A program made the translations under genes and the position numbers. Shown here piece after piece: positions 1 to 63,070 of a DNA stretch of 63,070 nucleotides; positions within the stretch are counted from its first letter, which is position 1; each line of letters opens with the position of its first letter. Origin of the DNA: an uncultured Bacteroidota bacterium (lineage in GTDB: Bacteria; Bacteroidota; Bacteroidia; 2-12-FULL-35-15); the NCBI GenBank assembly GCA_903847205.1, contig CAINDA010000066.1:1-63070 (forward strand), given 5' to 3'. Under the pieces are notes generated by a model. The model had not been told where the DNA came from, ran no database searches, and was given only the letters and a program-made list of their open reading frames with translations.

Positions 1-61
1 AAAAAATCATTCCACCCCATGGCGTAATCTCTTTATTGGTATAGCGTATATCTAATTCCAT
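1..61 (-). CDS. N-terminal fragment of an insertion-sequence transposase (IS1380-like), cut by the window edge
   Basis: Reading the minus strand from an ATG at 61-59 gives 20 uninterrupted codons to the window edge. They include the string NKEITPWGGM, which resembles the start of IS1380-type (DDE) transposases common in Bacteroidota. This is too short for a firm family call. The reading frame leaves the window, so the rest of the protein is not visible. It faces away from the truncated S74-type gene that begins at about 153, as expected if an insertion sequence ended between the two. Confidence 0.5.
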   Translation of the reverse strand, partial: MELDIRYTNKEITPWGGMIF

Positions 62-150
62 TGTGCAATTTTGTCTAACGCTAAGCATTAGAAATTTTAA
101 ACCAAATTAAATATTTTTTTCTATTGCGTAATTTGGGTTTATAATACAAA
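1..150. mobile_element. Edge of an insertion sequence (right boundary approximate)
   Basis: The segment holds the transposase start (minus strand, 61 to 1) and then about 70 bases of AT-rich non-coding sequence. From about 135 the plus frame runs in phase into the S74-domain protein, with a stop codon in that frame at 129-131. The element end should therefore lie at about 130-150. The terminal inverted repeat and target duplication cannot be fixed because the other end is outside the window. Confidence 0.4.
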
Positions 151-152
151 AT

Positions 153-881
153 ATGCCTGACAGCATAAAAACTAAACATAAACAAGGTATGAATTTTGGA
201 CCTTCTATGGCGACTACTCATTCCGGTTTCATTGCACAGGAGGTAGAAACAGCTGCTCAGCAAGTTGGTTATACTTCTTCTATCGTGACCCATCCCGTAA
301 ATAATAATGAGGCCTATGCTTTGAGTTATGATGAATTTGTTGTGCCTTTAGTAAAAGCAGTTCAAGAGTTGAGCAAAACATCCGACAGCCTTCAAGCAAA
401 AAAAGCTATTCAAGACTCCATCAATACTGCAAAGCAAAATGCACAACAGAAAAAAATAAACAACCAGGATTCTTCAATAACCTCTTTACAAAACCAGATC
501 AATCAATTGCTTGCATCAATTAACGCTTGCTGCGCAAGCCATACCAGCAAATCAATGATTGATAATACAAATTCACAAACAGCAGCTAACCAAACCAATG
601 TTGAATTAAGCAATAAGAACATAGTGGTGCTTGACCAGAACGTACCTAATCCTTTTGCAGAGCAGACTACAATTAATTATTTTTTACCGGAAAATGTTAG
701 CCGCGCTCAGATTATATTTTTAGATCAATCAGGTAAACTTATTAAAGCCGTTGATTTAACTGAAAAAGGCAAAGGACAATTAAATGTATTTGCAAATGAT
801 TTAACAAGCGGTGTTTACACCTACTCCTTAATTGTTGACGGGCAGACAATGGAGACTAAAAAAATGATGAAAACGAAGTAA
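153..881 (+). CDS. 5'-truncated secreted protein: peptidase S74 chaperone domain plus T9SS type A sorting domain
   Basis: The 242 residues begin inside a peptidase S74 (tail-fibre/endosialidase intramolecular chaperone) domain. The stretch HSGFIAQEVE (residues 24-33) and the later LSYDEFVVPLVKAVQEL are typical of its second half. A coiled-coil, Gln/Asn-rich linker follows (about 75-125). The C-terminus (about 160-242) is a T9SS type A sorting domain, starting near VPNPFAEQTTI and ending in Lys-rich residues. No signal peptide and no first half of the S74 domain are present, and the in-frame upstream stop lies in sequence attributed to an insertion sequence. The gene is probably a remnant; whether it is still translated from the ATG at 153 is unknown. 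Confidence 0.75.
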   Translation: MPDSIKTKHKQGMNFGPSMATTHSGFIAQEVETAAQQVGYTSSIVTHPVNNNEAYALSYDEFVVPLVKAVQELSKTSDSLQAKKAIQDSINTAKQNAQQKKINNQDSSITSLQNQINQLLASINACCASHTSKSMIDNTNSQTAANQTNVELSNKNIVVLDQNVPNPFAEQTTINYFLPENVSRAQIIFLDQSGKLIKAVDLTEKGKGQLNVFANDLTSGVYTYSLIVDGQTMETKKMMKTK

Positions 882-952
882 AAAAATAGGCAATAGCCAA
901 TAGTAAATAGGCAATTGACAATAAGCAATAAGCAAATGGATTATTCATTTTT

Positions 953-1027
953 TTTACCGCGAAGGCGCTAAGAGGCCAAGAAACAAAAGGAAATAAAAAA
1001 ACCTGGCTTTTAGTCCTTTGCGGTAAA
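953..1027. repeat. Small inverted-repeat element in an intergenic region
   Basis: TTTACCGCGAAGG at 953-965 is the reverse complement (12 of 13) of CCTTTGCGGTAAA at 1015-1027, bracketing about 50 bases. The arms enclose non-coding sequence, so this looks like a short MITE-like or REP-like element. The flank (882-945) is a run of near-repeats of the form CAATAAGCAATAAGC. Confidence 0.5.
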
Positions 1028-1104
1028 ATTATAAAATTAACAAGCAATAAATATAAACCAGTCGCACCCGACTAAAAAAAACGACATTAAACTCGGGCTA
1101 TAGC

Positions 1105-1785
1105 ATGAAAAATACGATTAAATGGGTACACATTTTACTTACAGGATTCAAAAAATTAGACCCCGCCAATTTACTTATCTTTTGCACGGGCATTAAAAAC
1201 CAATTAACAATTGATGCCGATGTGCTTGTTGCCAACAGCCCCATTACAATGGCAGTTTATCAGCAGCAAATGCAGGATGTAAGCGATATTTTAGTTATAC
1301 TTAATACTACTGCAGCCAAAACCCTTACCACCGACCAGCATACCAAAGTAAGCACCCTGCAAAATTCAACCGAAAGTATTGCACATTATGTTGAAACAGC
1401 TGCTAATAATAAATTTCCGGGAGTAGAAGATAAAATCACCACTATTATTAACCGCATCGGGTACGATATAAGAATAGCCGGTACCCATGGCACACGTATT
1501 TTTGAAGTAGTAGAAACAGGCGAAAAGTATGTTACACTTCGCACACCTGCAGCAGATAATGCGGCAGCGTATATTTTCCAGGTTTCGGCTAATCCTGCTG
1601 ATGCAAACTCATGGTCGAAATATATTGTATGGCCAAAAACGCAGATAACCATTAAAGATTTAACAAGCGGCGTTAATTACGGCTTCCGCTATGCAATTGC
1701 TGCATCAGTTAAAGGAACAACAAGTGTAAGCATGAATAGTTTAGAGCCGATTTGGAGTGATACAATTACAAGTGTTGTGTTGTAA
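1105..1785 (+). CDS. Unknown protein with a C-terminal fibronectin-III-like segment
   Basis: The protein has 226 residues with no clear signal peptide or membrane segment. The N-terminal half is predicted helical. The C-terminal part (about 120-226) reads like a fibronectin type III fold, with an alternating hydrophobic pattern ending in GVNYGFRYAIA, typical of the last strands of such domains. The same helical-plus-FN3 layout occurs in uncharacterised Bacteroidota proteins. The ATG at 1105 has no strong ribosome-binding site. A strong terminator at 1803-1838 follows, so it is probably a single-gene transcript. Function is unknown. Confidence 0.65.
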   Translation: MKNTIKWVHILLTGFKKLDPANLLIFCTGIKNQLTIDADVLVANSPITMAVYQQQMQDVSDILVILNTTAAKTLTTDQHTKVSTLQNSTESIAHYVETAANNKFPGVEDKITTIINRIGYDIRIAGTHGTRIFEVVETGEKYVTLRTPAADNAAAYIFQVSANPADANSWSKYIVWPKTQITIKDLTSGVNYGFRYAIAASVKGTTSVSMNSLEPIWSDTITSVVL

Positions 1786-1802
1786 AAAGGTATTTTAACA
1801 GT

Positions 1803-1838
1803 AAAAACAGGTTTCTCAATCGAGAAACCTGTTTTTTT
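1803..1838 (+). terminator. Strong intrinsic terminator after the 1105-1785 gene
   Basis: A perfect 15-bp stem (1803-1817 with 1822-1836) with loop AATC is followed by a T-run. Its stem core GGTTTCTC/GAGAAACC closely resembles the units of the tandem array that begins 16 bases further on. Confidence 0.85.
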
Positions 1839-1853
1839 GTTTGTGAAAACCTG

Positions 1854-2084
1854 TTTCACGATTGAGAAACTACTTTTCTCGATTGGGAAACTACTTTTCA
1901 TGATTGGGAAAAGCACTTTCACGATCGAGAAACTACTTTTCACGATTGAGAAAACCTCTTTCACGATTGAGAAACCACTTTTCACGATTGAGAAAACCAC
2001 TTTCTCGATTGGGAAAACCACTTTCACGATTGGGAAACCTACTTTCACGATTGAGAAACTGCTTTTCACAATCGGGAAACTGCT
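1854..2084. repeat. Tandem array of eleven 21-bp units
   Basis: Eleven contiguous 21-bp units of the type TTTCACGATTGAGAAACnnCT run from 1854 to 2084 with scattered substitutions. Each unit keeps a TTTC...GAAA dyad like the stem of the terminator just upstream. Because 21 is a multiple of three and the unit has no stop in several frames, long open frames arise on both strands (7-residue repeats such as FTIEKLL). They have no recognisable domain and are best read as by-products of the repeat. Confidence 0.9.
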
Positions 2085-2121
2085 TTCGTGCATTAAGCCG
2101 ACCAGAATCGGCACTGCAAAA

Positions 2122-2205
2122 CAAACTATTTGCTGCCTAATAAATCATGCCGCACAGGATAAATAATAGTTTCCCATACTGCATATTCTTTAGCCGGAAG
2201 CGGAT
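2122..2205 (-). pseudogene. Relic of the 3' end of an SGNH hydrolase gene
   Basis: This stretch matches the 3' end of the SGNH hydrolase gene at 6398-7069, including its stop codon (2126-2128) and a few bases beyond. The minus strand reads AKEYAVWETIIYPV, then RHDLLGSK and a stop, against AKEYAIWETLIYPVVHDLLGSK in the intact gene. Similarity fades near 2200, so only the last 25 or so codons remain. The relic and the intact 3' end flank the GloVer gene as direct repeats about 4.2 kb apart. Confidence 0.85.
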
Positions 2206-2295
2206 GTTGTTATTTCTAACAATAATATATTTATAATGCTTCTTCTTTTTATTTTACCTTTACCCGCCATTCAAAAAATCAGACATCAAAAACAA

Positions 2296-5200
2296 ATGAA
2301 AAAATCACTACTATTTCTTACAGCCTTTATAACTTTTAACTTACAGTTTTTAACTTTAAACACCACCGCACAGCCCCAGCTATGGGGAATGACAAATGGC
2401 GGCGGGCAGGATAATATAGGTGTAATTTTCAAAGCCGACAGCGCTGCAAACAGCGAAACCGTACAGCAGGCTTTTTCAATTTCATATCAGGGCGCAAATC
2501 CGAAATATGCTAACCTTGTGAAGGCACTGGATGGAAAACTATACGGAATGACCTATGCCGGAGGATCAAGTAATGCGGGTGTTCTATTTCAATTTGACCC
2601 TGCGGCAAATACCTATTCAAAAAAGGTTGATTTTACAGGTACTGCTACCGGCGGCCAGCCTATGGGTTCATTAATGCTGGCTTCTGATGGAAAACTTTAC
2701 GGAATGACTTACAGCGGGGGGACAAATGGTGCAGGTGTAATATTTAATTACGATCCGGCAGCTAATATTTTCACAAAAAAAATTGATTTAAGCAATGCAA
2801 ACGGAAGTTATCCTAACGGATCATTATTGAAGGCCTCCGATGGAATGTTTTACGGAATGACCAATCTGGGCGGTGCAAATAGTACAGGAGTTATATTTCA
2901 GTACGATCCTATAGGAAATACTTATACAAAAAAGGTTGATTTAATTACCGCAAATGGAAGCCTGCCCGTAGGATCTTTAATACAGGCAACTGACGGCATG
3001 TTATACGGAATGACACAGCATGGCGGGGCAAATTCATACGGCGTTTTATTTAAATATAACCCTGTTACAAGTACTTATACCAAAAAAATTGATTTTGATG
3101 CAAATGGCGGTAATCCTTTCGGATCATTAATGCAGGCATCTGACGGAATGCTGTATGGAATGAATTGGACTGGCGGGGCTAATGCTGTCGGCCTTATATT
3201 TCAATACGATCCTGTTGGAAATACTTATACCAAAAAAATAGATTTTAACGGCACCAACGGTTCTAATCCTTACGGCTCTCTAATACAGGCATTCGACGGT
3301 ATGTTATATGGAATGACCTATCAGGGCGGAGCAAATAATCTTGGAGTTCTATTCCAATACGATCCCGTTGCTAATATCTGTGCCAATAAAATTGATTTTA
3401 ACGGCACTGAAAAAGGAAGCAATCCTTACAGTTCATTAATGCAGGCCGCAGATGGAAAACTATATGGTATGACAAACATTGGAGGAGGATTAAACTTGGG
3501 CGCTCTGTTCCAATACGACCCTGCAGCAAATACTTTTAGTAAGAAGATTGATTTTAACGGCGCGGCAAACGGCAGTAATCCTGCCGGCGCATTAATGCAG
3601 GCATCCGATGGAATGTTATATGGAATGACAGCTGGCGGTGGTGCCACTGGTTTCGGTGTTTTATTTCAGTACAATCCTGTATCTACTATTTATACCAAGA
3701 AAATTGATTTTAGCGCAGCAATCGGAAGCTCACCTATGGGATCGTTAATGCAGGCGTCCGATGGAATGCTTTACGGAATGACCTACCAGGGCGGAGCAAA
3801 TAATGACGGAGTTATATTTCAATACAATCCTGCTGCTAATACCTATTCCAAGAAACTTGATTTTGATGTGAATAACGGTCAAAATCCATACGGCTCTTTA
3901 TTACAGGCATCTGATGGAACCCTTTACGGAATGACCTCTTCGGGCGGCGCAAATGGAAATGGTGTTCTCTTTCAGTATAATCCAATCACAAACACATATT
4001 CTGATAAGTTTGATTTTGATGGAACAAACGGTGATTCTCCTCAAGGATCTTTAATGCAGGCTTCTGATGGAATGCTGTACGGAATGACCCAGCAAGGCGG
4101 AAGCGGTCGCGGCGTTCTCTTTCAGTATAACCCTGCTTCTAATATCTTTACAAAAAAATTGAGTTTTAGCGCCACGCGCGGGCAGTACCCAGCGGGTTCT
4201 TTAATGCAGGCATCTGATGGTATGTTATACGGAATAACCATATCAGGCGGCAGTACCGGCAAAGGGGTACTCTTTCAATATGATCCTGCCGCAAATATTT
4301 ACACTAAAAAAGTTGAATTTAACGGTACAAACGGATACCAACCTTATGGCACTTTAACGCAGGCATCTGATGGAATGCTTTACGGAACCACCTTTCAGGG
4401 CGGTGCAAATGCTATCGGCGTTATTTTTCAATACAGCATTGCTGCTAATACCCTTAGCAAGAAACTCGATTTTAATGGAACTAATGGGAAGTACCCCCAA
4501 TATTCTAACCTGATTGATATTACTATATCTATTACAACTGCTGCTGTAAAGACGAATAATTGTGCCGGCAGTTCAATCAGCGTTCCTTATGTTAACACAG
4601 GCTTATACAATTCAGGCAATGTTTTCACTGCACAGCTCAGCGATGCATCAGGCAGTTTTGCAACACCCATAAACATAGGTACACTTGCATCTTATACTGC
4701 TGCAGGTACTATCAGTGCTCTTATCCCCTTGAACACCACTTTAGGAACAGGATACAGAATTAGAGTAGTGAGCAGCAGTCCTGCGATTACCGGTAAGGAT
4801 AATGGAAGCAATATATCCATTAACCCTTACCTTGCTGTTACTGCTTCTGTAAGCCCATCCCCAAATGTATGCGCAGGCAGTTCTGTTACACTCACCGGCG
4901 GCGGAGCTGTTTCTTATAGCTGGACAGGGGGTATTACAGACGCTGCATCCTTTAGTCCTTCTTCAACTGCAACTTATACAGTTACAGGAACAGATGGTAA
5001 CGGCTGCACAAATACAGCGGTAAAAACCATTACTGTAAATACATTGCCAACAGTTTTTGCTTATGCAACAGCAACAACTGTCTGCACAGGAACTTCAGTT
5101 ACTCTTGCAGGTTTAGGAAACGCAGTTTCGTATACCTGGACCGGCGGAATAACTGACGGAATAGCCTTTGTGCAAACAGCAGCAAGCAATACTTACACGG

Positions 5201-6312
5201 TTACAGGGACAGACGGAAACGGCTGCACCGGAACTGCTTCAAAAACTATCACTGTTAATCCAGTTCCAACAGTTACAGCCAGTGCGAGCATTAACACTGT
5301 ATGTGCAGGAACCTCGGTTACACTTACAGCCGGCGGAACTGCTCTTAATTACAGCTGGTCGGGAGGAGTTACAGATGGAATAGGATTTGTTCCCTCTTCA
5401 ACAAATACTTACACCGTAACCGGAACTGATGCGAACGGCTGTTCAGAAACTGCCGCCAAAACTATTACAGTAAATCCGCTCCCGATTGTTTTTGCCTATG
5501 CAACCGGCACAACTGTATGCGCAGGAACTTCAGTAACTTTATCGGGGCTTGGAAATGCTTCTTCTTATACCTGGACAGGCGGAGTAATTGACGGCGATGC
5601 ATTTACACCAACAGCAGCCAGTACTTCCTATACCGTTACCGGAACAGATGGAAATAACTGCAGCAGCACGGCCTCAAAAACTATTACTGTTTTACCAATA
5701 GCTTCCGGCACTCAATCGCCTTCTGTCTGTGCAGGACACAGCATAACTGTCGGCAATCATACTTACACTGCAAGCGGAACATATACAGATGTTTTAACTT
5801 CATTTAACGGCTGCGACAGTACGGTAACTACTCACTTAACTGTAAATAATGTATCTGTTTCGGTTTCAGGTGCGGTCTTAACAGCAAATGAAGCAGGAGC
5901 TTCTTATCAATGGCTGAATTGCAGTAATGGGTATGCAGTAATTGCAGGGCAGACAAATCAAAGTTTTACAACTGCAACTGGCGGCAGTTATGCAGTTATT
6001 ATAACACGCAGCAGCTGTTCCGATACTTCGGCATGTTATGTAACAACTACCGGTATAGACGAAAATGTTTTATCAAATTCTGTAACAATTTATCCTAATC
6101 CTTTTACTGAACAAACAACTATTTCATTTGACAATGAACAGAGAAACACTGCAATTAAAATAACTGATATACTTGGTAAGGAAGTAAAGACAGCCATTAT
6201 GAGCGGTACAAAGAATTTGATTTTAGAAAAGGGGGAAATGAAAGCAGGAATTTATTTTGTACAAATAATTACCGAGAAGGGAACAGCTGTAAAGAAAATA
6301 ATTGTCAATTAA
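2296..6312 (+). CDS. Large secreted GloVer-repeat protein with Ig-like repeats and a T9SS type A sorting domain
   Basis: From the ATG at 2296 the protein has 1338 residues; the frame is open from 2236, but the signal peptide begins at 2296 (MKKSLLFLTAF, cleavage after TTAQ). About 14 repeats of roughly 45 residues follow, each with LYGMTxxGGAN and G[VA][LI]FQY[DN]P. These match the GloVer-type tandem repeat described in choice-of-anchor surface proteins and probably form a beta-propeller or solenoid. Residues about 830-1220 hold repeated Ig/PKD-like modules with CAGTSVTL and VTGTDGNGC. The C-terminus is a T9SS type A sorting domain (VTIYPNPFTEQTTI to the end). It is likely exported and surface-anchored or released; the ligand is unknown. 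It lies between two copies of an SGNH-hydrolase 3' end. Confidence 0.85.
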   Translation: MKKSLLFLTAFITFNLQFLTLNTTAQPQLWGMTNGGGQDNIGVIFKADSAANSETVQQAFSISYQGANPKYANLVKALDGKLYGMTYAGGSSNAGVLFQFDPAANTYSKKVDFTGTATGGQPMGSLMLASDGKLYGMTYSGGTNGAGVIFNYDPAANIFTKKIDLSNANGSYPNGSLLKASDGMFYGMTNLGGANSTGVIFQYDPIGNTYTKKVDLITANGSLPVGSLIQATDGMLYGMTQHGGANSYGVLFKYNPVTSTYTKKIDFDANGGNPFGSLMQASDGMLYGMNWTGGANAVGLIFQYDPVGNTYTKKIDFNGTNGSNPYGSLIQAFDGMLYGMTYQGGANNLGVLFQYDPVANICANKIDFNGTEKGSNPYSSLMQAADGKLYGMTNIGGGLNLGALFQYDPAANTFSKKIDFNGAANGSNPAGALMQASDGMLYGMTAGGGATGFGVLFQYNPVSTIYTKKIDFSAAIGSSPMGSLMQASDGMLYGMTYQGGANNDGVIFQYNPAANTYSKKLDFDVNNGQNPYGSLLQASDGTLYGMTSSGGANGNGVLFQYNPITNTYSDKFDFDGTNGDSPQGSLMQASDGMLYGMTQQGGSGRGVLFQYNPASNIFTKKLSFSATRGQYPAGSLMQASDGMLYGITISGGSTGKGVLFQYDPAANIYTKKVEFNGTNGYQPYGTLTQASDGMLYGTTFQGGANAIGVIFQYSIAANTLSKKLDFNGTNGKYPQYSNLIDITISITTAAVKTNNCAGSSISVPYVNTGLYNSGNVFTAQLSDASGSFATPINIGTLASYTAAGTISALIPLNTTLGTGYRIRVVSSSPAITGKDNGSNISINPYLAVTASVSPSPNVCAGSSVTLTGGGAVSYSWTGGITDAASFSPSSTATYTVTGTDGNGCTNTAVKTITVNTLPTVFAYATATTVCTGTSVTLAGLGNAVSYTWTGGITDGIAFVQTAASNTYTVTGTDGNGCTGTASKTITVNPVPTVTASASINTVCAGTSVTLTAGGTALNYSWSGGVTDGIGFVPSSTNTYTVTGTDANGCSETAAKTITVNPLPIVFAYATGTTVCAGTSVTLSGLGNASSYTWTGGVIDGDAFTPTAASTSYTVTGTDGNNCSSTASKTITVLPIASGTQSPSVCAGHSITVGNHTYTASGTYTDVLTSFNGCDSTVTTHLTVNNVSVSVSGAVLTANEAGASYQWLNCSNGYAVIAGQTNQSFTTATGGSYAVIITRSSCSDTSACYVTTTGIDENVLSNSVTIYPNPFTEQTTISFDNEQRNTAIKITDILGKEVKTAIMSGTKNLILEKGEMKAGIYFVQIITEKGTAVKKIIVN

Positions 6313-6337
6313 TTTCTGCAGTTCTTATTCTAGAATT

Positions 6338-6375
6338 AAAAAAGCTGATTGAAAGAAATTTCAATCAGCTTTTTT
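6338..6375. terminator. Bidirectional intrinsic terminator between convergent genes
   Basis: A 17-bp stem (6338-6354 with 6359-6375) with loop GAAA has an A-run on its left and a T-run on its right. It can end transcription of the GloVer gene (plus) and of the SGNH hydrolase gene (minus). Confidence 0.9.
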
Positions 6376-6397
6376 ATTCTAAAGTTTTCAAAGCAAA

Positions 6398-7069
6398 CTA
6401 TTTGCTGCCTAATAAATCATGCACCACAGGATAAATAAGAGTTTCCCATATTGCATATTCTTTAGCCGAAGGATGCAGCCCGTCTTCTGCAACTAAATCG
6501 GAATTTGTTTTCATCGCTTTTGATGTTTCAAAAAGGTCCACAGTTTTTAAACTGCGTTTGACCGCTTCTGCTTTAATTATCGTATTAAATTCGGAAATGC
6601 CTTTTGATATATCTCGTCCGCTGCTATAATTTGCGCCAGTGGGGGTAACACCGAAATCAGGGATAGTTATCAGCACCAGCCTGCTTTTATCCGGCAAAGC
6701 CTTTTGAATATGATCAAGAATAAAAATTAAATTTTTTTGAAAAGCCACAGCATCGGTACCCCTTACCCAGTCGTTTACGCCGATTAATAAGGTAACAAAG
6801 GTTGGTTTTAATTTATCGAGAACCGGCAGTTCATTATCAATTAAATCCAAAGTAGTAAAGCCATTGCGCGCCGGGTTAGCAGCAAGTTCGATGTTCACTT
6901 TATTCTCCTTCAAATGTTTTGTAAGCAAAACAGGCCAGGCCTGCTCTTCTTTTGCACCGGTTCCTATAGTGTATGAATCCCCAAGTGCTATATAGCGGAT
7001 TACAGCTTGTGCCATACTTGTTGATTTTATGGTGGATAATAATAGTATGCAGGCGAAATAATTTTTCAT
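6398..7069 (-). CDS. Exported SGNH/GDSL-family hydrolase
   Basis: The 223-residue protein has an N-terminal signal peptide (cleavage near MAQ, residues 19-21) and the SGNH blocks: GDSY with nucleophile Ser32, a block II region around NPARNG (65-70), GVND with Asn99, and DGLHP with the Asp196/His199 pair. It probably hydrolyses an ester (lipase, acetylxylan esterase or thioesterase type) in the periplasm; the substrate cannot be read from sequence. It stands alone, convergent to the GloVer gene. Part of its 3' end is duplicated at 2122-2205. Confidence 0.88.
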   Translation of the reverse strand: MKNYFACILLLSTIKSTSMAQAVIRYIALGDSYTIGTGAKEEQAWPVLLTKHLKENKVNIELAANPARNGFTTLDLIDNELPVLDKLKPTFVTLLIGVNDWVRGTDAVAFQKNLIFILDHIQKALPDKSRLVLITIPDFGVTPTGANYSSGRDISKGISEFNTIIKAEAVKRSLKTVDLFETSKAMKTNSDLVAEDGLHPSAKEYAIWETLIYPVVHDLLGSK

Positions 7070-7452
7070 TTTAAAAAAATGGCTAAACGAAGATAAACAA
7101 TGCTAACTTGATAATTTAACAATTTGAAAATTATCGAATCTATAAAACTTGATTAAAAACATAAAATAGTCCGGCTTTTCTCCTTTCATTTGCAAGCCAG
7201 CTGCGGGGAGCCCAAAAGAAAAGAGGCATTGTATTTATAATCGGTATAAATTATCAAATCAGCCTATTTTCAAATTGCTGCTTAATTATTATTTTACTAC
7301 TTTCGGGCTTTGGAAATAACAAAAAAATAGAGAAGGAGTGAATTAGAGAAATAAAGAATTGAAGAAGCAGGGAAATAAAAAACATTCTCCAATCCACCAA
7401 ATCAACAAATCTCCAATTTGCTAAATCACAAAATCAGCAATTCAAATAAATT
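7070..7452. other. 383-base AT-rich intergenic region upstream of pntA
   Basis: No gene is visible. Two 11-bp inverted pairs occur: TTGATAATTTA at 7108 with its complement at 7247, and CAATTTGAAAA at 7120 with its complement at 7267. They cross rather than nest. Similar words recur at 18240-18316. The last 70 bases before pntA are a low-complexity CAAATCnCnAAATC-like run. No exact TAnnTTTG promoter was found. Confidence 0.5.
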
Positions 7453-8994
7453 ATGAAGGTAGGAATTCCAGCGGAAATTTTTCCAAATGAGTTAAGGGTG
7501 GCGGCAACTCCCAAAACGGTTAAACGACTTCAGAAACAAGGATTTGAAGTTTATATCCAGCATAATGCCGGATTAAAAGCAAATTATTCTGATAAAGATT
7601 TTGAAGAAGCAGGCGCTAAAATAGTTGCTGCAGCTGCAGATATATATGGTAAATCAGACATTGTACTAAAGGTAAAAGAACCTGCAATGGAAGAAGTTGA
7701 TATGATGAGAGAAGGTTTGGTAACGCTTAGTTACCTGTGGCCGGCTCAAAACCAGCCATTACTTCAAAAATTGGCCGATAAAAAAGTAAATGCTATTGCA
7801 ATGGATGCGATTCCCCGTATTTCCAGAGCACAAAAAATGGATGTATTGTCATCAATGGCAAACATTGCAGGATATAGATCTGTTATAGAAGGTTCGTTTT
7901 ATTTTGGAAGATTTCTTAATGGACAAATTACCGCAGCAGGTAAAGTAGAGCCGGCCAAAGTTTTAGTGATCGGCGCAGGCGTTGCAGGCTTAGCAGCTAT
8001 CGGCGCTGCCAACTCATTAGGTGCAATTGTCAGAGCTTTCGATACACGAAAAGAAGTTGCAGAACAAATCGAATCGATGGGTGCGCAATTCTTAACCGTT
8101 GAAATTAATGAAGACGGGGCAACTGCATCGGGCTATTCAAAAGAAATGAGTCCGGCATTTATTGCAGCTGAAATGGCTTTGTTTAAGGCACAGGCTGCTG
8201 AAGTAGATATTATTATTACCACTGCACAAATACCCGGCCGGCCGGCTCCTAAATTAATTTTAGCGGATCATGTTGCCGTTATGAAGCCGGGATCTGTAAT
8301 AGTCGATTTAGCTGCATCATCAGGAGGGAATTGTGAATTAACCAAGAACGGAGAAGTTTATACCACGGATAATGGAGTTACTATTATTGGTAAATTAAAC
8401 CAGCTTCCAACTCAGGCGTCACAGTTATATGGCAATAACTTATGTCACCTGCTGGATGATATGGGTAAAGCGGATAAGTGGAAAATTGATATGGAAGATG
8501 CTGTTGTGTCAAGAGCGATGGTAACTTACAATGGCAAAATTAATTGGCCGCCGGCACCGCTTCCTGTTAGTCCGCCAAAAACAAAGGCTGCAGAAGTTAT
8601 AATGGAGGATCCGAAAATTGCTGCTGAAAGAAAAAATAAAAAAGAAGGTAAATCCATGATCATTAAATTGGGTGTAATTGGAGCACTTTTATTGGCTATG
8701 GGACAATTTGCTCCCGGCGAATTCATGCAGCACTTTACAGTGTTTGTATTAGCCGTGTTTATTGGCTGGCAGGTAATCTGGAATGTATCACATTCACTTC
8801 ACACTCCATTAATGGCTGTTACCAATGCTATCAGCGGTATCATCATCGTTGGCGGCTTATTACAAGTTAAAGATGATTTATCGAATTCCGCAGTCGCCAC
8901 TGTTGTAGCATCTATTGCTATTTTGGTTGCCAGCATCAATATTGTCGGAGGATTTATGGTTACTCACCGTATGTTGAAAATGTTTAAAAAATAA
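7453..8994 (+). CDS. pntA: NAD(P) transhydrogenase, alpha subunit
   Basis: The 513-residue protein is a full-length single-chain PntA, unlike the split alpha-1/alpha-2 forms. Domain I (about 1-380) binds NAD(H): the signature [19 protein letters not shown] is near residues 120-140, and a Rossmann [13 protein letters not shown] near 174-186. The C-terminal part (about 400-510) has four hydrophobic helices contributing to the membrane domain. With PntB it couples hydride transfer from NADH to NADP+ to proton entry across the inner membrane, making NADPH. pntB starts 61 bases downstream, so the two form an operon ended by a terminator at about 10503-10528. Confidence 0.97.
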
Positions 8995-9055
8995 GAAAGC
9001 CCGTAGCTTCAACAATACCAAACAATAAAATAATAAAGGAGTTAAATTAGGAAAT

Positions 9056-10459
9056 ATGATTTTTATAGAAAAAGAAATTCAAACAGCTGCATATTTATTT
9101 GCAAGTATTCTGTTTATTTTAAGTTTGGGGGGTCTATCCTCGCAGGAATCGGCAAAGCGCAGTGTGTTTTATGGCATCGTGGGTATGGGTATTGCCATTC
9201 TTGCAACCGTTTTGGGTAAAGGTGTTGAAGGGCATATTTATATTATTGGTGCAATTTCAGCGGCTGCAATTATTGGAACATTGCTTGCGCGTAAAGTTGA
9301 AATGACTTCCATGCCGCAACTGGTTGCTATCCTTCATAGCTTTGTTGGATTAGCTGCAGTGCTTGTTGGCTACGGTTCTTACCTTGATCCTGCAGCACAT
9401 AAATTAAGTTCATCAGAACACACTATACATTTAGTTGAAGTATTTATTGGAGTGTTTATTGGCGCAATTACATTTACAGGTTCTATTGTTGCCTGGGGTA
9501 AATTAGAAGGTAAAATCATGAGTAAGCCTTTGTTGTACCCCGGAAGACATGCCGTAAATATAGTTTTATTACTTACTTCTATTGTTTTGGGAGTTATGTT
9601 CGCTGGAGCTGAAGGTACAAACGGAATGATCTACTTATATATCATGACAGCTATTGCAGGTTTTATTGGTGTAATGTTAGTAATGGCTATTGGCGGGGCA
9701 GATATGCCGGTTGTAGTTTCTATGTTAAACTCTTATTCCGGCTGGGCTGCATCAGCTGCAGGTTTTATGCTGGGTAATGATTTATTAATTGTAACAGGTG
9801 CATTGGTTGGCAGCTCGGGTGCAATTCTTTCTATCATCATGTGTGAAGCAATGAACAGATCTTTCTTCTCCGTTATACTCGGAGGTTTTGGCGCAGTTAC
9901 GTCATCCGGTGAAGCTGCTGTTATGGAAGGAGAAGTTACTTCATTAACTCATGAAGAAGTTGCTGATTTATTAAAAGAAGCAAAATCAATTGTTATTGTC
10001 CCAGGTTACGGAATGGCTGTTGCAAAAGCACAGTATCCAATTTATGACATGGTAAAAACATTACAAAAAGCAGGTAAAAAAGTAAGATTCGCTATCCACC
10101 CTGTTGCCGGCCGTTTACCCGGACACATGAATGTATTATTAGCTGAAGCACACGTACCCTACGATATTGTATTAGAAATGGACGAGATAAACCCAGACCT
10201 GCCGGATACAGATGTTGTAATGGTGATTGGTGCAAACGATGTTGTTAATCCAGGAGCGCAGGATGATCCATCAAGCCCTATTTACGGCATGCCCGTTATT
10301 GAAGCTTGGAAAGCAGAGAAAGTTATTATAATGAAACGTTCTATGTCGGTTGGTTATGCTGGTGTTGAAAATCCTTTGTTCTACAAACCAAATGCAGAAA
10401 TGCTTTATGGCGATGCTAAAGACAGCGTTGAAAAAATATTGGGATTTTTAAAGGCCTGA
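9056..10459 (+). CDS. pntB: NAD(P) transhydrogenase, beta subunit
   Basis: The 467 residues match PntB. The first about 280 are mostly transmembrane helices that form the proton channel with PntA. The last about 165 form the NADP(H)-binding domain III, with [10 protein letters not shown], then [20 protein letters not shown] and [22 protein letters not shown] lies 15 bases before the ATG, somewhat far for a classical ribosome-binding site. It is translated from the same transcript as pntA. Confidence 0.97.
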
Positions 10460-10502
10460 TTAAAATCTGCTGTTTGAAATTTCGAAACAATTTCAAAAAA
10501 AC

Positions 10503-10528
10503 GTCTCGAAAATTTCGGGACTTTTTTT
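10503..10528 (+). terminator. Intrinsic terminator after pntAB
   Basis: GTCTCG and CGGGAC (one G-U pair) form a six-bp stem around loop AAAATTT, followed by seven T. It lies inside the open frame that could extend the next gene to a TTG at 10474, which argues for the ATG at 10549 as that gene's start. Confidence 0.75.
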
Positions 10529-10548
10529 ATTTTTTATTCTTACCGGAT

Positions 10549-11136
10549 ATGGACTTTGAATCAACGAAAAATTATATCATCACCCGGCTTTCAAATGAGC
10601 TTCCGCCTAAACTTTATTATCACGGACTTCACCATACTTTAGATGTTCTTAATTCATCAGAAAAACTCGCTGCCCTAGAAGGCGTATCAGGCGAAGATCT
10701 TATTCTATTGAAAACAGGAGCTCTTTTTCATGATGCGGGTTTTATCGAACAATACAGTAATAACGAAATCATTGCCGTTAGAATTGCGAAAGAGGCATTA
10801 CCCCGGTTCGGCTTTGATGAACGCCAGACTGCAGTAATTTCTGAAGTTATTTTGGCAACGGACAGGAAAGCACCTCCTAAAACAGAGCTGGCAAAAATCT
10901 TATGCGATGCAGATCTTGATCATCTTGGACGGAATGATTTCAATACACTTTCCGATTTTTTGAAAAAAGAACTTCATGCATACGGATATATTTACAGTGA
11001 CATTGAATGGGATAACATTCAGATAAAATTTCTTGAAAATCATTTGTATTATACAAATGCTGCGACTGTGAAGAACAATGCTGGTAAGCAAAAACACCTA
11101 AATGAAATCAAGGAAAGATTAAAGAAAAATTCATAA
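10549..11136 (+). CDS. HD-domain phosphohydrolase-like protein
   Basis: Starting at the ATG at 10549 gives 195 residues. Metal-binding HD-superfamily residues are visible: His25 and His28/29 in YYHGLHHTLD, His61-Asp62 in LFHDAGF, and an Asp in LCDADLDHLG. HD proteins hydrolyse phosphate esters, often of nucleotides. The upstream frame to 10474 starts at TTG and overlaps the pntB terminator, so it was not used. No neighbour suggests the substrate. Confidence 0.8.
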   Translation: MDFESTKNYIITRLSNELPPKLYYHGLHHTLDVLNSSEKLAALEGVSGEDLILLKTGALFHDAGFIEQYSNNEIIAVRIAKEALPRFGFDERQTAVISEVILATDRKAPPKTELAKILCDADLDHLGRNDFNTLSDFLKKELHAYGYIYSDIEWDNIQIKFLENHLYYTNAATVKNNAGKQKHLNEIKERLKKNS

Positions 11137-11240
11137 AGGCAGTATAAAAAACGGCTGTTCTTTAAATTAAAATTTCAGATGAGAATTACAAAATTATTTT
11201 TCAAATAATTCCTAAAATCAGTCCATCTCAAAAATCAAAT

Positions 11241-11678
11241 ATGGAAAAATTAGCATTCAAAGATTTCGCCCCGAATACAATTTTTGATTTTGGATACGCA
11301 TCTGTTTCTGAACAGGAAATTATTGATTTCGCTTTATTTTTTGACCCGATTGATTTTCATACAAACAAAGAATTTGCAGAAAGAAGTATGTTTGGTGCGC
11401 TTGTAGCGAGCGGACCTCAGCTCTTCAAAATATTTCATTTAAGAAACTGGCTGCCCTTATTCAAAGACACTATACTCGCAGGAATGGAATTAAATTGGAA
11501 ATTTTTAAAACCAATTTATGCCGACATGAAAGTGTTTTGTAAAGTAATCATCATTGATATAAAACCTGATTATGAAAAAAAACGTGCGATTGTAAAATGG
11601 CACTTTGATTTCACAAATGAAATCGGTGATCTCCTCCAAACCATTGATGTCACTATGTTACATTCCACTGTTAACTAA
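11241..11678 (+). CDS. MaoC-like (hotdog-fold) acyl dehydratase family protein
   Basis: The 145 residues fit a single hotdog domain of the MaoC/(R)-enoyl-CoA hydratase type. The stretch FALFFDPIDFHTN holds the expected catalytic pair, Asp35 and His40, followed by the ASGPQLFKIFHL helix. Such enzymes hydrate or dehydrate enoyl thioesters in fatty-acid metabolism. The substrate is not known and no fatty-acid genes are adjacent. Its last codons overlap the 3' end of the convergent gene by 4 bases. Confidence 0.82.
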   Translation: MEKLAFKDFAPNTIFDFGYASVSEQEIIDFALFFDPIDFHTNKEFAERSMFGALVASGPQLFKIFHLRNWLPLFKDTILAGMELNWKFLKPIYADMKVFCKVIIIDIKPDYEKKRAIVKWHFDFTNEIGDLLQTIDVTMLHSTVN

Positions 11679-12517
11679 AGCGGAATCTGTACTCCCGCTG
11701 CTAATATATTTTCAAATGCCCAAAAATGATGATTGGCCCTTCCGGATCCAATAGTCAGCACATCCGTATAATCTGCGAAAGTCCCTTTAGCCGTGTATTC
11801 TAAAAACACATGTTTGAATGCTTCATATCTCAACCCCGCATCAATACCAGCACAAAAGCCTGCAATGTGCCAGAAATTATTTGACCCCTGACCGAACAAA
11901 TTAACAACAGTTCTCGGAATAACAATACCTGCACCTGCTTTAGCAATAGCACACAGCCGGTGTTTTTCATTTTTAGAGGCAAATAATGTCTGCCGCTTCA
12001 TTAAGTTAAGCATTAAAAAATTTGCGCCGTTCGTATGCTGGAAGTGCATAAATTTCTGCGGATCAACCAACGTATCCTTATCATACTGAACATCCCTGAT
12101 ACTGCCTTTTAAATGCACTGTCTGCCAGTCATCCACAATGTATTTTGCATGATCAAAATTAATTTCAATACCAAGGTCCCGTTTATCGTTAAAATAGTAA
12201 CCTAAACGGTAAACGTATTGCGGTATAGTCAAAGGTGTAGTCAGCATGTTTTTAAAACCCGGACGGTCTTTCGCTGTTAAATTATATAATGTAAAATCAT
12301 ATTTATCTTTTTGATTAGTAACCGGATTATATTCGCCGGTTGAGTTTTTAAAATGAATATCGCTTTTGGTAAACCAGTCTTTATTATATCCCCATGAAAA
12401 ATAAATGGTTCCCTTGCCGGCTTTAACCGGGGCCGGAAAATTATTAATTTCCTGAGCGCCTGCACTGCTTATAAGCCCTATAAACGCTATGGATACTATT
12501 GAAAAATATTTTTTCAT
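11675..12517 (-). CDS. Unknown exported, probably outer-membrane, protein
   Basis: The 280 residues begin with a signal peptide (MKKYFSIVSIAFIG, cleavage after SAGAQ). The remainder has alternating aromatic/hydrophobic strands and ends in an aromatic-poor but strand-like GVQIPL, consistent with a small beta-barrel of the outer membrane. No catalytic motif is seen. It is convergent with the MaoC-like gene and about 370 bases from the ribosomal-protein operon. Conserved hypothetical is the safest label. Confidence 0.65.
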   Translation of the reverse strand: MKKYFSIVSIAFIGLISSAGAQEINNFPAPVKAGKGTIYFSWGYNKDWFTKSDIHFKNSTGEYNPVTNQKDKYDFTLYNLTAKDRPGFKNMLTTPLTIPQYVYRLGYYFNDKRDLGIEINFDHAKYIVDDWQTVHLKGSIRDVQYDKDTLVDPQKFMHFQHTNGANFLMLNLMKRQTLFASKNEKHRLCAIAKAGAGIVIPRTVVNLFGQGSNNFWHIAGFCAGIDAGLRYEAFKHVFLEYTAKGTFADYTDVLTIGSGRANHHFWAFENILAAGVQIPL

Positions 12518-12886
12518 TATCTGATACTGTTTTGTATTTATTGCTTTTATTAATTGTTCAGGAATACCAAATCATAGGTCTGGCACATTTAAAAATTTTC
12601 AAAAGGGATAAAATTATTCTTCAGAATAGTTTACAAATGATCCTAAAAAATCATTCAAAATATTCTTTTGATAACAGCATTGAAATTCATTATAAATTAA
12701 TGCCCCGTCGATAAAAGTTTATTGGAAAATAAAATTGCTTCAGCGCTTCTATTGGTTTTGCATAAAGCCTGCAGATATTCAGGCTTAAATTAATTACAAG
12801 TTTAAACCCGCCGAATTGTGTTTATTAACGCAAAAAAAAGGCAGTTCAAAAAAAATTGAATTGCCTTTTTTTATGCTTAAAAAATA
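12518..12886. other. 369-base intergenic region
   Basis: The only structure is the terminator of the rpsF operon (12832-12872). A 71-codon open frame (12499-12714, plus) overlaps the antisense start of the neighbouring gene and is rich in Ile/Lys/Leu. It has no recognisable domain or start signal and is not called. Confidence 0.6.
12832..12872 (-). terminator. Intrinsic terminator of the rpsF-rpsR-rplI operon
   Basis: GGCAGTTCAA (12840-12849) pairs with TTGAATTGCC (12856-12865) with one G-U pair across a six-A loop. The A-run at 12832-12839 gives a U-tract on the minus transcript, 14 bases after the rplI stop. Confidence 0.88.
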
Positions 12887-13333
12887 TTACTCCTGAACTA
12901 CTTCAAAAACAACACTTCCTGTTACTTCTTTGTGGAAGCGGATTTCCGCAGTATAAGTGCCGATAGTTTTAACACCTTCTTCACTCATGGTGATGTTTTT
13001 TCTATCCACATCGTAACCTAATTTTTTAATTGCATCAGCTAACTGCACGGAAGTAACCGAACCGAAAATTTTTCCGGACTCACCTACTTTAGCACCAACT
13101 TTTACAATCATATCTTTTAATTTCGCTGCTGTATTTTCAGCAGCCGCTTTAATTTTTTGTTCTTTAAAAGCGCGTTGTTTCACGGTTTCAGTCAACATTT
13201 TTTTTGTTGAAGGAGTTGCCATTTCAGCTAAACTTTTAGGAATTAAAAAATTCCTTCCGTAGCCCGGCTTTACATTTACTACATCATCCTTGTATCCAAG
13301 GTTTTTGACGTCTTGTTTTAGTATTACTTCCAT
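12887..13333 (-). CDS. rplI: 50S ribosomal protein L9
   Basis: At 148 residues this is normal length for L9. The N-terminal rRNA-binding domain is clear (MEVILKQDVKNLG, then KPGYGRNFLIPKSLA), followed by the connecting helix and a C-terminal domain from about residue 80. It is the last gene of the rpsF-rpsR-rplI operon. The gap to rpsR is 110 bases. Confidence 0.98.
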   Translation of the reverse strand: MEVILKQDVKNLGYKDDVVNVKPGYGRNFLIPKSLAEMATPSTKKMLTETVKQRAFKEQKIKAAAENTAAKLKDMIVKVGAKVGESGKIFGSVTSVQLADAIKKLGYDVDRKNITMSEEGVKTIGTYTAEIRFHKEVTGSVVFEVVQE

Positions 13334-13443
13334 TTTATGAATTTCGTTAATTGTTAGTTATAAATAGTTTTTGAATGGTTTTTATAAGCAGTCTGTCTGT
13401 CAAATTAAAAAAACCTTACAGCCTGCAGCTAAACACAAACAAA

Positions 13444-13710
13444 CTATTTAAGCATATCCGCAACATAAGGCAGTAAAGCCAAGTGACGGGCGCGTTTTAC
13501 TGCTTTTGCTACTTTACGCTGATATTTAATTGATGTACCAGTTAACCTGCGGGGTAAAATTTTCCCCTGCTCATTAATAAATTTCAATAAGAAAGCCGGG
13601 TCTTTGTAATCAATATATTTAATTCCGCTTTTTTTGAAGCGGCAGTATTTCTTTTTCTTCACGTCCACTGTGGGAGGCGCAAGATATCTGATTTCTGATT
13701 TGTCTGCCAT
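13444..13710 (-). CDS. rpsR: 30S ribosomal protein S18
   Basis: The 88-residue protein carries the S18 signature from YCRF through [17 protein letters not shown] to the basic [21 protein letters not shown]. It binds S6 on the platform of the 30S subunit; S6 is encoded 34 bases upstream in the same operon. Confidence 0.98.
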
Positions 13711-13744
13711 TTTGTTTTTCGATTTTAATAATTAAACACTTGAT

Positions 13745-14092
13745 TTAAACTGTTGCTGCAGCTTTTGCTTTGTTTCTGCTTTTTTCGCTGTAAGCTATTG
13801 CATGTTTGTCCAGTGCAACAGTTAAAAAACGTAATAAGCGCTCATCGCGTTTGTAAGCAACTTCCAGCTCTGCAACAAATGCAGCAGGTGCTTTGAATTC
13901 AAACAGGTGGTAAAAACCTGTTGTTTTCTTTTGAATCGGATACTGCAGTTTTCGTAAGCCCCAAGCCTTCTCGGTAACAATTTTGCAGCCATTGTCTGTA
14001 AGCATCTTTTTGTACTTACTTACCGTCTCCTTTGCCTGTTCTTCAGACAAAACGGGAGTCATGATGAAGACGGTTTCATAATGTTTTAGCAT
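13745..14092 (-). CDS. rpsF: 30S ribosomal protein S6
   Basis: The 115 residues match S6, with MLKHYETVFIMTPVL at the start and GLRKLQYPIQKKTTGFYHLFEF in the middle. It is first gene of the rpsF-rpsR-rplI operon, the usual Bacteroidota arrangement without ssb. A well-formed promoter lies 56-86 bases upstream (14148-14178). Confidence 0.98.
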   Translation of the reverse strand: MLKHYETVFIMTPVLSEEQAKETVSKYKKMLTDNGCKIVTEKAWGLRKLQYPIQKKTTGFYHLFEFKAPAAFVAELEVAYKRDERLLRFLTVALDKHAIAYSEKSRNKAKAAATV

Positions 14093-14147
14093 TGTTTTGA
14101 TGTTTATTTGGTTAATAATTATTTATTCCTTTTTCTTAAAAGGGATG

Positions 14148-14178
14148 CAAAGATAGTACTTTTTAGGTTTTGAGCAAA
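14148..14178 (-). promoter_or_regulatory. Promoter of the rpsF operon (TTTG-N19-TATCTTTG)
   Basis: On the minus strand TTTG (14178-14175) is followed after exactly 19 bases by TATCTTTG (14155-14148), matching the Bacteroidota -33/-7 consensus. The predicted leader before rpsF is about 50 bases. Confidence 0.85.
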
Positions 14179-14386
14179 TAAAAGAATTGCAGTATTCTGA
14201 TTTGCCTCAAGACCCTGCCTTTGCTTACGAGCAGATTTTAAGATGAAAATGCCTTCATCAGAAAAAAAATAATCCGGATCAATTTTTCAATCCCTGCTGA
14301 CCCCGTTTAAAATAGTTTTAAACAATTCAAAGTTGATTGATATTAAACTATTAAATTTGTTGTCCTTAAAATATTTTGCAATTAAC

Positions 14387-16204
14387 ATGGATAACTTTAT
14401 AGTATCGGCTCGTAAGTACCGTCCCGCAGCGTTTAACACCGTTGTTGGGCAGGGGCATATTACCAATACCTTAAAAAACGCAATAAAAACAGGTCATCTG
14501 GCGCAGGCCTTTTTATTCTGCGGTCCGCGGGGTGTTGGCAAAACAACCTGTGCACGTATCCTGGCAAAAACTATCAACTGCACTAACCGCAGTGAAAACA
14601 CTGAAGCCTGCGATACCTGCGAATCATGTAAATCATTTAACGAAGGTGCTTCTCTCAACATTTCCGAATTAGATGCCGCCTCCAACAATTCAGTTGACGA
14701 TATCCGAAACCTTGTTGACCAGGTGCGTTATGCCCCGCAGTTAGGAACCCACAAAGTATATATTATTGACGAGGTTCACATGCTAAGTATTCAGGCCTTC
14801 AATGCGTTTTTAAAAACATTGGAAGAACCGCCTAAACATGCCATATTTATTTTGGCGACAACTGAAAAGCACAAAATTATTCCTACCATTCTTTCACGCT
14901 GTCAGATCTTTGATTTTAACCGGATTCAGATAGAAGATATTGCCAATCACCTGGCATTTATTGCGAAAAGCGAAAACATTACAGCCGAAACAGATGCACT
15001 GCATATTATCGCTCAAAAGGCGGATGGTGCTTTGCGCGATGCCTGTTCTATCTTCGACCAGATTGTAAGTTTTTCTGGAAACAGCATCACTTACAAAGCC
15101 GTTATCGAGAATTTAAATATTCTTGATTACGATTATTATTTTAAAGTTACTGATGCCAATTTAGGTGAGAACATTTCCAATGCCCTGCTCGTGTTTAATG
15201 AGATTTTAAATAACGGTTTCGACGGGCATAACTTTGTTGCCGGCATGGGATCACATTTCCGAAATTTGCTGGTAAGTAAAGACCATGAAACACTGCAGCT
15301 GCTTGAAGTCGGCAATAATATAAAAGAAAAATACAAGGAGCAGGCCGGCAAATGTTCTTTGTCGTTTTTGATAAGAGGGCTGACTATTCTCAACAAAACG
15401 GATATTCAATACAAGTCCAGCAAAAACCAGCGGCTCCAGGTAGAATTAGCCCTTATGCAGCTTTGTTCTATCAACTCTATCGGAGCTGACAGCGAAAAAA
15501 AAAAAGACTTGATTAAGGCGGAAGCGAAACCCTTAAAATCAGAAACTGTAAACATTACAGCATCAAATCCAAACAATTCCCAGCAGGTAAACATCGCCGC
15601 TCCTTCAGTAAACGCCGTAAAGACTGAAGCACCGCCGGTAACCGATGTTACTAATATTACTGCCTCTATCTCAACACCTCCTGTTAAAGAAGAGCATACG
15701 GCACCAGTTATAAAAAAACCTGTTATTAAAACTGCCTCTCCGTCCATCAGTCAGCATTTAAATGTTGAAAAAAAAAAGGAGACTGCTGATGAAAACAGTA
15801 AGGAACAAAATCAGAACACATCTAATCAGCCCAGCCAGCCATTTACGCAGCAGTCCCTTGAAGAAATCTGGGATAAATATGCGAATGATATTAAAGCCAA
15901 AGGCAGAGCTAATTTAGCCACGGCTTTGCTGAGCCGGCGCCCGGTTTTAAAAAATGAAACAATAATTGAATTTACTATTAATAACAAAGCTATTGAAGAA
16001 TCTATCGAAGAGGACAAAATGAACTTTTTGGGATTTTTACGCAAAGAATTAAATAATTTCCTGATTCAGCTGCAGCTGATAATGACTTCAGCAGAAGAGA
16101 AAACCAACTTATATACCGCCACCGACCGGTACAAGCATCTTGCCGAGAAAAACCCTGCCATCAATAAACTGCGCCAGATTTTTGATTTAGATATAGAATT
16201 TTAG
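14387..16204 (+). CDS. dnaX: DNA polymerase III tau/gamma subunit
   Basis: Starting at the ATG at 14387 (MDNFIVSARKYRP, the usual start) gives 605 residues; the frame upstream begins at TTG. Clamp-loader features are clear: Walker A GPRGVGKTT (about 45-53), a four-Cys zinc site with CTNRSE and CDTCESC, Walker B IIDEVHML (about 125-132) and the ATTEKHKI stretch. The clamp-loader core ends near residue 365. Then comes a low-complexity Lys/Pro/Thr linker (about 370-490) and a tau-type C-terminal domain (about 490-605). Two long A-runs (15495-15505, 15768-15777) sit in the linker, where slippage would produce a short gamma-like form. Confidence 0.96.
   Translation: MDNFIVSARKYRPAAFNTVVGQGHITNTLKNAIKTGHLAQAFLFCGPRGVGKTTCARILAKTINCTNRSENTEACDTCESCKSFNEGASLNISELDAASNNSVDDIRNLVDQVRYAPQLGTHKVYIIDEVHMLSIQAFNAFLKTLEEPPKHAIFILATTEKHKIIPTILSRCQIFDFNRIQIEDIANHLAFIAKSENITAETDALHIIAQKADGALRDACSIFDQIVSFSGNSITYKAVIENLNILDYDYYFKVTDANLGENISNALLVFNEILNNGFDGHNFVAGMGSHFRNLLVSKDHETLQLLEVGNNIKEKYKEQAGKCSLSFLIRGLTILNKTDIQYKSSKNQRLQVELALMQLCSINSIGADSEKKKDLIKAEAKPLKSETVNITASNPNNSQQVNIAAPSVNAVKTEAPPVTDVTNITASISTPPVKEEHTAPVIKKPVIKTASPSISQHLNVEKKKETADENSKEQNQNTSNQPSQPFTQQSLEEIWDKYANDIKAKGRANLATALLSRRPVLKNETIIEFTINNKAIEESIEEDKMNFLGFLRKELNNFLIQLQLIMTSAEEKTNLYTATDRYKHLAEKNPAINKLRQIFDLDIEF
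15495..15505 (+). other. A11 slippage/frameshift site in dnaX
   Basis: Eleven A run through codons 370-373 (GAA AAA AAA AAA) just after the clamp-loader core. Gain of one A, or a -1 ribosomal shift, reads AGA CTT GAT TAA and stops after three codons. Loss of one A reads ACT TGA and stops after one. Both would give a protein of about 374-376 residues, the size expected of gamma. Confidence 0.65.
15768..15777 (+). other. A10 run in the dnaX linker, second possible slippage site
   Basis: Ten A followed by GG lie in codons of VEKKKETA. Gain of one A, or a -1 shift, leads to TGA after GGA GAC TGC, giving a product of about 465 residues; loss of one A leads to a longer out-of-frame tail. Confidence 0.5.
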
Positions 16205-16494
16205 CCTGTTTTCAAAAACGATTTTATAAATTCCATCAGGATTTAAAAACTGGGATTTAGGCTGTTATACCAATATACAATCACCTTAAAGATTTCAGTT
16301 GCTTGGAAATATTTATCATGTTGTTTCAAATCAGCAAAAGTCTAAAATACATTTTGCCTGATAAAATTTAAAAGAGCTCATACGCTCAAAATAAAAATTA
16401 GTATACCTTTGTTAATAACTTTGTTCGTAGTAAATAATTAATGTTACTTTCACCTTCCAAAATTATATATTGAAATCAACCTAAACTAATACCC

Positions 16495-18225
16495 ATGAAA
16501 CTTTTAAACACGTCAAAAAAAATTCTATCTTTTTGTTTTGCTTATTACTGTTTACAAATCCCTGGAGCCCTGCAGGCACAGGATAATGTCGGTATTGGTA
16601 CTAACACACCGAGTGCAAGCGCAATCCTGGAATTACTTTCGACAAATAAAGGTATGCTGGTACCCAGAATGAGCACCGCAGGAATGAATGCTATCGCAAG
16701 CCCTGCAAATTCATTATTAGTTTACAACACTGATTCTATGTGTTATTTCTTTTACAGACTACCGAGTACAACCTGGATTTCCTTATGCCATTCCGGTTCA
16801 GGCGGTTCAGGCTCTATTGGTGCAACCGGACCAACCGGATCCGCAGGAACTGCCGGAGCAACCGGACCAACCGGCCCTGCCGGTGTTGATTTAGGTACCC
16901 ACTGGACAATTACTGGAAATGCAGGAACTGTTGCTGGTGCTAATTTTATTGGAACAACTGATGCCCAGGATTTTGTTACAAAAACAAATGGCGCATTGCC
17001 AGCTAACGAGCGTATGAGAGTATTATCAGGAGGTAATGTGATTGTAAATAACACAACTATAGGATCAAACACAGCTGATGTATTTTCGGTTTACAGTGAT
17101 GCAACAACTAATGGAACATCAACAAACATAAATGCTTTAGGAGCCTTTGCAGTTAACGGCTACAGCTCAGGAGCAGGTACAGGTGTTTATGGCGAGAACA
17201 CCGCTACAGGTAACGGTGTTTTTGGGAATTCTACTACAACAGGTACAGGAGTTTTCGGCTCTAACAACGGCGCCGGAATTGGGGTTTACGGATTAAACAG
17301 CTCCATTAAAATTGGTGTTGAAGGTGATGTATACAATCTTATTCCGCAAGCCATAGCAACAGGGACAAGCATAGGTGTTTTCGGTTATAACAATTCAGTT
17401 CCAGGTGCATCGGCTTTTTCGGTGGGTGTTCTGGGAAGTTCAGTTTCAACCACAGGGCCGACTGACGGTGTTTACGGAAAAGCAGCGTCGCCTGATGGTT
17501 TTGGAATAGACGGATTTAATAGTAATACCAGCGGAACAGGCGTGATTGGAATAGGTAATAATATTGGCGGCAATTATTTAACGGCCGGCAGCGGAGGTGC
17601 ATTTACTGGAGACGCTACGGGACTCTACGGTCATTATACCGCCATCGGGACTGGGGAAGCACTTTATATGTCTGATGCCTTTGGTGCATTTTGGGAGGGC
17701 GGATACTGGGATGGTATTTCTTATTACAAAATTGCAGGGAATGGCAGCGTATCAACGGTTGTCCCTGATATGAATAACAAAAATGTTTTACTGATCTGCC
17801 CGGAATCACCTGAGGCTTTATTTACAGATTATGGAAACGGCCTGTTAAAAAATGGTTTTGCCCACATTGAACTTGATCCTATCCTTGTTAAAAACATTAC
17901 AGTTAACGATAAGCACCAGTTACGGGTTTTCATTCAGCTTGAGGACAATGAAAAATGCAAAGGGGTAATTGTGAAAAACAAAACAGCTAATGGTTTTGAT
18001 GTAGTTGAATTAGACGGCGGAAATTCCAGCACCCCTTTTATGTTTCAAATAACTGCTAACCGAGCTGATCAGCAAATGGAAAAAGGAAGAACAGCTCATT
18101 ATGCAGATCTTCGCTTTCCAGATGCAGCTAAACACCTAGAAGAACAATCTATGAAAGTCGCAGCTGCTGATAAAGGAGAACACGAACAGAAAAAATCGAA
18201 ATTCAAAAAATTGTTTTCAAAATAG
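16495..18225 (+). CDS. Exported fibre-like protein with collagen-like and GxYG repeats (fibre 1)
   Basis: The 576 residues start with a signal peptide (cleavage near QAQ). Next is the NVGIGTNTPSASAILEL block shared with the two other fibre proteins of this locus, then a short collagen-like run of G-x-x triplets (about 100-130). Repeated GVYG/GVFG motifs (about 225-390) look like a beta-solenoid or tail-fibre shaft. The last 150 residues (from NNKNVLLICPESPEALF, about 428) form a globular domain seen in Bacteroidota tail-fibre-like proteins, ending in a Lys-rich tail. No T9SS sorting domain is visible, so surface display would need another route. Two near-consensus -7 boxes (16404-16411, 16416-16423) lie upstream. 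Ligand unknown. Confidence 0.75.
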   Translation: MKLLNTSKKILSFCFAYYCLQIPGALQAQDNVGIGTNTPSASAILELLSTNKGMLVPRMSTAGMNAIASPANSLLVYNTDSMCYFFYRLPSTTWISLCHSGSGGSGSIGATGPTGSAGTAGATGPTGPAGVDLGTHWTITGNAGTVAGANFIGTTDAQDFVTKTNGALPANERMRVLSGGNVIVNNTTIGSNTADVFSVYSDATTNGTSTNINALGAFAVNGYSSGAGTGVYGENTATGNGVFGNSTTTGTGVFGSNNGAGIGVYGLNSSIKIGVEGDVYNLIPQAIATGTSIGVFGYNNSVPGASAFSVGVLGSSVSTTGPTDGVYGKAASPDGFGIDGFNSNTSGTGVIGIGNNIGGNYLTAGSGGAFTGDATGLYGHYTAIGTGEALYMSDAFGAFWEGGYWDGISYYKIAGNGSVSTVVPDMNNKNVLLICPESPEALFTDYGNGLLKNGFAHIELDPILVKNITVNDKHQLRVFIQLEDNEKCKGVIVKNKTANGFDVVELDGGNSSTPFMFQITANRADQQMEKGRTAHYADLRFPDAAKHLEEQSMKVAAADKGEHEQKKSKFKKLFSK

Positions 18226-18239
18226 AAAGAGCGTAAAAC

Positions 18240-18316
18240 AATTTGATAATTTGATATTTGAAAATTGAAAATAAACACGAATAATTTTCGAATTAAAAAT
18301 ATCAAATTATCAAATT
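18240..18316. repeat. Perfect 20-bp inverted repeat between fibre 1 and the first type B protein
   Basis: AATTTGATAATTTGATATTT at 18240-18259 is the exact reverse complement of 18297-18316, with 37 bases between. An RNA copy would form a long AT-only hairpin 15 bases after the fibre 1 stop. It lacks a clear T-run, so it is not a standard terminator. Confidence 0.8.
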
Positions 18317-18338
18317 AATAAATTAACAAATTGATATA

Positions 18339-20168
18339 ATGAATAACATTACTTTTTCTCGAAAAATTCTCCGCCGTTTATATGCAACGCTTGTTTTAAC
18401 AGGCTTTTCAGCTGCAACACTATCCGCACAGATTTTTTTCTATAACAACGGCGCACAGATTTATACCGGCACCACCGCCATTATAAAGATAAACGGCAGC
18501 TTTCAAAACGACGGACTGTCAGGAGCTACTCCTGTTTTTGAAAACAACGGAACCATGACTATTTCAAACAGCGGGAATCCGGGTAGTGTGTTTTTAACAC
18601 ACGGTTCTACTCTTCAAGGCAACGGAACATATTTTGTAGAACAAGACTGGACAAATGATGCTGCATTTTCAGCAGACAACAGCACAGTTAATTTTAATGG
18701 AAATACCCAGGAATTTATAACCAGCACCAATTCAACTGTAACAACATTTAATAATTTACTCCTTACCGGAACAGGTATCGGCAATAACCGCAAAAAAACC
18801 CTGCACATAAATGCAAAAGTAGGTGCCAACGGTGCATTAGTAATTAACGACAGGGAGTTGGAAACACTTACCAACACAATGTTTGTTCTTAATCCATCAC
18901 CGGTATCAGTGAGCAATAATGCCATTTCAAATCCTCCGGGGTTTGTGAGCAGCAGCTTTAACACAGGCGGCAGCGGATACCTATCAAGAATTACCAATAT
19001 GGCAACCGCTTATGTTTTCCCTACCGGATCAAGTGTTAATACAATCAGGTACCGGCCTGTAATACTAACACCGTCACTTGGAAATTTAAATACTTTTACT
19101 GTACGCTTAGGCAATAACGATGCGACAAATGACGGCTTTAACATAGCTTCTGTTGATACAAATATGTGTTCGGTAAACCCTTTATATTATCACGAAATAA
19201 CACATCCTCTGGGCAGTGATAATGCATCGATTGATATTTTGTATAACCTTTCAGCAGACGGCGGCTGGGATGGCATTGCAAAATGGAATTCAACTGCCCC
19301 GAATATTTGGAACAATATGGGAACTGCCGTAATGACTACAAATGTTCCATTTAATGATGTACTGAAAGTTAACTGGGCCGATTTTTCAAACTCACCATAT
19401 ATTTTATCCCGGCGAAAGCCTGAAATGCCCGTTCTGGCGTGTAATTCGGTTTGTGCTAACTCTCCGGGAAACAGCTTTACAGCAAGTGGCAGCGGTGCAA
19501 CTTACACATGGACATCCCCAACAGGAACCACAATTACCTCAGGACAAAATACCAATGCTGTAACTGTTAACTGGGGGCCGGCACCCGGTCCATTAACAGT
19601 TGCTGCCGTGAGCCAGTGGGGCTGCAGTTCAAGAGCTTCATCATGTACAGTAAATTTATCAGCATCACCGGTTGCTGCATTTAGTTCTGCTTCAACAGAA
19701 TTAACTTATAACTTCAGCGACTTGAGTACCGGCACTCCAAATGAATGGGCATGGAATTTCGGTGACGGAGCTGTATCAAATTCGCAAAACCCGGTGCATA
19801 CCTTTGCAGCCTGCGGTCCGGAAAAAATTTGTTTAATTGCAAAAAATGGTTTTTGTGTTGATACACTCTGCACAGATATGGTGATTGATGAAAAATTTGT
19901 TGTACCTAACATTTTTTCGCCGGACGGCGACGGCATTAACGATTTGTTCTACATTAATTATGCTTGTTTAAAAGAATATGATCTGACAATTTTTGACCGA
20001 TGGGGATTGAAAATATTTGAAACAACTTCAGGAGGCTGGGATGGCCGTAATTCGTCAGGAGTTCAAATGAGCGACGGCACTTATTATTATATTCTGAAAG
20101 CCGTTTCTTTTGTAGGCCCGGCAGACTATAGCACTAAAGGCTTTATTTCACTGGTTAGAAAGAAATAA
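18339..20168 (+). CDS. T9SS type B (CHU_C) cargo with PKD domain, paralogue 1
   Basis: The 609 residues carry a signal peptide ending near LSAQ. A beta-rich N-terminal region (about 30-350) contains FFYNNGAQIYTG and SFQNDG motifs typical of large Bacteroidota surface proteins. A Cys-containing Ig-like module (about 365-440) and a PKD domain (about 444-505, WAWNFGDG) come next. The last about 90 residues (VVPNIFSPDGDGIND to FISLVRKK) are the gliding-motility C-terminal/type B sorting domain, which directs export through the T9SS and usually attachment via a PorP/SprF-type partner. None is encoded in the window. It is closely similar along its length to the protein at 22153. Confidence 0.88.
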   Translation: MNNITFSRKILRRLYATLVLTGFSAATLSAQIFFYNNGAQIYTGTTAIIKINGSFQNDGLSGATPVFENNGTMTISNSGNPGSVFLTHGSTLQGNGTYFVEQDWTNDAAFSADNSTVNFNGNTQEFITSTNSTVTTFNNLLLTGTGIGNNRKKTLHINAKVGANGALVINDRELETLTNTMFVLNPSPVSVSNNAISNPPGFVSSSFNTGGSGYLSRITNMATAYVFPTGSSVNTIRYRPVILTPSLGNLNTFTVRLGNNDATNDGFNIASVDTNMCSVNPLYYHEITHPLGSDNASIDILYNLSADGGWDGIAKWNSTAPNIWNNMGTAVMTTNVPFNDVLKVNWADFSNSPYILSRRKPEMPVLACNSVCANSPGNSFTASGSGATYTWTSPTGTTITSGQNTNAVTVNWGPAPGPLTVAAVSQWGCSSRASSCTVNLSASPVAAFSSASTELTYNFSDLSTGTPNEWAWNFGDGAVSNSQNPVHTFAACGPEKICLIAKNGFCVDTLCTDMVIDEKFVVPNIFSPDGDGINDLFYINYACLKEYDLTIFDRWGLKIFETTSGGWDGRNSSGVQMSDGTYYYILKAVSFVGPADYSTKGFISLVRKK

Positions 20169-20227
20169 ATATTACTTTTACTGCGATTAACCTTACTACT
20201 AATTCTAAAAACCTTTCTGATTTTTAA

Positions 20228-22003
20228 ATGTTGCCACTACTTTTTATTAGCAAGCTGTACATAACTTTTCGAAAAAACAAAGGGTGCCTGTTTGGTCTTA
20301 TTTTCTGTTGTTTTCATTTAAACACTGCTGTTCAAGCACAGGGGAATGTTGGTATCGGCACCAATACACCTCATCCAAGTGCCATGCTGGATATAGTTGC
20401 TTCTGATAAGGGTATTTATACTCCCAGACTTACTACGGTTCAGATAAACGCCATAATCAGCCCTCAGAATGGATTATTAGTCTATAATACTAACCAAAAT
20501 TGTTTTTGGTATTACAAACAAAATATCTGGGTTGACATGTGTACGCATCATGTTGACACGTTAAATATTCTTACAATTGATTCTCTTTTTGCTAGTTATA
20601 TTAATGTTGATTCCATTTTTGCTAATTATATTAATTCTGACACGCTAATTACTCATTTTATACATGCCGACACGATAGTTTCTCATTATATCCATGCTGA
20701 TACAATAGTTGCAAATTATATTACTGCTGATACAATTTCAGCAAATTATATATTTGCTGATTCTGTTTTTGCACACTATATAAAAAGTGATTCCATCTTT
20801 GCTAACTATGCCGGCTTTGATTCGCTTTATTTGAACGGAATTCCAATACAGCAAATTATTTCTGATTCAATTGCATCAAAAGCCTGGTTGCTGCATGGAA
20901 ATACCGGAACAAATTCAGCTGTAAATTTTATAGGTACTACGGATGCTAAAGATTTGGTAGTAAAATCAAACGGGGCAGAAAGAATGAGAGTTTTATCAAC
21001 CGGCAATATCGGCATTGGAACTGCAAGCCCCGGAGCACAGTTAGAAATAGCCGGGCAGGTAAAAATTACAGGCGGGGGGCCGGGTATAAGTAAGGTGCTT
21101 ACTTCAGATGCTGCCGGACTCGCAAGCTGGCAGAATCCTGCTCCTCCTCCTGGAATAGTATGTGGCGGCGCTATTACCAACTATGTAACAAAATTTACAA
21201 GTCCCACTACAGTATGTAATTCTATCATCTACGACAATGGAACAAATGTGGGTATTAATACAATAACCCCTGCAGTATCTTTGGATATAAATGCAACTGA
21301 TGCCATTGCAATTCCCAAAGGAACAACAGCGCAGGAGCCAATAGGAGCCCCAATTGGTTCTGTAAGGTTCAACACAACAACTGGTGTAATGGAAGTTTTT
21401 AATGGAACATGCTGGCAAAACTCAAATACCCCTCCAATTGGCTCTGGCTATATTCAATGGTTTAATTTAGCTGACCCTAATACTATTTATCCTTGCACAG
21501 TTTGGGTTTCAACTGACATTTCAAACGGAGAATTCATTCGTGCAACAGGCGGTCTGTCAAATGTAGCAGCACCTCCCCTTACAGGCGTTGTGCAAAATTT
21601 CGCAACACAAGACCATACCCACAATTCTTCGGGCTCCATAGGGAATGCTGCTGCATTAACCACCTCTACTGATGGAGGCCACAATCATTCCGGCTCAACA
21701 AGTACCGATGGTGATCATACTCATAATTACTGGGATCAGATAGTTGAAATCCCTTGGGACGGCGGATATGCTGTTCCTGCTGATGGAACCGACACACACC
21801 GGCAAGACAATTTAAGAACCACTGATGCTGCTGGTGCACACAGTCATACTTTCACTACTTCAACTGACGGCGCCCACTCCCACACCGTTCCGCCTCACAG
21901 CCATTCACTAAGCATTACAGTTGGAAACATGAACAGCGGCAGCATAGCAGCTGAAACCCGGCCGACTAATGTCGCAGTTACTTTTTGGAGAAGGATCCAA
22001 TAA
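20228..22003 (+). CDS. Exported fibre-like protein with decapeptide repeats and a phage-tail-collar-like His-rich head (fibre 2)
   Basis: The 591 residues begin with an extended signal peptide (cleavage near VQAQ) and the shared GNVGIGTNTPHPSAMLDI block. Residues 118-207 are nine units of a 10-residue repeat, consensus D[ST]hxxxYIxA. A second GIGTASP block follows near 260. From about 312 the protein closely matches fibre 3: [14 protein letters not shown], then IQWFN, GEFIRATGG, many H-x-H pairs (DHTH, GHNH, HSHS), and a final ETRPTNVAVTFWRR. That pattern is known from phage tail-collar/short-tail-fibre receptor domains, where His pairs bind metal. The protein is probably a trimeric surface fibre; no T9SS sorting domain is visible. 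Confidence 0.78.
   Translation: MLPLLFISKLYITFRKNKGCLFGLIFCCFHLNTAVQAQGNVGIGTNTPHPSAMLDIVASDKGIYTPRLTTVQINAIISPQNGLLVYNTNQNCFWYYKQNIWVDMCTHHVDTLNILTIDSLFASYINVDSIFANYINSDTLITHFIHADTIVSHYIHADTIVANYITADTISANYIFADSVFAHYIKSDSIFANYAGFDSLYLNGIPIQQIISDSIASKAWLLHGNTGTNSAVNFIGTTDAKDLVVKSNGAERMRVLSTGNIGIGTASPGAQLEIAGQVKITGGGPGISKVLTSDAAGLASWQNPAPPPGIVCGGAITNYVTKFTSPTTVCNSIIYDNGTNVGINTITPAVSLDINATDAIAIPKGTTAQEPIGAPIGSVRFNTTTGVMEVFNGTCWQNSNTPPIGSGYIQWFNLADPNTIYPCTVWVSTDISNGEFIRATGGLSNVAAPPLTGVVQNFATQDHTHNSSGSIGNAAALTTSTDGGHNHSGSTSTDGDHTHNYWDQIVEIPWDGGYAVPADGTDTHRQDNLRTTDAAGAHSHTFTTSTDGAHSHTVPPHSHSLSITVGNMNSGSIAAETRPTNVAVTFWRRIQ
20579..20848 (+). repeat. 30-bp coding repeats (nine decapeptide units)
   Basis: Eight full 10-codon units plus a diverged ninth encode D[ST]-[ILV]-x-x-x-Y-I-x-x, for example DSIFANYINS, DTIVSHYIHA and DTIVANYITA. 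The regular spacing of Asp, Tyr and Ile suggests a solenoid or trimeric stalk. Units can be gained or lost without a frameshift. Confidence 0.9.
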
Positions 22004-22152
22004 AATAACAAACGAATTTACAGTAAGGATAAATGTTTGATGAAATTATAAATATGAAATTATAAAATGTTATTATTTTTAGCATTAAACAAATCCAGCT
22101 CTGAATTAGCGGTAACGAATTCTAAACAAGCTTTTATTAATTATTACTGAAA

Positions 22153-23997
22153 ATGGATATTTTTACCATTTCAAAAAAAACATTCTACACATCTTTGGCA
22201 ATACTTGTTTTAACAGGATGTTTGACAGGAAATTCATCTGCTCAAATATTTTTTTTTAATAACGGCGCTGAGATTTATACTGATCCTGCAGCTATTTTGC
22301 ATGTAAATGGAGGCTTTCAAAATGATAACTCCATGGCTGCTCCTAATGTTTTTGAAAACAACGGAACTTTAACCATAGCAACAATTGGCGGGATCCCCGG
22401 AAGTGTATTTTTAACAAATAACTCAACCTTACAAGGGAATGGAACGTATTTAGTAGAACAAGACTGGACTAACGATGCTGTGTTTTCAGCTGGCAGCAGT
22501 ATTGTTAATCTTGATGGAAACACCCAGCAATTTATTACCAGCACAAATGGCACCATTACAACATTTAATAATTTAATACTTACTGGAGCAGGTATAGGCA
22601 CGAATCGAAAAAAAACATTGCAGTCTGTAAGTGCAAAAATTGGTTCAGGCGGGACATTAACTATTAATGACCGCGAGCTGGAAACACTTACCAATACTAT
22701 GTATGTACTTAATCCTTCATCAGCCTCCGTTGGCAATAACGCTATTTCAAATCCTCCAGGTTTTGTCAGCAGCAGCTTTAATTCAGGTGGCAGCGGTTCT
22801 TTGTCGAGGGTTACTAATTTAACTTCAGCTTATGTGTTTCCAACAGGTTCCAGCGCTGGTACAATAAGATACCGCCCTTTAATACTCAAGCCGGCTGCAG
22901 TAACTTCAAACACCTATACTGCGCGCTTAGGCAATAATGATGCATCAATTGACGGCTTTAATACTGCCTTCCTCGATACAAATACATGTACTGTAAATCC
23001 ATTATTTTATCACGAAATTACACACCCCGCAGGCGGCGATAATGCAAGTATTGATATCTTTTATGACCTAACCTCTGACGGAGGCTGGGATGGAATTGCA
23101 AAATGGAATTCAATTACACCAAATATATGGAACAATATGGGAACAGTGGCGACAGCATCGGCTGTTCCATTTAATGATGTTTTAAAAGCCAATTGGGCTG
23201 ATTTCTCAAACTCCCCTTATATTTTATCACGCCAGAAACCTTCTAAGCCTGTTATTACATACCCATCCGTCTGCAGCAATTCTTCCGGCAATATCTTTTC
23301 GGCTTCAGGCAATGCAGCTGCCTATACATGGAGTTCTCCGGCCGGCTCTGCCATCACATCAGGTCAGAATACAAACACTGTAACAATTGACTGGGGCATA
23401 ACACCCGGACCAGTAACCGTTACTGCATCAAGCACATTAGGCTGCATATCAAGCCCCTCATCCTGCCTGGTAAATTCTTCATTCCCTCCTGCTACGGCTT
23501 TCAGCAGTAATTCTTCAGAACAACTTGCCTATCAGTTTACCGATTTAAGCACAGGGAGTGCAACTCAATGGGCCTGGGATTTTGGTGATGGTACAGTATC
23601 AAATTTACAAAACCCGTCACATGCTTACACTTCATGCGGTTCAAAAAAAATCTGTTTAACAGCTGGCAAAAATGGCTGCAGCGATACCGCTTGTTCTATT
23701 ATAGATTTGAACTCCATATTTAACATCCCCAATGTATTTACACCTGACGGCGACGGTATTAACGATGTGTTTTTTATTAATAACACAGCCTGCATTAAAG
23801 ATTTTCATCTCGAAATATTTAACCGCTGGGGAATGACTATTTTTGAATCTGTTCAGTCTGGAAACGGATGGGACGGCTACACACCAAGCGGAGTAGCTTC
23901 TCCAGACGGTACCTATTATTATCTCTTAAAAACCACCTCGCTGGCAGGTAAAGATGAAAGTATTAAAGGATTTATTTCACTGGTTAGGAAGAAATAA
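22153..23997 (+). CDS. T9SS type B (CHU_C) cargo with PKD domain, paralogue 2
   Basis: The 614 residues have the same plan as the protein at 18339 and align with it over the full length: signal peptide (to SSAQ), beta-rich region with FFNNGAEIYTD and FQNDN, Cys-containing Ig-like module, PKD domain (about 452-510, WAWDFGDG) and type B sorting domain from about 524 (IPNVFTPDGDGIND to FISLVRKK). It arose by duplication of a two-gene unit. Only 11 bases separate its stop from the next gene, so the two are almost certainly co-transcribed and probably act together. Confidence 0.88.
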   Translation: MDIFTISKKTFYTSLAILVLTGCLTGNSSAQIFFFNNGAEIYTDPAAILHVNGGFQNDNSMAAPNVFENNGTLTIATIGGIPGSVFLTNNSTLQGNGTYLVEQDWTNDAVFSAGSSIVNLDGNTQQFITSTNGTITTFNNLILTGAGIGTNRKKTLQSVSAKIGSGGTLTINDRELETLTNTMYVLNPSSASVGNNAISNPPGFVSSSFNSGGSGSLSRVTNLTSAYVFPTGSSAGTIRYRPLILKPAAVTSNTYTARLGNNDASIDGFNTAFLDTNTCTVNPLFYHEITHPAGGDNASIDIFYDLTSDGGWDGIAKWNSITPNIWNNMGTVATASAVPFNDVLKANWADFSNSPYILSRQKPSKPVITYPSVCSNSSGNIFSASGNAAAYTWSSPAGSAITSGQNTNTVTIDWGITPGPVTVTASSTLGCISSPSSCLVNSSFPPATAFSSNSSEQLAYQFTDLSTGSATQWAWDFGDGTVSNLQNPSHAYTSCGSKKICLTAGKNGCSDTACSIIDLNSIFNIPNVFTPDGDGINDVFFINNTACIKDFHLEIFNRWGMTIFESVQSGNGWDGYTPSGVASPDGTYYYLLKTTSLAGKDESIKGFISLVRKK

Positions 23998-24008
23998 AAT
24001 TAAAGTAA

Positions 24009-25814
24009 ATGACTATTTTTAAATCACCTCAACATAGTTATGAAATCAGGCTTATTAGAGCCTGTATTTCAAAAAAATTCCTTCTGATAAGTTTTGTATT
24101 CTTCTGCATGCAGCAGCATTTTTTATTAAATGCACAAAATGATAATGTGGGCATCGGCACCATAACACCCAATGCCAGTGCTATCTTAGAATTGCTTTCT
24201 ACAAATAAAGGCTTGCTTATAACCCGTGTAAATTTAACATCTGCTGCAGATATAATTACCATTCCTAATCCCGCTCTTAGTTTATTAGTTTACAATCTTA
24301 ACCCAGGTATGGCAGGGGGAGGTGTAGGTTTTTATTATTGGAATGGAACTCAATGGGCAAAACTGACAACAGGGGCCGCTGGAATGATTGGCGCAACAGG
24401 CACAATCGGCTCTACTGGAAGTACTGGTATAATAGGTTCTATTGGTTCAACAGGAAATACCGGTTCAACAGGAAATATCGGCACAACAGGCACAATTGGC
24501 TCTTCTGGAAGCACAGGTTTCACAGGCTTTACAGGCCCAACTGGTGATACAGGTTCAACTGGAAGTACCGGAACAACCGGCTCAACTGGTTCGACAGGAA
24601 GCACTGGTGCCACTGGCTCAATAGGTGATACAGGTTCCACAGGAAGCACTGGCTCAACAGGTTCAACAGGAAATACCGGAGCTACTGGCTCTGGAAGTAC
24701 GGGTTTCACAGGCTTTACCGGCTCAACTGGCGGTATAGGTTCAACCGGAAGTACTGGAACAATCGGCTCAACTGGTTCTACAGGAAGCACCGGCGCTTCT
24801 GGCTTTACAGGTGATACAGGTTCAACTGGAAGTACCGGAACAACCGGCTCAATTGGTTCAACAGGAAGCACAGGTGCTGCTGGCTCAACTGGTGATACAG
24901 GTGCGGCCGGAAGTACCGGCGCAACAGGTCCGGACAGCTACTGCCCCGCTGCTGCTGCCGGCTATATCGGCGTATTTACTTCCCCTGAGGCGTTATGCAA
25001 TTCAATTATTTTTCAGAGTGGGAATAATATCGGTGTGAATACAACAACACCGGTTGTTTCGGTGCAGATAAATGCAACCGATGCCATTGCTATTCCTACA
25101 GGAACTACCGCGCAGGAGCCGGCTGGAGCCCCAACTGGTTCAGTACGATTCAATACAATAACAGGCGTGCTTGAGGTTTTTAACGGAACATGCTGGCAGA
25201 ATTCAAACACTCCTCCTATTGGTTCAACATATATTCAATGGTTTAATGCTGCTGACCCAAATACAATTTATCCATGCACCGTTTGGATTTCATCCGACAT
25301 TTCAAACGGAGAATTTATCAGGGCAATCGGGGGATTATCAAATGTTGCGGCACCGCCTTTAACTGGCGTCGTTCAGAATATGGCAATGGAAGACCACACT
25401 CACAGTGGTTCAGGTACTGTCGGAAATTCTGCTTCGCAGACTACTTCTACTGACGGCTCCCATAATCACAGCGGTGCAACAGCAGGTGTATCCGCGGGAG
25501 GATCTGCCTGGATTCCTTATGATGACAACTTAACTGGTGATGCAGGGACTACGAGTGATTTCACAGGTGACAATCCTTCTACCTGCGGGTCGGGATGGGA
25601 TGGAAGACCTACCGCCGGTAATTTTATGGGGCAGCTGAACCAAGGCTGTTTAGATCATACTCATGTGATAAATTCGGACGGATCACATTTTCATACCATA
25701 GCTCCGCATAGCCATACGCTGAGTGTAACGGTGGGTAATATGATTACCGGAAATATAGGAACCGAAACCCGGCCCGCAAATGTTGCTGTGATTTTTTGGA
25801 GAAGGACGCAGTGA
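24009..25814 (+). CDS. Exported collagen-like fibre protein with a phage-tail-collar-like His-rich head (fibre 3)
   Basis: The 601 residues have about 20 extra residues before a signal peptide (cleavage near LNAQ), then the shared [18 protein letters not shown] block. Residues about 122-310 are some 63 collagen-like triplets, mostly GST, GNT and GDT, broken once by a missing residue near 226 (GATGSGSTG). From about 310 to the end it is a close copy of the fibre 2 head: [42 protein letters not shown] and [14 protein letters not shown]. Bacterial collagen-like stalks with C-terminal heads are usually trimeric. The preceding type B gene ends 11 bases upstream, and a terminator follows at 25872. 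Confidence 0.8.
24373..24938 (+). repeat. Collagen-like coding repeat
   Basis: About 190 codons of G-x-T/G-x-x triplets are built from near-identical 9- and 18-bp words such as GGTTCAACAGGAAGCACTGG. The antisense frame is open by composition only (Pro-Val-Glu-Pro pattern). Length variation through recombination would keep the frame. Confidence 0.9.
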
Positions 25815-25871
25815 AAAAAAATATTTAGAAAAATGGATTTCCAATAATTTACCTGTATTAAAAGTAACAAT

Positions 25872-25920
25872 AAATCCCTTTTCTAAAGTCGTTTATCTGA
25901 CTAAGAAGAGGGATTTTTTT
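25872..25920 (+). terminator. Intrinsic terminator after the fibre locus
   Basis: An imperfect stem of about 18 bp (25872-25890 with 25899-25916) around an eight-base loop is followed by a T-run. It closes the 22153-25814 unit, with gyrB converging from the other side. Confidence 0.85.
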
Positions 25921-25988
25921 ACTTATAAGAATTCAAAGCACCTAAATTTTAAACAAGCTTCTATTTTTCCTGTTTATGAAAAAATAAT

Positions 25989-28362
<2,374 letters not shown>

Positions 28363-30081
28363 TTAAAACGAATATGATAATCCGCCCATAAGATTAAATC
28401 TTTGGGTTGGATAATTTGACCAGCGGTAGTAGCGGACATTCGCAATATTGTTAAAACTTACAAAGAACCCAAGCTTTTTAGTATAGCGGTATTCCAAGCC
28501 GATATTAGCGTCAAAGATCCCTTTTAATTCAAGCGGCACAACTTTTTGCCCTGAAGGTAATGAAGAGTCGGCAGTGAAGGTTTTTGCAAACTGGCTGTCG
28601 ATGTAAAACAAATCTACTTTTACAAAGATTTTATCCTGCAGGTTATAATTGCCGGACAGTGTAAGCTCTACCTGAGGTTTATACCAGGCTCTCAGTTCAG
28701 TTTTCATTTTATAATTAAAATATTCACCGCGTAAATTGATGCGCAGTTTTTCGAGTTGCTGCAGCGATACTTCACCCCGGACATTCAAAAGCATTGCATC
28801 ATCGTAAATCACGTCAAATTTATTCTGCAGCAACTCTTTTGTATCGTTTACAAACATCGGCATGTTATTAATACTAGAGTAGGATGCCCGAACATTGAAA
28901 GCAGAGACTGAGGATAAAGTGCCTCTGATACCACCGAAAAACTCATACTGCTTGCTTGAATTCATCATTGGGAGTGCAGAGAGTACAAATGGATTATTAT
29001 CTGTGAACGTTTTATAACTATTTTTTTGCAAACCACCCGTAATCCCGCCATAAGGAATAATTATGTTATCAAATACATTGTAGCTGAAATCTACGTTCGG
29101 ATAAAAATAAAATTTCGACTGAACAAAAATATCCATTGCAGCTGTAAAACCAATGCTTGCGCTGTACTTTGAGCCCGATGCAATAATATTAGGATTCAGT
29201 GTCAGGATGGTATTGTTGATTGTGTCAGCTGCTGTTTTGTAGTTATAATAATCGACACCTGCATTTACTTTCAATATTTCTTTGTCTATTGCTGTCTGCA
29301 CCATTCCGGCGGCTTTAATATTGTTTTCGGAAGCATTAAATTTATCTGCCAGGTTGTAATAACTTAATTTCACATCATGATTAAAACGTTTTTGATCTGT
29401 GTAATGGCTTATCAGCTGGGCGTTTCCTGAAAATAAATTAAAACGCTGCGCAGTAACATCTTTGCCGATATTATTGAACGCGGCATCATATCCATAAAAA
29501 TGGACGGCATCACGCGCATAATTAAAATTGCTGATCAGTGAATGTTCTTTTAAAAACTTTTTGCCGTACAGGCTGACTTCATCATCACTGAAACCGCTGT
29601 ATCCATAGTCTTTAAGAGTGGCCGCAGAGGACAAATGTTTTAACCTTACTCCGTAGGCAGCCTCTTTTGAACGCAGATTATTAAACCATAATTCTCCGTA
29701 AGGGGTAGTGTAAGTGCCCATACCGAGCTTGGCTATTGATTTATACAGCTTAGTGAGCGGCTCTCCAACCATCTCGGCTGCTTTTATCGGTTCCACTTCA
29801 AAGCCCGTTAGTATTTTTTTTGAATTAATATAGGAAGGAGCTACCGGCAGTTTTTGGGTTGAGTCGCTGATTACGGGATTGTCATTAATTTTATTTGCAT
29901 CAATAATAGTAGGTTTGTATTCACCGATATTTATGATGAGCATAGAATCCAGATTACTCTGCGCAGATGATTTAGCTGCAAACAATGAAAGGAGGAGGAA
30001 AATAACAAAAATACCTTTCCTTAAAACCCCGCTCATGAGAGGGAAACAGCAGGCGTATAATTTATTTTTCATTTTTTCCAT
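28363..30081 (-). CDS. Predicted outer-membrane beta-barrel (TonB-dependent-receptor-like, no plug seen)
   Basis: The 572 residues have a signal peptide (cleavage near KSSAQ, about 40) preceded by an unusual CCFPLMSGVLRKG stretch, then a long run of alternating amphipathic strands ending in LMGGLSYSF with terminal Phe, as expected for an outer-membrane barrel. No carboxypeptidase-like domain or typical plug motif was found. A second ATG at 30072 may be the true start. It lies 142 bases after the giant TPR gene on the same strand, suggesting the two act together at the envelope. Part of the N-terminal coding sequence resembles the palindromic repeat of the dcw cluster. Confidence 0.72.
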   Translation of the reverse strand: MEKMKNKLYACCFPLMSGVLRKGIFVIFLLLSLFAAKSSAQSNLDSMLIINIGEYKPTIIDANKINDNPVISDSTQKLPVAPSYINSKKILTGFEVEPIKAAEMVGEPLTKLYKSIAKLGMGTYTTPYGELWFNNLRSKEAAYGVRLKHLSSAATLKDYGYSGFSDDEVSLYGKKFLKEHSLISNFNYARDAVHFYGYDAAFNNIGKDVTAQRFNLFSGNAQLISHYTDQKRFNHDVKLSYYNLADKFNASENNIKAAGMVQTAIDKEILKVNAGVDYYNYKTAADTINNTILTLNPNIIASGSKYSASIGFTAAMDIFVQSKFYFYPNVDFSYNVFDNIIIPYGGITGGLQKNSYKTFTDNNPFVLSALPMMNSSKQYEFFGGIRGTLSSVSAFNVRASYSSINNMPMFVNDTKELLQNKFDVIYDDAMLLNVRGEVSLQQLEKLRINLRGEYFNYKMKTELRAWYKPQVELTLSGNYNLQDKIFVKVDLFYIDSQFAKTFTADSSLPSGQKVVPLELKGIFDANIGLEYRYTKKLGFFVSFNNIANVRYYRWSNYPTQRFNLMGGLSYSF

Positions 30082-30176
30082 TTTCTTTTGTATCGTATTC
30101 TAATTTTTAGAAAATCAAACTTACAGAGGATTCTCTTTTTTAGGCCTGTCTTTATTTTAGATACTTTATTTATTTT

Positions 30177-30209
30177 AGACCTGTAAGGTTTTAAAAACCT
30201 TACAGGTCT
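30177..30209. repeat. Palindromic intergenic repeat
   Basis: AGACCTGTAAGGTTTT (30177-30192) is the perfect complement of 30194-30209, giving a hairpin between the TPR gene and the barrel gene. Palindromes of the form CCTGTAAGG...CCTTACAGG recur in Bacteroidota intergenic DNA. No T-run follows on the minus strand, so its role as a terminator is doubtful. Confidence 0.75.
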
Positions 30210-30223
30210 GTTATCAATAAACT

Positions 30224-33200
30224 TTAGTCCTGTTTTTTTATTTCTTTGTCTTTTGGCGTTGCTGCAGGTTCTGTAAATAATTTTTTTTGCTCGGTACTGT
30301 CCCCTCCCTGAAATTTCAATTGCAGCGGCTCATTCGGAACTTTGACCTGCTTCGCTGCTTCGTCTGCATTTATTTTATCCAGTTTTTCCTGGGCAGTTTT
30401 AATCAGAGCAGGAATATCAGATTCGGTAATAATTGATTTTAAAGTAGTTTTTGCCTGAAAATTATCATTCATCGTAATATAATTATCAGCCAGTAAAATC
30501 AAGCCTTTGGTGACCCAATATGGATAATCTCCGTCGCCGTTGATAAAATCGAAAACAGCTTTTTCAGACTGTTTATAGTCAAGCTTCAAATTATAAATGA
30601 GAGCTATATTGTAAGATGCCTCTGCCCCCATTTCATTCTTTGCGCTATTGGCTACCGCGCGAAATTCGGCAATTGCATCATCATATTTTTTTTGTGCAAG
30701 CAGGGATTGTGCTATTGTAAAATGTGACTCATGTATTAACTCATTACTCACTTTATCAAGACCCAAAACCTTATTAGAATAAACTATTGCATCATCATAA
30801 TTCTTTAATTGATAATTGCATCGCATCATGCCGATTACAGCAATGGCATTGTTTTTAGGGTTTTCGGACTGAGGCTCCAAAAGTTTAAAATACTCTAATG
30901 CTTTGGAATAATTTTGTTTATTAAACAAAATATCAGATGCATGATACAGCGACTGCTCGGAAAATTGATTTTTATTTTTACTGATTACAAAAGTGTAACC
31001 TGTTAATGCAGCATCGGTATTGCCAAGCTTTGAATCACATTCTGCCTTATAAAAATTAGCATCTAAACTAAAAAGTCCGTCAGGAAATTTTTGAATGTAT
31101 TTATCAAAATCAATTACAGCATTTTGGCAATCCTGCTCCAAGTAATGATTTTTACCAATGCTGTATGCAATGGAATCTAGTGCTGCCTGGGGAATTGCTG
31201 CTCCGATTGTTGCTAAATAATCCTGCATGGCCTGCACATTTCCTTTCGCAGTATAAATTGCTTTCACAACATTCACGGCTTCCTCTGCTTCTGGAGATTT
31301 ACGGTCTTTTTTAATTAATTTATCAAATACAGCTAGGGCAAGATCGTCTTCCTGTTTGTTGCGATAAATCAAACCAATTTTACTTAGGCATGTATTCACA
31401 TAAATGCTCGAAGGGAAATCATCCACAAACTTTTTAAAACTTGATAAAGCCCAGTCGTTTTGGTTGTCTGACATATAAGTCATCGCTAATTCAAACCTTG
31501 CTTTTTGAAAATAAGTTGATTTGGGATAATTGCTGGTAAACGTCTGCAAGTCGATGATTTTTTGGTGATACTTTTTCTGAACGCCTTCTGCTAATGCCTT
31601 TTGGAACAATGCATAATCAGCATCAACAAGTTTCATTTTATAAGACTGCCCGTAGTAATCGGCAGCATTATCAAAATCTCGGCTCATAAAATAGCCGTCG
31701 CCGATGCGGTTGCAGGCATCATTTATTTTCTTTGCGTCGGCCTGAGGTTTAAAAACAACAAACTTCCGTAACCATAAGCAGCTGTTGGTATAATCTTTTA
31801 ATTTGTAGTAAGAATATCCGATATTATAATTAGCATCGCTTAATTCAGATTTACCAATTGCGCCGGGTTCGGCAATATATACCTGATAAGCTTCAATTGC
31901 ATTCTGATACTGCTTGCTGCGGTAATATGATTCGCCGGTCCAGTAATATGCCGAAGCTGTGATGGCTTTATCAAACTTGTATTTCATTGACTTGCCAAAC
32001 AAATTTATCGCTTCAACAAAATCAAGATTATTAAATAAATCAATACCGCGGTAATATGCTACCTTTTGATGTGCCTGTTTTAATTCTGGAGTTAATATTT
32101 TAATGCTCTCTATCGCTTCAAGCGCATCTTTGTAGTCTTTTGAAGTAGTAAATGCATTCACCAGGTAAGTATAAGCCTCATCTAAACGTGGAGAAGCCGG
32201 GTAGTTTTTAATATACTTCTGAAAAGCTTTGATAGCTTCATTATATGGGTTATATGCTAATTCGTAGCAAAGCTTCGCATAGGTATATAAAGCATCTTCC
32301 TGAATTGCTTTATCAAAATCAAGTTTTGAAGCCTGTCCGAAAGCATTGCGTGCATTCTGTTTATAGCCGGTTTTTAAATAACAGCCCCCTATGTGGTAAT
32401 AGGCGTTCTGCGCAAGCGAATCATTATCGATAGTTGTTACATCAATAAAATAATTACGCGCATTGTTATAATCCTTTATCATGTAATACGCGTATCCTAA
32501 TTCGTAATTATCTTTACGGGGAAGCCTGCCTGCAGCCTTTTCATATTTTTTTAAAAACGGAATTGCTTCAGCGTACCGCAAAGTATTGTAATATGATTCG
32601 CCTATTATACGGGCTATTTCCGGCGCCCGCTTTGTGCTTATTGAATCCAATATGGTAGGTGCATAAGCAATTACTTCATTGTACTTCCCTTGCAGATAAT
32701 ACAACTGCGCGATATAATAAGGAACAACAGTACCAAAGGTTTCGTTATGCTGCAGCTTTAAAAAATCATTGAGAGCTGTTTCATAATTCTTGTCGCGGTA
32801 TTCGATATGGGCAAAATAATATTTTGCTGCCGGCGCATAATTATTTTCAACATCTTTTATTTCGTAAAAATCTTTTTTAGCAAGATCAAATTTTTCAACG
32901 GTAAAATATCCATAGCCGCGTTTAAAATAAAATTCCGGAAGATCCTCTGCCGGCAGGTCATACACATCAACTTTTTCGAACCACTCAAGCGCATCCCGGT
33001 ATTTTTTTTTGCGGTAATTATATTTTCCGAGATAAAAATATGCAGTTTTTACTTTGGGACTTTCTGGATGAATTTTCACAAATTGTTTTAAATACAATTC
33101 GCCGTCTTTATTAAATAACTCAATTGCGCAGACAGCTTTGTAGAACTCTGCATCAATGCGGATAAGCGAGTGCAAATCGTGATGCGACTCAATTGTATTT

Positions 33201-33373
33201 ATAAAACATTTTTGCGCTGCACCGTATTTTTCTTTCTGAAACAGTTCAACACCTGTTTTAAATTCGGCATCTTCATGAATAACAATGGTAGTTTTTTGAG
33301 CAAAAACCGGCGCTGTTCCTGTTATGGAAATGAAAAATACTGCTGCTAACCAATTTTTTTTCAGCTTGTTCAT
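30224..33373 (-). CDS. Giant exported tetratricopeptide-repeat protein
   Basis: The 1049 residues have a signal peptide (MNKLKKNWLAAVFFISITG, cleavage near VFAQ) followed by twenty or more TPR-type helical pairs with motifs such as AYYWTGESYYRSKQYQNAI and ANYNIGYSYYKLKDY. The C-terminus is charged (KEIKKQD). TPR arrays are scaffolds for protein complexes; the signal peptide places this one in the periplasm. It is followed by a probable outer-membrane barrel gene and is divergent from ftsE. No enzyme domain is seen. Confidence 0.85.
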   Translation of the reverse strand: MNKLKKNWLAAVFFISITGTAPVFAQKTTIVIHEDAEFKTGVELFQKEKYGAAQKCFINTIESHHDLHSLIRIDAEFYKAVCAIELFNKDGELYLKQFVKIHPESPKVKTAYFYLGKYNYRKKKYRDALEWFEKVDVYDLPAEDLPEFYFKRGYGYFTVEKFDLAKKDFYEIKDVENNYAPAAKYYFAHIEYRDKNYETALNDFLKLQHNETFGTVVPYYIAQLYYLQGKYNEVIAYAPTILDSISTKRAPEIARIIGESYYNTLRYAEAIPFLKKYEKAAGRLPRKDNYELGYAYYMIKDYNNARNYFIDVTTIDNDSLAQNAYYHIGGCYLKTGYKQNARNAFGQASKLDFDKAIQEDALYTYAKLCYELAYNPYNEAIKAFQKYIKNYPASPRLDEAYTYLVNAFTTSKDYKDALEAIESIKILTPELKQAHQKVAYYRGIDLFNNLDFVEAINLFGKSMKYKFDKAITASAYYWTGESYYRSKQYQNAIEAYQVYIAEPGAIGKSELSDANYNIGYSYYKLKDYTNSCLWLRKFVVFKPQADAKKINDACNRIGDGYFMSRDFDNAADYYGQSYKMKLVDADYALFQKALAEGVQKKYHQKIIDLQTFTSNYPKSTYFQKARFELAMTYMSDNQNDWALSSFKKFVDDFPSSIYVNTCLSKIGLIYRNKQEDDLALAVFDKLIKKDRKSPEAEEAVNVVKAIYTAKGNVQAMQDYLATIGAAIPQAALDSIAYSIGKNHYLEQDCQNAVIDFDKYIQKFPDGLFSLDANFYKAECDSKLGNTDAALTGYTFVISKNKNQFSEQSLYHASDILFNKQNYSKALEYFKLLEPQSENPKNNAIAVIGMMRCNYQLKNYDDAIVYSNKVLGLDKVSNELIHESHFTIAQSLLAQKKYDDAIAEFRAVANSAKNEMGAEASYNIALIYNLKLDYKQSEKAVFDFINGDGDYPYWVTKGLILLADNYITMNDNFQAKTTLKSIITESDIPALIKTAQEKLDKINADEAAKQVKVPNEPLQLKFQGGDSTEQKKLFTEPAATPKDKEIKKQD

Positions 33374-33603
33374 TTTGCAATTTAATCTGTGAGAGGCGTA
33401 AAATTAGTAAGGATAGAAACATTTAACTGTGTGATGTTTGGAAGTTATTAACGCAGCTGTGTTGAAAGTATTGCAATAAAAGAAAAAATAATTATGAACT
33501 TACAATGTACTTTTCGGAAAGAAAAAGCAGGCTGTTCTACAACATTTGAATAACCATATTAAACTAAACCGGCTTTTTAATTTTTACGAATTTACCGTAT
33601 GCA

Positions 33604-34284
33604 ATGGCTCTTGATACCATCATTCAATTAGATAAAGTTTCCATATTTCAAAAGCATAATTTAGTGCTTACCAATGTAACATTAACAATTGATAAGGGCG
33701 AGTTCGTTTATCTGCTGGGGAAAACAGGCAGCGGGAAAAGCAGTTTATTAAAAACATTGTATGCCGAATTAGATTTAGTAGAAGGCGCCGCATCTGTTGC
33801 AGGATATGACTTGGCGAAGATTAAAAGTAAAGAAATTCCTTTTTTAAGAAGAAAACTAGGAATCGTTTTTCAGGACTTTCAATTACTAACTGACCGCACT
33901 ATCAACGACAATCTGATGTTTGTGCTTAAAGCCACCGGCTGGAAAAACAAGGAGGAGATGCAGAAAAGGATACAGGATGTGTTGGAAAAAGTGCATCTTT
34001 CAACCAAAGGTTTTAAAATGCCTCATGAGCTTTCAGGCGGTGAACAGCAGCGTATCTCAATTGCGCGGGCATTGCTTAACGACCCCGAATTAATACTTGC
34101 TGATGAGCCTACAGGCAACCTCGATCCTGAAACATCGGAAGAAATTATGAAAGTACTGCTTGAAATAAGTAAAAGCGGAAGGGCTGTGCTTATTGCTACA
34201 CACGATATAATGATGTTTAATAAATTTCCTTCGCGGACCATTACCTGCGAGAATGGAAAAATTATTGATTCAAAGTCATCGTAA
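33604..34284 (+). CDS. ftsE: Cell-division ABC transporter ATP-binding protein FtsE
   Basis: The 226 residues are an ABC ATPase with Walker A GKTGSGKSS (39-47), Q-loop near FQDFQLL, signature LSGGEQQR (about 143-150), Walker B LILADEPTG and switch His in ATHD. The overall match to FtsE is good (VYLLGKTGSGKSSLLKTLY). FtsE works with the membrane protein FtsX to control peptidoglycan hydrolases at division. ftsX is not adjacent, as is common in this phylum. Another ABC family (LolD/MacB-like) is less likely but not excluded. Confidence 0.85.
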   Translation: MALDTIIQLDKVSIFQKHNLVLTNVTLTIDKGEFVYLLGKTGSGKSSLLKTLYAELDLVEGAASVAGYDLAKIKSKEIPFLRRKLGIVFQDFQLLTDRTINDNLMFVLKATGWKNKEEMQKRIQDVLEKVHLSTKGFKMPHELSGGEQQRISIARALLNDPELILADEPTGNLDPETSEEIMKVLLEISKSGRAVLIATHDIMMFNKFPSRTITCENGKIIDSKSS

Positions 34285-34300
34285 ATTTTAATCTATTAAA

Positions 34301-34735
34301 TCATCCGCGTATAATCTCCCAGTCCTCTATATCCCCTTTCACTATTTTGAATAGCGGATGAGCTTCAATTATTTCATTTCTTTTTAATTCTTTATACAAT
34401 TCCGGATCTCTTATTTTTAATTTTGAAAGAAGGTGATTAAATTCATAGTTGAGCTGCCCTTGCGTTACTGCCATTTTTAAAGGCTTTCCAGAGATGTAAA
34501 ATTTGGCATCATCAAAATGATACCCGCGGTTTATTGATTCGTTAAACACTTCCATTAAATACAGATTGACGGCATCAAGCGGTCTGATTGCATTTTTGAA
34601 ACGGTTCAGCTGCGGGTGATTGCGATAGCCTTTGGTTCTGCCTTCTAATACGTGCTTGGCTAAAAGGGTTTCACGCCAAAGAGCAACCAGCCCTTTCGCG
34701 TCAAGGTATTTAGGATGGATGGACCAGATTCGCAT
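34301..34735 (-). CDS. Pyrimidine-dimer DNA glycosylase/endonuclease V family protein
   Basis: The 144 residues begin MRIWSIHPKYLDAKGLVALWRETLLA, a start shared by bacterial proteins assigned to the pyrimidine-dimer glycosylase family (T4 endonuclease V-like). Arg2 and the Glu in WRE would be candidate substrate and catalytic residues by analogy. It would act on UV-damaged DNA in the cytoplasm. It converges with ftsE, 16 bases apart. Confidence 0.75.
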   Translation of the reverse strand: MRIWSIHPKYLDAKGLVALWRETLLAKHVLEGRTKGYRNHPQLNRFKNAIRPLDAVNLYLMEVFNESINRGYHFDDAKFYISGKPLKMAVTQGQLNYEFNHLLSKLKIRDPELYKELKRNEIIEAHPLFKIVKGDIEDWEIIRG

Positions 34736-34930
34736 TTTTGCTGAAAAAAATTATGGGCAAAACAGCCGCTGAAAGCCATTTTCAATTACTTTTCAAATAT
34801 AAGCTATTCTAAGTACCTAAATTCAATTAGTGTTCACATATCTGAAAGGGAAGGTTTTATAATCGGTGGCATATCATTTTTTATGTTTAAAAATCATGTT
34901 CTTTTGTTCTTTTTATAAATACCAATGTCT

Positions 34931-34938
34931 TACTTTTG
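34931..34938 (+). promoter_or_regulatory. -7 promoter box of the TonB-dependent receptor gene (TACTTTTG)
   Basis: TACTTTTG matches TAnnTTTG 33 bases before the ATG. A TTTG lies 24 bases further up (34903-34906), slightly more than the usual spacing. Confidence 0.55.
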
Positions 34939-34971
34939 CAAATCAAAAATCAGACAAATATTTTTTAAAAT

Positions 34972-37407
34972 ATGTACAAAACTATTACAACATTTTTTTT
35001 CAGCCTTGGACTCCTCTTAGCTGCCAAAGCCCAGACGAATGGCATTATTCGGGGAAACGTAAAAGATAAAAATACACAGGAGACAATAGTAGGCGCTGCT
35101 GTCTTTATTGATGGCACAACAAATGGAACCAATTCCGATACTGAAGGCAATTACAAGCTTACTGTGCCTGTCGGCACCTACCGTTTAAAATCATCATTTG
35201 CAGGATATACTTCCCTAATTAAAGAAAACATTATAGTTACATCGGGTAATGCACAAATTATAAATTTCGAATTGGAAATAGCTTCAAAGAATTTAGATGC
35301 AGTGGAAGTTACATTTGATAAAGGGAAATCAGCAGAAGCCGCCGACATGATAACTCCATTATCAGTGCAGCAGTTAACCACCGAAGAAATTAAAAGCAAT
35401 CCCGGAGGGAATTATGATGTATCAAAAGTAATACAGACACTGCCCGGTGTGGGAGGTTCTTACGGCGGTTCACCGCGTAATGATATTATCATAAGAGGAG
35501 GAGCCCCTAATGAAAATGTATATTATTTAGATGGAATTGAAATTCCAGTATTAAACCATTTTCAAACTCAGGGCAGCAGCGGTGGTGCAACAGGTATTTT
35601 AAACGTTTCGTTTATTGAAGATGTTAAATTAAGCTCCAGTGCTTTTGATGCCAAGTATGATAATGCACTGGCGTCTACTTTTATAATTAAACAGCGTGAG
35701 GGTAATCCTGAAAAACTTTCAGGTAATTTAAGATTAAGCGGAACCGAAGCGGCAGCAACATTTGAAGGCCCTGCAGAAAAAAAAACAAATTTTTTAGTAT
35801 CGGCAAGAAGGTCGTATCTGCAATATCTATTTCAGGCATTGGATTTACCAATCCGTCCAAATTTCTGGGATTTTCAATACAAAGTAACTCATAAGTTTAA
35901 CGACAAAACAACTCTCACGGCAATCGGTATTGGAGCAATAGATGAGTTTTCATTTGCTGTTCCAAAAAAATCGACACCCGAAAACACTTATATTACAAGG
36001 TCCGAACCTTATATTAATCAATGGAACTATACAGTGGGCTTTGCTTTAAAACGCTTAATAAATAGAGGATACATGAATTTTACTTTAAGCAGAAACATGT
36101 TTAATAATGCTTTGGATAAATTTGAAGATGACAAGAAAATTGAAACAGCCCGCACATTTAAATTACGCTCGCAGGAAATTGAAAATAAATTCAGATGGGA
36201 TATAAATAAATTTGTAAATGGATGGAAAATAACCGGAGGTTTGGCGGCTCAGTATGTAAAATACAACACACAGTTATTTAATAAAGTTACCAATCAAATT
36301 ACAGATTCATTAGGTAATGAAATTATACCTGCTGTAAAAATTAACATTAACAGCGGCATAGAATTTTTTAAATACGGAGCCTTTGCAACGGCATCTAAAA
36401 ATATGTTTAAAGAAAAATTATTGGTTTCTTTCGGGGTAAGAACCGATATGAATAATTTTATGACTGCTGGGAATAACCCTATGAATACAGCGTCGCCGAG
36501 GATATCTCTGGCATATCATATAAACCGCAAATTTGATATTACAACTTCCATAGGCAGTTATTATAAAATACCTACTTATACAACCCTGGGTTATAGAGAC
36601 GCTGATAATGTTTTAACCAACAAATCAATGAAGTACATTCAATCGAATCATTACGTTTTAGGTACACAATTTTTGCCCAGCGAAAGCCTGCGTTTCACGC
36701 TGGAAGGCTTTTACAAACAGTACAGCAATTATCCGGTTTCTGCTCCAACAGGAATATCTCTTGCCAACCAGGGAGGGGACTTCGGCTCTATAGGAAGTGA
36801 AAAAATCAGCAGCAGCGGAAATGGGAAATGTTATGGATTTGAATTTTTTGTTCAGCAAAAATTAGTTAAAAATTTATTTTATGTATTCAGTTATACTTAT
36901 GTGCGCAGTTTGTTTTCGGGTATTAATGGGCAATTAATTGCATCGTCATGGGATAATCAGCATCTGATCTCAACAACGCTTGGTTATAAATTTAAAAAAA
37001 ACTGGCAGCTGGGTTTGAAATACCGTTTGGCAGGCGGTGCTCCTTATACACCGTTTGACTTAACGGCATCCCGTCAGAATTATTTATTATTAGGCACAGG
37101 TATTTTGGATTACAACAATTTAAATTCAAACCGATTAAAAATGTTCAATCAGCTAGACTTAAGAATTGATAAAAAATTTAATTTTAAACATACTTCTTTA
37201 GATGCTTTTATTGATGTGCAAAATGTTACAGCATTTAAGCAGCAGCCAAATCCCTCTTATACTTTTATGCGGAATGCCGATAATACTGCATTTCAAACTA
37301 CGGATGGGCAACCGGCTAAATTGGACGGCAGTAATTGCATACCCGTTATTTTGCAAACCAGCACTTTAAGCGCCACACCAACTATTGGTTTAATATTTGA
37401 ATTTTAA
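34972..37407 (+). CDS. TonB-dependent outer-membrane receptor
   Basis: The 811 residues have a signal peptide (to AKAQ), an N-terminal carboxypeptidase-regulatory-like domain (about 22-105, GNVKDKNTQETIVGAAVFI), a plug domain (about 135-235, PRNDIIIRGGAPNENVYYLDGIEI) and a beta-barrel to the C-terminal GLIFEF. Such receptors import iron chelates, cofactors or oligosaccharides using TonB energy. No SusD partner follows, so a sus-type glycan locus is unlikely; the ligand is not evident. Confidence 0.9.
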   Translation: MYKTITTFFFSLGLLLAAKAQTNGIIRGNVKDKNTQETIVGAAVFIDGTTNGTNSDTEGNYKLTVPVGTYRLKSSFAGYTSLIKENIIVTSGNAQIINFELEIASKNLDAVEVTFDKGKSAEAADMITPLSVQQLTTEEIKSNPGGNYDVSKVIQTLPGVGGSYGGSPRNDIIIRGGAPNENVYYLDGIEIPVLNHFQTQGSSGGATGILNVSFIEDVKLSSSAFDAKYDNALASTFIIKQREGNPEKLSGNLRLSGTEAAATFEGPAEKKTNFLVSARRSYLQYLFQALDLPIRPNFWDFQYKVTHKFNDKTTLTAIGIGAIDEFSFAVPKKSTPENTYITRSEPYINQWNYTVGFALKRLINRGYMNFTLSRNMFNNALDKFEDDKKIETARTFKLRSQEIENKFRWDINKFVNGWKITGGLAAQYVKYNTQLFNKVTNQITDSLGNEIIPAVKININSGIEFFKYGAFATASKNMFKEKLLVSFGVRTDMNNFMTAGNNPMNTASPRISLAYHINRKFDITTSIGSYYKIPTYTTLGYRDADNVLTNKSMKYIQSNHYVLGTQFLPSESLRFTLEGFYKQYSNYPVSAPTGISLANQGGDFGSIGSEKISSSGNGKCYGFEFFVQQKLVKNLFYVFSYTYVRSLFSGINGQLIASSWDNQHLISTTLGYKFKKNWQLGLKYRLAGGAPYTPFDLTASRQNYLLLGTGILDYNNLNSNRLKMFNQLDLRIDKKFNFKHTSLDAFIDVQNVTAFKQQPNPSYTFMRNADNTAFQTTDGQPAKLDGSNCIPVILQTSTLSATPTIGLIFEF

Positions 37408-37578
37408 TCTGCCTGAATAATTTTCTTCATTCAAAGAATTGAGAATCATTTTATAAATTTTTTATCATTCAATTTTTATGAATGATAAACATAAAAAGTC
37501 AATTTACTGAATCTCACACATAATCCTCTCCTTGAAAAAGGAAGCGGCTGTTTATATTTCAAATTGCTATAAATAAAA

Positions 37579-37612
37579 ATGCCCTCCAGCTTGAAACTGG
37601 AGGGCATCTTAT
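37579..37612 (-). terminator. Terminator downstream of ftsZ, end of the dcw cluster
   Basis: ATGCCCTCCAG (37579-37589) pairs perfectly with CTGGAGGGCAT (37597-37607) across a seven-base loop, with a T-rich stretch following on the minus transcript. Confidence 0.85.
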
Positions 37613-37630
37613 TTTTCAGGTTATTAAAAA

Positions 37631-39268
37631 TTAATCTACATTATCGTGTAAGAAAGAATTGTTTGGTTTAATCTCAATTTTTTTATCATCCCCTTCAGAT
37701 AAGGTATAACGTGATACCTGTGATTCGGAAGAGTGAGGTGTTGAATCTAAATTTATATTTCTTCTTTTGTAAGCCGGCTCATTTTCCAATTCCGACAGGC
37801 CGTTTGGAGATTTTAATAATTTAAAGTTCAACTCTTTTAATCTGGCAACACGGCTTTGTGCCTTTTTTAACTGCTCTTCGTTCTGAACTTTTTCGATGAT
37901 TCTATTTTCGGTGTTTTCAAAAGTTGGTTCTGACTTCATGTAAGGCTCTTCATAAGGTTCAGAGTCGGTAAATGAATCACCATCTGATGTAATATCATTA
38001 TTTGTTACTTCAAAAGAAATCTGTTCCTGTGTGTTTTTAACTGTGGTTTCTTCTTCTCTGAAAAACGAAAAGGGTTCTGCTGCCGGTGTTTCTTTTTCTT
38101 CATTCACTGATGGTGTATTCCATGATGCTTCTGTTGTTACATCAAGGGCTGGAGTTTTCTCTTCCCATTTTACATAAGAAGTCATTTCTTCTGTTTTAGG
38201 AGTAACGTCAACAACAGGAGCAGCTTCAGTTTCTACTTTTTTTGTTTCATCGCCTAAAACATGTACCAAACGTTCAGGAGCTTTTTCAAATTTATTTCCC
38301 ACATCGCCTTTAGCATCAAAACCGGTTGCAATAATGGTAACACTTACTTTATCTCCTAATGATAAATCTACACCATAACCTTTTATCACTTCGGCAGTCA
38401 TACCTGCTGCATCCTGGATGTAATCAGTGATTTCACCTAACTCATCCATTGTAATTTCGTCCTCACCACATGTAATATTTACTAACACGTACCGGGCGCC
38501 TTTAATGTTGCTGTCGTTTAATAACGGCGATGACATTGCCTGTTCAACAGCCCGCAGTGCACGGCTTTCGCCCGATGCCATTGCAGAACCCATAATAGCG
38601 ACGCCGCTGTTTCTCATAACAGTTTTAACGTCGTTGATATCGGTATTTATCTGAAGTGTGGTTGTGATAATATCAGCAATACCTTTTGCAGCTGTTGCTA
38701 AAATATCATCAGCATGTCCGAATGCTTCAGTAACTTTTAAATTACCGTATATCTCGCGCAGTTTATCATTGCTGATTACAAGCAGTGTGTCAACGCTCTG
38801 CTTTAATTCAGCTAATCCTAAATCGGCTTGCGCCTTGCGTTTTTTTCCTTCAAAGCCGAATGGGATAGTAATAATTCCTACTGTTAATATTCCCATTTCT
38901 TTTGCTGCTTTAGCAATTACAGGAGCCGCACCAGTTCCTGTGCCGCCGCCCATACCGGCAGTGATGAAAACCATTTCGGTATTATTTGCTAAAATCGCTT
39001 TTATTTCTTCCAGACTTTCGATAGCTGCATTTCTGCCAACCTCAGGCAGTGAGCCTGCTCCGCGGCCTTTTGTCAAAGTAGCGCCCAATACTATTTTTAA
39101 CGGCACCGGGCTGATATCCAAAGATTGCTGATCTGTATTACAAACAAGAAAATCAACACCTTTAATGCCTTGTTTATACATGTGGTTAACAGCATTGCTG
39201 CCGCCGCCGCCAACGCCGATTACTTTTATTATTGCTGAATTGTCCTGCGTTAAATCAAATTTCATCAT
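37631..39268 (-). CDS. ftsZ: Cell division protein FtsZ
   Basis: The 545 residues carry the tubulin-like GTPase core (about 10-325): GVGGGGSNAVNHM, NTDQQSL, the signature GGGTGTGAAPV and the T7-loop region with DINDVKTVM. A long acidic linker (about 330-480) and a C-terminal segment ending NSFLHDNVD follow, the longer layout normal for Bacteroidota. It polymerises into the division ring. The start has two adjacent ATGs (39268, 39265). It is the last gene of the cluster; 148 bases separate it from ftsA. Confidence 0.98.
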   Translation of the reverse strand: MMKFDLTQDNSAIIKVIGVGGGGSNAVNHMYKQGIKGVDFLVCNTDQQSLDISPVPLKIVLGATLTKGRGAGSLPEVGRNAAIESLEEIKAILANNTEMVFITAGMGGGTGTGAAPVIAKAAKEMGILTVGIITIPFGFEGKKRKAQADLGLAELKQSVDTLLVISNDKLREIYGNLKVTEAFGHADDILATAAKGIADIITTTLQINTDINDVKTVMRNSGVAIMGSAMASGESRALRAVEQAMSSPLLNDSNIKGARYVLVNITCGEDEITMDELGEITDYIQDAAGMTAEVIKGYGVDLSLGDKVSVTIIATGFDAKGDVGNKFEKAPERLVHVLGDETKKVETEAAPVVDVTPKTEEMTSYVKWEEKTPALDVTTEASWNTPSVNEEKETPAAEPFSFFREEETTVKNTQEQISFEVTNNDITSDGDSFTDSEPYEEPYMKSEPTFENTENRIIEKVQNEEQLKKAQSRVARLKELNFKLLKSPNGLSELENEPAYKRRNINLDSTPHSSESQVSRYTLSEGDDKKIEIKPNNSFLHDNVD

Positions 39269-39416
39269 TTTATTTTTGTTTAAAACGTTTGGTATTATTG
39301 TATTAAAGGATCAGTTAATTTTCAAAGCATAAAATTGGTGCATTTTTTAATGCATCTTCCACTCCCAATTCATTAGTTACTAACTACGGAGTGTTAATTT
39401 CTATACGTTTATTATT

Positions 39417-40700
39417 TTATTGCTGGGATGCATCTTCATCAAAAAAACTTTTGAGCTTGTCGAAAAAGCCTGTTGATTTATCTTTCGAATGTCCTTTAAC
39501 AGCGCCGAGTGTGGATGTTGCCGCTGTTGAGTTTTTCTTATTCAATTTATCAAGAGTCTGCAGGCCTTTCATAACAAGTCCTACAGAGGTTGCAAACATT
39601 GGGCTTGTAACAGCTTCGCTGCCTTTAGCGAGATGTTCATTCGGATAGCCGATGCGCGAATCCATGCCTGTGATATACTCTACTAACTGCGTTACATGCT
39701 TCAACTGAGCACCGCCGCCAGTAATTACGATACCGGCAATTAATTTTTTCTCGTAACCGGAATTTTTAATTTCGTAATACACATGTTCTATAATTTCTTC
39801 CATACGTGCCTGGATAATTGCGGACAAATTTCTCACTGAAATTTCTTTATGCGGACGCCCTCTTAACCCTGGTATAGAGACGATTTCATTTTCTTGATTT
39901 TCGCTTGCAAGTGCAGAACCGAATTTTATTTTTAATAATTCAGCCTGGCCTTTAATAATGGTACAGCCTTCTTTAATGTCTTCTGTAATTACGTTGCCTC
40001 CGAAAGGAATAACAGCTGTATGGCGGATAATGCCGTCTTGAAAAATTGCCACATCCGTTGTTCCTCCGCCGATATCAACTAATACAACACCGGCTTCTTT
40101 TTCTTCATCACTGAGTACCGCATCAGCTGATGCAAGAGGTTCAAGCATTAATTCAGAAACTTCTAAATTTGCTTTGTGAACACATTTATAAATATTACGT
40201 GCGGCAGCTATCTGTCCGGTGATGATATGAAAATTGGCTTCTAAACGAATGCCAGACATTCCGATAGGATTTTTGATTCCCTGCTCGCTGTCAATAATAT
40301 ATTCTTGAGGAAGTACATGAATAATTTCTTCGCCGGGCTGCATCACCAGCCTGAACATATCATCAATTAATGAATCAATATCCTTTTGCGATATTTCATC
40401 TTCTATACTTGAACGGGTTTTAATTCCGCGGTGCTGCACGCTTTTAATATGCTGACCGGCAATACCCACATTCACCACTTTAATATCTACTCCGGATTTT
40501 GCTTCTGCTTCAGCGACTGCACTGCGTATTGCTTCTACTGTTTTATCAATATTCTGCACAACACCGCGTGCTACACCATACGATTCGGATTTACCCATAC
40601 CGAGTATTTCAATTTTTCCGAACTCATTCCTGCGGCCTACAATTGCTACGATTTTTGTTGTTCCGATATCTAAACCTACTACAATTTCTGATGGTTCCAT
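39417..40700 (-). CDS. ftsA: Cell division protein FtsA
   Basis: The 427 residues are an actin-like ATPase with phosphate-1 motif GLDIGTTKIVAIVG, the FtsA-specific 1C domain (about 85-165), phosphate-2 VLVDIGGGTTDVAIF, and a C-terminal amphipathic helix (FFDKLKSFF, about 412-420) that would anchor it and FtsZ to the membrane. It starts 4 bases after the ftsQ stop. Confidence 0.98.
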   Translation of the reverse strand: MEPSEIVVGLDIGTTKIVAIVGRRNEFGKIEILGMGKSESYGVARGVVQNIDKTVEAIRSAVAEAEAKSGVDIKVVNVGIAGQHIKSVQHRGIKTRSSIEDEISQKDIDSLIDDMFRLVMQPGEEIIHVLPQEYIIDSEQGIKNPIGMSGIRLEANFHIITGQIAAARNIYKCVHKANLEVSELMLEPLASADAVLSDEEKEAGVVLVDIGGGTTDVAIFQDGIIRHTAVIPFGGNVITEDIKEGCTIIKGQAELLKIKFGSALASENQENEIVSIPGLRGRPHKEISVRNLSAIIQARMEEIIEHVYYEIKNSGYEKKLIAGIVITGGGAQLKHVTQLVEYITGMDSRIGYPNEHLAKGSEAVTSPMFATSVGLVMKGLQTLDKLNKKNSTAATSTLGAVKGHSKDKSTGFFDKLKSFFDEDASQQ

Positions 40701-40704
40701 TGTG

Positions 40705-41514
40705 TTATATTTTTTTTGTACAAACGATTTGATTCTTGAATTTTAAATTAATGGCAGCATATTTATCCCACCATCCGGTAGTGTTTAAGCCCTGCTGATA
40801 AAAGGTTAAGAGTTTTTTAAATTTTTCATCCATTGCTGTGGTGTCTCCGAAAATTATTTTCTGGCTGCCGGCGGTTGGAACTAATTCCATTTCTTTTTCG
40901 CTGTTAATATAAATCTGCTGTATCTGAGCTTTCCAAAATTCATCCGAATTTACATACACAGCCATTGCATACAATTCACCCAGCATACTACTTTTCGCTG
41001 CCAAAGTATCTTTTGATATTTCACGCACCGAAAATTTATAGCGCGCTGCATAAGGCTCTAGAATATACCCATTCGCGATAAGTACCTTTGCAGTGTATTT
41101 ATCAGAAAGGGGCATTAATTTTCCTTCATCATCCAAATAATAACTTTCTCCGTCAGAGTTTATAACTCGTATTAAGGGCCGGCGCTGCTTTACCCGCACT
41201 TTCAGTCTGCCATCAACAGTCATGCAGACGGAGGCATTAGCAATATCAGAATGGCTGTTAAGAGCATGCTGTATTTCGGGAACATTCACACTTGATTTAG
41301 GCTGACCTACAATAGAATCTCCCCTGTCATGTATCAGCTGAGCAACATCCATTTTATTTAAAAAAAACAAATCGTCATCCTGAACAACCGTAATATCAAG
41401 ACTTTTGCATGGGAGCGAATCCTGTTCCTTGTTCACAAACCCCATACTCACGAGGAGAGTGATACTTAAACCTGACCACAAAACAATGAATAATATTTTT
41501 TTTAATTTTTTCAA
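40705..41514 (-). CDS. ftsQ: Cell division protein FtsQ/DivIB-like
   Basis: The 269 residues have a single N-terminal membrane segment (about 7-25) and an extracytoplasmic POTRA/FtsQ-type region. Position between murC and ftsA identifies it better than sequence, which is weakly conserved in this family. The reading frame begins at TTG (41514) with no ATG nearby; a stop lies 6 codons upstream, so the TTG start is accepted. It bridges early and late divisome proteins. Confidence 0.88.
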   Translation of the reverse strand: MKKLKKILFIVLWSGLSITLLVSMGFVNKEQDSLPCKSLDITVVQDDDLFFLNKMDVAQLIHDRGDSIVGQPKSSVNVPEIQHALNSHSDIANASVCMTVDGRLKVRVKQRRPLIRVINSDGESYYLDDEGKLMPLSDKYTAKVLIANGYILEPYAARYKFSVREISKDTLAAKSSMLGELYAMAVYVNSDEFWKAQIQQIYINSEKEMELVPTAGSQKIIFGDTTAMDEKFKKLLTFYQQGLNTTGWWDKYAAINLKFKNQIVCTKKI

Positions 41515-41521
41515 TTTATAA

Positions 41522-42919
41522 TTAATTTCTTTTTATCAGTTCATTTTTCAAAGGCTCAACAAAAGTATCAATATCACCGGCGCCCAATGTGAGAAGCACT
41601 TCCAGCCTGCGTCTGCTTACATTCTCAACTAAATCTTTTTTCTGGCAGATACTTTTATCAGCTGATTTCATTTTATCCAGAAGCATTTTCGAATTCACAC
41701 CTTCAATGGGGAGTTCGCGTGCAGGATAGATTTCCATCAATATACATTCATCCAATAAATCAAGACTTTTTGCAAAATCATCGGCAAAATCCCGTGTACG
41801 TGTAAATAAATGCGGCTGAAATATGCCGGTGATTTTTTTGCCGGGATACATTTCTTTTGCAGAATTAATCGCAGCTTTCAGCTCTTCGGGATGATGCGCA
41901 TAATCATCAATAAACACCAGCTTATCAGTTTTGATCTGATAATCAAAACGTCTTTTTACGCCGCGAAAAGTTCTCAGAGCTTCACGAATTGTCTCTTCCG
42001 GAACTTTCATCAAACATGAAGCTGCAATTGCTGCAACAGAATTTTCCACATTATGCAGGCCGGGCAGGCCCAAGGTTAAATTTTTAAACACCCCTGAAGG
42101 TGTTGTTACTTCGTATTGATAGGCTGCATTTTCAATTTTAATATTCTGTGCAAAATAATCGGCTGTTGTATCGTTTACAGAATAAGTTAGTGCGTACTTA
42201 CCAGAAGCAATGGTGTTTTGAATGCTCTTTTTCAAAATCAATTTCGATTTTACCTGGCTTGCAAATAAAGAGTAAGACTCTTCCATGTATTTTTTATCGC
42301 CGTAAATATCAAGGTGATCTGCATCTGTTGAAGTAATAACAGCTATTTCAGGATGAAGGGTTAAAAAAGAGCGATCATATTCATCGGCTTCAACAACGGT
42401 AGGAGTTGAAAGTTGAAAGTTCAAAGTTGCGAGTTTTAAATTTTCACTCAGTAATAAGTTTGTATTATAATTTTGAGTGATACCCCCTAAAAATGCGGAA
42501 GGATCAAGGTCTGCTGTTTTTAAAATATGTGCAATTAAAGATGATGTGGTAGTTTTTCCATGTGTGCCTGCAACAGCTATTGTATAGGAGTTTTCAGTAA
42601 TCATCCCTAATACCTCTGCACGCTTCTTGATATTAAAATTATGATCTCTAAAATAATTCAACTCTTTATGATCATTAGGTATTGCCGGGGTGTAAACAAT
42701 CAGGATTTCGGATTTCGGATTTTTGATTTCGGATTTTATAAGATTAAGATCATCTTCAAAATGAATATCTATTCCTTCCGCAATTAATTTCTCAGTAAGC
42801 TTTGTAGGGGTTTTATCATACCCGCTCACACTTTTACCCATTGCGTTAAAATAACGCGCCAGAGCACTCATTCCGATGCCGCCTATTCCTAAAAAATATA
42901 TGTATTGTACGTTTTTCAA
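41522..42919 (-). CDS. murC: UDP-N-acetylmuramate--L-alanine ligase
   Basis: The 465 residues have FLGIGGIGMSALA (9-21), the ATP loop AGTHGKTTT (about 115-123), EADEYDRSF and DDYAHHPEEL. It adds L-Ala to UDP-MurNAc. The start is a TTG (42919) with no usable ATG; the purine-rich AAGGGGAGAGG six bases upstream comes from a palindromic element. Two low-complexity words familiar from intergenic DNA are translated inside it (KSEIKNPKSE at 62-71, LATLNFQLST near 165). Confidence 0.96.
   Translation of the reverse strand: MKNVQYIYFLGIGGIGMSALARYFNAMGKSVSGYDKTPTKLTEKLIAEGIDIHFEDDLNLIKSEIKNPKSEILIVYTPAIPNDHKELNYFRDHNFNIKKRAEVLGMITENSYTIAVAGTHGKTTTSSLIAHILKTADLDPSAFLGGITQNYNTNLLLSENLKLATLNFQLSTPTVVEADEYDRSFLTLHPEIAVITSTDADHLDIYGDKKYMEESYSLFASQVKSKLILKKSIQNTIASGKYALTYSVNDTTADYFAQNIKIENAAYQYEVTTPSGVFKNLTLGLPGLHNVENSVAAIAASCLMKVPEETIREALRTFRGVKRRFDYQIKTDKLVFIDDYAHHPEELKAAINSAKEMYPGKKITGIFQPHLFTRTRDFADDFAKSLDLLDECILMEIYPARELPIEGVNSKMLLDKMKSADKSICQKKDLVENVSRRRLEVLLTLGAGDIDTFVEPLKNELIKRN
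42403..42432 (-). repeat. Low-complexity AACTTTCAACTTT-type words translated within murC
   Basis: The plus-strand run GAGTTGAAAGTTGAAAGTTC is of a type usual in intergenic DNA; it encodes NFQLSTP before the conserved EADEYD. A second run, GGATTTCGGATTTCGG and its neighbour GATTTCGG (42703-42737), encodes KSEIKNPKSE. Confidence 0.6.
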
Positions 42920-43053
42920 AAAGTACCTCTCCCCTTAATCCCCTCTCCCCATGAGAGGGGGCGAAACTTAATCCGCTGTTTATATTTCATTTTTATTTAA
43001 TCTACCCACCTAAAATCCTCTCCCTTGAGGGGAGAGGATTAAGGAGAGGGGTA
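42920..43053. repeat. MITE-like palindromic element A between murC and murG
   Basis: The two ends are near-inverted copies of CCTCTCC-TTAATC-CTCTCCCC, each able to form its own hairpin (CCCCATGAGAGGGG, CCCTTGAGGGG), around an AT-rich core of about 60 bases. One end gives the murC ribosome-binding site; the other supplies the murG stop codon and last residues. Confidence 0.85.
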
Positions 43054-44157
43054 TTTATTATTTATCAAACTCAACACCTCATTCGCAATCACATTAGCTG
43101 AATTTTGAAATGCCAAACGTCCGATATTTTCGGACAGTTTAGAACATTGCTCTTTATCATTTATTAAAGCAATTGTTTCATTACAAAGTTTTTCACGCGC
43201 TTCACTGTCTTTAATTAAAACTGCGGCTTTATAAGTTACCAATGCCATTGCATTTTTTGTTTGATGATCTTCTGCAACATTCGGTGAAGGAATTAAAATG
43301 CAAGGCTTTTTTACTAAACATAATTCAGATACAGAACTAGCACCCGCCCTTGATATCACGATATCCGCAACGGCGTACGCATAATCCATTTTTTGAATAA
43401 AATCAAAAGCTTTAATTCCCCGGCCTTCATATCCCTCAACAGCAAGTTTCGCAGTTTCATAAAATCCTTTTCCTGTCTGCCAAATCAGCTGAATATGTTT
43501 TTTATCAAATGCTTCTAAACATTTTATTATACTTTCATTAATTGTTCTTGCACCCAGGCTTCCGCCGATTACCAATATTGTTTTTTTATCCGGACTTAAA
43601 CCGAAAGCTTCTAATCCTCTGTCTCGCTTGCCTTCCAAACTTAATATATCCTGACGGATAGGATTGCCGGTAAGTAAAATTTTTTCTTTCGGAAAATATT
43701 TTTCCATTCCGGAATAGGCAACACAAATCCTATCCACTTTTTTGGAAAGGATTTTATTTGTGATGCCTGGATATGAATTCTGTTCTTGAATTAATGTAAC
43801 AATACCTTTTGCAGCAGCAACCTGCAGCATGGGACCGCTTGCAAAACCGCCTGTTCCGATAACTGCATCAGGCGAAAACGATTTAAGAATTTTTTTGGCT
43901 TTCATTAAACTGCTGATCAGTTTAAAAGGAAATGCTAAATTGGATATTGTTAATTTACGCTGAAATCCGCTGATCCAGAGCCCTTCAATTTTGTAACCCG
44001 CTGCAGGAACTTTTTCCATTTCCATTTTGCCTTCTGCACCAACAAATAAAAACTGCGTATCAGGCCGTAAAGCCTTAATGGCATTGGCGATGGCAATGGC
44101 GGGAAATATATGCCCGCCTGTTCCCCCTCCGCTGACAATTATTTTAAGCGGCTTCAA
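43039..44157 (-). CDS. murG: UDP-N-acetylglucosamine--(lipid I) N-acetylglucosaminyltransferase
   Basis: The protein has SGGGTGGHIFPAIAIANA near the start, GGSLGARTIN and SRAGASSVSEL, all MurG hallmarks; it makes lipid II at the inner membrane face. The start used is TTG at 44157 (MKPLKIIVSGGG): GAAGGAGG lies 5 bases before it, whereas the longer frame needs a GTG at 44190 deep in ftsW. It overlaps ftsW by 14 bases. The last residues (KYPSP) and stop are encoded by a palindromic element. Confidence 0.96.
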   Translation of the reverse strand: MKPLKIIVSGGGTGGHIFPAIAIANAIKALRPDTQFLFVGAEGKMEMEKVPAAGYKIEGLWISGFQRKLTISNLAFPFKLISSLMKAKKILKSFSPDAVIGTGGFASGPMLQVAAAKGIVTLIQEQNSYPGITNKILSKKVDRICVAYSGMEKYFPKEKILLTGNPIRQDILSLEGKRDRGLEAFGLSPDKKTILVIGGSLGARTINESIIKCLEAFDKKHIQLIWQTGKGFYETAKLAVEGYEGRGIKAFDFIQKMDYAYAVADIVISRAGASSVSELCLVKKPCILIPSPNVAEDHQTKNAMALVTYKAAVLIKDSEAREKLCNETIALINDKEQCSKLSENIGRLAFQNSANVIANEVLSLINNKYPSP

Positions 44158-45295
44158 GAGAACCTCCTTCCTGTGTAGTTTCACTTTCACGGCTTACGCT
44201 TAATATCATACCAATTGCAATACTGGTGAACCAGATGGATGTGCCTCCCATGCTCACTAATGGCAAGGGCTGGCCTGTCACAGGAAATAAATTTACTGCA
44301 ACAGCCATGTTTATCATTGCTTGAAAAACTAAACTGAATGTAAGCCCTATTGCAAGCAGGCTTCCGAATGTACGCTCGCTTTTATTTGCAATCCGTACAC
44401 CGCGGAATAATAAAACGAGGTATAAAAAAATAATAATAACGGCTGTAATAAGCCCCCACTCTTCAATTACAATGGCAAAAATAAAATCAGAAGATGCCTG
44501 GGGCAGAAAATTACGCTGCATGCTGTTACCGGGACCTTTACCAATTATACCGCCTGTTGCAATAGCTATTTTAGCCTGCTCTGCCTGAAAGTTGCTTTCG
44601 CTGTCGCCTTTGGAGTAATTTTCTATTCGGGCTTTCCATGTTGCACCACGTGGTATTGCATTCGGAAAATAAAAAATCAAAACAATTATTAATGACCCGA
44701 AAACAAGACCTGATCCGATGAGCATAAGAAGATATTTTGCATTCATCCTGCCAATGAACATCAACACAAAACTTGTCATAAACAATAAAGCAGCAGTAGA
44801 AAAATTCGCCGGCAGAATTAAAGCACATACAATAACAACCGGTATAACAATAGGCAGAAATGCGGTTTTAAAATCCTTTATCTGATTTTGTTTGATTGCA
44901 AGCATACGTGCTACATAGGTTATTAACGCAAGTTTTGCAAAATCAGAAGTTTGAAAAGTAAGTGATGTTCCCGGTATTACCAGCCAGCGGCTTGCATCAC
45001 CGGCGCTTACTCCTTTTAATAATGTGTATAATAAAAGAGGTGCTGCCAAAAACACAGCAAGCTGCGAGATCCTTGAGAAGTAGGAATATTTAACTTTATG
45101 TACAAAGTAAATCAGTAAAATTCCCGACCCAACAATAAATAAATGTTTTATAAGGTACGCTGAAGTATCGCCTTCTTTATACCTGTAAGCGATTGCAACC
45201 ACTGAGCTGTAAACAACTAAAACAGATAAAAGCGAAAGCAGCAGAACTACCGTCCAGATTACTTTATCACCTTTTATGTATTTGAATAAATTCAT
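44144..45295 (-). CDS. ftsW: Lipid II polymerase FtsW (SEDS family)
   Basis: The 383 residues have about ten membrane segments and SEDS-family signatures: TFQTSDFAKLALI, GPGNSMQRNFLPQASSDFIFA and MGGTSIWFTSIAIG. It polymerises septal glycan with FtsI. Its ATG (45295) is preceded after 7 bases by AAGGAGAGGGG, part of palindromic element B. It overlaps murG by 14 bases. Confidence 0.97.
   Translation of the reverse strand: MNLFKYIKGDKVIWTVVLLLSLLSVLVVYSSVVAIAYRYKEGDTSAYLIKHLFIVGSGILLIYFVHKVKYSYFSRISQLAVFLAAPLLLYTLLKGVSAGDASRWLVIPGTSLTFQTSDFAKLALITYVARMLAIKQNQIKDFKTAFLPIVIPVVIVCALILPANFSTAALLFMTSFVLMFIGRMNAKYLLMLIGSGLVFGSLIIVLIFYFPNAIPRGATWKARIENYSKGDSESNFQAEQAKIAIATGGIIGKGPGNSMQRNFLPQASSDFIFAIVIEEWGLITAVIIIFLYLVLLFRGVRIANKSERTFGSLLAIGLTFSLVFQAMINMAVAVNLFPVTGQPLPLVSMGGTSIWFTSIAIGMILSVSRESETTQEGGSLEAA
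44163..44170 (-). promoter_or_regulatory. Strong Shine-Dalgarno site setting the TTG start of murG
   Basis: GAAGGAGG (minus strand, 44170-44163) stands 5 bases before the TTG at 44157, inside the ftsW coding sequence. Strong SD sites are uncommon in Bacteroidota, so this one is informative. Confidence 0.8.
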
Positions 45296-45475
45296 AAAAA
45301 CACCCCTCTCCTTAATCCTCTCCTCTCAAGGGAGAGAGTTGCTGGTGAGTAACTCAGCTTTATTTTAATAATTAAAATATATTTTCAAACAATTCAAACA
45401 ATCATTTATTAATAACACATTCAGCATTTGCACCGCCTCCTCTCCTGCGGAGAGGAGATGAAGAGGAGAGGTGTT
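45296..45475. repeat. MITE-like palindromic element B between ftsW and murD
   Basis: The left end (AAACACCCCTCTCC, then TTAATCCTCTCC) and the right end (reverse complement AAACACCTCTCC, then TCTTCATCTCC) are terminal inverted repeats around an AT-rich core of about 110 bases. It fills the whole gap: from just after the murD stop to the ftsW ATG, providing the ftsW ribosome-binding site. Confidence 0.85.
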
Positions 45476-46903
45476 TTACAATCCTCGAACAGCCTGTTTA
45501 AACTGAGTTCCGCGATCTTCGTAATCTTCAAACAAATCGAAACTTGCGCAGGCAGGTGATAACAAAACTGTATCTCCTTTTTTACCCAGCTTGTATGCCT
45601 GATCCACAGCCTGCTTCGCAGAATTTGCTTCCAGAATAGTTTCTACTATACCTCCAAACGCTTTAATAATTTTTTTGTTATCTGCACCTAAACAGATAAT
45701 TGCTTTTACTTTTTCTTTTACCAAATCATTCAGCATCGAATAATCATTACCCTTGTCAACACCGCCAAGAATAAGAATTACAGGATTATTCATGCTTTCT
45801 AAAGCATACCAGGTTGAATTTACATTGGTTGCTTTTGAGTCATTGATAAACTCAATACCATGCACATTGCCAACCAGCTCCAAACGATGGCCGATGTTAT
45901 GAAAATCGGAAAGACTTTCGCGGATTGTTTCCTTCCTGATTTCAACCAATTTACTGGTAACTCCAGCTGCCATTGAATTGTAGATGTTGTGTCTGCCTTG
46001 CAGTGCTAGTTCTTGAATTGTCATTGATAAAGGATTTGTGTTATTTGTATTAATAATTATTTGATTGTTTTCGTTTAAGTATGCCCCTTGTTCAACTTTT
46101 TGTTTAAGAGAAATCGGGTATTGTTTTGCTTTGATAATTCTTTTTGTCAGTTCCTTCGCAATAATTTCATCATCGATACAAAAAATAAAAGAATCACTTT
46201 CTGTTTGATTGTTTATGATTCGAAATTTTGAATCAACATACTTCTGCATGTCATACTCATATCTGTCTAAGTGATCCGGCGTGATATTCAGAAGGACTGC
46301 TATATCTGCCTTAAACTCAAACATGCCGTCTAATTGAAAACTGCTTAACTCCAGTACATAGAAGTCAAAGTCATTCGCATCAGGCCCGCATGCATTTTCA
46401 GCAACCTGCATTGCAAAACTTTTTCCAACATTACCGCCAAGTGCCACATTCAATCCAGCTTTTGTCAGTATGTGATAAATAAGCAATGTTGTTGTTGTTT
46501 TTCCGTTGCTTCCAGTGATACAGATTTTTTTTGCTTTAGTGTAACGACCTGCAAACTCAATTTCTGAAATCACCGGAATCCCGTTTTTATGCAGTGCTTT
46601 TATAAGCTCTGCTTTATCAGGAATACCGGGACTTTTAACAACTTCCGAAGCATTTAAAATCAATGCTTCTGTGTGCTTTTCTTCTTCCCAGCTGATACCA
46701 TTTTTTAAAAGAACGTCTTTGTATTTATTTTTTATTTTTCCTTTGTCAGACAGGAAAACATCAAATCCTTTTTTCTGAGCAAGTACTGCGGTGCCGACTC
46801 CGCTCTCTCCGCCTCCTAAAACAACCAAGCGATACCCCTCTCCTGCTCTCCCCGCAGGGGAGAGAGTTTGTGATGTGTTACTATGTTTTATTTTTTCACT
46901 CAT
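45476..46903 (-). CDS. murD: UDP-N-acetylmuramoylalanine--D-glutamate ligase
   Basis: The protein has VVLGGGESGVGTAVLAQ at the front, the ATP loop ITGSNGKTTTT, FVLELSSFQL and LNITPDHLDRY, as in MurD; it adds D-Glu to UDP-MurNAc-L-Ala. Two starts are possible. From the ATG at 46903 the protein has 475 residues, including an odd leader (TLSPAGRAGEG, residues 13-23) encoded by palindromic element C. From the TTG at 46828 (450 residues) it begins MVVLGGG, with AGGAGAGGGG six bases upstream, also within element C. Family members begin close to the LVVLGGG strand, which favours the shorter form. Confidence 0.94.
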   Translation of the reverse strand: MSEKIKHSNTSQTLSPAGRAGEGYRLVVLGGGESGVGTAVLAQKKGFDVFLSDKGKIKNKYKDVLLKNGISWEEEKHTEALILNASEVVKSPGIPDKAELIKALHKNGIPVISEIEFAGRYTKAKKICITGSNGKTTTTLLIYHILTKAGLNVALGGNVGKSFAMQVAENACGPDANDFDFYVLELSSFQLDGMFEFKADIAVLLNITPDHLDRYEYDMQKYVDSKFRIINNQTESDSFIFCIDDEIIAKELTKRIIKAKQYPISLKQKVEQGAYLNENNQIIINTNNTNPLSMTIQELALQGRHNIYNSMAAGVTSKLVEIRKETIRESLSDFHNIGHRLELVGNVHGIEFINDSKATNVNSTWYALESMNNPVILILGGVDKGNDYSMLNDLVKEKVKAIICLGADNKKIIKAFGGIVETILEANSAKQAVDQAYKLGKKGDTVLLSPACASFDLFEDYEDRGTQFKQAVRGL

Positions 46904-46968
46904 CAATAGTTAATCATTCTTTTTTTCTCTGCTTCTCTCTCCCTTGCGGGGAAGGCTATAGAGAGATA
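46832..46968. repeat. MITE-like palindromic element C spanning the mraY-murD junction and the murD N-terminus
   Basis: One end (46833-46866, ATACCCCTCTCCTGC then TCTCCCCGCAGGGG) and the other (46933-46968) are imperfect inverted copies. The element begins directly after the mraY stop and extends into murD, where it is translated if the ATG at 46903 is used. Confidence 0.8.
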
Positions 46969-48240
46969 TTATCTTAACTTCAATGTTACAATTGTTAAAA
47001 CCGCCAGCATTATTCCAATAATCCAAAACCTTGAAACAATTTTTGCTTCGTGCATACCAAGCTTTTGATAGTGATGATGGAGCGGAGCCATTTTTAAAAA
47101 ACGGTGTTCACGCGCATATTCAATTCCGAATTTTTTCTTTCTTCGTTTGAAATAATATACCTGCAGCATTACTGATACATTTTCTACAAGAAATACTCCG
47201 CAGAGAATAGGTATAAGAAGTTCTTTACGGATTGCAATTGCAAAAACAGCAATGATGCCTCCCAGCGCCAAACTGCCGGTATCGCCCATAAACACCTGGG
47301 CAGGGTATGAGTTGTACCATAAAAACCCGACACATGCTCCAACAAATGCGGCAATATAAACCACGAGCTCACCTGAATTGGGGATGTACATGATGTTGAG
47401 GTAATCGGCAAATATTCTGTTACCAGAAACGTAAGCCAATATCCCAAGTGTAACACCTATAATTGCAGAGGTTCCCGTAGCAAGGCCGTCAATCCCGTCT
47501 GTTATATTTGCACCGTTGGATACTGCAGTAACAATTATAATTACAATTGGAATAAATATCAGCCAAGCCCATTTTTGAAAGCCCTCTCCTAAAAATGCAA
47601 GCAGCCATGAATAATCAAATTCATTATTTTTCACAAATGGTATAGTTGTTTTCATAGACTTGGTATCCACAGTTGAATACTGCGGCATCCGTGCAGCAAG
47701 CTGTGAAGAGTCGTTTACCATTTCAATAGTGTAGGCACTTTTTCCGCTGCTGTGAACGCGGTCGCGGACAACAACATCATTATTAAAGTAAAGGGTAAGG
47801 CCTACAATTAAGCCTATACCGACCTGACCTAACACTTTAAATTTACCGGCTAATCCTTCTTTGTGTTTTTTAAATACCTTGATGTAATCATCCAGAAAGC
47901 CGATAGCACCAAGCCACACCGTTGAAAGGAGCATTAACAGAATATACACATTGTGTAATTTTGCAAATAACAATGTAGGTATAACAATAGCTGAAAGTAT
48001 AATTAAACCGCCCATTGTAGGGGTTCCTTTCTTTTCTAACTGACCATCTAATCCTAAATCACGGACAGTTTCACCAACCTGTTTTTTGTGAAGAAGGTTA
48101 ATGATACGTTTACCCAACACCATTGAAATCAATAGGGATACAATGAGCGCCATTGCTGCACGGAATGAAATGTATTGGAATACTCCGGCTCCCGGAAAAT
48201 CAAATTGTTTGTCTAAAAAATGGAATAAGTAGTAGAACAT
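46969..48240 (-). CDS. mraY: Phospho-N-acetylmuramoyl-pentapeptide transferase
   Basis: The 423 residues have about ten membrane helices and the MraY motifs [25 protein letters not shown] and [11 protein letters not shown]. It moves phospho-MurNAc-pentapeptide to undecaprenyl phosphate, making lipid I. The longer periplasmic loop (about 150-200) is normal for Bacteroidota. It overlaps murE by one base (TAATG), suggesting coupled translation. Confidence 0.98.
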
Positions 48241-49703
48241 TATTTTTCAAATAGTTTTAAATTTTCCTGTAACACCAGCATATCATCAAATGCATGCTTT
48301 ACCCCTTTTACCTCTTGATATTTTTCGTGTCCTTTACCTGCAATAAGTATTATGTCGCCAGGTTTTGCAATGGAACAGGCCGTTTTAACTGCTTCACTTC
48401 TGTCAGTAATCGAAATTGTTTTTTTATTATTTACGCCGTCAACACCTTTCTGCATCTGTTTGATAATTGAATCAGGGTCTTCGCTGCGCGGGTTGTCAGA
48501 AGTAAGAATTACTTTGCTGCTCAAATCGCAGGCTATTTTGGCCATTATCGGACGTTTGGCTGCATCGCGGTCGCCGCCACAGCCAACTACTGTAATAACC
48601 TGTTCGTTTCCGGTGCGTATATCGTTAATAGTTTTCAATACATTGAGGAGTGCGTCTGGAGTATGGGCGTAATCGACAATTCCGATAATTCCGTTTGTTG
48701 AACGTATATATTGAAAGCGGCCTTCAACCGACCCTAAAGTGCTTAAGGCAGTGAGGACACTGGTTTTATCTTCTTTTAACAAAACAGCTGCAGCGTAAAC
48801 TGCCAAAAGATTATATGCATTAAAATTGCCGATGAGTTTACTCCATACCTCATTATTATCAAAGTTTAAAAGCAGTCCGCTGAATTGATTTTCTACCACT
48901 TTGCATCTGAAATCAGCCATAGCACGAAGAGAATATGTTTTCTTTGCGGCTTTAGTATTCTGCAGCATAATTTCGCCATTCGCATCGTCCCTATTTGTCA
49001 ATGCAAATGCATCTGAACCCAGCATATCAAAGAAGTGTTTTTTTGCTTTTATATATTCTTCAAATGTTTTGTGATAATCCAAATGATCATGTGTAATATT
49101 TGTAAAAACCCCGCCGGCAAAATGAACTCCGGCAATACGGTTTTGAACAACAGCGTGAGAACTTACTTCCATAAAGCAGTGTGTACAGCCTTTATCAAGC
49201 ATCTGGCGAAGCAATGCATTTAACTGAACAGCATCAGGAGTTGTATGTGTTGATGGAATAATATCACTGTTGATTTGATTTTTTACCGTGGACATCAAAC
49301 CAGCTTTATACCCCATTTTTCTAAACAAATTGAATAATAATGTTACTGTGGTTGTTTTTCCATTAGTCCCTGTAACACCTACCAATTTTAGGCTTTCTGA
49401 AGGATTGTCATAAAAGTTGCTAGCGGCGATTCCAAGTGATGCGCCGGCATCATTAACCTTTATATAAGTAACTTTTTCATTTAAATTTTCCGGAAGCTCT
49501 TCACACAAAATAGCGATGGCACCTTTCGCAATAGTTTCATCAATATATTTATGTCCGTCACTTTGTGTACCTTTAACAGCAATGAACAAACTATCTTTTT
49601 CAATTTTTCTAGAATCAAAACTGACAGCAGTAACAGCCACATTGGTAGAGCCGATTACCTCTATTAATCCTACTTTATATAATATGTCTTTTAATAACTT
49701 CAT
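48240..49703 (-). CDS. murE: UDP-N-acetylmuramoyl-L-alanyl-D-glutamate--diamino acid ligase
   Basis: The 487 residues have [14 protein letters not shown] (about 110-122), [12 protein letters not shown] and the DNPRSEDP motif, which in MurE recognises meso-diaminopimelate. The peptide therefore probably contains mDAP. It shares a one-base overlap with both ftsI and mraY. murF is not in the cluster. Confidence 0.97.
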
Positions 49704-51850
49704 TAAATAAGCTGTAATATTATTTGTGTTCCTTTAGTAAAAGTGCTGCCGGCAATTAATGACTGCGACGCCACTGCACCGCTCCATTCGTAAGGGCGCT
49801 CGGTGCTGCTGCCGATTAACTTCACCCGCATGCCGTTATTTTCCAATAAATACAATACATCCCGCGCAGTCATCCCTACCAAATTTGGCACAATACCGCG
49901 CTTTAATGCATCTTCAGTATATTTAGGAGTAAGGTTAATTGAAATAGAATCAGTTGTTGAATTTGAAACCCATTCCGCTTTGGGGTTACTTGTTTTTACA
50001 GGAACCTTAAGCGTTTTTAACACTATTGCAATATCTTCCTGAGAACCTTGTTTTACTTCTGGTGATCTCAAAGCATATTTGGGTTGCAATGCATTAATTT
50101 CTTTGTGAATTTCCAGACTTGTTGAATACACTTTATCTGCAACATCTTTAAATACCGGGCCCGCTACAGCCCCTCCGTAATAAGAGTCTCCGGTAGGAGC
50201 GCTCACAACAACGATGCAGGAATATTTCGGATTATCGGCAGGGAAATAGCCGACAAATGAAGCCTGGTATGTCATCTTTCCTTTAACGATACCCATTTGA
50301 GCAGTTCCTGTTTTTCCCGCAATCTGGTAATTAGAAGCAGCTAAACTTTTTCCAGTACCGCGAAGCACCACGCCTTCCATCATCTTCTTTGCTTTATCAA
50401 CAGATGTCTGAGAACATATTGAAGGATTTATTATTTCGGGATCTATTGTTTTTATTACTTTACCGCGGTTGCGTACTTCTTTAATAAACATTGGACGCAT
50501 CATTTTTCCATTGTTCGCTACAGCGCTGTAAAAATTTAATATCTGCAAAGGAGTGATTCTTGACTCATACCCGTAACTGATCCAGGGCAGGGAAATTTTC
50601 GACCAGCTTTTATCCTGTGTATTTTTAATGTATGGAACAGCTTCCCCGGGAAGGCTTATCTTTAAAGGCGAATTCAAATTCATCTTGTACAAGCGGTCAA
50701 TATATTTCTGAGGATCTTTTGCATAATAGCGTGTGATAATTTTAGTTACCCCTACATTAGATGATTCCTCAAAAACTTCCTGAACCGTGATCTTGCTTTT
50801 TTCAGGATGGTGCGAATCGCTTACTTTAACATCGCTGTAGTAACAGAATCCCTCTCCAATATCAACTTCCTCATCTAACTTTAGGTTATAATCTTCCATT
50901 GCCGCAATAAGTGAAGGAAGCTTAAACGTAGACCCAGGAACCGTTGCCACACCAACTGCATAGTTTAAATTTTCTACATACATTGCAGAATCCTTGTTAT
51001 TGCGAGTAAGATTTGCAATCGCCTTTACAGCGCCCGTTTTAATCTCCATCAACACTAGGCAGCCATGATCCGCACCGTGTTTTTTCAAACAGTTCATCAA
51101 TGAATTTTCTGCGACATCCTGTATGTTAATATCAATTGTAGAAACCACATCAGCGCCGTCTTCCAGCTTTATTTCATTTTCGTCACTGATAGATTTCCAC
51201 ACTCCCCCTGCAATTTTCTGCATTAAGCGCTGTCCGCTTTCTCCCTGCAGGTAATTGTTATAAGCAACTTCCAACCCGAACGATTTTCCCGTGCCTGCTT
51301 CATTATATTTCCCGATGGTGCGTGCGGCAAGAAACTGAAAAGGGCGCTCCCGTCTATTGGTTTGAATATAAGTGAACCCTCCTTTGTTGCGTCCCTTGCG
51401 GATTAACGGAAATTTTTTCACCCGCTGCAATTCAGTGTATGAAACATCACGCTGCAGCATTATCCACCTATCGCCGTCCTTGCGGGCTTTTACCAATTCC
51501 TTTTTATATTCGCGCTCCGATTTATCCTGAAACATTTTTGCAAAACAATATGCTAATGAATCAACATTGTCATTAAAAATATCGTCGGTTACAGCGTCGG
51601 TATTTACATCCATACCAACTTCATAATACGGAAGCGAAGTGGCGAGCAGGATCCCATTGGCATCATATATATTACCGCGTACAGCTTCAATATCGAATAA
51701 CTTTGTGGAGAAATTTTTTGATTTGGCGCGCCATTCATTCCCTTCAGAAAACTGAATGACAAAAATTTTATAAATAATTGCGAAACCGAAAAGACATATA
51801 AAAAAATATATGAGATATACACGCCATAATATGTCTTTCTTTACTTCCAT
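49703..51850 (-). CDS. ftsI: Division-specific penicillin-binding protein (FtsI/PBP3 type) with a PASTA domain
   Basis: Starting at the ATG at 51850 (MEVKKDILWRVYLIYFFICL) gives 715 residues; the longer frame uses TTG. One membrane anchor (about 8-28), a dimerisation domain, then the transpeptidase with active Ser in PGSTFK (about 300), SSN near 367 and KTGTAQ near 510. The C-terminal about 65 residues are a PASTA repeat (VPNLVGMTARDVLYLLENNG). It crosslinks septal peptidoglycan with FtsW. Confidence 0.95.
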   Translation of the reverse strand: MEVKKDILWRVYLIYFFICLFGFAIIYKIFVIQFSEGNEWRAKSKNFSTKLFDIEAVRGNIYDANGILLATSLPYYEVGMDVNTDAVTDDIFNDNVDSLAYCFAKMFQDKSEREYKKELVKARKDGDRWIMLQRDVSYTELQRVKKFPLIRKGRNKGGFTYIQTNRRERPFQFLAARTIGKYNEAGTGKSFGLEVAYNNYLQGESGQRLMQKIAGGVWKSISDENEIKLEDGADVVSTIDINIQDVAENSLMNCLKKHGADHGCLVLMEIKTGAVKAIANLTRNNKDSAMYVENLNYAVGVATVPGSTFKLPSLIAAMEDYNLKLDEEVDIGEGFCYYSDVKVSDSHHPEKSKITVQEVFEESSNVGVTKIITRYYAKDPQKYIDRLYKMNLNSPLKISLPGEAVPYIKNTQDKSWSKISLPWISYGYESRITPLQILNFYSAVANNGKMMRPMFIKEVRNRGKVIKTIDPEIINPSICSQTSVDKAKKMMEGVVLRGTGKSLAASNYQIAGKTGTAQMGIVKGKMTYQASFVGYFPADNPKYSCIVVVSAPTGDSYYGGAVAGPVFKDVADKVYSTSLEIHKEINALQPKYALRSPEVKQGSQEDIAIVLKTLKVPVKTSNPKAEWVSNSTTDSISINLTPKYTEDALKRGIVPNLVGMTARDVLYLLENNGMRVKLIGSSTERPYEWSGAVASQSLIAGSTFTKGTQIILQLI

Positions 51851-51947
51851 TCTTTTTTTCCTCAAGTCCTATCCTACTCGGAAAAGGGAGGGATTTTAAA
51901 ATTCAGCTGTTAATTATTTTTTATTTCTAAATGCTTTCTGATTTCTA

Positions 51948-52370
51948 TTATTTGGCCCCTTCCGGCGGAAGATTAGAAGAAACAGCTAATATCTTTTTTG
52001 GAGGCACTACTGACTCAACAATTCCTGTTTGAAGTTTTGCCAGCGACTTAGCTACTTCAGTCTGTTTACTTTTAATTACCAGTGAATCTTTTACAACTAT
52101 GTACTGTGTTCTTAATTCCTTAATTTCATTTGTGAGCCGGTTAACTTTTCGAACCTGATCGTCGGCATAATAGCCGTTTGCGATATAACCAACCGCGATA
52201 AATGACATAAAAAAAATGAAGGGAAAACTTTTAAGCGCCGCCTCCCTCGAAAGAAAGCTCCCGCTTACAACACTAGCAACGGAGCGGATCACCTTATTTT
52301 CCTTTGCAGGTTTTTTTTCAGGCTTAGCTGTTTCTTCTGGTTTAGACTGTTCTCTAAATTTGTTTTCCAT
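51948..52370 (-). CDS. ftsL: FtsL-like divisome protein
   Basis: The 140 residues have a charged cytoplasmic N-terminus (about 1-47), one membrane segment (FPFIFFMSFIAVGYIANGYY) and a periplasmic coiled-coil stretch (about 70-120). Sequence is poorly conserved in this family; the place between rsmH and ftsI, the size and topology carry the call. FtsL links FtsQ/B to FtsWI. Confidence 0.78.
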   Translation of the reverse strand: MENKFREQSKPEETAKPEKKPAKENKVIRSVASVVSGSFLSREAALKSFPFIFFMSFIAVGYIANGYYADDQVRKVNRLTNEIKELRTQYIVVKDSLVIKSKQTEVAKSLAKLQTGIVESVVPPKKILAVSSNLPPEGAK

Positions 52371-52394
52371 TTTTTAAAAATCGGCAAACGCCAA

Positions 52395-53291
52395 TTACAC
52401 TTTTTCTGCTATTCTTAGTTTTGCGCTTCTTGCTCTGCTGTTTTCTAAAACCTCTGCTTCATCAGGGACTACAGGCTTCCGTGTTATCATTTTAAAAGGA
52501 GCAAGCTGGTTCCCAAAAAAATCTTTTTCAACTTCACCTTCAAATTTCCCGCTGCGTATGATGTTTTTTACAAGCCTGTCTTCTAATGAATGATATGAGA
52601 TCACAACGAGCCTTCCTCCTGGTTTTAAAACTTCCAGACATTGCGTCAAAAGGTCTTTCAGCACATCTAATTCTTTATTTACTTCAATCCGCAATGCCTG
52701 AAAAACCTGCGCGTAGTATTGGTTTTCACGGCCGCGCTTCACACACTTTTCAATTACAGTTTTTAAATCACTTACTGTTTCAATTTTTTTTTCTTTTCGA
52801 GAATGAAAAATTGCGTAAGCCAATCTTCCTGCATTATCTATTTCGCCGTATAATTTAAAAACGTGCTTCAATTCTCCTTCACTGTATATATTCAAAATAT
52901 CCGCAGCAGTCTGTTTTGAATTTTGATCCATCCTCATATCCAGCTTTGAATCGAAACGGGTAGAAAACCCTCTGTCGGCTTCGTCAAACTGATGTGATGA
53001 AACGCCCAAATCTGCGAGAAGACCATCTATCGGCAGGGCATTGTACATTTTCAGGAAATTTTTCAGATACTTAAAATTTTGTTTGATGAGAACAAAACGC
53101 TCATCATCAATTTTGTTCTTAAGTGCATCTTCATCCTGATCAAAGGCATACAAACTGCCGGTGGTAAGGTGTTTCAAAATCTCTTTTGAATGCCCGCCTC
53201 CGCCATAAGTGACATCCACATAAATGCCTTTGGGATTAATATTTAATCCATCAATACACTCTTTTAAAAGAACGGGACGGTGATATTCCAT
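52395..53291 (-). CDS. rsmH: 16S rRNA (cytosine-1402-N4)-methyltransferase
   Basis: The 298 residues match RsmH/MraW: MEYHRPVLLKECIDGL, DVTYGGGGHSKEIL (SAM site), LADLGVSSHQFDEADRGFS, and the C-terminal VISYHSLEDRLVKN. It methylates C1402 in the 16S decoding centre. Its ATG overlaps the mraZ stop by one base. Confidence 0.98.
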   Translation of the reverse strand: MEYHRPVLLKECIDGLNINPKGIYVDVTYGGGGHSKEILKHLTTGSLYAFDQDEDALKNKIDDERFVLIKQNFKYLKNFLKMYNALPIDGLLADLGVSSHQFDEADRGFSTRFDSKLDMRMDQNSKQTAADILNIYSEGELKHVFKLYGEIDNAGRLAYAIFHSRKEKKIETVSDLKTVIEKCVKRGRENQYYAQVFQALRIEVNKELDVLKDLLTQCLEVLKPGGRLVVISYHSLEDRLVKNIIRSGKFEGEVEKDFFGNQLAPFKMITRKPVVPDEAEVLENSRARSAKLRIAEKV

Positions 53292-53758
53292 TATGCTTCT
53301 GGTGCTGTATTTATTCCGCCCATAACATCTTCAGCCAATTTTTCAAAGCCGCCGGTACTATCATTAATAAATTTCTCGTATGCTTTTGTATCCCAGATTT
53401 CTATTCTGTCGCCTGCTGCTGCCATTGTTACATTTTTGCTGATACCGGAAAAAGTCATCATATCTTTTGAAATCAATAAACGGCCCGTAGCATCTAATTC
53501 AACAGGCACTACACCATAATTGAACATTCTTATAAACTCAACATTTTTTTTAACAAATTTGTTCAGCTTGTTTACATCTTTCACCATTTCATTCCAGGTT
53601 GCCATTGGATACAGCTCAAGCGACTTACTGAAAATACTTCTCTTCATCACAAAACCTCCTTTAAGCACTTTGGTCATCTGCTTTTTAAATGCAACAGGAA
53701 GCATTACGCGTCCTTTCGCATCAGCATTGCACTCATATACTCCAAACAGGCTGTTCAT
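53291..53758 (-). CDS. mraZ: Transcriptional regulator MraZ
   Basis: Starting at the ATG at 53758 (MNSLFGVYECNADAKGRVMLP) gives 155 residues, the usual length; the longer frame begins at GTG and runs through the operator. Two AbrB/SpoVT-like repeats hold the DxKGR and DATGR motifs. MraZ binds direct repeats before its own gene and represses the dcw operon; matching repeats are present at 53799-53823. Confidence 0.96.
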   Translation of the reverse strand: MNSLFGVYECNADAKGRVMLPVAFKKQMTKVLKGGFVMKRSIFSKSLELYPMATWNEMVKDVNKLNKFVKKNVEFIRMFNYGVVPVELDATGRLLISKDMMTFSGISKNVTMAAAGDRIEIWDTKAYEKFINDSTGGFEKLAEDVMGGINTAPEA

Positions 53759-53798
53759 TGTGATTTTTTCCTTTGTGCGGTAAAAGTAAAAACATTTT

Positions 53799-53823
53799 CC
53801 CCACTTTTTACCACATTTTACCA
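53799..53823 (-). promoter_or_regulatory. MraZ-box operator: three direct repeats at 10-bp spacing
   Basis: On the minus strand TGGTA, TGGTA and TGGGG occur with exactly 5-base spacers (starts at 53823, 53813 and 53803), the pattern known for MraZ boxes (TGGGN repeats). They lie 41 bases before the mraZ ATG. Confidence 0.8.
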
Positions 53824-53875
53824 CTTTGTTGAAAACTTTATAGTTTTCGACATCGAAAACACGTCGTATAACCAC

Positions 53876-54255
53876 AAAAAAATGATTCTTAAAAAATGAA
53901 AAAAGGTTCTGTATAGTCTTTGCTTAAATGGATTAAGGAAAGCAAAAAAAACGGTTTCAATTGAAATAATGAGGCTGCCAGAGGAAATTATAATTCTGAT
54001 AACCTATCAAGAATCTGTGTAAATTTTCAACTCTAAAATGATTTCGTTTTTTGAAGAGAGAAAACAAAAAAATTAATTTTGATTATACTGGAAAATTAAA
54101 TTCTGCGGAAATAAAAATTCACTAAGGGTAAATAAAAAAATAAAACCTTTCGAATTAAACAATGATTCAGACCGGTTTCGAGACTATGATTGTCTTTTTG
54201 AAATACATTTATCGGATTAGAATTTAAAAACAAAAATGAAAATCTATCTTTGTCT
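53876..54255. other. 380-base divergent intergenic region between mraZ and pabB
   Basis: AT-rich sequence with the pabB -7 box near its right end (54245-54252) and the mraZ regulatory repeats just to its left. Open frames here are in non-coding composition and were not called. No further structure was seen. Confidence 0.5.
54245..54252 (+). promoter_or_regulatory. -7 promoter box of pabB (TATCTTTG), 3 bases before the ATG
   Basis: TATCTTTG matches the Bacteroidota -7 consensus and ends only 3 bases before the ATG at 54256. The predicted transcript would have almost no leader. The -33 position reads TTT rather than TTG. Confidence 0.55.
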
Positions 54256-55590
54256 ATGCTTAAGAAATTAACATATACAATTCCAAGTGATGATGTCAGC
54301 ATCAATATTGAAGGCCTAAACAATTGTTTTGAACGCATTTGTATTTTTGATTCTAACCTTTCTGCGAATAAAAACAAATATGTTCAATCGCGTAAAATCA
54401 TTGCTATAGGTGCAACTAATGAACTCGTTATAACTTCTTCTGGCAATGCGCTGGAACTATTGCAACAATTTTATGATCAAAGAAAAGGATGGCTGTTCGG
54501 ATATATGACTTACGATTTAAAAAATGAAATTGAGCAATTAGATTCTAAAAACACTGATGGACTGGGCTTTCCATTACTTCATTTTTTTGCGCCTAAAATT
54601 GTAATTCAAATTGCCACAGCTATTACCGCTGTTTTTTATGATGATGATTTTGTTACAAAGGAAGAAGCAGTGGATATTTATAATCTTAGCATTAATCCCC
54701 CTGACCTTCCTTCGGCAAGGTCTAGACAAGTTATTTTCAAAGGGGAATTAAAAAAAACACACATCCAATCAAAAATTTCAAAGCAGGAGTATATCGATTC
54801 TGTAAACCATTTAAAACAGCATATTCGCAAAGGAGATATTTATGAGGTTAATTTCTGCCAGGAATTTTTCGCCGAAAATGTTATTTTAAATACTGCAGCT
54901 TTATTTGAGAAATTAAATGAAATTTCTAAAGCGCCCTTTACCGCGTATGGTAAATTCGAGAAACATTATTTGATGTGTGCCAGCCCTGAAAGATTCTTGC
55001 AAAAAAATGCAGACAGGCTGATTTCGCAGCCAATTAAAGGAACAATAAAACGTTCAGCGGACCCAATTGAAGACGAGCAGCTCAAACTTGAATTACAAAA
55101 CAACAGCAAAGAACGCAGTGAAAATGTAATGATTGTTGATTTAGTCCGCAACGATTTATCCCGGATTGCTAAACGCGGAAGTGTGAGTGTAGATGAGCTC
55201 TTCGGAGTGTATTCCTTTAAACAGGTTCATCAAATGATTTCAACGGTAAGCTGTAAATTAAAGGAAACCGTATCTTTCACTGATATCTTAAAAACCACGT
55301 TTCCAATGGGATCAATGACAGGTGCTCCCAAAGTAAGTGCAATGAAATTAATCGAAGAATTTGAAAGTACAAAACGCGGTTTATATTCCGGTACCATCGG
55401 CTATATCACTCCTGACGGCGATTTTGATTTCAATGTAATTATCCGCAGTATTTTATATAATGAAGAAAACAAGTATTTATCATTTATGACTGGAAGCGCT
55501 ATCACTGATAAAGCTGATGCGGTGCAGGAATACGAAGAATGCTTGTTAAAAGCTAAAGCAATGTTTGAAGTACTGAGCACCGAAGATTAA
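54256..55590 (+). CDS. pabB: Chorismate-binding enzyme, aminodeoxychorismate synthase component I-like
   Basis: Starting at the ATG at 54256 gives 444 residues. The C-terminal chorismate domain is clear: SQPIKGTIKRS, DLVRNDLSRIAKRGSV, FPMGSMTGAPKVSAM and GLYSGTIGYITPDGDFDFNV. The PIKGT Lys and the overall order favour PabB (folate branch) over anthranilate synthase TrpE, though TrpE-like activity cannot be excluded. No amidotransferase partner is adjacent. Confidence 0.85.
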   Translation: MLKKLTYTIPSDDVSINIEGLNNCFERICIFDSNLSANKNKYVQSRKIIAIGATNELVITSSGNALELLQQFYDQRKGWLFGYMTYDLKNEIEQLDSKNTDGLGFPLLHFFAPKIVIQIATAITAVFYDDDFVTKEEAVDIYNLSINPPDLPSARSRQVIFKGELKKTHIQSKISKQEYIDSVNHLKQHIRKGDIYEVNFCQEFFAENVILNTAALFEKLNEISKAPFTAYGKFEKHYLMCASPERFLQKNADRLISQPIKGTIKRSADPIEDEQLKLELQNNSKERSENVMIVDLVRNDLSRIAKRGSVSVDELFGVYSFKQVHQMISTVSCKLKETVSFTDILKTTFPMGSMTGAPKVSAMKLIEEFESTKRGLYSGTIGYITPDGDFDFNVIIRSILYNEENKYLSFMTGSAITDKADAVQEYEECLLKAKAMFEVLSTED

Positions 55591-55680
55591 TTTGCTGCTT
55601 GCACGATACTGAGCGCAGATTTTCAATTGAACGAGGTCAACTATTTCATTCCCGATTTACTCTCATTCTATTGCATATAT

Positions 55681-55688
55681 TATCTTTG
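55681..55688 (+). promoter_or_regulatory. -7 promoter box of tilS (TATCTTTG), 5 bases before the ATG
   Basis: An exact TAnnTTTG match ends 5 bases before the tilS ATG. No TTG at the standard -33 spacing was found. Confidence 0.5.
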
Positions 55689-55693
55689 CATAA

Positions 55694-57052
55694 ATGCACA
55701 GCTCACTTCAATCATTCATAAAAAAAGAAAATCTTTTCTCCCCATCAGAGAAAATACTACTTACCGTGAGCGGTGGAATAGATTCTGTAATGATGTGCGA
55801 ATTATTTTATAAAGCAGGATTTAAATTTGCTATAGCGCATTGCAACTTTCAATTACGCGGTGAAGAAAGTAATGGTGATGAAAAATTTGTTGCTGCTCTT
55901 GCCGAAAAATACAATGCACCTTTTCATATCATTACATTCAATACCTCCGCTTTCGCAAAAAAAAACAAACTCTCTATCCAGATAGCCGCAAGGCAGCTGC
56001 GCTACCAATGGTTTGAAGAAATCAGAGAAAAATTTAATTATAAATATATTGCAACCGCCCATCACCAAGACGATTCTATTGAAACATTATTCATCAACCT
56101 GATCCGGGGAACCGGGATTTCAGGCTTGCATGGCATCCTGCCAAAGCTGGGAAATATTATCCGTCCTATGCTTTTCACCAATAAAATTGAGATTGAAAAA
56201 TATGCATCAAAGAATGAGCTACAATTCCGCGAAGACAGAAGCAACGCCTCTGACAAATATGTGAGAAACAAAATCCGCCATCAGGTGATTCCTGTTTTAA
56301 AAGAGCTGAATCCCGTTCTTGAAAAAACTATTACTGACAGCATGAGGCATTTACGGGACATTGAATTAATTTATAAAAATGATATAGAGGCTAAACGTTC
56401 CGAAATTTTAAAACAGGAAAACAGCACCGTCCTCATTTCTATTAAACAATTAAAAAAACTTGACCCAGCGGTTACTTATTTATATGAATTTTTAAAGCCA
56501 TTTAATTTTAATACAAGCAGCTCCTCTGAAATTATTGCCGCATTGGAAAGTGAATCGGGAAAACAATTTTTCTCAACAACGCACCGTTTAATCAAAGACA
56601 GAGATTTTTTGATAATTGAAAAGATTTCCGGCCCAAAGAACCAGATTCCTGGCACCAATGAAATCCAAGCTTCTGAGAAGTTTCAAATTAAAAAAAGTCA
56701 AAAGGAATTAATTTTTAACGGGCTCCGCTTAAATTTCAAAACAGATGCCAAACCTGCAAACCACTTGCTGCAAACCAAGAATACTTGTGCAAATCTTGAT
56801 TTTGATAAACTAAAATTCCCTCTCGAAATCCGCAAATGGCAGCAGGGAGATGCTTTTTACCCATTAGGAATGAAAGGAAGAAAAAAATTAAGTGATTTTT
56901 TTATAGATAAAAAACTGCCTATCAGTCAAAAGGAAAACATATGGCTCCTGATTTCAGGCGGAAGCATTGCCTGGGTTATCGGACAGCGGATAGACGAACG
57001 TTTCAAAATCACCAATAAAACACAAAAAATTTATTTTGTAGAATTGGTTTAG
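55694..57052 (+). CDS. tilS: tRNA(Ile)-lysidine synthase
   Basis: The 452 residues have the PP-loop ATP motif SGGIDSVMM (26-34), then HCNFQLRGEES, TAHHQDDSIETLFINLIRGTG and RNKIRHQVIP, as in TilS, plus the C-terminal tRNA-binding domain with GDAFYPLGMKGRKKLSDFF. It converts C34 of tRNA-Ile(CAU) to lysidine, so the AUA codon is read as Ile. Confidence 0.97.
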   Translation: MHSSLQSFIKKENLFSPSEKILLTVSGGIDSVMMCELFYKAGFKFAIAHCNFQLRGEESNGDEKFVAALAEKYNAPFHIITFNTSAFAKKNKLSIQIAARQLRYQWFEEIREKFNYKYIATAHHQDDSIETLFINLIRGTGISGLHGILPKLGNIIRPMLFTNKIEIEKYASKNELQFREDRSNASDKYVRNKIRHQVIPVLKELNPVLEKTITDSMRHLRDIELIYKNDIEAKRSEILKQENSTVLISIKQLKKLDPAVTYLYEFLKPFNFNTSSSSEIIAALESESGKQFFSTTHRLIKDRDFLIIEKISGPKNQIPGTNEIQASEKFQIKKSQKELIFNGLRLNFKTDAKPANHLLQTKNTCANLDFDKLKFPLEIRKWQQGDAFYPLGMKGRKKLSDFFIDKKLPISQKENIWLLISGGSIAWVIGQRIDERFKITNKTQKIYFVELV

Positions 57053-57065
57053 TACCGTACCTTTG
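57036..57065 (+). promoter_or_regulatory. Promoter of the 57073 gene (TTG-N19-TACCTTTG)
   Basis: TTG (57036-57038) and TACCTTTG (57058-57065) are exactly 19 bases apart, a full match to the phylum consensus. The -33 box lies in the last codons of tilS. The ATG is 7 bases after the -7 box. Confidence 0.75.
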
Positions 57066-57072
57066 AAATCTT

Positions 57073-57624
57073 ATGCAGGACGAAATTATTTTTGAGGAAA
57101 AACAATACATCGGCTACAATAAATGGGCGATACTTTGGCGTACTGTCTTAGCCCTGTTTTGCTTTTTGCTTTATTACTGGAGCGAAAATCCTAAACCAAT
57201 TGAGGTTTCTGTAATTGAAATCCCTTCTTCGCCAGTTGACGAAGGCTCTGGGCAGCTCTTCTTTTTAATGGGTATTTTTATAATGGTGCTGTCATTGGTA
57301 TTGATATTTGTTCTGCATCTGCATACAAAAGTTATAAACAATAATCTTATTATTGACGGGCTTTGGACCTCTCGTAAAGTAAAAATTGATTTAAGCGGTA
57401 TTGTTAACGTAAAAAAAGTAAAATACAGCAAGTACCTTTTAAACCGGCCTATTTACAATTTACATTTTAAAAATAAAATTCGATTTTTCACTCAAGGGAG
57501 CGATGCTGTTGAGCTTACGGATAAAGACGGGCTCAAATACCGTATCGGTACGCAGAAAGCGGAGGAATTGTCCGGTTTATTAAAGCGTTTAACCGCTTCA
57601 AACAAAGTTGAAAAAAAATTGTAA
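57073..57624 (+). CDS. Unknown membrane protein with a PH-like domain
   Basis: The 183 residues have two membrane segments (about 19-37 and 63-87) joined by a short acidic loop, and a cytoplasmic C-terminal domain (about 88-175) whose strand pattern (NNLIIDGLWTSRKVKIDLSG, FFTQGSDAVELTDKDG) resembles bacterial PH-like domains. Function is unknown. It has its own promoter. Confidence 0.7.
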   Translation: MQDEIIFEEKQYIGYNKWAILWRTVLALFCFLLYYWSENPKPIEVSVIEIPSSPVDEGSGQLFFLMGIFIMVLSLVLIFVLHLHTKVINNNLIIDGLWTSRKVKIDLSGIVNVKKVKYSKYLLNRPIYNLHFKNKIRFFTQGSDAVELTDKDGLKYRIGTQKAEELSGLLKRLTASNKVEKKL

Positions 57625-57694
57625 CGCTGTAAATTTCTGCTCGTAGAATGCTGTGTTTGATTTAAAATTGATATTAACCTTTAAATTTTAAAAG

Positions 57695-57991
57695 ATGACG
57701 AATGATACTAACTTTAAAAAGCCCCTCATTATTGAAAAAGAAAGTGTTGGCGGCTTAAAATTTCCCGACGCAGATGTTTTAGTGTCAAAAGACGAAATTA
57801 TAATTCGTACTGCAGCTCTTGAACGAGCATTAAAATTGGGAAACCTAGAACATAATAAAATTAAAATTGTGTTTGAGGATGCTGATGGTATCAAGCAGGT
57901 AGAAACAACAGTTTGGGGCGTTACCGACAAGAGAGTAATATTAAAACACGGCGCTCTTATTCCTATTCACCGCATACATGAGATAAAATAA
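57695..57991 (+). CDS. Conserved small protein of unknown function
   Basis: The 98 residues are rich in strands and charged residues, with no signal peptide, membrane segment or catalytic motif (LKFPDADVLVSKDEIIIRTA in the middle). The gene is open from ATG to stop, has normal codon use and is followed by a terminator at 58020, which supports it as real. Confidence 0.65.
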   Translation: MTNDTNFKKPLIIEKESVGGLKFPDADVLVSKDEIIIRTAALERALKLGNLEHNKIKIVFEDADGIKQVETTVWGVTDKRVILKHGALIPIHRIHEIK

Positions 57992-58019
57992 CAATATTTA
58001 ACAATACCATATAAAGACG

Positions 58020-58046
58020 GCCCCGAGATTTCGGGGCTATTTTTTT
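58020..58046 (+). terminator. Intrinsic terminator after the 57695 gene
   Basis: GCCCCGA (58020-58026) pairs with TCGGGGC (58031-58037) across GATT, followed by TATTTTTTT. The TATCTTTA that overlaps its tail (58046-58053) is one base off the -7 consensus and could serve dsbD. Confidence 0.85.
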
Positions 58047-58098
58047 ATCTTTACGCATTAAAGGATTGAGGGGACAGCATTTTTTTAAAGACATACTT

Positions 58099-60231
58099 AT
58101 GAGAAAAATTTTCACTTTAACCTTCCTGCTGCTAAGCAGCATCATTCTGAATAAAGCATCCGCACAGACTGACAATCCTGTAAAATGGAAATTATCGAGT
58201 ACCAAAATCAGCGACTGTGAATATGAACTGTTGTTTGAAGGCGACATTGCAAATCACTGGCATGTATATTCCCTTACTATGAGCGGTGATGACGGCCCTA
58301 TGCCCGCTAAAATAACCATTCCAAAAAACAAAGATTATGAATTAGACGGAAAGGCAACGGAAGGAACTCCTATCACTTCGTTTGATAAACAGTTTGAAGT
58401 AAATGTTGCCTACTTTGAAAAAACGGTAACCTTCAAACAAAAAATAAAATTAAAATCCGATAAGGAAATTACAATCAAAGGAACTTACGAATACCAGGCC
58501 TGTACCGATGAAAAATGTATTTTCCCACCCGCAACACCCTTTGAATTTAAATTAAAAGGCACTGAAGACTGCGCTAAAAAGACTTCCTCTATTGAAACCG
58601 CACCCAGCAAAGAACTTTGTAAATGCGATACTAATGCAATTACAGAAATAATAAATGCGCGGAGCAAAGCTAAAATACCACCTCCTTCAGATACTTTGAA
58701 AACGCAGGCCGTTAAAACATCCGGAGTAATTACAAACCCTGAAAAAGACGACACAGCTATTACCGGGAAGGCGTGGTGGTTAATCTTTTTGACCGGCTTT
58801 GCATGGGGTTTTGCCGCACTATTCACCCCCTGCGTATTTCCTTTGATACCAATGAACGTAAGTTTTTTTCTGAAACAAAGCAAAACAAAAGCAAAAGGAA
58901 AAATTAATGCAGTTTTGTATGCATTATCTATTATTGTAATTTTTGTTTCATTGGGGCTGGGCATCTCCGCATTGTGGGGAGGAGGTGCAATCCATTCATT
59001 TGCAACAAGCGCTGGTTTTAACATTGTTATTTTTATTCTGCTGCTAATTTTTGCAGCATCCTTTTTAGGAGCATTTGAAATAATGCTCCCCTCGAACTTT
59101 GTAAATAAAATTGATAAACAAAGCGACAGGGGCGGTTTTATTGGAATATTTTTTATGGCTTTGGCATTGGTTGTTGTTTCATTTTCATGCACTGGACCTT
59201 TGATAGGCAATGCATTGGTTGTTGCTTCAGAATCGGGAAACACTTCCGGTTCTTTTTGGGCTATGTTCGGTTTCTCTTTCGGACTTGCACTGCCATTCGG
59301 TTTTTTCGCTTTCTTCCCTTCCCTGCTTCATTCAATGCCTAAAAGCGGAGGCTGGTTAAACACAGTAAAAGTAGTTCTTGGATTTTTAGAACTGGCTTTG
59401 GCGCTTAAATTTGCATCAAACGTTGATTTGGTTTATCAACTTGGAATATTAACCCGTGAAGTATTTATTACGCTGTGGATTGCCATATTCGGATTGATGA
59501 GTATTTATTTAATGGGAGGATTTAAAACGGCACATGACAGTGATACAAAACATATTTCTGTTACACGCCTGTTTTTTATTATCATTTCTTTTTCATTGAC
59601 AGTTTATATGATCCCAGGGCTCTGGGGTGCGCCGTTAAAGCTGCTCAGCGGCATTCTGCCTCCACTTGAATATTCTGAATCACCGCATGGCTTTGGCGGA
59701 GGAGAACAAAATACCTCTGCAGCTTCTTTATCTTCGCAAGTTGATCCCGAATTTGCAAAATACATCGAAGTAAATAAAAACGGCATTGTACATTTTAAAA
59801 ATGATTACGAACACGCTTTAGCCTATGCGAAAAAAACAGGGAAGCCCCTTTTGATAGACTTTACAGGACATGCCTGCGCCAACTGCCGTAAAACTGAAGA
59901 TTTTATATGGCCGGTTGACTCAGTAACACGGCGCCTCAATAAGGATGTGGTACTTGTTTCTTTATATGTGGATGATAAACGCTCTTTAGATCCTCATGAT
60001 TTCATGAAAGTATTCTGGTACGGACAGGAAAGAGAAATTACTACTATCGGAGATAAATTCAAATACATTGAAGAAACACTTTACAAACAAAGTACACAGC
60101 CCCTTTATGTTTTACTTGATAATAAAGAACAATTATTGAATCAGCCAAGAGGCTACAAATCCGGGATACCTGAGTACGTTCAATGGATGGATGAAGGTGT
60201 GAGTGAATTCAAAAAACGCTCGGGAAAATAA
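58099..60231 (+). CDS. dsbD: Thiol:disulfide interchange protein DsbD
   Basis: Starting at the ATG at 58099 gives 710 residues; the upstream frame starts at TTG. There is a signal peptide (to ASAQ), a periplasmic N-terminal domain (about 25-160, CTDEKCIFPP), a membrane domain with eight or so helices and the redox motifs TPCVFPLIP and SFSCTGPLIG, and a C-terminal thioredoxin-like domain with CANCRK (about 590). It passes electrons from cytoplasmic thioredoxin to periplasmic thiol proteins. Confidence 0.93.
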   Translation: MRKIFTLTFLLLSSIILNKASAQTDNPVKWKLSSTKISDCEYELLFEGDIANHWHVYSLTMSGDDGPMPAKITIPKNKDYELDGKATEGTPITSFDKQFEVNVAYFEKTVTFKQKIKLKSDKEITIKGTYEYQACTDEKCIFPPATPFEFKLKGTEDCAKKTSSIETAPSKELCKCDTNAITEIINARSKAKIPPPSDTLKTQAVKTSGVITNPEKDDTAITGKAWWLIFLTGFAWGFAALFTPCVFPLIPMNVSFFLKQSKTKAKGKINAVLYALSIIVIFVSLGLGISALWGGGAIHSFATSAGFNIVIFILLLIFAASFLGAFEIMLPSNFVNKIDKQSDRGGFIGIFFMALALVVVSFSCTGPLIGNALVVASESGNTSGSFWAMFGFSFGLALPFGFFAFFPSLLHSMPKSGGWLNTVKVVLGFLELALALKFASNVDLVYQLGILTREVFITLWIAIFGLMSIYLMGGFKTAHDSDTKHISVTRLFFIIISFSLTVYMIPGLWGAPLKLLSGILPPLEYSESPHGFGGGEQNTSAASLSSQVDPEFAKYIEVNKNGIVHFKNDYEHALAYAKKTGKPLLIDFTGHACANCRKTEDFIWPVDSVTRRLNKDVVLVSLYVDDKRSLDPHDFMKVFWYGQEREITTIGDKFKYIEETLYKQSTQPLYVLLDNKEQLLNQPRGYKSGIPEYVQWMDEGVSEFKKRSGK

Positions 60232-60250
60232 AACGCTGCGCTTTAAAAGC

Positions 60251-60589
60251 CTATAAGGATAGCTCTTTCATCGGGTCCCAATAATGTTTGTCAAAATTTT
60301 TTATTTTATCTTTCACTACTTTTATTCCTTCTTTCTCCAGTAACTCCTGCATTAGGAAAGGTGTTTCAAAATGCTGCCGGCCAGTAAGTTCGCCATTGCG
60401 GTTTACCACGCGGTGGGCAGGCACATGTTTTTTCTGCGAATGCGCTGCATTCATTGCCCAGCCCACCATTCTAGATGAACGCGCCGAACCTAGATATTTT
60501 GCAATTGCTCCGTAATTTGTCACACGGCCTTTAGGAATAAGCCTTACAACCTCAAATACATTCTGAAAAAAATCTTCGTGCTTCTGCAT
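60251..60589 (-). CDS. Alkyltransferase-like (MGMT-fold) protein lacking the acceptor Cys
   Basis: The 112 residues match the DNA-binding domain of O6-alkylguanine-DNA alkyltransferases: IPKGRVTNYGAIAKYLG, SSRMVGWAMN and VPAHRVVNRNG. The acceptor Cys of PCHRV is Ala here (Ala58), so it cannot accept alkyl groups and is expected to bind damaged bases and flag them for nucleotide excision repair, as ATL proteins do. It converges with dsbD, 19 bases apart. Confidence 0.88.
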   Translation of the reverse strand: MQKHEDFFQNVFEVVRLIPKGRVTNYGAIAKYLGSARSSRMVGWAMNAAHSQKKHVPAHRVVNRNGELTGRQHFETPFLMQELLEKEGIKVVKDKIKNFDKHYWDPMKELSL

Positions 60590-60675
60590 TTTTATTTATC
60601 TCAATTAAATTCTGTTTAAGTCCTTACTAAAAACTTTGCCGAATGAAAGCACTACACACTCAGTACGTCAAGTAT

Positions 60676-60771
60676 GTCATCCTGAACTTTTGCGAGGGAT
60701 TTTGTTCATTATTAAACAATACAGCTTTTGATTAACAAGATTCCTCTTGGCGAAAAGCCAATCGGAATGAC
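60676..60771. repeat. Small MITE-like element between the ATL gene and trmB
   Basis: GTCATCCTGA (60676-60685) and TCGGAATGAC (60762-60771) are inverted with 8 of 10 matches. Inside is a hairpin ATTCC..TTGGC-GAAAA-GCCAA..GGAAT (about 60739-60768). Ends of the GTCATnCnGA type recur in bacterial intergenic repeats. Confidence 0.55.
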
Positions 60772-60847
60772 AGTTTCCGTAAAATGACAAGTTTCTTTAC
60801 AATTGAAATCTGTTAAAATAAATTTCCAACAAAATTTAAATAATTCA

Positions 60848-61519
60848 CTAAACTTTGAATTTTAAATAACAAATTTTAAATCCCATATCCGAAAACTTTT
60901 TTTCATAATATGTTTTAATGGAGGTGAGCGCCTCATCGCGTTTGGCAGTATCCGCATATAAATCATTTACTGCATCCAATAATTCTAATTTATTTTCTGC
61001 AATAACTTCCCGTGTGAAATCATAAAAAGGTTCATTGTCTGTTTTAAGATGAATCAAACCGCCTCCTTTCAATATTTTTTTATAGCGATTAATGAACATC
61101 ATATTCGTTAAACGATTGCGGATACGGGTTTTCTGAGGCTGCGGGTCTGGAAAAGTAATCCAGATTTCATCTACCTCCTCGGCTCCAAAACAACTGTCAA
61201 TAAAATCAATCCGCGTGCGGATAAAAGCTGTATTATTTATTTTATTTTCGATGGCCTGCTTTGCCCCTGTCCAGATGCGGTTGCCTTTTATATCAACACC
61301 AATAAAATTTTTATCCGGATAACGCTGCGCCAAACCAACAGTATATTCGCCTTTTCCGCAGCCGAGCTCTAACACTATCGGGTTATCATTTTTAAAATAA
61401 TTTTTATGCCAATTTCCTTTTAAAGGCAGGCCTTCCGACCGGGACTCTTCAAACGACAGAAAAAAACAATTGTTGAAAGAATTTACTTCTGCAAACTTTT
61501 TTAATTTACGTTTCGCCAT
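60848..61519 (-). CDS. trmB: tRNA (guanine-46-N7)-methyltransferase
   Basis: The 223 residues have SAM motif I LELGCGKGEYTVGLA, VDIKGNRIWTGAKQA, the TrmB signature ITFPDPQPQKTRIRNRL and a C-terminal helical region. It makes m7G46 in tRNA variable loops. Convergent placement with respect to neighbours is ordinary. Confidence 0.95.
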   Translation of the reverse strand: MAKRKLKKFAEVNSFNNCFFLSFEESRSEGLPLKGNWHKNYFKNDNPIVLELGCGKGEYTVGLAQRYPDKNFIGVDIKGNRIWTGAKQAIENKINNTAFIRTRIDFIDSCFGAEEVDEIWITFPDPQPQKTRIRNRLTNMMFINRYKKILKGGGLIHLKTDNEPFYDFTREVIAENKLELLDAVNDLYADTAKRDEALTSIKTYYEKKFSDMGFKICYLKFKV

Positions 61520-61559
61520 GGATTAGTTACAAGTTCAAAGTTTGATTTAAGTGCCTGTA

Positions 61560-62600
61560 TCAGCCTTTCTTCAAGGTAAATGAAAAAACAGTACCAACTC
61601 CTTCGGTACTCATTACACTGATAGTCTGGTTATGTGCTTCAATAATATGCTTGACAATAGCCAGACCAAGGCCGGTACCGCCCTGTTCGCGTGATCTGCT
61701 TTTATCCACACGGTAAAATCGTTCGAACAAACGCGGGAGGTGTTCTTTAGCAATTCCAATTCCATTGTCGGCAATTTCCACAACAATAGTATCGCCAGCA
61801 TCATAAAAACGAATTTTGGTTTCGCCCTTCTCTCTGCCGTATTTAACTGAGTTTACAATTAAATTAACAATTACCTGGCGGATTCGGAACCTGTCGCCAA
61901 AAACAAAAAGAGGTTTGTTCTCTTCAGGAGGTGTAAGTATAATACCCTTTTCAGCGGTTTTCATTTCCTGAGCATCCACAGTATCTTTCATCAATGCAGC
62001 GATATCAAAACGTTCCTGTTCTATATGCAGTTCACCGGTTTCTAATTGTGAGATGGCTTCTAAATCATCAATAATAGTAATCATGCGGTCAATACTTTTT
62101 TCGGCCCGCATTAAATAATTCCTGTTAATTGAGGGATCTTCCAATCCTCCATCAAGCAGGGTAAGCACGTAACCTTGAATATTAAAAACAGGCGTTTTTA
62201 ATTCATGGGAAACATTTCCTAAAAATTCTTTTCGGTACACTTCTAATTTTTTCAGGCGTTCAATCTCATTTTTACGGTCATCGGCCCAAGCCATAATTTC
62301 GAGATTAAGATTATCGATTTCATTACTGGTATAATGCAGAGGCACTTCAGGTTTATCACTCTGAAGGCGAAAATTTTTAACTGTTATCAGCAAGAGGTTG
62401 ATTTTTTTAAAAATCAAGATATTGACAAAGAATATCATCAGAATGGAAGTAATAAAAGACAGAACAAAGCCCATTGCAGCCATGTGTAATTGAACCTGAC
62501 TGGTTTCTGCCTTCATAAAAAGTGCAATGCCCCCAGAAACGAACAAAGCAAAAAGCAAGGCAAAAATAAATAATGGTATTGAAGGAGGATATTTTCTCAT
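61560..62600 (-). CDS. Membrane sensor histidine kinase
   Basis: The 346 residues have two membrane helices (about 8-30 and 41-64) with a very short periplasmic loop, a linker, the phosphoacceptor helix with His132 in GNVSHELKTP, and the HATPase domain (N box near VNLIVNSVKYG, DNGIGIA, FERFYRVDKSRS, GGTGLGLAIVK). It resembles PhoR/WalK kinases. The short loop suggests sensing within the membrane or through a partner. No response regulator is adjacent in the window. Confidence 0.92.
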   Translation of the reverse strand: MRKYPPSIPLFIFALLFALFVSGGIALFMKAETSQVQLHMAAMGFVLSFITSILMIFFVNILIFKKINLLLITVKNFRLQSDKPEVPLHYTSNEIDNLNLEIMAWADDRKNEIERLKKLEVYRKEFLGNVSHELKTPVFNIQGYVLTLLDGGLEDPSINRNYLMRAEKSIDRMITIIDDLEAISQLETGELHIEQERFDIAALMKDTVDAQEMKTAEKGIILTPPEENKPLFVFGDRFRIRQVIVNLIVNSVKYGREKGETKIRFYDAGDTIVVEIADNGIGIAKEHLPRLFERFYRVDKSRSREQGGTGLGLAIVKHIIEAHNQTISVMSTEGVGTVFSFTLKKG

Positions 62601-62785
62601 TTAATTTTATTAATAATCTGATTTCTGACAGCAGCATGCATTTCAACCAATACCAACGGGGTTTTACAGCAGATAATCAAAATTAAGTTTCAGCAAAAAT
62701 ACACAAATGCCTGAATCGAATAACCCTCTGAATGGAATTGATTACATAGCTAAACCCAATAATTCGGATATTTTTATAATAATGC

Positions 62786-62815
62786 TTGCTGATATGGAAA
62801 ATAAACCTACTTTTG
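62786..62815 (+). promoter_or_regulatory. Promoter of the tRNA-Asp gene (TTG-N19-TACTTTTG)
   Basis: TTG (62786-62788) and TACTTTTG (62808-62815) are exactly 19 bases apart, 25 bases before the tRNA. Confidence 0.8.
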
Positions 62816-62840
62816 CATTCCTATTCTAACAAACTCTTTT

Positions 62841-62914
62841 GGATCGGTAGTTCAGCTGGTTAGAATGCTGCCCTGTCACGGCAGAGGTCGCGGGTTCGAG
62901 TCCCGTCCGGTCCG
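62841..62914 (+). tRNA. tRNA-Asp (anticodon GTC)
   Basis: The 74-base segment folds as a cloverleaf: acceptor GGATCGG with CCGGTCC (one G-U pair), D arm with GTTCAGCTGGTTAGAAT, anticodon loop CTGTCAC with GTC, and T arm CGGGTTCGAGTCCCG. CCA is not encoded. A promoter lies upstream and a terminator downstream. Confidence 0.97.
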
Positions 62915-62930
62915 CAAATTAAAACACGAA

Positions 62931-62965
62931 AAAACCCCGTTATCATTGAGATAGCGGGGTTTTTG
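62931..62965 (+). terminator. Intrinsic terminator after tRNA-Asp
   Basis: AAAACCCCGTTAT (62931-62943) pairs with ATAGCGGGGTTTT (62951-62963) with one G-U pair across a seven-base loop; a T-run follows. Confidence 0.88.
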
Positions 62966-63070
62966 ATTTCTCTGGGGAATGGTTTGATGCTATTTCAATA
63001 AAATCAGGGCTTTTAGAGGGTAAGAAGCAGGAAGCTCCATTTGTTAAAGGTGTTGATAACTTTTGTTTTG

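Follow-up and report, generated by a model that had tools for sequence, protein, structure and literature searches.

Inverted palindromic doublets of probable mobile origin occupy three gene junctions in the dcw cluster of an uncultured Bacteroidota bacterium

Three gene junctions in the dcw cluster of an uncultured Bacteroidota bacterium, contained in a stretch of 63,070 nucleotides that was analysed as a whole and is termed the window, are occupied by palindromic elements (A, B and C), which are best explained as non-autonomous mobile palindromes resembling REPINs and MITEs. In the full reading proposed here, to which we assign a probability of roughly 0.7, mobile palindromes would fold shut between neighbouring genes, would contribute a stop codon to one gene and an N-terminus to another, and would have a DUF559 enzyme as candidate mobiliser. 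The features on which this reading is based are the following, with SD denoting Shine-Dalgarno and pairing energies referring to the 16S tail.

42919..43058, element A, inverted REP-II doublet at the murG/murC junction, both genes on the - strand; units 42919-42979 (-) and 42998-43058 (+), scoring 57.2 and 67.3 bits with the R1 model
42926..42936, - strand, SD-like tail AAGGGGAGAGG, 6 nt before the murC TTG (42919), -10.8 kcal/mol
43039..43041, - strand, murG stop codon TAA within element A, protein end NNKYPSP, tail class STOP at -14
45296..45478, element B, inverted REP-II doublet at the murD/ftsW junction; units 45296-45356 (-) and 45418-45478 (+), R1 model bits 60.9 and 54
45303..45313, - strand, SD-like tail AAGGAGAGGGG, 7 nt before the ftsW ATG (45295), -18.6 kcal/mol
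46828..46975, element C, inverted REP-II doublet at the mraY/murD junction; units 46828-46884 (-) and, decayed, 46917-46975 (+), R1 model bits 44.3 and 25.8
46835..46844, - strand, SD-like tail AGGAGAGGGG, 6 nt before an in-frame murD TTG at 46828, -12.9 kcal/mol
46901..46903, - strand, probable murD start codon ATG, upstream of the second unit of C in reading order (MSEKIKHSNTSQTLSPAGRAGEGYRLVVLGG)
37523..37546, possible decayed half unit of the sister family REP-I (CTCTCCTTGAAAAAGGA), assigned by eye

Elements A to C are real and exceed what is expected by chance. The initial annotation had described three palindromes at these junctions with hairpin ends CTCTCC and GGAGAG, and both points are borne out, each element consisting of two inverted units of which the second is decayed in C. 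A unit of about 55 nt contains a 5' arm, a CTCTCC-loop-GGAGAG hairpin and a tail ATTAAGGGGAGAGGT, with the tails pointing outward in doublets. The pattern CTCTCC-N2-14-GGAGAG is found at 47 sites of the genome compared to a single site for the reversed pattern, CCTCTCCTTAATCCTCTCC has two matches with up to three mismatches in the window against none in each of 100 shuffles, and the z-scores of the predicted RNA folds amount to -4.09 for A, -4.70 for B and -5.56 for C. At E <=0.01, the six units of A to C are the sole matches of a covariance model in the window, which leaves a further fragment suggested at 51870-51895 unsupported, whereas the one suggested at 37515-37555 appears by eye to be about half a unit, but of the sister family. 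An Rfam scan of the window at gathering thresholds returned a tRNA only.

The units belong to a scattered family. A census of the organism's own 5.49-Mb genome identified 35 REP-II units at E <1e-6, and hairpins of this pattern, with other loop types counted, were detected in 34 of 36 genomes of the genus, the number of copies per genome ranging from 0 to 98 over the 36. The presence of units in the dcw cluster differs among species of the genus, and in the closest relative examined (one genome, represented by rows L075 and L180) all three sites are empty, from which we conclude that A to C are recent. Empty sites and scattered copies together support the proposal that mobile repeats had inserted into the cluster. 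For these comparisons, gene starts were defined by ORF calls made in this analysis without annotation. The regions of the own genome, mostly chosen for holding repeats, contained 49 model matches, of which 38 were kept after removal of 11 weak or sister-family ones; a second set of 48 was reduced to 37 by the exclusion of 11 matches (the L080, L173 and L176 loci, L181:12983, L188:3925 and L201:18 at a contig end). Regions of the genomes G016 and G008 are places among the matches listed in the hairpin census, and 18 inverted doublets were obtained from these matches and the own genome combined. The dcw rows hold same-genome duplicates (L075/L180, L082/L181 and L085/L174).

Element A provides the stop codon of murG. 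With respect to murD, the initial annotation had proposed a start at TTG 46828, and the combination of AGGAGAGGGG, a 6-nt spacing and TTG is indeed present. However, the frame is open from ATG 46903 through element C and the TTG is thus neither the sole nor the likeliest start; its use in the window is possible but less likely than that of the ATG. Translation would most likely proceed from ATG 46903 through one unit, and as judged from the reading frame, the SD-like tail of C is probably part of the murD codons instead of a ribosome-binding site and the first residues of MurD are probably encoded by the element. In-frame units in murD are also found in four other lineages (L080, L173, L181/L082 and L176), and in L173 no in-frame ATG, GTG or TTG follows within 75 nt of the tail. 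Similarly, three genomes contain an element in the reading frame of a biotin-carboxylase gene (L028, identified by the model, and L239 and L240, by eye), all devoid of ATG, GTG or TTG between the tail and the conserved core, while L241-L243 contain an ATG immediately ahead of this core.

Pairing of the two tails of a doublet would fold the insert into a long stem, and stop and start codon would then lie hardly farther apart than before the insertion, their spacing in the closest relative being 1-9 nt. The predicted probability of tail-to-tail pairing averages 0.81 in the 18 doublets (for G016 and G008 among the matches listed), and the SD-like tail preceding ftsW pairs with the other tail of element B in the predicted fold. 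We infer that tail pairing is the reason why elements persist at tight dcw junctions and that the SD-like word is the plain tail consensus, which would mostly be locked in the stem and would not act as a normal initiation signal. Since pairing within a doublet does not exceed pairing between tails of separate doublets (p 0.23), selection for pairing is without support.

The least certain step of this proposal concerns the mobiliser, for which a Vsr-like endonuclease of the DUF559 family is the candidate. Inverted palindromes, in part of the REP-II design, frequently enclose DUF559 genes. These genes reside between such palindromes in the own genome, in regions chosen for holding repeats, and in plasmid and viral loci picked by DUF559 alone, inverted flanks exceed all 60 shuffles in 16 of 25 cases (9 are without), compared to 1/26, 5/133 and 13/300 in control loci. 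The plasmid loci comprise 23 of 45 records, hand-picked to span genera; two DUF559 relatives were found in viral contigs, and a search in phages gave three records. The R1 model matches 11 of the 25 loci; among the 16 that have inverted flanks it matches 7, leaving the palindromes of the other 9 unmatched, and it finds one match in the 150 kb of control DNA examined. At locus L021, the enclosed gene matches DUF559 (E 1.7e-36), PDB entry 3hrl (E 5.9e-19) and the mobile intron protein 3r3p (E 0.017), which relates it to Vsr-like endonucleases. A sister-family copy at this locus shares sub-terminal sequence, by eye, with the adjoining DUF559-carrying copy, in the manner of an internal-deletion derivative. 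DUF559 carriers are candidate autonomous parents and the enzyme a putative mobiliser of REP-II units. In the portions of the literature available to us, DUF559 is tied to Vsr-like nucleases, inteins and methylation and not to REP-like palindromes.

In a broader and rather tentative view, which we hold to be less probable than the proposal above, many palindromes of the form CCTCACCC-CCCTCTCC-loop-GGAGAGGG in Bacteroidota, Cyanobacteriota, Deinococcota and Pseudomonadota would be footprints of a single class of mobile elements, with a DUF559 Vsr-like endonuclease instead of a RAYT as its enzyme. The dcw elements would be miniature derivatives that, by folding shut, can insert where operon junctions are tight. 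Ribosomes terminating at the stop codon of the preceding gene could then unfold the stem and free the SD-like tail, thus creating a portable switch for translational coupling.

The positions of the units bear on two alternatives. In the own genome, all 18 STOP-facing tails are located within 15 nt of a stop codon (at -14 to +9 nt) and 5 of 6 START-facing tails within 20 nt of a start, with the START-side units either facing the start codon or having their tail within the first codons, in frame. Among the matches listed for G016 and G008, the corresponding numbers are 13 of 17 and 9 of 11, with 4 and 2 tails far away. Random intergenic placement would predict 8% and 9%. Single units likewise have their tail closer to the boundary than their inner end (7/7 in the own genome, 13/17 among the matches listed for G016 and G008), and the fold by itself thus does not explain singlets. 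Such proximity could reflect the retention of REP units for a role in mRNA, in which a hairpin following the stop delays ribosomes at termination or lends stability to the message upstream. This would be in line with the 18 STOP-facing tails, with the fact that all seven own singlets face a stop and with a role at the mRNA level reported, in the part of the source available, for REPs of E. coli that lie at most 15 nt from a stop (PMC12306157). We nevertheless regard it as unlikely, as own units are also found inside genes (7) and in N-termini (7) and the variable presence in dcw clusters of the genus argues against a needed role. Equally doubtful appears a pure preference of the mobiliser for boundary-typical sequences, with selection playing no part. 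T-rich flanks are common after the tail, by eye, and in five lineages units occupy the start of murD, but no fixed target sequence was extracted. Moreover, the stop-to-start spacers of the closest relative, of just 1, 7 and 9 nt, are too short to tell targeting from purifying selection, and any insert between these genes will necessarily end beside a start codon.

The proposed mobile palindromes share features with several known systems. Like REPINs and BIMEs of E. coli and Pseudomonas fluorescens, they are scattered short hairpin units that form inverted doublets near stop codons and at times in frame inside ORFs; in contrast to these, no GT[AG]G foot is apparent by eye in the REP-II alignment, the tail being GGGGAGAGGT / GGGGTGAGGT, and no RAYT was found adjoining the family of A to C in 27 loci. 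RAYT transposases are the mobilisers proposed for REP-like palindromes in the literature consulted, and a model of REP-associated tyrosine transposases matches 29 of the 36 genomes of the genus at E <=0.001, including the own genome, with 23 over the cut-off. That the units are ordinary RAYT-mobilised REPs is still improbable, as no hairpin of this design was detected in 27 loci around model matches (part of those in the genus, several overlapping or carrying partial genes) and the own RAYT-type gene at C44 is flanked on either side by another palindrome, which it also contains. Genes matching Y1_Tnp and REP_Tyr_transpos are present, with no such hairpin beside those inspected, and RAYT was consequently rejected as mobiliser. 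With MITEs, A to C share their small size, inverted ends and the lack of an ORF or transposase gene, but their ends are hairpin units, the candidate partner is a nuclease and not a DDE transposase, and no target-site duplication is evident by eye at three filled/empty dcw sites. Rickettsia palindromic elements also reside in frame within genes for likely functional proteins; these are probably another element, and insertions of the A-C type cluster at gene edges.

The initial annotation had interpreted the element tails as Shine-Dalgarno sites of murC, ftsW and murD. The words and spacings are exactly as described and none of 244 genes of the own genome shows equally strong anti-SD pairing. 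As no 16S was found in the own assembly, the anti-SD was taken from congeners, four of which retain CCUCC in their 16S tail, and TTG starts could benefit from such a site. In relatives without the elements the words are mostly missing: the 20 nt preceding the aligned murC start have a median of -4.0 and a minimum of -7.0 kcal/mol in 28 element-free rows, compared to -10.6 to -10.8 in four element-bearing rows (three genomes, L082 being equal to L181), and 32 element-free ftsW rows have a median of -3.1 and a minimum of -11.9 kcal/mol, compared to -18.6 in the window. Conversely, the genome avoids SD sequences before starts (16/244 genes at <=-4 kcal/mol versus 55/244 in a mock window), rpsU, taken as benchmark, has no obvious SD by eye, and the available part of one report describes Bacteroidia ribosomes as sequestering the anti-SD (PMC9976891). 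In the units compared, tails lie as close to stops as to starts, and START-facing tails pair no more strongly with the anti-SD (median -10.8, n=17) than STOP-facing ones (-12.1, n=35, p 0.40; for G016 and G008 among the matches listed). With the word sequestered in the predicted fold and murD probably read through its element, a function as ribosome-binding sites is unsupported and, in our view, very improbable.

REP-like palindromes are common bacterial repeats. The described case cautions against taking their purine-rich ends for ribosome-binding sites and, if the recurrent DUF559 partner is true, the origin of another palindrome group becomes directly testable. The dcw cluster is an example of an essential operon that accommodates insertions at the edges of its genes, with a mobile repeat supplying a stop codon and probably the N-terminus of a protein.

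The palindromic elements of the dcw cluster lie on the minus strand between mraY and murC, and their placement is a real and unusual siting of mobile palindromes:

42919-43058, minus strand: element A, between murG and murC
45296-45478, minus strand: element B, between murD and ftsW
46828-46975, minus strand: element C, between mraY and murD

Each element is an inverted pair of hairpin units whose tails point outward. The unit, which we term REP-II, spans about 55 nt and has a CTCTCC-loop-GGAGAG hairpin preceded by a 5' arm, frequently AAGTTTCGCC or ACTCACC, and followed by a tail of the sequence ATTAAGGGGAGAGGT or variants thereof (alignment A1), while a sister family, REP-I, carries the hairpin CTCTCCTTTTTCAAGGAGAG and the tail GGCCGGGGGTGAGGT. 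The genome harbouring these elements on its contig C66 (5.49 Mb in 72 contigs) contains 47 sites with the exact hairpin pattern compared to a single one with the reversed pattern. Of 36 genomes of the genus, 34 contain the pattern, which also catches other loop types; the range is 0-98 sites per genome. A covariance model (R1) built from 21 units, all of this genome, detected at least 35 units at E < 1e-6 among the 150 of 573 candidates that were scored; five of these belong to A-C, of which one further unit scores weakly.

The initial annotation had assigned the tails as ribosome-binding sites of murC, ftsW and murD. Shine-Dalgarno (SD)-like words are indeed located at the described positions. 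Using the 16S tail of congeners as anti-SD (GGAACACCUCCUUUCU in three of four), the 20 nt upstream of murC, ftsW and an internal TTG of murD pair with energies of -10.8, -18.6 and -12.9 kcal/mol, strengths that are reached by none of 244 genes of the same genome whose ATG start is unambiguous and which have no unit nearby. The 3' end of 16S rRNA is usually GGAUCACCUCC; in the congeners (loci L268-L270) it reads GGAACACCUCC, to which the tail plus flank GAGGTGTT is complementary. In relatives lacking the elements, median pairing is weaker at the murD (-2.3), ftsW (-3.1) and murC (-4.0) junctions, although one element-free ftsW junction reaches -11.9. A role in ribosome binding is nevertheless unsupported, since the genome avoids SD sequences and start-facing tails are no stronger than stop-facing ones: pairing of -4 kcal/mol or below precedes 16 of the 244 starts, whereas a mock window spanning -60 to -40 shows it for 55 of the 244 (paired p 4e-10), and in this genome and two others of the genus (G016 and G008) the median is -10.8 for start-facing (n=17) and -12.1 for stop-facing tails (n=35; p 0.40). 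Passages of a study on Bacteroidia describe the anti-SD as sequestered by bS21, bS18 and bS6, and strong SDs as rare with rpsU as main exception (PMC9976891); no obvious SD was found upstream of the rpsU of our genome. As predicted RNA, A, B and C each close on themselves with tail paired to tail, the probability of pairing between downstream and upstream tails averaging 0.81 in 18 doublets. In this predicted fold the SD-like word would be mostly hidden, and stop and start codons would meet at the foot of the stem. Signs of selection for the fold were not found in the 18 doublets, where pairing is no stronger between matched than between mismatched tails (p 0.23).

The positions of the units relative to genes place this result in a wider context. 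Among 38 units in 933 kb of the genome, 18 face a stop, six face a start, seven are N-terminal and in frame and seven intragenic. A stop codon is found within 15 nt of the tail in all 18 stop-facing cases and a start codon within 20 nt in five of the six start-facing ones, where random intergenic placement would predict 8% and 9%, respectively. The 37 units of G016 and G008 behave similarly (near a stop 13/17, near a start 9/11, four N-terminal, five internal). Stop-facing tails are as close to stops as start-facing tails are to starts, and equally strong, which makes proximity to starts a special case of proximity to gene boundaries. In the closest relative examined (L075/L180), whose MurG is 88-89% identical, none of the three dcw junctions holds an element; the aligned gaps amount to 16, 10 and 18 nt including stop codons and the stop-to-start spacers to 1, 7 and 9 nt. 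With spacers this short, any insertion sparing both neighbours necessarily ends beside a start codon. Elements are present in 6 of 30 rows at the murD, 1 of 33 at the ftsW and 4 of 32 at the murC junction, counts that include genome duplicates such as L082 and L181. As judged from sequence comparison, the insertions of A-C are recent.

The elements also contribute coding sequence. The murG frame terminates at a TAA of the element A unit, with NNKYPSP as end of the protein, and its stop codon is therefore encoded by the element. This built-in stop (offset -14) is used by 3 of 18 stop-facing units in the genome and 2 of 17 in G016 and G008. At murD, the start found in L075, ATGAAACGCTTG, is replaced by GGGGTATCGCTTG at element C, and an open frame extends from ATG 46903 across the unit (MSEKIKHSNTSQTLSPAGRAGEGYRLVVLGG), so that the N-terminus of MurD is likely encoded by element C. 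Four further lineages carry an in-frame unit at the start of murD (L080, L173, L181/L082 and L176). In L173, no in-frame ATG, GTG or TTG follows within 75 nt past the tail, and the unit would thus be read through, barring a non-canonical start. A biotin-carboxylase gene contains an in-frame unit in L028 (by model) and its sisters L239 and L240 (by eye), with no ATG, GTG or TTG from the tail to the conserved core; in L241, L242 and L243 an ATG directly precedes this core. For ArsC (L027), IspD (L203), an amidohydrolase (L010) and a polysaccharide-export gene (L169), the next such codon is located 40-66 nt past the tail or is absent within 75 nt. In the remaining N-terminal cases a TTG lies no more than 6 nt from the tail, which makes an internal start possible. 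In all 11 N-terminal cases of the three genomes, a class defined by a frame start 20-110 nt before the tail end, the read-through frame begins 63-73 nt before it. By eye, units in L026 and L030, both PorP/SprF genes, and in L183 and L198 encode FPLLWRGLGRG-like residues followed by a hydrophobic, signal-peptide-like stretch. Two similar adjacent genes carry an in-frame unit (FPNPGNGNLSLTLSTGEGNVSVYNVLGE) at matching places about 200 nt before the stop (L022:9583-9641 and 11148-11206). Parts of earlier reports already describe REPs close to stops, within ORFs and supplying stop codons (PMC3733652, PMC12306157), and palindromes inserted in frame in Rickettsia (PMC10969869).

As for the mobilizing enzyme, the RAYT model has matches in 29 of the 36 genomes, including our own (above cut-off in 23), but 27 loci around such matches, several of which overlap or hold partial genes, contain no hairpin of REP-II design. 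The RAYT-type gene of our genome (L224:2119-2902, contig C44) is accompanied by a different palindrome, GACCTGACAGGTTTT..AAAACCTGTCAGGTC, which lies on both sides of the gene and also in frame within it. RAYT classes of Bacteroidetes whose atypical structures lack GT[AG]G have been described (PMC6006769).

A different candidate is a 116-aa DUF559 gene (PF04480, E 1.7e-36) located between inverted REP-I units (L021:4791-5141, contig C46), which together may represent an autonomous form of the repeats. An adjoining gene-less copy shares, by eye, the sub-terminal GGAGAGGGAGTAAAAAAATAAATC. The protein resembles PDB 3hrl (E 5.9e-19); its resemblance to the mobile intron protein 3r3p is weak (E 0.017). 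In two species, MetH is a single open frame with an in-frame DUF559 nuclease domain and adjacent units inside its activation domain (L004:9561-13694, contig C6; L192:782-4927, G016). These regions were selected for holding repeats and are hence a biased sample. The loci chosen by the gene only comprise 23 of the 45 plasmid records matched by the DUF559 protein and two viral contigs. Inverted flanks exceed all 60 shuffles in 16 of these 25 loci (in L277 barely), with z > 5 in 12, and were not found in nine; both MetH loci fail the same test. In five of the same plasmids, such flanks surround one of 26 small genes and 13 of 300 windows placed at random (z > 5: 0 and 1), and in Bacteroidota loci 5 of 133 small genes, three of them with z > 5. 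Some flanks hold an entire doublet, as in S. meliloti (L292), and those of Pseudanabaena, Picosynechococcus, Sphingobium and Novosphingobium are unlike REP-II in sequence. At E up to 0.05, R1 gives 22 hits in 57 kb, distributed over 11 of the 25 loci, of which seven are among the 16 with inverted flanks; elsewhere in five of the plasmids, 150 kb yield a single match. In L279, L281 and L294 the matches flank the gene on both sides with outward tails; in L284 they lie about 400 nt or more away. Palindrome-flanked DUF559 genes are also found within tight operons (paaD-paaZ and NAD(P) transhydrogenase subunits) of the plasmids L281 and L293. Published DUF559 passages concern Vsr-like nucleases, a gene list and inteins and do not mention REP-like repeats (PMC12907096, PMC6712171, PMC9403480), and a literature search, with subscription journals mostly outside its reach, found no published link between the two. 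The association of DUF559 as a partner of the palindromes, which is correlational, constitutes the most novel part of this work.
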